Shown here piece after piece: positions 1 to 11,597 of a stretch of DNA of 11,597 nt. Under the pieces are notes generated by a model. That model was not told where the DNA came from and searched no databases. It saw only the letters and a list, made by a program, of their open reading frames with translations. The position numbers and the translations under genes were made by a program. The first letter of the stretch is position 1. Each line of letters opens with the position of its first letter. The stretch is from Candidatus Vogelbacteria bacterium (lineage in GTDB: Bacteria; Patescibacteriota; Minisyncoccia; Phycocordibacterales; XYD1-FULL-46-19). The stretch is from the NCBI GenBank assembly GCA_026395035.1, contig JAPLZN010000096.1, positions 1 to 11,597 on the forward strand, given 5' to 3'.

Positions 1-468
1 TTCATCTTGCAACCAGGCCACAAAATACTTACTTCCCGAGGCAAAACTGATGTAAAACATGAAGCTGGACCTCCACCTGTGGTCCCAATAGCTATACGAG
101 CACCCGTCTCCGTCAAAACAACCTCGCAAAAAATCAAAAAAATATCTTCCTGGTATCTCCAGTTTACCCACCGTTAAGGACTTTTTTCTGGTTAGCCCTA
201 TCGAGATTAAAAAATCATAAAAAATACGATTCTTAAACTGCACCCTTAATGAAGTCCTTCCCTTCCCGGCCGACTTCTTCCCTATTTTAAAATTCACACC
301 GAGACATTTTGAATAATTCTCGAGTTGCTCCCGATCACTTGAAGTTAGGTCAATCAATAGGCCGTCGCTCGACAAACAGCCATCCGTCGCCAGGAGGCCT
401 ATCGCATAGGCTAAGTTGGGACGCCATGTTTCATCAATGATTCTTTTTGGCTTTGGTCCCCTTTTCAT
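1..468 (-). CDS. LAGLIDADG homing endonuclease, C-terminus cut by window edge
   Basis: An open frame of 156 codons runs from an ATG at 468 off the left edge, so the C-terminus is missing. Two LAGLIDADG-type motifs are visible: residues 19-30 (LAYAIGLLATDG, acidic residue D29) and 110-122 (FFDFLRGCFDGDG, acidic residues near D119/D121). Two motifs in one chain is the pattern of a monomeric, pseudo-symmetric endonuclease, which cleaves a long asymmetric DNA site and usually spreads an intron, an intein or itself. The N-terminus MKRGPKPKR is basic. The start at 468 is preceded by GGAG with a 6-nt gap; an in-frame ATG at 480 is an alternative. No intron or intein splice features are visible at the 5' side, so it may be free-standing. 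Family call is firm; activity is unknown. Confidence 0.85.
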   Translation of the reverse strand, partial: MKRGPKPKRIIDETWRPNLAYAIGLLATDGCLSSDGLLIDLTSSDREQLENYSKCLGVNFKIGKKSAGKGRTSLRVQFKNRIFYDFLISIGLTRKKSLTVGKLEIPGRYFFDFLRGCFDGDGCSYSYWDHRWRSSFMFYISFASGSKYFVAWLQDE

Positions 469-528
469 ACCCTGCTCCATCCATATATAATATATTACTC
501 ACACCATATAGTCTACTAATTTATTCAC

Positions 529-565
529 AACTAAAAAATCCCGGTTACCCGGGATTTTTTAGTTT
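529..565 (-). terminator. Bidirectional rho-independent terminator after rplS
   Basis: A perfect 16-bp inverted repeat (529-544 and 549-564) has a 4-nt loop and a GC-rich core (TCCCGG/CCGGGA) flanked by A6 and T6 tracts. It begins 5 nt past the rplS stop. Because both flanks are A/T runs it can work in both directions. It separates rplS from the endonuclease gene. Confidence 0.9.
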
Positions 566-569
566 AAAA

Positions 570-1046
570 TTATTCTTTAGTTTCTTCGGCGACAGCTTCT
601 TCGGGGGTAGCCGTGATGTCTCCCGTTTCAATCCCCTCGACAACCTGCGCTACCAATTCATCAACTTCCTTCTCCGCCACTGGCCGGCCGGCAATTTTCT
701 TCATCCGGCGACGAATTTCTTTGGCCGCCTTGTCGCGAATGTAATAGAGCTTGGCCTGACGCACCTTAGCACTTCGGAGAATTTCGATCTTATCGATATT
801 CGGCGAATAGAGCGGAAAAATCTTTTCCATACCGACTCCCGATGCTACCCGGCGGACCGTAATGGTCGCCCCAGCTTCCGAGCCGTGTTTGTGAGCAATA
901 ATCAGACCCTCGTAAGCCTGCAAGCGCACCTTGCCTTTTTCCTGGATTTTCTGCCAACCCCTGACGGTATTGCCCGGACGCAAGTCCATTTTGGCGCGCT
1001 TAGCCAGGTCAACAGACGAGGTTTTGATGTTAGTTTTTGTAGCCAT
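570..1046 (-). CDS. rplS: Large ribosomal subunit protein L19 (bL19)
   Basis: 158 residues. L19 sits at the interface of the 50S and 30S subunits. Family signatures: LRPGNTVRGWQKIQEKGKVR, then RLQAYEGLII (family form R-x-Q-x-F/Y-E-G-x-V/I), and VRQAKLYYIRDKAAKE near the end of the conserved core. Bacterial L19 is usually about 115 residues; here a C-terminal extension of about 40 residues becomes acidic (EEAVAEETKE). The ATG at 1046 (MATKTNIKTSS) is chosen over an upstream start at 1097, because that one would overlap rluD and add residues unlike L19. No clear Shine-Dalgarno precedes it. It lies 28 nt after rluD on the same strand, so the two are probably cotranscribed. Confidence 0.95.
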   Translation of the reverse strand: MATKTNIKTSSVDLAKRAKMDLRPGNTVRGWQKIQEKGKVRLQAYEGLIIAHKHGSEAGATITVRRVASGVGMEKIFPLYSPNIDKIEILRSAKVRQAKLYYIRDKAAKEIRRRMKKIAGRPVAEKEVDELVAQVVEGIETGDITATPEEAVAEETKE

Positions 1047-1074
1047 ATAGATTTCGTTTAATTGGCAAAGCTTA

Positions 1075-1800
1075 TCACAAAGTTTTGAGACTCGCAAGGG
1101 CGGTCTGAAAGTCGGTCGGCAGAGACGCTTCTAACCGAATCGACTTACCGAGAAGAGAGAATTCAATTGACATGGCATGGAGAGCTTGTCTTTCGAGCCC
1201 CGGTAGACAAGTCATTTGTGGCGCATAAAGACTGTCGCAGACAATCGGATGATTAATCGCCTTAAAATGTACCCTAATTTGGTGGGTTCGGCCGGTTTCC
1301 GGTCGGGCTTCCGCGTAGGCATGTTCGGCAAAGTTTTCCAGTACGCGGTAGTTCGTTACAGCTTCCCTCAAAACACTTGAAGCCCCCTTCCCGGCCAAAC
1401 GGCGGCGCGAATCTTTCCGACTGCGTCCAATCGAAAGATCAATTGTCCCTTCCATTTTATCGGCACTAAAACTACCGTAAACCAGCAGACGATAGATTTT
1501 TTTAATGGAATGCTCTTGAAATTGTTTTTTGAGCGCGAGATAGGTCGACTGATTTTTCGCCACCAGTAAAACTCCGCTCGTGTCTTTATCCAGCCGATGC
1601 ACAATTCCCGGTTTAGCAATCACCGTCCCATTTTGCGCCGTCATCGGTTCACCCACTTCGACCAACGCCGGATATTTGGCCAGTACCCAATCAGCGACTG
1701 TTTCTTCCTCGGAATTATAGCCATCCTTATGTACAGCCACTCCCGCCGGCTTGTTTAGGGCCAGGATATTTTCATCTTCATAGAGAATAGGGATGTCCAT
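1075..1800 (-). CDS. RluA/RluD-family 23S rRNA (or tRNA) pseudouridine synthase
   Basis: 241 residues. It converts specific uridines to pseudouridine in structured RNA. The catalytic motif HRLDKDTSG is at residues 68-76, with D71 the expected nucleophile; GRTHQIRVH lies further downstream, also typical. The N-terminus starts directly in the catalytic domain (ILYEDENILALNKPAGVAVH), so the S4 RNA-binding domain of RluC/RluD is absent and the length resembles RluA. Substrate site cannot be assigned. It ends with TGA immediately followed by TAA, which supports TGA as a stop. Upstream lies the tRNA-Val element, and its transcript may be read-through from tRNA-Val or start inside that element. rplS follows by 28 nt. 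Confidence 0.92.
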   Translation of the reverse strand: MDIPILYEDENILALNKPAGVAVHKDGYNSEEETVADWVLAKYPALVEVGEPMTAQNGTVIAKPGIVHRLDKDTSGVLLVAKNQSTYLALKKQFQEHSIKKIYRLLVYGSFSADKMEGTIDLSIGRSRKDSRRRLAGKGASSVLREAVTNYRVLENFAEHAYAEARPETGRTHQIRVHFKAINHPIVCDSLYAPQMTCLPGLERQALHAMSIEFSLLGKSIRLEASLPTDFQTALASLKTL

Positions 1801-1812
1801 AAAATTAAACAG

Positions 1813-2012
1813 AGTGTGGGCGGTGGAGGGCTCTCCCGCGACTAAAGTTTTTTCGTCAAAAAACTTTGTCTGGTCACCGCCTCGCGATTGCGCCTGCTAG
1901 CGCAATAACGCTCCGGCGTTCTCGCTCTCACGCAAGACAAGCAGTTGTCTTGCTCACCGCCCACACTTAAAAAACAAGTTTTTGTTTTTTAAGTGTGGGC
2001 GGTGGAGGGCTC
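1813..2012 (-). repeat. tRNA-3'-end structured element, copy 1 (at tRNA-Val)
   Basis: The 21-bp sequence at 1992-2012 (3' part of tRNA-Val plus 4 nt of trailer) is repeated directly at 1813-1833. Between them, plus-strand order, are a core of about 90 nt (1834-1923), GCTCTC (1924-1929, pairs with GAGGGC at 1826-1831), a hairpin (1932-1940/1945-1953, loop GCAG), and CACCGCCCACACT (1955-1967, pairs with 1813-1825). So the tRNA 3' end is present direct, inverted and direct, with a hairpin inserted in the inverted copy. The core holds further perfect inverted repeats: 1844-1853/1858-1867 (10 bp), 1887-1893/1900-1906 (7 bp) and 1907-1911/1916-1920 (5 bp). No ORF fits. The same architecture occurs at 8544-8746. 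A tRNA-targeting mobile element or a tRNA-trailer RNA structure is inferred. Confidence 0.7.
1955..2004 (-). terminator. tRNA-Val trailer hairpin reaching into the acceptor stem
   Basis: A perfect 23-bp inverted repeat (1955-1977/1982-2004) with a 4-nt loop contains A6/T6 tracts. On the minus strand it starts inside the tRNA: the whole 3' acceptor strand (1997-2003), the discriminator and 1 nt of the T-stem are part of the hairpin. It can terminate the tRNA-Val transcript, but its 3' arm also competes with the 5' acceptor strand of the tRNA. Confidence 0.75.
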
Positions 2013-2068
2013 GAACCCCCGACATCGTCAGTGTAAATGACGCGCTCTACCAACTGAGCTAACCGCCC
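1996..2068 (-). tRNA. tRNA-Val(UAC)
   Basis: 73 nt folding as a standard cloverleaf: acceptor GGGCGGT/ACCGCCC, D-stem GCTC/GAGC, anticodon stem CGTCA/TGACG with loop TTTACAC (anticodon TAC), T-stem GGGGG/CCTCC with loop TTCGAGC. Discriminator is A at 1996. The next bases are CAC, so CCA is not encoded and must be added by a nucleotidyltransferase. Confidence 0.97.
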
Positions 2069-2124
2069 TCTTCCCAAACTGAGTCCCGACGCTTCTGGTC
2101 AGGGCTAAGCGTCCAGGCGCCATA

Positions 2125-2133
2125 TTTATAGCA
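2125..2133 (-). promoter_or_regulatory. Extended -10 promoter of tRNA-Val
   Basis: On the minus strand TGC-TATAAA forms an extended -10 box about 57 nt before the tRNA 5' end. No good -35 was found. The leader between it and the tRNA contains a 7-bp hairpin (2088-2094/2107-2113). The region 2134-2250 has no ORF and must also hold the pyrF promoter, which I could not place. Confidence 0.5.
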
Positions 2134-2265
2134 CAAATGCCTGACTTTGGGAATTGTTTGAATGTTTGCCGGTGTGCTAAAACTTAACCAGACTGGTTAT
2201 TTTTCCAGCTATTCGCTTCCGATATTAACATCGAAAGCACAATTTGGTATTTGAAAGGGAAAAAG

Positions 2266-3051
2266 ATGAACAAAATCATCCCGCTCTCAAAGCGGCTGAT
2301 CGTCGGGGCGGATTTCAACCCGGCAGATTTCGGAGGCAAATCCGGGGTCAGGAAAAAAGTCCTCGACTTTGCCCGCGAGCTCGCCGAATTCAAGGTGGTC
2401 ATCAAGGTCAATTCCATTCTGCGGGCCTGCGGCTACGACTTGATTGAGGAACTGCATGCCCTGGGACTCGAAGTGATGGCTGACCTGAAGTTGATCGACA
2501 TCGAGCAAACCATGTCCACCGACGCCGCCCTACTGCTCGAGTACAAGCCCGAGATGGTGACCGCCATGTGCTCCGCCGGACCCGGCGCCCTGTGGGAAAT
2601 CCAGCAAATCCTCGGTGGGACAACGAAGGTCATGGGCGTCAGCGTGCTAACCAGTCTCGATGACAAACTGGCCCAGATCGTCCACGGCAGTTCACTCGAA
2701 GCCGATGTGCTCAAGTTCGCCTGGATCGCCCAACTCGCAAACCTCCCGAACCTGGTCTGTTCGTCCGTCGAGGCCGAATTCCTGGCCAAGCTCAAGTATC
2801 TCAACCTCGAGTACGACACGCCGGCCATTCGCCCACTCTGGGATGTGGCCGTCGGCGATCAAAACGCCGCCCGGGTCAAAACCCCCGAAAAGGCAATCTT
2901 GGGCGGGGCCGATCGGGTCATCGTCAGTCGTCCCATCACCGGTGCCAAACCGAACTCGGACGGCAAACCCGGGTCGCCGGCCGCCGCCGTGGAAGCCACC
3001 CTGCGTGAGATTGATGGAGCCCTCGAAAAGCTCCAGGAAAAGGCGGCCTAA
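2266..3051 (+). CDS. pyrF: Orotidine 5'-phosphate decarboxylase
   Basis: 261 residues. It decarboxylates OMP to UMP, the last step of de novo UMP synthesis. The active-site signature D-x-K-x-x-D is at residues 73-78 (DLKLID). Other family strands: RLIVGADF at the start, IKVNS with its lysine (47-50), VSVLTS, LVCSS, and the C-terminal phosphate-binding GADRVIVSRPIT. The region normally reading TPGIR is IRPLWDVAVGDQNAARVKTP here, still with the DQ-x-R-V-x-TP pattern. The ATG at 2266 is chosen because AAGGG lies 6 nt upstream; a TTG at 2251 is less likely. Only TT separates its stop from the next gene's ATG, so the two are cotranslated. Codon use is visibly richer in C/G third positions than in the pil genes. 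Confidence 0.93.
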   Translation: MNKIIPLSKRLIVGADFNPADFGGKSGVRKKVLDFARELAEFKVVIKVNSILRACGYDLIEELHALGLEVMADLKLIDIEQTMSTDAALLLEYKPEMVTAMCSAGPGALWEIQQILGGTTKVMGVSVLTSLDDKLAQIVHGSSLEADVLKFAWIAQLANLPNLVCSSVEAEFLAKLKYLNLEYDTPAIRPLWDVAVGDQNAARVKTPEKAILGGADRVIVSRPITGAKPNSDGKPGSPAAAVEATLREIDGALEKLQEKAA

Positions 3052-3053
3052 TT

Positions 3054-3827
3054 ATGATTCGGAAACCCACCGAAATCGTATCACCAAATCTGCTCATCGG
3101 AGCCTCGCCGCTGGCCGTTCTCCGTCTTTGCCAAGGGTATTATGATTGCCCAAAAGACGAGGGAGGCAAACGACTGGGCCCGCTCATGGGTTACGCCGGC
3201 AAGTACAAAGACCCCACCACCGGCGAGGAAAAACAGTACGTGGGAGACGTTTACTACAACTTCTCCCAGGCCGAGCAATATCCCCATGTCCTCGCCTGGT
3301 ATGCCGAGCAAGTCGATCGGAAGCTTAGTGAAAACGGCTTTTCCGATTTCGACTGCATCCTCGGCGCCCCAATGGGCGGAATCGCACTCGCCCAAGCCCT
3401 GGCCGCTCGTCGGGACCGCCTCTTCGTCTTCGCCGAGAAGAAAGAGATTGCCCCCGCGACCGCCGGAGGTAGAGCGACATCCAAGCTGGTCCTGAACCGT
3501 CATGTCATCGAGAAAGGAATGCGGGTGATGTTGGGGGAGGATGTTTGCAACAACTACTCCACCACCGACGAAACCGGAACTCTGGTCGCCAGCCGTGGTG
3601 CTACTCTGGCCGGGATCATCTGTGCGTTCAATCGCTCGGGGCACTGGCAGCGGAAAGGCATCCCCGTCTTCTCACCCGCCTTCCTGCCAACCCGACAATA
3701 CCGGCAAGATGACCCGGCTGTAGCCCTAGATGTCGCCGCCAGCAATGTCCTCTGGAAACCCAAAGATGAGTGGGCCAAGGTCCGCGAGATACTCGCGGTT
3801 GGCGACTGGCTCGTTCCGGGACAATAA
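3054..3827 (+). CDS. Orotate phosphoribosyltransferase-like PRTase with altered PRPP loop
   Basis: 257 residues. Pairing with pyrF suggests the preceding step, orotate + PRPP to OMP. PRTase features: DCILGAPMGGIALAQALA (residues 100-117, the G-x-P-x-G-G-x-x-x-A turn), FAEKKE (126-131, where OPRTs have F-x-R-K-E), and MRVMLGEDV (156-164), the strand entering the PRPP loop. The loop itself is not canonical: instead of ED-x-x-T-T/A-G-G/T-S there is EDVCNNYSTTDETGT (162-176), apparently with an insertion of a few residues and without the glycine pair. An N-terminal part (GYAGKYK...YVGDVYYNF) precedes the Rossmann-like core. It could be a true PyrE variant, or a PRTase with another base. It is the last gene before a terminator. 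Confidence 0.75.
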   Translation: MIRKPTEIVSPNLLIGASPLAVLRLCQGYYDCPKDEGGKRLGPLMGYAGKYKDPTTGEEKQYVGDVYYNFSQAEQYPHVLAWYAEQVDRKLSENGFSDFDCILGAPMGGIALAQALAARRDRLFVFAEKKEIAPATAGGRATSKLVLNRHVIEKGMRVMLGEDVCNNYSTTDETGTLVASRGATLAGIICAFNRSGHWQRKGIPVFSPAFLPTRQYRQDDPAVALDVAASNVLWKPKDEWAKVREILAVGDWLVPGQ

Positions 3828-3883
3828 CTCGCAACAGGTTCTGTATTTCACTGAATTAATTAGGAGAAATAGAGTCTCTCCCA

Positions 3884-3921
3884 AGAGGCGTTGCCCGCAA
3901 AAGCAACGCCTCTCTTTTTTT
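3884..3921 (+). terminator. Rho-independent terminator of pyrF operon
   Basis: An 11-bp stem (3884-3894/3903-3913, AGAGGCGTTGC/GCAACGCCTCT) with an 8-nt loop is followed by C and T7. It lies 56 nt past the PRTase stop. Confidence 0.9.
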
Positions 3922-3987
3922 AATAATTTTGTGGTCGCAAAAAAGTCTGATTGATTTTCTACATATTTTCATATCTGTTTGTTGCTT

Positions 3988-4016
3988 TTGTAATCAATTA
4001 AAAAATGTGTTATAAA
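3988..4016 (+). promoter_or_regulatory. Promoter of tRNA-Arg(UCU)
   Basis: TTGTAA (3988-3993), a 17-nt spacer and TATAAA (4011-4016) preceded by TGT (extended -10). The start would fall about 5 nt before the tRNA 5' end. Confidence 0.75.
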
Positions 4017-4027
4017 TTACACACCAG

Positions 4028-4099
4028 GCCCTCGTAGTTCAATGGATCGAACAGCGGACTTCTAAGCCGTTAATGTTGGTTCGATTCCAACCGAGGGCA
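4028..4099 (+). tRNA. tRNA-Arg(UCU)
   Basis: 72 nt cloverleaf: acceptor GCCCTCG/CGAGGGC, D-stem GTTC/GAAC, anticodon loop CTTCTAA (anticodon TCT), T-stem GTTGG/CCAAC with the normal loop TTCGATT. The anticodon stem has an A-G mismatch at its loop end (31-39). Discriminator is A at 4099, followed by CAA, so CCA is not encoded. Confidence 0.97.
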
Positions 4100-4138
4100 C
4101 AAATAAAAAAACGCCAGTGGCGTTTTTTTATTTGTGCC
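4096..4138 (+). terminator. Bidirectional terminator of tRNA-Arg(UCU) and the pil operon
   Basis: A 21-bp perfect inverted repeat (4096-4116/4118-4138) includes A7/T7 tracts and a GCC/GGC core. It begins inside the tRNA: discriminator A4099 and the last three acceptor bases are in the left arm. It also serves the minus-strand operon ending at 4175. Confidence 0.85.
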
Positions 4139-4143
4139 TAACT

Positions 4144-4172
4144 TATCACTCATCACTTGTCATTCATCATTG
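4144..4172. repeat. Degenerate TCATCA-type intergenic repeat, copy 1
   Basis: A 29-nt stretch built from units like TCACTCATCA matches 7676-7704 at 24 of 29 positions. It fills the gap between the terminator and the stop of the minus-strand operon. Confidence 0.6.
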
Positions 4173-4174
4173 CT

Positions 4175-4486
4175 TTACACCCCCGGGTCAACGACCGTCG
4201 GTCGTTCGGCTTCCAGCTTCAAGTATTCGGCCGAACGGCGAATATAGTCATCTTTAATCGACTGGAAATTCTTCTCATCCAATTTTTCTGTTTTTATCGC
4301 GCCTTCGTCCCCCGCCAAATCCAAACTGCGTATTCTTAAATACCAGCCAGCCAGCGCCAGAACGGTAACCAAAAGGAGGACAAAGAAAAAGCTGACGGCC
4401 CAAAACCAGAATACCGCCGGAAAATGCCCGGAAGCCTTTTCCTTTCTCGGACCAAAACGATCCAGTATTTTTTTCAAAATATCCAT
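4175..4486 (-). CDS. Small single-pass membrane protein after pilO, unknown
   Basis: 103 residues, not recognised. A charged cytoplasmic N-terminus (1-20, MDILKKILDRFGPRKEK) is followed by one strong transmembrane segment at about 27-50 (FWFWAVSFFFVLLLVTVLALAGWYL) and a charged, probably extracytoplasmic tail of about 50 residues with helical character (DEKNFQSIKDDYIRRSAEYLKLE). The start is 1 nt after the pilO stop (TAATATG), so translation is almost certainly coupled. It occupies the position of pilP in classical pilMNOPQ operons, but has no lipobox and no visible PilP domain, so a PilP role should not be assumed. A minor component of the pilus platform is plausible. Confidence 0.75.
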   Translation of the reverse strand: MDILKKILDRFGPRKEKASGHFPAVFWFWAVSFFFVLLLVTVLALAGWYLRIRSLDLAGDEGAIKTEKLDEKNFQSIKDDYIRRSAEYLKLEAERPTVVDPGV

Positions 4487-4487
4487 A

Positions 4488-4985
4488 TTATTTTTCGGCC
4501 GGGACCGTAATTGTTAAGATACCCGACCACGATCCGTCCGCCAGCGCCGCGCGCGAAAGAGCTAATTTTTCAAACGATACCCAATAACCCTTCTCCTCAA
4601 TCAGGCGAATAAACCAGTAAAGATCACGGTAAGTCCCCGACACCTCAATGTCCAGGGCTAATTTATCCGTCAGCAGAGCGTTTTTCAGCGTATACTTCAC
4701 ATTCGTCGTTCGCGCCAAGTTTTCCAGATCACTAATAACCGAGATCTGGTCATCTTGTCCGACGATATATCGATCGAGGATTGCTTGCACTTCTTTTAAT
4801 TTCGCCACTTCCGTCCGCGAAGCACCGTCCCCGCTTCCGGACAATTGCCGGTCAGCGATCTGTCCGGTCATTTGCCCATTTTGCCTCACCAAATCGGCCG
4901 TTCGGAACAGCAACCAGGAAAGCACGGCTAGGATTGCCGCAACGACCAGAATGATCCAAATTAGTTTTAAATACCGATTTTGCAT
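4488..4985 (-). CDS. pilO: Type IV pilus inner-membrane protein PilO-like
   Basis: 165 residues. One N-terminal transmembrane segment (about 7-27, KLIWIILVVAAILAVLSWLLF) is followed by a helical, coiled-coil-like stretch (residues about 30-85) and an alpha/beta domain (YTLKNALLTDKLALDIEVSG, then RDLYWFIRLIEEKGYWVSFEKL) consistent with the PilO/GspM ferredoxin-like fold. PilO dimerises with PilN in the periplasmic part of the alignment complex. Primary sequence is weakly conserved, so the call rests on topology and on the pilM-pilN-pilO order. It follows pilN by 31 nt and is 1 nt from the next gene. Confidence 0.8.
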   Translation of the reverse strand: MQNRYLKLIWIILVVAAILAVLSWLLFRTADLVRQNGQMTGQIADRQLSGSGDGASRTEVAKLKEVQAILDRYIVGQDDQISVISDLENLARTTNVKYTLKNALLTDKLALDIEVSGTYRDLYWFIRLIEEKGYWVSFEKLALSRAALADGSWSGILTITVPAEK

Positions 4986-5016
4986 ATTAACAAAGCATTA
5001 GATTCTGAACAGGCTC

Positions 5017-5568
5017 TTATCGACTTGACGGCTGGAAACTTAAGACGAGCGCGAAGTCACTATTTGCTTCCTTAACTAAATTGGAAAGCGGCGACTCAAC
5101 GGAAGTAAATATCGTTTGCTTTTTGAGCGCCTCGACATAGGTCAAAATATCCTGTCGGCGCGCCGCCTGACCAGCAAGCCTGACCAGCCATCCTTGCCCC
5201 GTCCCGCGCTCCAAGTTTACGCCGCTTATTCTGATTCCCGCCGGACGAAAGCGCGCCAACTCATCAAGCACCATGGAAACCCGGCGCAAACTATTCTTGT
5301 CAGTCGTCAATCTTGTAATAGAGGAATTCGCTTTGGCCAGGTCAGTCACATAATTGGCATTTGTTCCCAATTTCTTACTTTGTTCGAACTGGGTCAGACT
5401 TTGGCGCAAAGTTCGTGCTTCGATTCGCTGGGCGCCATAGACGGAACCAACCACAACTAGAGCAATCACACCGACCAAGCCGACGGCAAATAAGGCGACA
5501 CTAATATACCTAACCCGATACTCGGCGGTTATTTTTCTTCGATCATCTTTTTCCAGTAGGTCGATCAT
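5017..5568 (-). CDS. pilN: Type IV pilus assembly protein PilN-like
   Basis: 183 residues. The extreme N-terminus MIDLLEKDDRR matches the short cytoplasmic motif (family form INLLP) by which PilN docks onto PilM. A transmembrane segment follows (about 22-46), then a coiled-coil region (RIEARTLRQSLTQFEQSKKL...ITRLTTDKNSLRR) and a periplasmic domain ending LSNLVKEANSDFALVLSFQ. Bitopic topology and length fit PilN. It lies 20 nt after pilM and 31 nt before pilO. Confidence 0.85.
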   Translation of the reverse strand: MIDLLEKDDRRKITAEYRVRYISVALFAVGLVGVIALVVVGSVYGAQRIEARTLRQSLTQFEQSKKLGTNANYVTDLAKANSSITRLTTDKNSLRRVSMVLDELARFRPAGIRISGVNLERGTGQGWLVRLAGQAARRQDILTYVEALKKQTIFTSVESPLSNLVKEANSDFALVLSFQPSSR

Positions 5569-5588
5569 AAAAAGTCTATCTACAATAC

Positions 5589-6689
5589 TTAATTTAATTT
5601 CAAATTAGTTGCTCCCCGCAGAGCCAAGCCAATGGCCACATCGTAGCGTAAAGAATCAGAGAACGACAACGGCGGAACTTGCCCCGGGGCTCCCGGCAAA
5701 GACGACCAGGCATTCCCCGTTTCGGCTTTGGCCGGCAAATCGGCCGAAATATATTTTACCAAACCGGGCAAGGTCGCCTGTCCGCCGCAAAAAATCAGTT
5801 TGGTGATTGGCTCACAAACCTGGCCGGACTGGCAAAGACCCTCCCAAAAATTGAAATGTCTCACCGTCTCGTCTTTCAAGATGGCACACATCGGCAAAAG
5901 CGCCTCAAAAACCTTTTTATTTTGGGGCGAGTTTAATAGCCCATTCTTTATTTTCATTTTTTCCGCTTCAGCAAAAGACACACCCGTACCCCGTTCAACG
6001 GCCCGGGTCAGGGCCTCGCCCCCGACACTCTTAACCGTCGAAGTAAACATCACCTTGCCCCGCGAAACAATGGCAAAACTCGTCCTGGTCCGACCCAGAT
6101 CGGTAATCATATAAGTTCCCTGGTCCCCGGCGGGAATCAGGGCACGAACGCCCGACTGTACCTCGACTTCCAGGCTAGCCGGAATGAAACCGGCGGCCTT
6201 GAGAGCGCCAGTATAACCCTCGACGACCGACTTGGGGACAGCATAGACGGCCAACAAATACTCTTCCCTCCCCTCATGTGGAGTGTCATAGACTTCAAAA
6301 TCAAAAATTACCTCGGACGCCGGCACGGGAATCTGCTCCTCGAGTAGAAGCTCGATACTATCACGCAGAAATTCCGGCTTTTCTTGTGGAATATTCAATC
6401 TTACGACAAAAGTCTCCTCCTCCGGCAAAGCGGTATGAACATATTTCCAACCGGTCTTTTTTTGGATCTTGGCCAGCCCCTCGATTAGTTTTTGTTGGTC
6501 GACAATCTTCCCGTCCACGACCGTACCGGGTGGAAGCAAAAACTCACCGTGCTTATCCAGCCAATATCCCTCAGGAGAATGCCTGAGTCCAACATATTTA
6601 ATTGAAGCGTCGGAAATATCAATGCCGGCGGTGGATAATTCCAGATACGCAGGAACAGGAAAAGTTTTATAAAAACGAGACAGGAGCAT
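5589..6689 (-). CDS. pilM: Type IV pilus assembly protein PilM (actin-like ATPase)
   Basis: 366 residues. PilM is the cytoplasmic, FtsA/actin-fold protein of the pilus alignment complex and binds the PilN N-terminus. Actin-like ATPase signatures: AGIDISDASIKYVGL near the N-terminus (phosphate 1), YMITDLGRTRTSFAIVSRGKV in the middle (phosphate 2), SVGGEALTRAV, and LIFCGGQATLPGLVKYI toward the C-terminus (adenosine region). Length matches PilM (about 350-370). ATG at 6689 is preferred; an in-frame TTG at 6698 would add 3 residues, and GAGGG lies just before the ATG at short spacing. ruvX ends about 59 nt upstream on the same strand with no terminator visible. Confidence 0.93.
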   Translation of the reverse strand: MLLSRFYKTFPVPAYLELSTAGIDISDASIKYVGLRHSPEGYWLDKHGEFLLPPGTVVDGKIVDQQKLIEGLAKIQKKTGWKYVHTALPEEETFVVRLNIPQEKPEFLRDSIELLLEEQIPVPASEVIFDFEVYDTPHEGREEYLLAVYAVPKSVVEGYTGALKAAGFIPASLEVEVQSGVRALIPAGDQGTYMITDLGRTRTSFAIVSRGKVMFTSTVKSVGGEALTRAVERGTGVSFAEAEKMKIKNGLLNSPQNKKVFEALLPMCAILKDETVRHFNFWEGLCQSGQVCEPITKLIFCGGQATLPGLVKYISADLPAKAETGNAWSSLPGAPGQVPPLSFSDSLRYDVAIGLALRGATNLKLN

Positions 6690-6748
6690 TACCCTCAATT
6701 ATATGTTAAAAATTAGAAATTAGAAATGAACAATAGCCTATTTCGAAG

Positions 6749-7132
6749 TTATTTAATCCTTTTGAGGTCCAAGAAGCTTTGCAAAATAATTGCCGCCGCG
6801 CGGGCATCGCGCATCTCATCGTCCCCAATTATCCGCTCCGCTTCACGGCTGGTAAATACCTCTGTTTGGAAATGGAGCGGTAAATTCGTTTTTTGTTTCA
6901 AGTCTTCGGCAAATTTTTCGGCCCGTTCGGAGACCGGATTAGCTCCGCCACCCAAATCCTTGGTGTCTCCCATCACGATCTCTCCCGCCCCTTCTCTGGT
7001 ACAAATATCCAAAACGGCCTGTTCCGCCCCCGCGGTCGGAATTACCGAATACGGGTAGACAAAATCCCCCCGTTCGTCCGACAGGGCCACGCCGATTTTT
7101 TTATGTCCGAAGTCTAGGCCGAGATAGCGCAT
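6749..7132 (-). CDS. ruvX: Putative pre-16S rRNA nuclease / Holliday junction resolvase RuvX (YqgF)
   Basis: 127 residues with an RNase H-like fold. Family landmarks: MRYLGLDFGHKKIGVALSD (catalytic D7), VMGDTKDLGGG (residues 53-63), E91 in TEVFTSREAER (most homologues have DER-x-T-S/T), and D109 in DARAAAIILQSFLD. Conserved acids D7, E91 and D109 fit the active site. In other bacteria YqgF processes the 5' end of 16S rRNA; a resolvase role has been proposed. The start codon is 1 nt after the upstream stop (TAACATG), so it is coupled to the deoxyribosyltransferase-like gene. Confidence 0.93.
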   Translation of the reverse strand: MRYLGLDFGHKKIGVALSDERGDFVYPYSVIPTAGAEQAVLDICTREGAGEIVMGDTKDLGGGANPVSERAEKFAEDLKQKTNLPLHFQTEVFTSREAERIIGDDEMRDARAAAIILQSFLDLKRIK

Positions 7133-7133
7133 G

Positions 7134-7526
7134 TTATTTAAATTTATTTAGTTCTTCTGCCGCTCGTTCAAAAGTATCAACAACCACTCCGACCTTTCTT
7201 ACAAACTCAATTGACCATTTTGGATTTCGTTCTTCTTTCCAGATAATAATAAGATTTTTACAAAAATCTCCCGGATTTTGGACATTGTTTCGATAAAAAA
7301 CCCCGACCTCGATCCACGTTGCTTCTGACGGTTTCAAGCTGGGGTTAGCAACCATAATATCGGAAGCATAAATCCCCTTCAGATCGTCTGGAAAAAATGT
7401 TTCCGGGGAAGCCTGGTTTGAATGAATCTCCCAGTCATAAAAGTCAAAACCAGGTATTTTCTTAAATTCATCCTTCCACTTACCATCATATTCGTTCGGC
7501 TGCCCGGCTAAATATACTTTTTTCAT
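7134..7526 (-). CDS. Nucleoside 2-deoxyribosyltransferase-like protein
   Basis: 130 residues. The N-terminal strand-turn MKKVYLAGQP is the hallmark of the nucleoside 2-deoxyribosyltransferase superfamily (usual form K-x-Y-L-A-G-P). ASDIMVANPSLKPSEATWIEVGVFYRNN (residues 54-81) matches the segment holding the conserved Asp (D56) and the catalytic Glu (E73). The family moves deoxyribose between bases or hydrolyses nucleoside phosphates; the substrate here is unknown. The fit at the N-terminus makes the ATG at 7526 likely, although it is only 1 nt after the 3' end of tRNA-Ser and has no room for a ribosome-binding site except inside the tRNA. Translation may begin on a leaderless mRNA after tRNA processing. 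Confidence 0.75.
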   Translation of the reverse strand: MKKVYLAGQPNEYDGKWKDEFKKIPGFDFYDWEIHSNQASPETFFPDDLKGIYASDIMVANPSLKPSEATWIEVGVFYRNNVQNPGDFCKNLIIIWKEERNPKWSIEFVRKVGVVVDTFERAAEELNKFK

Positions 7527-7527
7527 G

Positions 7528-7615
7528 CGGAGGGGGTGGGATTCGGACCCACGAGACCCTTTCGGGCCTAGAAGTTTTCAAGACTTCCGCACTAGACCAA
7601 CTATGCGACCCCTCC
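7528..7615 (-). tRNA. tRNA-Ser(UGA)
   Basis: 88 nt class II tRNA: acceptor GGAGGGG/CCCCTCC, anticodon stem GAAGT/ACTTC with loop CTTGAAA (anticodon TGA), long variable arm GGCCC-GAAA-GGGTC, T-stem GTGGG/CCCAC, discriminator G. The T-loop reads TCCGAAT, so position 55 is C instead of the near-universal U. CCA is not encoded (next bases CAT, where AT begins the downstream start codon). Confidence 0.96.
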
Positions 7616-7629
7616 CAGTCAACATCAAA

Positions 7630-7657
7630 ATACTAGCAAATTACGGCTTATTATCAA
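7630..7657 (-). promoter_or_regulatory. Promoter of tRNA-Ser and the downstream operon
   Basis: On the minus strand: TTGATA (7657-7652), 16-nt spacer ending TGC, then TAGTAT (7635-7630), an extended -10. The start would lie about 8 nt before tRNA-Ser. No terminator is visible between the tRNA and pilO, so this may drive all seven genes. Confidence 0.65.
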
Positions 7658-7675
7658 ACCTTTTGCATTTTAATT

Positions 7676-7704
7676 CATCACTCATCATTCGTAACTCATC
7701 ATTG
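7676..7704. repeat. Degenerate TCATCA-type intergenic repeat, copy 2
   Basis: It matches 4144-4172 at 24 of 29 positions. It lies between the tRNA-Ser promoter and the divergent membrane-protein gene. Confidence 0.6.
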
Positions 7705-7738
7705 AATGTCGTTGTCCCCTTTTGTCCCAACGGTGGCA

Positions 7739-7747
7739 TGGTACAAT
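7739..7747 (+). promoter_or_regulatory. Extended -10, leaderless promoter of the membrane-protein gene
   Basis: TGG-TACAAT is followed by 7 nt and then the ATG at 7755. A normal start point would coincide with the ATG, predicting a leaderless mRNA. The -35 is poor, as expected with a TGn extension. Confidence 0.6.
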
Positions 7748-7754
7748 ATATTTC

Positions 7755-8261
7755 ATGGAGGAGAATCTGGATCGCAACAACGAACAGCCACAACCAGCCC
7801 AAAAAGAATTGGCGGAAGAGCTTTTGTGGGACGGTTATGAATACGAATTCGTTGAAAAAACAAAGGACTGGTATTGGATGATCGGATCAATCGGTCTGCT
7901 TATCATTATTATCGCCCTCCTAACCAGCAATTATCTGCTCGCCCTGATTATCGTCCTGTCCGGCTTCATTTTGGTCACTCACGCCAAGCGCGAACCACGC
8001 TTGATCACCTACGGCCTGACCCGGCGCGGAGTAAAGCACGGCGAGACCATTTTCCTTTTTAGCTCGCTCCAGTCTTTCTGGGTTGATGAACAGCGCAATC
8101 AGCTGACGATTGAATCCAGCCGGTTAGTCAAACCCCATATCTATATTCCTCTTGCCGATACCGATCCGGCACAAGTTCGTCAATTACTGAAAAAAGTCGT
8201 CCGGGAAAAAGAATTCCACGGCAGTTTTGGCGATTTTGTAACAGACTTTTTCGGGTTTTAG
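7755..8261 (+). CDS. Two-helix membrane protein with C-terminal PH-like region, unknown
   Basis: 168 residues; not recognised with certainty. A hydrophilic, acidic N-terminus (1-38) ends in a conserved-looking WDGYEYEFVEKTKDWYW. Two adjacent transmembrane helices follow (about 42-57 and 59-76) with a tight turn at TSNY. The C-terminal half (80-168) alternates short strands and one final helix: RLITYGLTRRGVKHGETIFLF, then SFWVDEQRNQLTIESSR, then IYIPLADTDPAQVRQLLKKVV. This order resembles bacterial PH-like domains attached to membrane hairpins, which is inference only. Start at 7755 is chosen over 7722 because the -10 box lies between the two. Convergent with the 52-codon ORF downstream. Confidence 0.8.
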   Translation: MEENLDRNNEQPQPAQKELAEELLWDGYEYEFVEKTKDWYWMIGSIGLLIIIIALLTSNYLLALIIVLSGFILVTHAKREPRLITYGLTRRGVKHGETIFLFSSLQSFWVDEQRNQLTIESSRLVKPHIYIPLADTDPAQVRQLLKKVVREKEFHGSFGDFVTDFFGF

Positions 8262-8267
8262 AGCATT

Positions 8268-8310
8268 CAAAAAAAGAAAAGGGATATACACGGCGGTGTC
8301 ATATCCCTTT
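8268..8310 (-). terminator. Terminator of the 52-codon ORF
   Basis: Stem 8278-8291/8296-8310 (14 bp with a one-base bulge, loop GGCG) is followed on the minus strand by TTTTCTTTTTTT. It begins 7 nt past the small ORF's stop, which supports that ORF being expressed. Confidence 0.75.
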
Positions 8311-8316
8311 GTTGGT

Positions 8317-8475
8317 TTATCGCCCCAAGAAAGCTTTGGTTTTCTTTGATGCGGCGAGAAACCCGACAGCGTCCACCGGCGGACCCTCCGGCACCAGCGG
8401 AAGCTTAATCTTCCGCGAGCCAATTCGAGAACCAGCCGGAACTCGAACGGCCTTGTGATCCTTTTTTGGTTCCAC
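8317..8475 (-). CDS. Small basic protein, 52 codons, unknown
   Basis: A GTG-initiated frame (MEPKKDHKAVRVPAGSR..., ending KKTKAFLGR) that I do not recognise. Support for being real: AAAGGAG lies 8 nt before the GTG, a terminator on the same strand follows the stop by 7 nt, and no other gene lies between. The protein is rich in Lys/Arg and Pro with no transmembrane segment, which would fit a small nucleic-acid-binding or ribosome-associated protein, but nothing shows this. A candidate promoter is TATCTT at 8515-8510 on the minus strand. An accidental ORF over an expressed RNA is the alternative. Confidence 0.5.
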   Translation of the reverse strand: MEPKKDHKAVRVPAGSRIGSRKIKLPLVPEGPPVDAVGFLAASKKTKAFLGR

Positions 8476-8543
8476 CTTCGATACTCCTTTCGATAAAAAT
8501 CCTAAACTTAAGATACCGAAATATCAGACAATAGTAAATACCC

Positions 8544-8746
8544 ACCTCGACAGGAATCTTTCCCTACGGGAACGGTATGGGCTTCATATCTCACTTCGCC
8601 TTTCGCCAAACTCAAGGCTCGTTGCGATACATTCAGCCCTTTCGATTCCTGTACGCAAGCCGTGCAGACGGCTTGCTCGAGGTCACACAAATAATAAACG
8701 CCACTTTCCAGTGGCGTTTATTATTTGTGTGACCTCGACAGGAATC
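8544..8746 (-). repeat. tRNA-3'-end structured element, copy 2 (at tRNA-Arg(GCG))
   Basis: The 15-bp tRNA 3' sequence at 8732-8746 is directly repeated at 8544-8558. In plus-strand order the interior holds a core of about 85 nt (8559-8643), GATTCCTG (8644-8651, pairs with 8551-8558), a hairpin (8655-8663/8668-8676, loop GCAG) and TCGAGGT (8677-8683, pairs with 8544-8550). Thus the inverted copy of the tRNA end is split by a hairpin, exactly as at 1813-2012. The core also contains GGGCT/AGCCC complementarity but no convincing ORF. The rest of the gap from 8476 to 8543 holds only the presumed promoter and leader of the small ORF. Confidence 0.7.
8677..8738 (-). terminator. tRNA-Arg(GCG) trailer hairpin reaching into the acceptor stem
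   Basis: A perfect 29-bp inverted repeat (8677-8705/8710-8738) with a 4-nt loop. On the minus strand its 5' arm begins inside the tRNA, covering 1 nt of T-stem, all seven 3' acceptor bases and the discriminator. It lacks a long T-run, so termination is less certain than at the other tRNAs. Confidence 0.7.
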
Positions 8747-8801
8747 GTACCTGTATCGTGGGATCCGCAATCCCATATTCTATCCGTTGAACTACGAGGC
8801 C
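8730..8801 (-). tRNA. tRNA-Arg(GCG)
   Basis: 72 nt: acceptor GGCCTCG/CGAGGTC (one G-U), D-stem GTTC/GAAT (one G-U), anticodon stem TGGGA/TCCCA with loop TTGCGGA (anticodon GCG), T-stem ACAGG/CCTGT. The T-loop is TACGATT, with A instead of U at position 55. Discriminator A, followed by CAC; CCA is not encoded. Bacteria usually read CGN with an ACG (inosine) tRNA, so GCG is noteworthy. A decaying tRNA cannot be excluded, but all stems are intact and a promoter is present. Confidence 0.9.
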
Positions 8802-8813
8802 AAAATCATAGAC

Positions 8814-8822
8814 ATCTTAGCA
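8814..8822 (-). promoter_or_regulatory. Extended -10 promoter of tRNA-Arg(GCG)
   Basis: TGC-TAAGAT on the minus strand, ending 12 nt before the tRNA 5' end; -35 is weak. Confidence 0.55.
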
Positions 8823-8856
8823 TAAAATCTGTAGAAATAAAGGGCTGTCCTAAACC

Positions 8857-8880
8857 AAAAAACCCCGAGTGGGGCTTTTT
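8857..8880 (-). terminator. Rho-independent terminator downstream of rpsT
   Basis: Minus-strand stem AAAAAGCCCC/GGGGTTTTTT (one G-U) with a 4-nt loop and T6. It lies about 125 nt past the rpsT stop, beyond the 107-bp element at 8889-8995. Confidence 0.8.
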
Positions 8881-8888
8881 GAGATTTT

Positions 8889-8995
8889 CGCGTTTGGATA
8901 CAGTTCGAGGCGCGAGCGAGGAGCAAACCGAGATGTATATGGAAATACATTGAGGGAGCACCGGAGCGAAGCAACGAAGAAATGTGCCAAACGCG
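8889..8995. repeat. 107-bp MITE-like element in the rpsT 3' region
   Basis: Terminal inverted repeats of 9 bp (CGCGTTTGG at 8889-8897, CCAAACGCG at 8987-8995) bound a purine-rich interior with an internal ATGTAT/ATACAT hairpin (8933-8938/8945-8950). No ORF is supported. It lies between the rpsT stop and its terminator, so it would be transcribed as 3' UTR. Confidence 0.5.
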
Positions 8996-9005
8996 GAAGT
9001 CTCAA

Positions 9006-9269
9006 CTACGACGCTTTCTTAATCTGGGCCGAGAGACGAGACTTCTTGCGGGCGTCGGTATTCTTTTTAATCACTCCCCGCTTGAGCGCCTTGTCGATCG
9101 CCTGATAGGCAGCCGAGAGAGACTTTTTGGCTTCAGAAGCTTTATTGTCGGCGGCCAACTTCTTCGTGTCCTTGATCGCCGATTTCATGGCATCCTTGCG
9201 CTTTAAATTGAAAACCCGCTTGCGAGTGGAAGCGCGCAGGGCCTTTTTTGCTGATTTGATGATAGGCAT
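9006..9269 (-). CDS. rpsT: Small ribosomal subunit protein S20 (bS20)
   Basis: 87 residues, the normal S20 length. S20 binds 16S rRNA in the body of the 30S subunit as a three-helix bundle. Family features: the very basic N-terminus MPIIKSAKKALRASTRKRVFN (family pattern xxxKSAxKRxRxSxxRRxxN), the middle helix MKSAIKDTKKLAADN, and the C-terminal AYQAIDKALKRGVIKKNTDARKKSRL, which is the S20 signature (K-G-x-I-x-x-N-x-A-x-R-x-K-S-R-L). The ATG follows its -10 box by 6 nt, so the mRNA is predicted leaderless; this removes the usual 5' leader for autoregulation. Divergent from ruvA. Confidence 0.97.
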   Translation of the reverse strand: MPIIKSAKKALRASTRKRVFNLKRKDAMKSAIKDTKKLAADNKASEAKKSLSAAYQAIDKALKRGVIKKNTDARKKSRLSAQIKKAS

Positions 9270-9275
9270 AAGAGG

Positions 9276-9304
9276 AATATAACAGGGTTAACCCAGAAAA
9301 TCAA
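9276..9304 (-). promoter_or_regulatory. Leaderless promoter of rpsT
   Basis: Minus strand: TTGATT (9304-9299), 17-nt spacer containing the palindrome GGGTTAACCC and ending TGT, then TATATT (9281-9276), then 6 nt and the ATG at 9269. Confidence 0.75.
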
Positions 9305-9314
9305 GTCCGAAAGC

Positions 9315-9381
9315 TGTCATTCCCGCGCAGGCGGGAATCCAGAAAGAATAGACCTGGATTCCCGCCTGCGCAGGAATGACA
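9315..9381. repeat. Inverted intergenic repeat with dRS3-type core
   Basis: Two 28-nt arms (9315-9342 and 9354-9381) are complementary except for one mismatch, with an 11-nt spacer. The left arm contains ATTCCC-N8-GGGAAT (9319-9338), which matches the consensus of the neisserial dRS3 repeat, a motif widespread in bacteria. It lies between the divergent rpsT and ruvA promoters. Mobile-element-like hairpin or bidirectional transcription barrier. Confidence 0.8.
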
Positions 9382-9411
9382 CAGGAGGACATCGTTTTTA
9401 TGTTTTGTGCT

Positions 9412-9439
9412 TTGAGCTTTGAGCTGTTTTAAGTATACT
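9412..9439 (+). promoter_or_regulatory. Leaderless promoter of ruvA-murE
   Basis: TTGAGC (9412-9417), 16-nt spacer, TATACT (9434-9439), then 6 nt and the ATG at 9446. The TTGAGC lies in a short tandem repeat (two copies of GCTTTGA). Confidence 0.65.
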
Positions 9440-9445
9440 GTTAAG

Positions 9446-10024
9446 ATGATTGGTCAACTCACTGGAACCGTCGTCCGTCAGGGCGAACGCTTCTTAATCC
9501 TTAATACCGGCGGTGTCGGTTATAAGGTGTATACGACACCGGAAAACATCGCCGCCTTGACCGCCAGCCAAAGCGAGGTAGCTGTCTGGACTCATTTAGT
9601 TGTCCGAGAAGACGCCTTAGACCTCTACGGCTTTCCAAGCGAACAAGAACTCGAATTTTTTGAACTCCTGATCACTGTTTCCGGCATCGGACCCCGCAGC
9701 GCTCTGGCCATTCTCTCGCTGGCCGGGCTCGAAACTCTGCGCCAAGCTATCGCTTCCGGTAAATCCGAGTATCTGACCAAGATCGGTGGCATCGGCAAAA
9801 AAAGCGCCGAAAAGATCGTGCTCGAACTGAGAGACAAGGTATCTAAATTGGGAACTTTCTTGCCGGCCGACAAGATGGAAACTCACGACGATGTCCTCGC
9901 CGCCCTGGAAACAATGGGCTACACCATTAAAGAAGCCCGTGAAGCGGTCAAAAAAATTCCCACCGAGATTACTGACACAGGAGAAAAGATCAAGCTGGCA
10001 CTAAAACAAATGGGTAAGCAGTAA
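9446..10024 (+). CDS. ruvA: Holliday junction branch migration protein RuvA
   Basis: 192 residues, close to the usual 190-205. RuvA tetramers bind Holliday junctions and load the RuvB motor. Domain I (OB fold, 1-62) begins MIGQLTGTVV and includes GGVGYKVYTTP and REDALDLYGF. Domain II has two helix-hairpin-helix motifs, LLITVSGIGPRSALAIL and LTKIGGIGKKSAEKIVLEL. After a linker, domain III (DDVLAALETMGYTIKEAREAVKKI) binds RuvB. The ATG at 9446 is chosen from the family N-terminus; an upstream frame extension to 9419 would run through the promoter. murE starts 19 nt after its stop. RuvB and RuvC are not in the window; ruvX is, but on another transcript. Confidence 0.97.
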   Translation: MIGQLTGTVVRQGERFLILNTGGVGYKVYTTPENIAALTASQSEVAVWTHLVVREDALDLYGFPSEQELEFFELLITVSGIGPRSALAILSLAGLETLRQAIASGKSEYLTKIGGIGKKSAEKIVLELRDKVSKLGTFLPADKMETHDDVLAALETMGYTIKEAREAVKKIPTEITDTGEKIKLALKQMGKQ

Positions 10025-10043
10025 GCCGTAAGAAAATCAAACA

Positions 10044-11309
10044 GTGATTCTTTTTATCAAAAAATTTATTCCAGACAGATACTATCCCCGCGTTCAGGCG
10101 GCTTTTCATCTGGCGGCCGCTTTTTTGAGCGCCGTCTGGTACGGTTTCCCTTCCCGCCGGATTAAGGTAATCGCTATCACTGGCACCAAGGGCAAGACTA
10201 CCACCACCGAGCTCGTCAGTGCCCTCTTGGAGTCCGGTGGCTATAAAACGGCGATTGTCTCCACTCTGCGTTTCAAGGTTGGCAACAAATCGCGGCGCAA
10301 TTTATTAAAAATGACTACCCCGGGTCGCGGAATGATGCAAAAAGTTTTGCGCCAGGCCGTAGACGCCCATTGCGATTACGCCGTACTGGAATTATCGTCC
10401 GAAGGGGCCAAGCAGTACCGGAACGCCTTCATCAATCTAGACGCCCTGATTTTTACCAACCTATCCCCCGAGCACATCGAATCGCACGGCTGTTACGAGA
10501 ATTATGTGGGCGCCAAACTTTCTATTGCTCGCGCGCTGGCCCACTCCCCCAAAAAAGACAAGGTGCTGGTGGTCAACGCCGATGATACCGAAGCAGGTAA
10601 ATTTTTAGCTTTTAATGTTTCGCATAAAATTAAATTTTCTTTGAGCGATGCCGAGCCATATGAACTAACCGAAAACAAGATATCTTTTACTTGGCACGGA
10701 GAAAAAATAAACACCGGGTTAGCCGGTAAATTCAATCTTTACAATCTCCTGGGTGCCGTCGCCTATGCCCAGTCTCAAGGTATTTCTGTTTCGGCGATTA
10801 AAGATGCTTTGGCCAAATTTGACGGCGTTGCCGGCCGGATGCAAAAAGTTTACGCCAGTCATAATAAAGACCGCCAGAATTTTGAAGTGATCGTCGACTA
10901 TGCTCACACTGCCGATTCGTTGAAAGCCGCCTATTCGGTCTTTAGTGACAAGCGATTAATTTGCGTCCTGGGCGCGACCGGTGGTGGGCGCGACAAATGG
11001 AAGCGGCCAGCGATGGGCAAGGTCGCCAGTGACCACTGTGCCGAAATTATTTTAACCAACGACGACCCGTATGATGAAGATCCCGACCAGATCGTCTGCG
11101 GAATGGCCACCGGGATTGAGAAGCATTACGATGTGATTATTGACCGGCATGAAGCTATCAAAGAAGCGATCAAGCGCGCCCGGCCAGGCGATGTCGTGAT
11201 GCTCACCGGCAAGGGCACCGACCCCTATCTAATGGAAGCTGGTGGTAAAAAAACCCCCTGGTCCGACGCTGACTTCGCCCGAGAAGAACTGGATAAAATT
11301 TTTAACTAA
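10044..11309 (+). CDS. murE: MurE-type Mur ligase (UDP-MurNAc-tripeptide synthetase) without the usual N-terminal domain
   Basis: 421 residues. It joins the third amino acid to UDP-MurNAc-L-Ala-D-Glu in peptidoglycan synthesis, using ATP. The P-loop ITGTKGKTTTTELV is at 46-59. Later landmarks: FTNLSPEHIESHG (central domain), KFNLYNLLGAVA, VDYAHTADSLKAA, LGATGGGRDKWKRPAMG and LTNDDPYDEDP. The classical N-terminal UDP-binding domain (about 90 residues) is missing, replaced by about 40 residues with a hydrophobic stretch at 17-36 that could anchor the protein in the membrane. At the site where diaminopimelate enzymes have D-N-P-R there is DDPY, so the arginine is absent and a different third residue (such as Lys or Orn) is possible. 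The usual G-K-G-H-E is GKGTDP. GTG start at 10044 is 19 nt after ruvA. Confidence 0.88.
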   Translation: MILFIKKFIPDRYYPRVQAAFHLAAAFLSAVWYGFPSRRIKVIAITGTKGKTTTTELVSALLESGGYKTAIVSTLRFKVGNKSRRNLLKMTTPGRGMMQKVLRQAVDAHCDYAVLELSSEGAKQYRNAFINLDALIFTNLSPEHIESHGCYENYVGAKLSIARALAHSPKKDKVLVVNADDTEAGKFLAFNVSHKIKFSLSDAEPYELTENKISFTWHGEKINTGLAGKFNLYNLLGAVAYAQSQGISVSAIKDALAKFDGVAGRMQKVYASHNKDRQNFEVIVDYAHTADSLKAAYSVFSDKRLICVLGATGGGRDKWKRPAMGKVASDHCAEIILTNDDPYDEDPDQIVCGMATGIEKHYDVIIDRHEAIKEAIKRARPGDVVMLTGKGTDPYLMEAGGKKTPWSDADFAREELDKIFN

Positions 11310-11323
11310 CTAGTTTAAAATAG

Positions 11324-11358
11324 AAAAGGTCATCCGCCATAGCGGATGACCTTTTTTT
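11324..11358 (+). terminator. Rho-independent terminator of ruvA-murE
   Basis: A 14-bp perfect stem (11324-11337/11342-11355) with loop CATA runs into T7 (11352-11358). It may also stop the convergent gene at 11367 because the left arm begins with A4. Confidence 0.92.
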
Positions 11359-11366
11359 ATTCAACT

Positions 11367-11597
11367 TCAACAGGGATCAGTCCGGCAAAGATGTCGGCTC
11401 TCGGCCACCACGGACAACATTGCTCGCCGAGCGTCGGACGGTGACTCAAATTCGGCCAGAGTTCGAACAATCACTCGATCGTCGGCAAGTATCAAACCAC
11501 ACTGCTTCCCGTAATCCCTGTTTCGATCCGTACAGATCTCCGATCCAATCGCGACCAGACCCTCGTCACAACGACCTATGGTCAGCATCTCCGCCAG
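11367..11597 (-). CDS. Unknown protein, N-terminus cut by window edge
   Basis: The frame is open from the right edge to a TGA at 11367-11369 (76 visible residues: LAEMLTIGRCDEGLVAIGSE...). An internal ATG at 11588 has no room for a normal ribosome-binding site, so the gene probably starts outside. Not recognised: no transmembrane segment, four Cys, alternating short strands (GLVAIGSEI, CGLILADDRVIVRTLAEF) and a helix (PSDARRAMLSVVAES), which suggests a small alpha/beta fold. Third codon positions are C/G-rich like pyrF. Convergent with murE, sharing its terminator. Confidence 0.5.
   Translation of the reverse strand: MAEMLTIGRCDEGLVAIGSEICTDRNRDYGKQCGLILADDRVIVRTLAEFESPSDARRAMLSVVAESRHLCRTDPC

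Follow-up and report, generated by a model that had tools for sequence, protein, structure and literature searches.

The window, as we call the whole stretch of 11,597 nucleotides that was analyzed, belongs to a genome of 808 kb in 158 contigs (85% complete). ARAGORN finds four tRNA genes in the window, and at two of them, tRNA-Val(TAC) and tRNA-Arg(GCG), both on the reverse strand, the gene is followed by a short element. In the order of the tRNA strand, each locus consists of the tRNA, which ends in a (the 3' half of the T arm) and b (the 3' strand of the acceptor stem); a trailer palindrome; b', a single A, a hairpin, GT, and a'; a core; and then a and b once more.

At the first of these loci, tRNA-Arg(GCG) (8729..8801, reverse strand, like all the parts that follow; Rfam tRNA score of 61.8 bits) runs into a perfect palindrome of 29 bp (8677..8738, with arms at 8710-8738 and 8677-8705 and a 4-nt loop), which was found by a repeat search. 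The palindrome extends 10 nt inside the tRNA, given the gene end as ARAGORN sets it, and is made up of the 3' end of the tRNA, a terminator-like trailer x with its inverse, and then the inverted acceptor copy. Within it, b' (8678..8684) is the complement of the 3' acceptor strand, and the single A (8677) separates b' from the hairpin (8655..8676), which has a perfect 9-bp stem and the loop CTGC on the tRNA strand. The hairpin was found by a pattern search and scores 48.7 bits with R1, a covariance model of the hairpin and its flanks that we built from 8 copies in this genome, the Arg and Val copies included. After GT (8653-8654) comes a' (8641..8652), the complement of the 3' half of the T arm, which pairs with the distal copy in the predicted fold. 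The 82-nt core (8559..8640) was assigned to what we call class B by its fold as a single copy and by an RNAalifold alignment in which it is one of 14 rows; it is predicted to form a long hairpin followed by a shorter one whose loop is GTA, in a three-way junction closed by a' and a. The element ends in a direct copy of the tRNA's 3' end (8544..8558, 15/15 nt): 8544-8558 matches 8732-8746 without mismatches, and the extended pair (8544-8563 and 8732-8751) is 90% identical. Positions 8530-8805 fold as DNA with a z score of -10.5, and the element alone (8544-8685) folds as RNA with a z score of -6.0.

At the second locus, tRNA-Val(TAC) (1995..2068, reverse strand, again with all of its parts), the trailer palindrome is perfect over 23 bp (1955..2004, with arms at 1955-1977 and 1982-2004) and runs into the inverted acceptor copy. 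The hairpin, GCAAGACAA-CTGC-TTGTCTTGC (1932..1953), was again found by pattern and scores 55.4 bits with R1. The stretch comprising a', the core, and the distal copy (1817..1931) matches R2, a model of the class A core that does not include the hairpin and is independent of R1, at 52.6 bits; the Val copy was outside the set that R2 was built from. The direct copy of the tRNA's 3' end is 21/21 nt (1813..1833; repeat search). A pseudouridine synthase gene lies directly after the element, with no island there, as judged from the sequence and Pfam.

An earlier note on this DNA had proposed that the layout repeats piece by piece at the two loci, and the order of parts is indeed the same; its coordinates for the acceptor complement, the T-arm complement, and the core of the Arg element are correct to within a few bases of those given above. 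It also argued that two such loci go beyond chance. The enrichment of the hairpin (see below) and the fold z scores bear this out. The core lengths are indeed nearly equal, but the cores themselves are unlike: the Val core is of class A and the Arg core is of class B, and the class A model matches only the Val element in the window. The argument from a common core therefore fails. Of the two findings that the note held would count against it, unrelated cores are what we see at these loci, but the hairpin is not equally common away from tRNA genes.

Several other repeats lie in the window. A perfect palindrome of 21 bp (4096-4138) reaches 5 nt into tRNA-Arg(TCT) without any hairpin or core; it is either a native trailer or a decayed element. 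Two 34-nt copies of the CATCACTCATCA type (82% identical; 4139-4172 and 7671-7704) lie behind tRNA-Arg(TCT) and upstream of tRNA-Ser. A 28-bp inverted repeat (96%) of the TCATTCCCGCG...GGGAATCC type (9315-9381) lies between the gene for ribosomal protein S20 (9006-9269, reverse strand; Pfam) and ruvA. Just behind the S20 gene, a 19-nt inverted repeat (89%) surrounds a folded stretch (8879-9005; RNA z score of -4.05), and this stretch may be a further structured trailer element, here next to a protein gene.

The exact hairpin pattern occurs just twice in the 808-kb genome, and both matches are the copies in the window. With two mismatches allowed, there are 13 matches, of which 8 keep a perfect stem and the loop CTGC. 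Besides the two window copies, these are behind tRNA-Ile, tRNA-Ala, tRNA-Leu, tRNA-Tyr, and the tmRNA, and at the end of topA; that is, 6 of the 11 additional matches keep the perfect CTGC stem, and 5 of those 6 are behind a tRNA or tmRNA, with the sixth at topA. R1 has 14 matches in this genome at E values up to 1. In the window and in 20 stretches from relatives, 24 of the 39 perfect 9-bp tetraloop hairpins that lie at most 100 nt beyond the 3' end of a tRNA or tmRNA have the loop CTGC, as against 8 CTGC hairpins, counted strand specifically, in the remaining 379 kb; because the relatives' stretches were picked around model matches, the comparison between positions is fair, but the count is not a genome-wide rate. 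The hairpin is thus concentrated behind tRNA genes, as the earlier note supposed. The motif that it gave (GCAAG-N4-GCAG-N4-CTTGC) is too narrow, as the stems vary (GGAAG, GCACG, GTGAG, and others). The constancy of the CTGC loop follows from our patterns and model, which require it; we also saw a third class of core with other hairpin loops, as well as versions without the hairpin. Hairpin-free elements with a further type of core (GGGGTCGGGAAAAC..CCGTGGAGGAAGG) lie at tRNA-Arg(GCG) in genomes G006 and G013, tRNA-His in G003, tRNA-Ser(CGA) in G009, and the tmRNA in G008 and G022.

Across a sample of 41 genomes from the same order (this genome included), R1 matched 34, with up to 20 matches per genome, and R2 matched 36. 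The hairpin model had no match in the other 7 genomes of this sample, and 4 of those 7 also lacked a match to class A. In an even sample of the phylum, R1 matched 10 of 143 genomes, again including this one. A more specific hairpin pattern matched at least 113 stretches from named genomes. Among the 80 matches listed, 48 have names of candidate phyla (of the Patescibacteria type), 12 are Elusimicrobia, 2 are Burkholderiales, 1 each belongs to Parachlamydiales and Campylobacterales, and 16 lack a telling name. When whole genomes from other phyla were searched, R1 matched 11 of 11, all of them chosen for having a match: 8 Elusimicrobia had 2-16 matches each, and the parachlamydial, Burkholderiales, and Campylobacterales genomes had 6, 3, and 2. 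The hairpin pattern and two class A patterns had no matches in a collection of viral sequences.

In the Burkholderiales genome, the three hairpin copies (L348, L354, and L364) are 34 and 40 kb apart. Two of them have flanks in common, up to the core and beyond, and tmRNA-like ends are visible by eye upstream; perhaps these are tandem islands. By eye, an IS91-type reading frame lies near a Burkholderiales copy, and we therefore searched for Y2_Tnp, the HUH transposase of IS91- and Helitron-like elements, as well, but it is present in just 1 of the 41 genomes and does not track the copies, so we dropped this link.

Among 188 distinct copies in the loci that we fetched, 136 begin less than 75 nt behind a tRNA or tmRNA, 18 are at 75-600 nt (8 of these being later hairpins of a locus), and 34 have no detected tRNA (12 of these begin at most 160 nt from the upstream end of the available stretch). 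The hosts include tRNAs for all 20 amino acids and the tmRNA. Copies also sit at the ends of a few protein-coding genes, as identified with Pfam: topA (L010 and L170), an lpxA-like gene (L186), and a radA-like gene (L077, from Campylobacterales). Two tRNAs that ARAGORN missed appear, by eye, to contain a group I intron (L326, and L062 around 3430-3700); in L062, a LAGLIDADG reading frame (PF14528; 2737-3423) lies before the intron-like tRNA, which is followed by the element. With R2, which is independent of the hairpin, the best locus of each of 30 genomes has a same-strand tRNA up to about 250 nt upstream in 25 cases, a tmRNA (by coordinates) in 2, and the intron-bearing tRNA of L326 in 1. 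The other 2 have neither (L317 and L332), and one of these is near the end of a contig. Where elements form tandem arrays, the border of the repeat is the tRNA end.

The arms follow the neighboring gene. In 172 elements, the arms match the end of their own tRNA at a mean of 0.886, compared to 0.583 for other types of tRNA, and 140 of the 172 reach 0.8, compared to 2.3% of 3,325 cross pairs. This agrees with the earlier note, which had the copied sequence as that of the host tRNA. The hairpin splits the inverse copy without loss between tRNA positions 64 and 65 in 77 of the 172 elements and between positions 65 and 66 in 46; in the other 49, the junction differs by one or more bases. Thus, b' and a' are inverted copies of the 3' halves of the neighbor's acceptor stem and T arm, with the hairpin at their junction. 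At G.U positions of the acceptor stem (127 elements), b' complements the 3' strand 31 times, repeats the 5' strand 4 times, and does neither 3 times. We therefore reject the 5' acceptor strand of the tRNA as the source of b', which is instead derived from, or kept paired with, the 3' strand.

The far direct copy of the tRNA end, which the earlier note described, is present at both loci of the window but is not general: 80 of 166 elements have one with at least 16/20 nt, 85 are below this threshold, and for 1 the tRNA was not readable. In 72 of the 80, the copy lies 60-130 nt after the hairpin, which leaves no room for a gene, an integrase included. No long, gene-bearing core was found among the 136 copies close behind a tRNA or tmRNA: 71 of these have a copy with at least 16 matching letters, and just one such copy is beyond 430 nt (16 letters at 1,157 nt, in L033), which we take to be chance.

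The cores fold. For class A, we aligned 13 sequences with MAFFT and drew the structure by hand (alignment A2): 90.6% of the cells are paired, 17 of 27 pairs have two-sided changes, and the covariation is 0.473, compared to 0.192 in shuffled alignments. In alignment A3, whose 37 model matches were aligned to the model and hence fitted to the structure, 25 of 27 pairs have two-sided changes, with 218 two-sided cells compared to 62. For class B, 14 hand-chosen sequences were folded with RNAalifold, and 19 of the 21 predicted pairs have two-sided changes. In both classes, then, compensatory changes go beyond chance, as in structured RNAs, and the core is a covarying three-way junction closed by a' and a, of at least two classes; the Arg copy in the window folds in this way.

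In 67 of 80 elements, the strand of the tRNA sense gives a more stable fold than the complementary strand; the mean difference is 5.45 kcal/mol. Non-Watson-Crick pairs, counted at 173 hairpin sites, comprise 15 GT, 2 AC, and 5 others; the excess of GT over AC has P = 0.002 (two-sided binomial test), to be read knowing that some copies are related and some were found by a model that tolerates G.U. Outside the hairpin, the asymmetry does not reach significance: it fails in the a'/a helix (12 to 8; P = 0.50) and is weak in the class A helices (11 to 7, P = 0.48; 25 to 13, P = 0.07). Given the 67 of 80, the antisense strand is disfavored as the folded product. G-T pairs are rarer in the hairpin (15/1,557) than in the acceptor stems of tRNAs (89/2,513). 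This difference may favor DNA over RNA, but we give it no weight because the hairpins were picked for near-perfect pairing.

Comparisons between genomes show presence and absence. Of two congeneric genomes, G015 has an insertion at the tmRNA locus and G013 has none; the flanks are 86-87% identical. The terminator, which is the trailer palindrome, is kept in both genomes and so belongs to the host. The insertion in G015 is about 900 bp and starts from b', behind the terminator; its element ends in the tmRNA 3' end with CCA. This insertion (L269) also includes a reading frame of 138 amino acids after the element, before the right flank (87% identical over 524 bp). It is the only congeneric insertion that we saw, and it is not a clean insertion of the element only. 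The terminator of the 138-aa frame resembles that of neighboring small genes, and perhaps an array of small accessory genes lies behind the tmRNA in G015. More broadly, of 30 tmRNA loci, 24 were readable (5 were left out for lack of an ARAGORN end and 1 because it stops 12 nt after the gene): 13 are filled, with or without the hairpin, 10 are empty, and 1, at a contig end, is undecided. At orthologous Val and Leu(gag) loci, too, some genomes have an element and others do not. At Leu(gag) in G008, just b' and the A remain, joined to a (by eye), which is likely a remnant of an element.

Cores and arms can part from each other. On the one hand, the elements at tRNA-Tyr, tRNA-Pro, and the tmRNA of G029 have closely similar cores (scores of 71, 57.5, and 53.5) with different hairpin stems, so some cores are common to different tRNAs of one genome. 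On the other hand, stems are identical in 8 of 81 pairs with the same tRNA in different genomes (9.9%; 3 of the 8 are pairs between the congeners G013 and G015), compared to 1.8% of 2,720 pairs with different tRNAs, and 4 of these 8 pairs, each spanning two families, have unrelated cores (tmRNA of G000 and G006; Tyr of G013 and G040; Tyr of G015 and G040; Val of G006 and G040). The cores are alike in the other 4, the 3 congeneric pairs and 1 other. Averaged over all pairs, cores from one genome are no more alike than cores at the same tRNA: the mean core score is 14.6 for different tRNAs of the same genome (202 pairs), 14.6 for the same tRNA in different genomes (81 pairs), and 11.4 for neither (2,720 pairs), and scores of at least 35 are reached by 7.4%, 4.9%, and 1.6% of pairs, respectively. 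A BLAST comparison, which reports alike stretches only, of one G013 element (from the hairpin onwards) to G006 gave 7 matches off the orthologous locus (72-90% identity over 88-131 bp; 84-90% for the best four) and two over the orthologous region (72% and 69%). In L119 (2579-2644), the trailer, b', and the hairpin are duplicated over 44 nt within one element.

We tentatively favor, at somewhat less than an even chance, that these are nonautonomous mobile elements, about 150-200 bp long and built as b'-A-hairpin-GT-a'-core-a-b when read in the direction of the tRNA gene. Their position, the arms that match the host tRNA, the direct copies, and the folded single strand fit this reading. The filled and empty tmRNA loci of the congeners, the patchy spread (34 of 41 genomes in the order but 10 of 143 in the phylum), and the similar cores in G029 point to mobility. 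Counted against it are the 85 of 166 elements without a direct copy of at least 16/20 nt, the lack, among the four enzyme families searched (Y1_Tnp, RVT_1, Phage_integrase, and Y2_Tnp), of one that tracks the copies, the G015 insertion, core averages that do not follow the genome, and a GT/AC asymmetry that is absent or weak outside the hairpin. As for enzymes, Y1_Tnp is found in 26 of the 41 genomes but does not track the copies: G018, with 15 hairpin matches, has none, and G011, with no matches, has five. Similarly, RVT_1 is found in 18 of the 41 genomes but not in G013, G018, G025, G029, G035, G037, or G040, all of which have many copies.

If the elements are mobile, then the active form would be a single strand of the tRNA sense, either RNA or DNA. 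This strand would fold into two successive three-way junctions, the first formed by b'/b, the hairpin, and a'/a, and the second by a'/a and the two hairpins of the core. The split guide (b'-hairpin-a') could pair either with the end of the tRNA or with its distal copy; in both cases, the junction of a and b would lie opposite the hairpin, and this junction may be the site of recognition and joining, both at the donor and at a new tRNA. Insertion would occur behind the tRNA, which would stay intact, and cores might be exchanged between sites. The arms would have to be brought to the sequence of the new tRNA, and we guess that this happens by copying or conversion; it is the least explained step. 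A host factor might be the mover. A more specific proposal is that the element carries no gene at all and has no dedicated transposase: the split guide would pair with any tRNA 3' end and take on the sequence of the local tRNA whenever the element reaches a new site. A single core could then colonize the tRNAs for all amino acids, with either the host's machinery or the element's own fold moving it. Taken as a whole, this seems rather unlikely to us.

Alternatively, the elements might be resident genes for noncoding RNAs: a tRNA-like RNA, with b'/b as an acceptor-like stem, the hairpin standing in for the D and anticodon arms, and the core for the T loop, would be made next to the tRNA and act on the maturation or dosage of the tRNA, and gene conversion would homogenize the cores. 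The strong covariation in both classes of core, the better fold of the tRNA-sense strand, and the tendency of stems to follow the type of tRNA (9.9% vs. 1.8% identical) all fit. This account has difficulty with orthologous tmRNA, Val, and Leu(gag) loci that are filled or empty depending on the genome, with copies at the ends of topA and the lpxA-like and radA-like genes, and with the 7 genomes without a hairpin match, 4 of which lack class A as well. We consider it doubtful.

It is less probable still that we are looking at attachment sites of a tyrosine recombinase, or their scars, possibly of the host's single Xer-like protein, with attL and attR in the repeats of the tRNA end and the arm region of a reduced attP in the core. 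The repeated tRNA 3' ends, in those elements that keep them, and the tandem arrays bordered by the tRNA end are what such sites would give, as are the three spaced copies in the Burkholderiales genome. Also, among the 80 elements with a direct copy, CCA is in the distal copy only in 12 and in the gene only in 3 (both, 7; neither, 58). Against attachment sites, the pseudouridine synthase gene follows the Val locus directly, with no island, and in the congeneric pair it is the host's trailer that adjoins the tmRNA. Furthermore, Phage_integrase (PF00589) is found in 38 of the 41 genomes, mostly once each, with or without copies of the element, and has no match in the genome of the window, which has 10 copies (in an assembly that is 85% complete). 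Finally, we know of no att site with an inverted arm split by a hairpin or with a covarying core.

Two template switches during replication, at palindromic trailers, could yield a DUP-INV-DUP product with the order a b, b' a', a b, the rest being chance, and long perfect trailer palindromes do occur without an element (such as 4096-4138 in the window); but the same hairpin, flanked by A and GT, at over 100 loci and the covarying cores are no accidents of replication, so we find this improbable as a full account, although template switching could be how the arms are copied. Ordinary bidirectional terminators plus extra sequence are very improbable: the trailer palindrome does have A-rich and T-rich arms, and is host sequence in G013 and G015, but terminators would account for the trailer only, and not for the hairpin, the arms, the core, or the direct copy.

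If the elements are nonautonomous and mobile, as we tentatively prefer, then they would choose their targets by means of arms that change with the site, without a gene of their own, and to our knowledge this has not been described for small elements. If they are resident, then they form a large family of tRNA-linked structured RNAs, in several phyla, for which we found no Rfam entry. On either reading, the question of what occupies the trailers of tRNA genes becomes open to testing in these small genomes and also in Elusimicrobiota, a phylum that includes cultured members.

A search of the open-access literature, by title and the start of the abstract, found no study of such elements; preprints and most subscription journals were outside its scope. 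A survey that reportedly covers thousands of candidate structured RNAs from human microbiomes (PMC8040213) could include such a motif. Like the families in Rfam, the elements are covarying and structured, but at curated thresholds, Rfam's only matches in the window are the four tRNAs. At six further loci, searched at E values up to 5, all matches were below threshold; these included tmRNA_permuted in L219 (26.6 bits, compared to a gathering threshold of 47), which spans the tmRNA end and the element, and Alpha_RBS in L066 (19.9 bits, compared to 38), just downstream of the core.

Integrative elements that target tRNA genes, with a tyrosine recombinase and attL and attR sites, likewise lie at the 3' end of a tRNA or tmRNA, often with a direct copy of the tRNA end (here recognizable in 80 of 166 elements), and keep the tRNA whole. 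In contrast, the elements described here are, at about 150-200 bp, too short for a gene, have an inverted copy split by a hairpin and a covarying core, and occur at all 20 types of tRNA as well as the tmRNA, and the integrase count does not track their copies. In IS200/IS605 and REP/RAYT systems, small hairpins are acted on as a single strand, and a guide adjacent to the hairpin pairs with the cleavage site; here, the arms are about 20 nt and change with the target, there are direct repeats, and Y1_Tnp does not track the copies. Elements such as tRNA-derived SINEs and retrons are also small structured RNAs that include tRNA sequence or flanks that pair, but here each copy has the sequence of its neighbor, and RVT_1 is absent from seven high-copy genomes. 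Direct copies with CCA where the gene lacks it, as a copy of mature RNA would have, outnumber the reverse (12 to 3 of 80), and a distal copy that was originally the end of the gene would give the same excess. The attC sites of integrons, which occur in arrays and have a variable end loop, are inverted repeats with imperfections that work as folded single strands. They are set apart by the arms, which here are the end of the neighboring tRNA, and by the hairpin branch on one strand; for integrases, the comparison covered the general Phage_integrase search. As far as their defining features were compared, the elements fit none of these known families.
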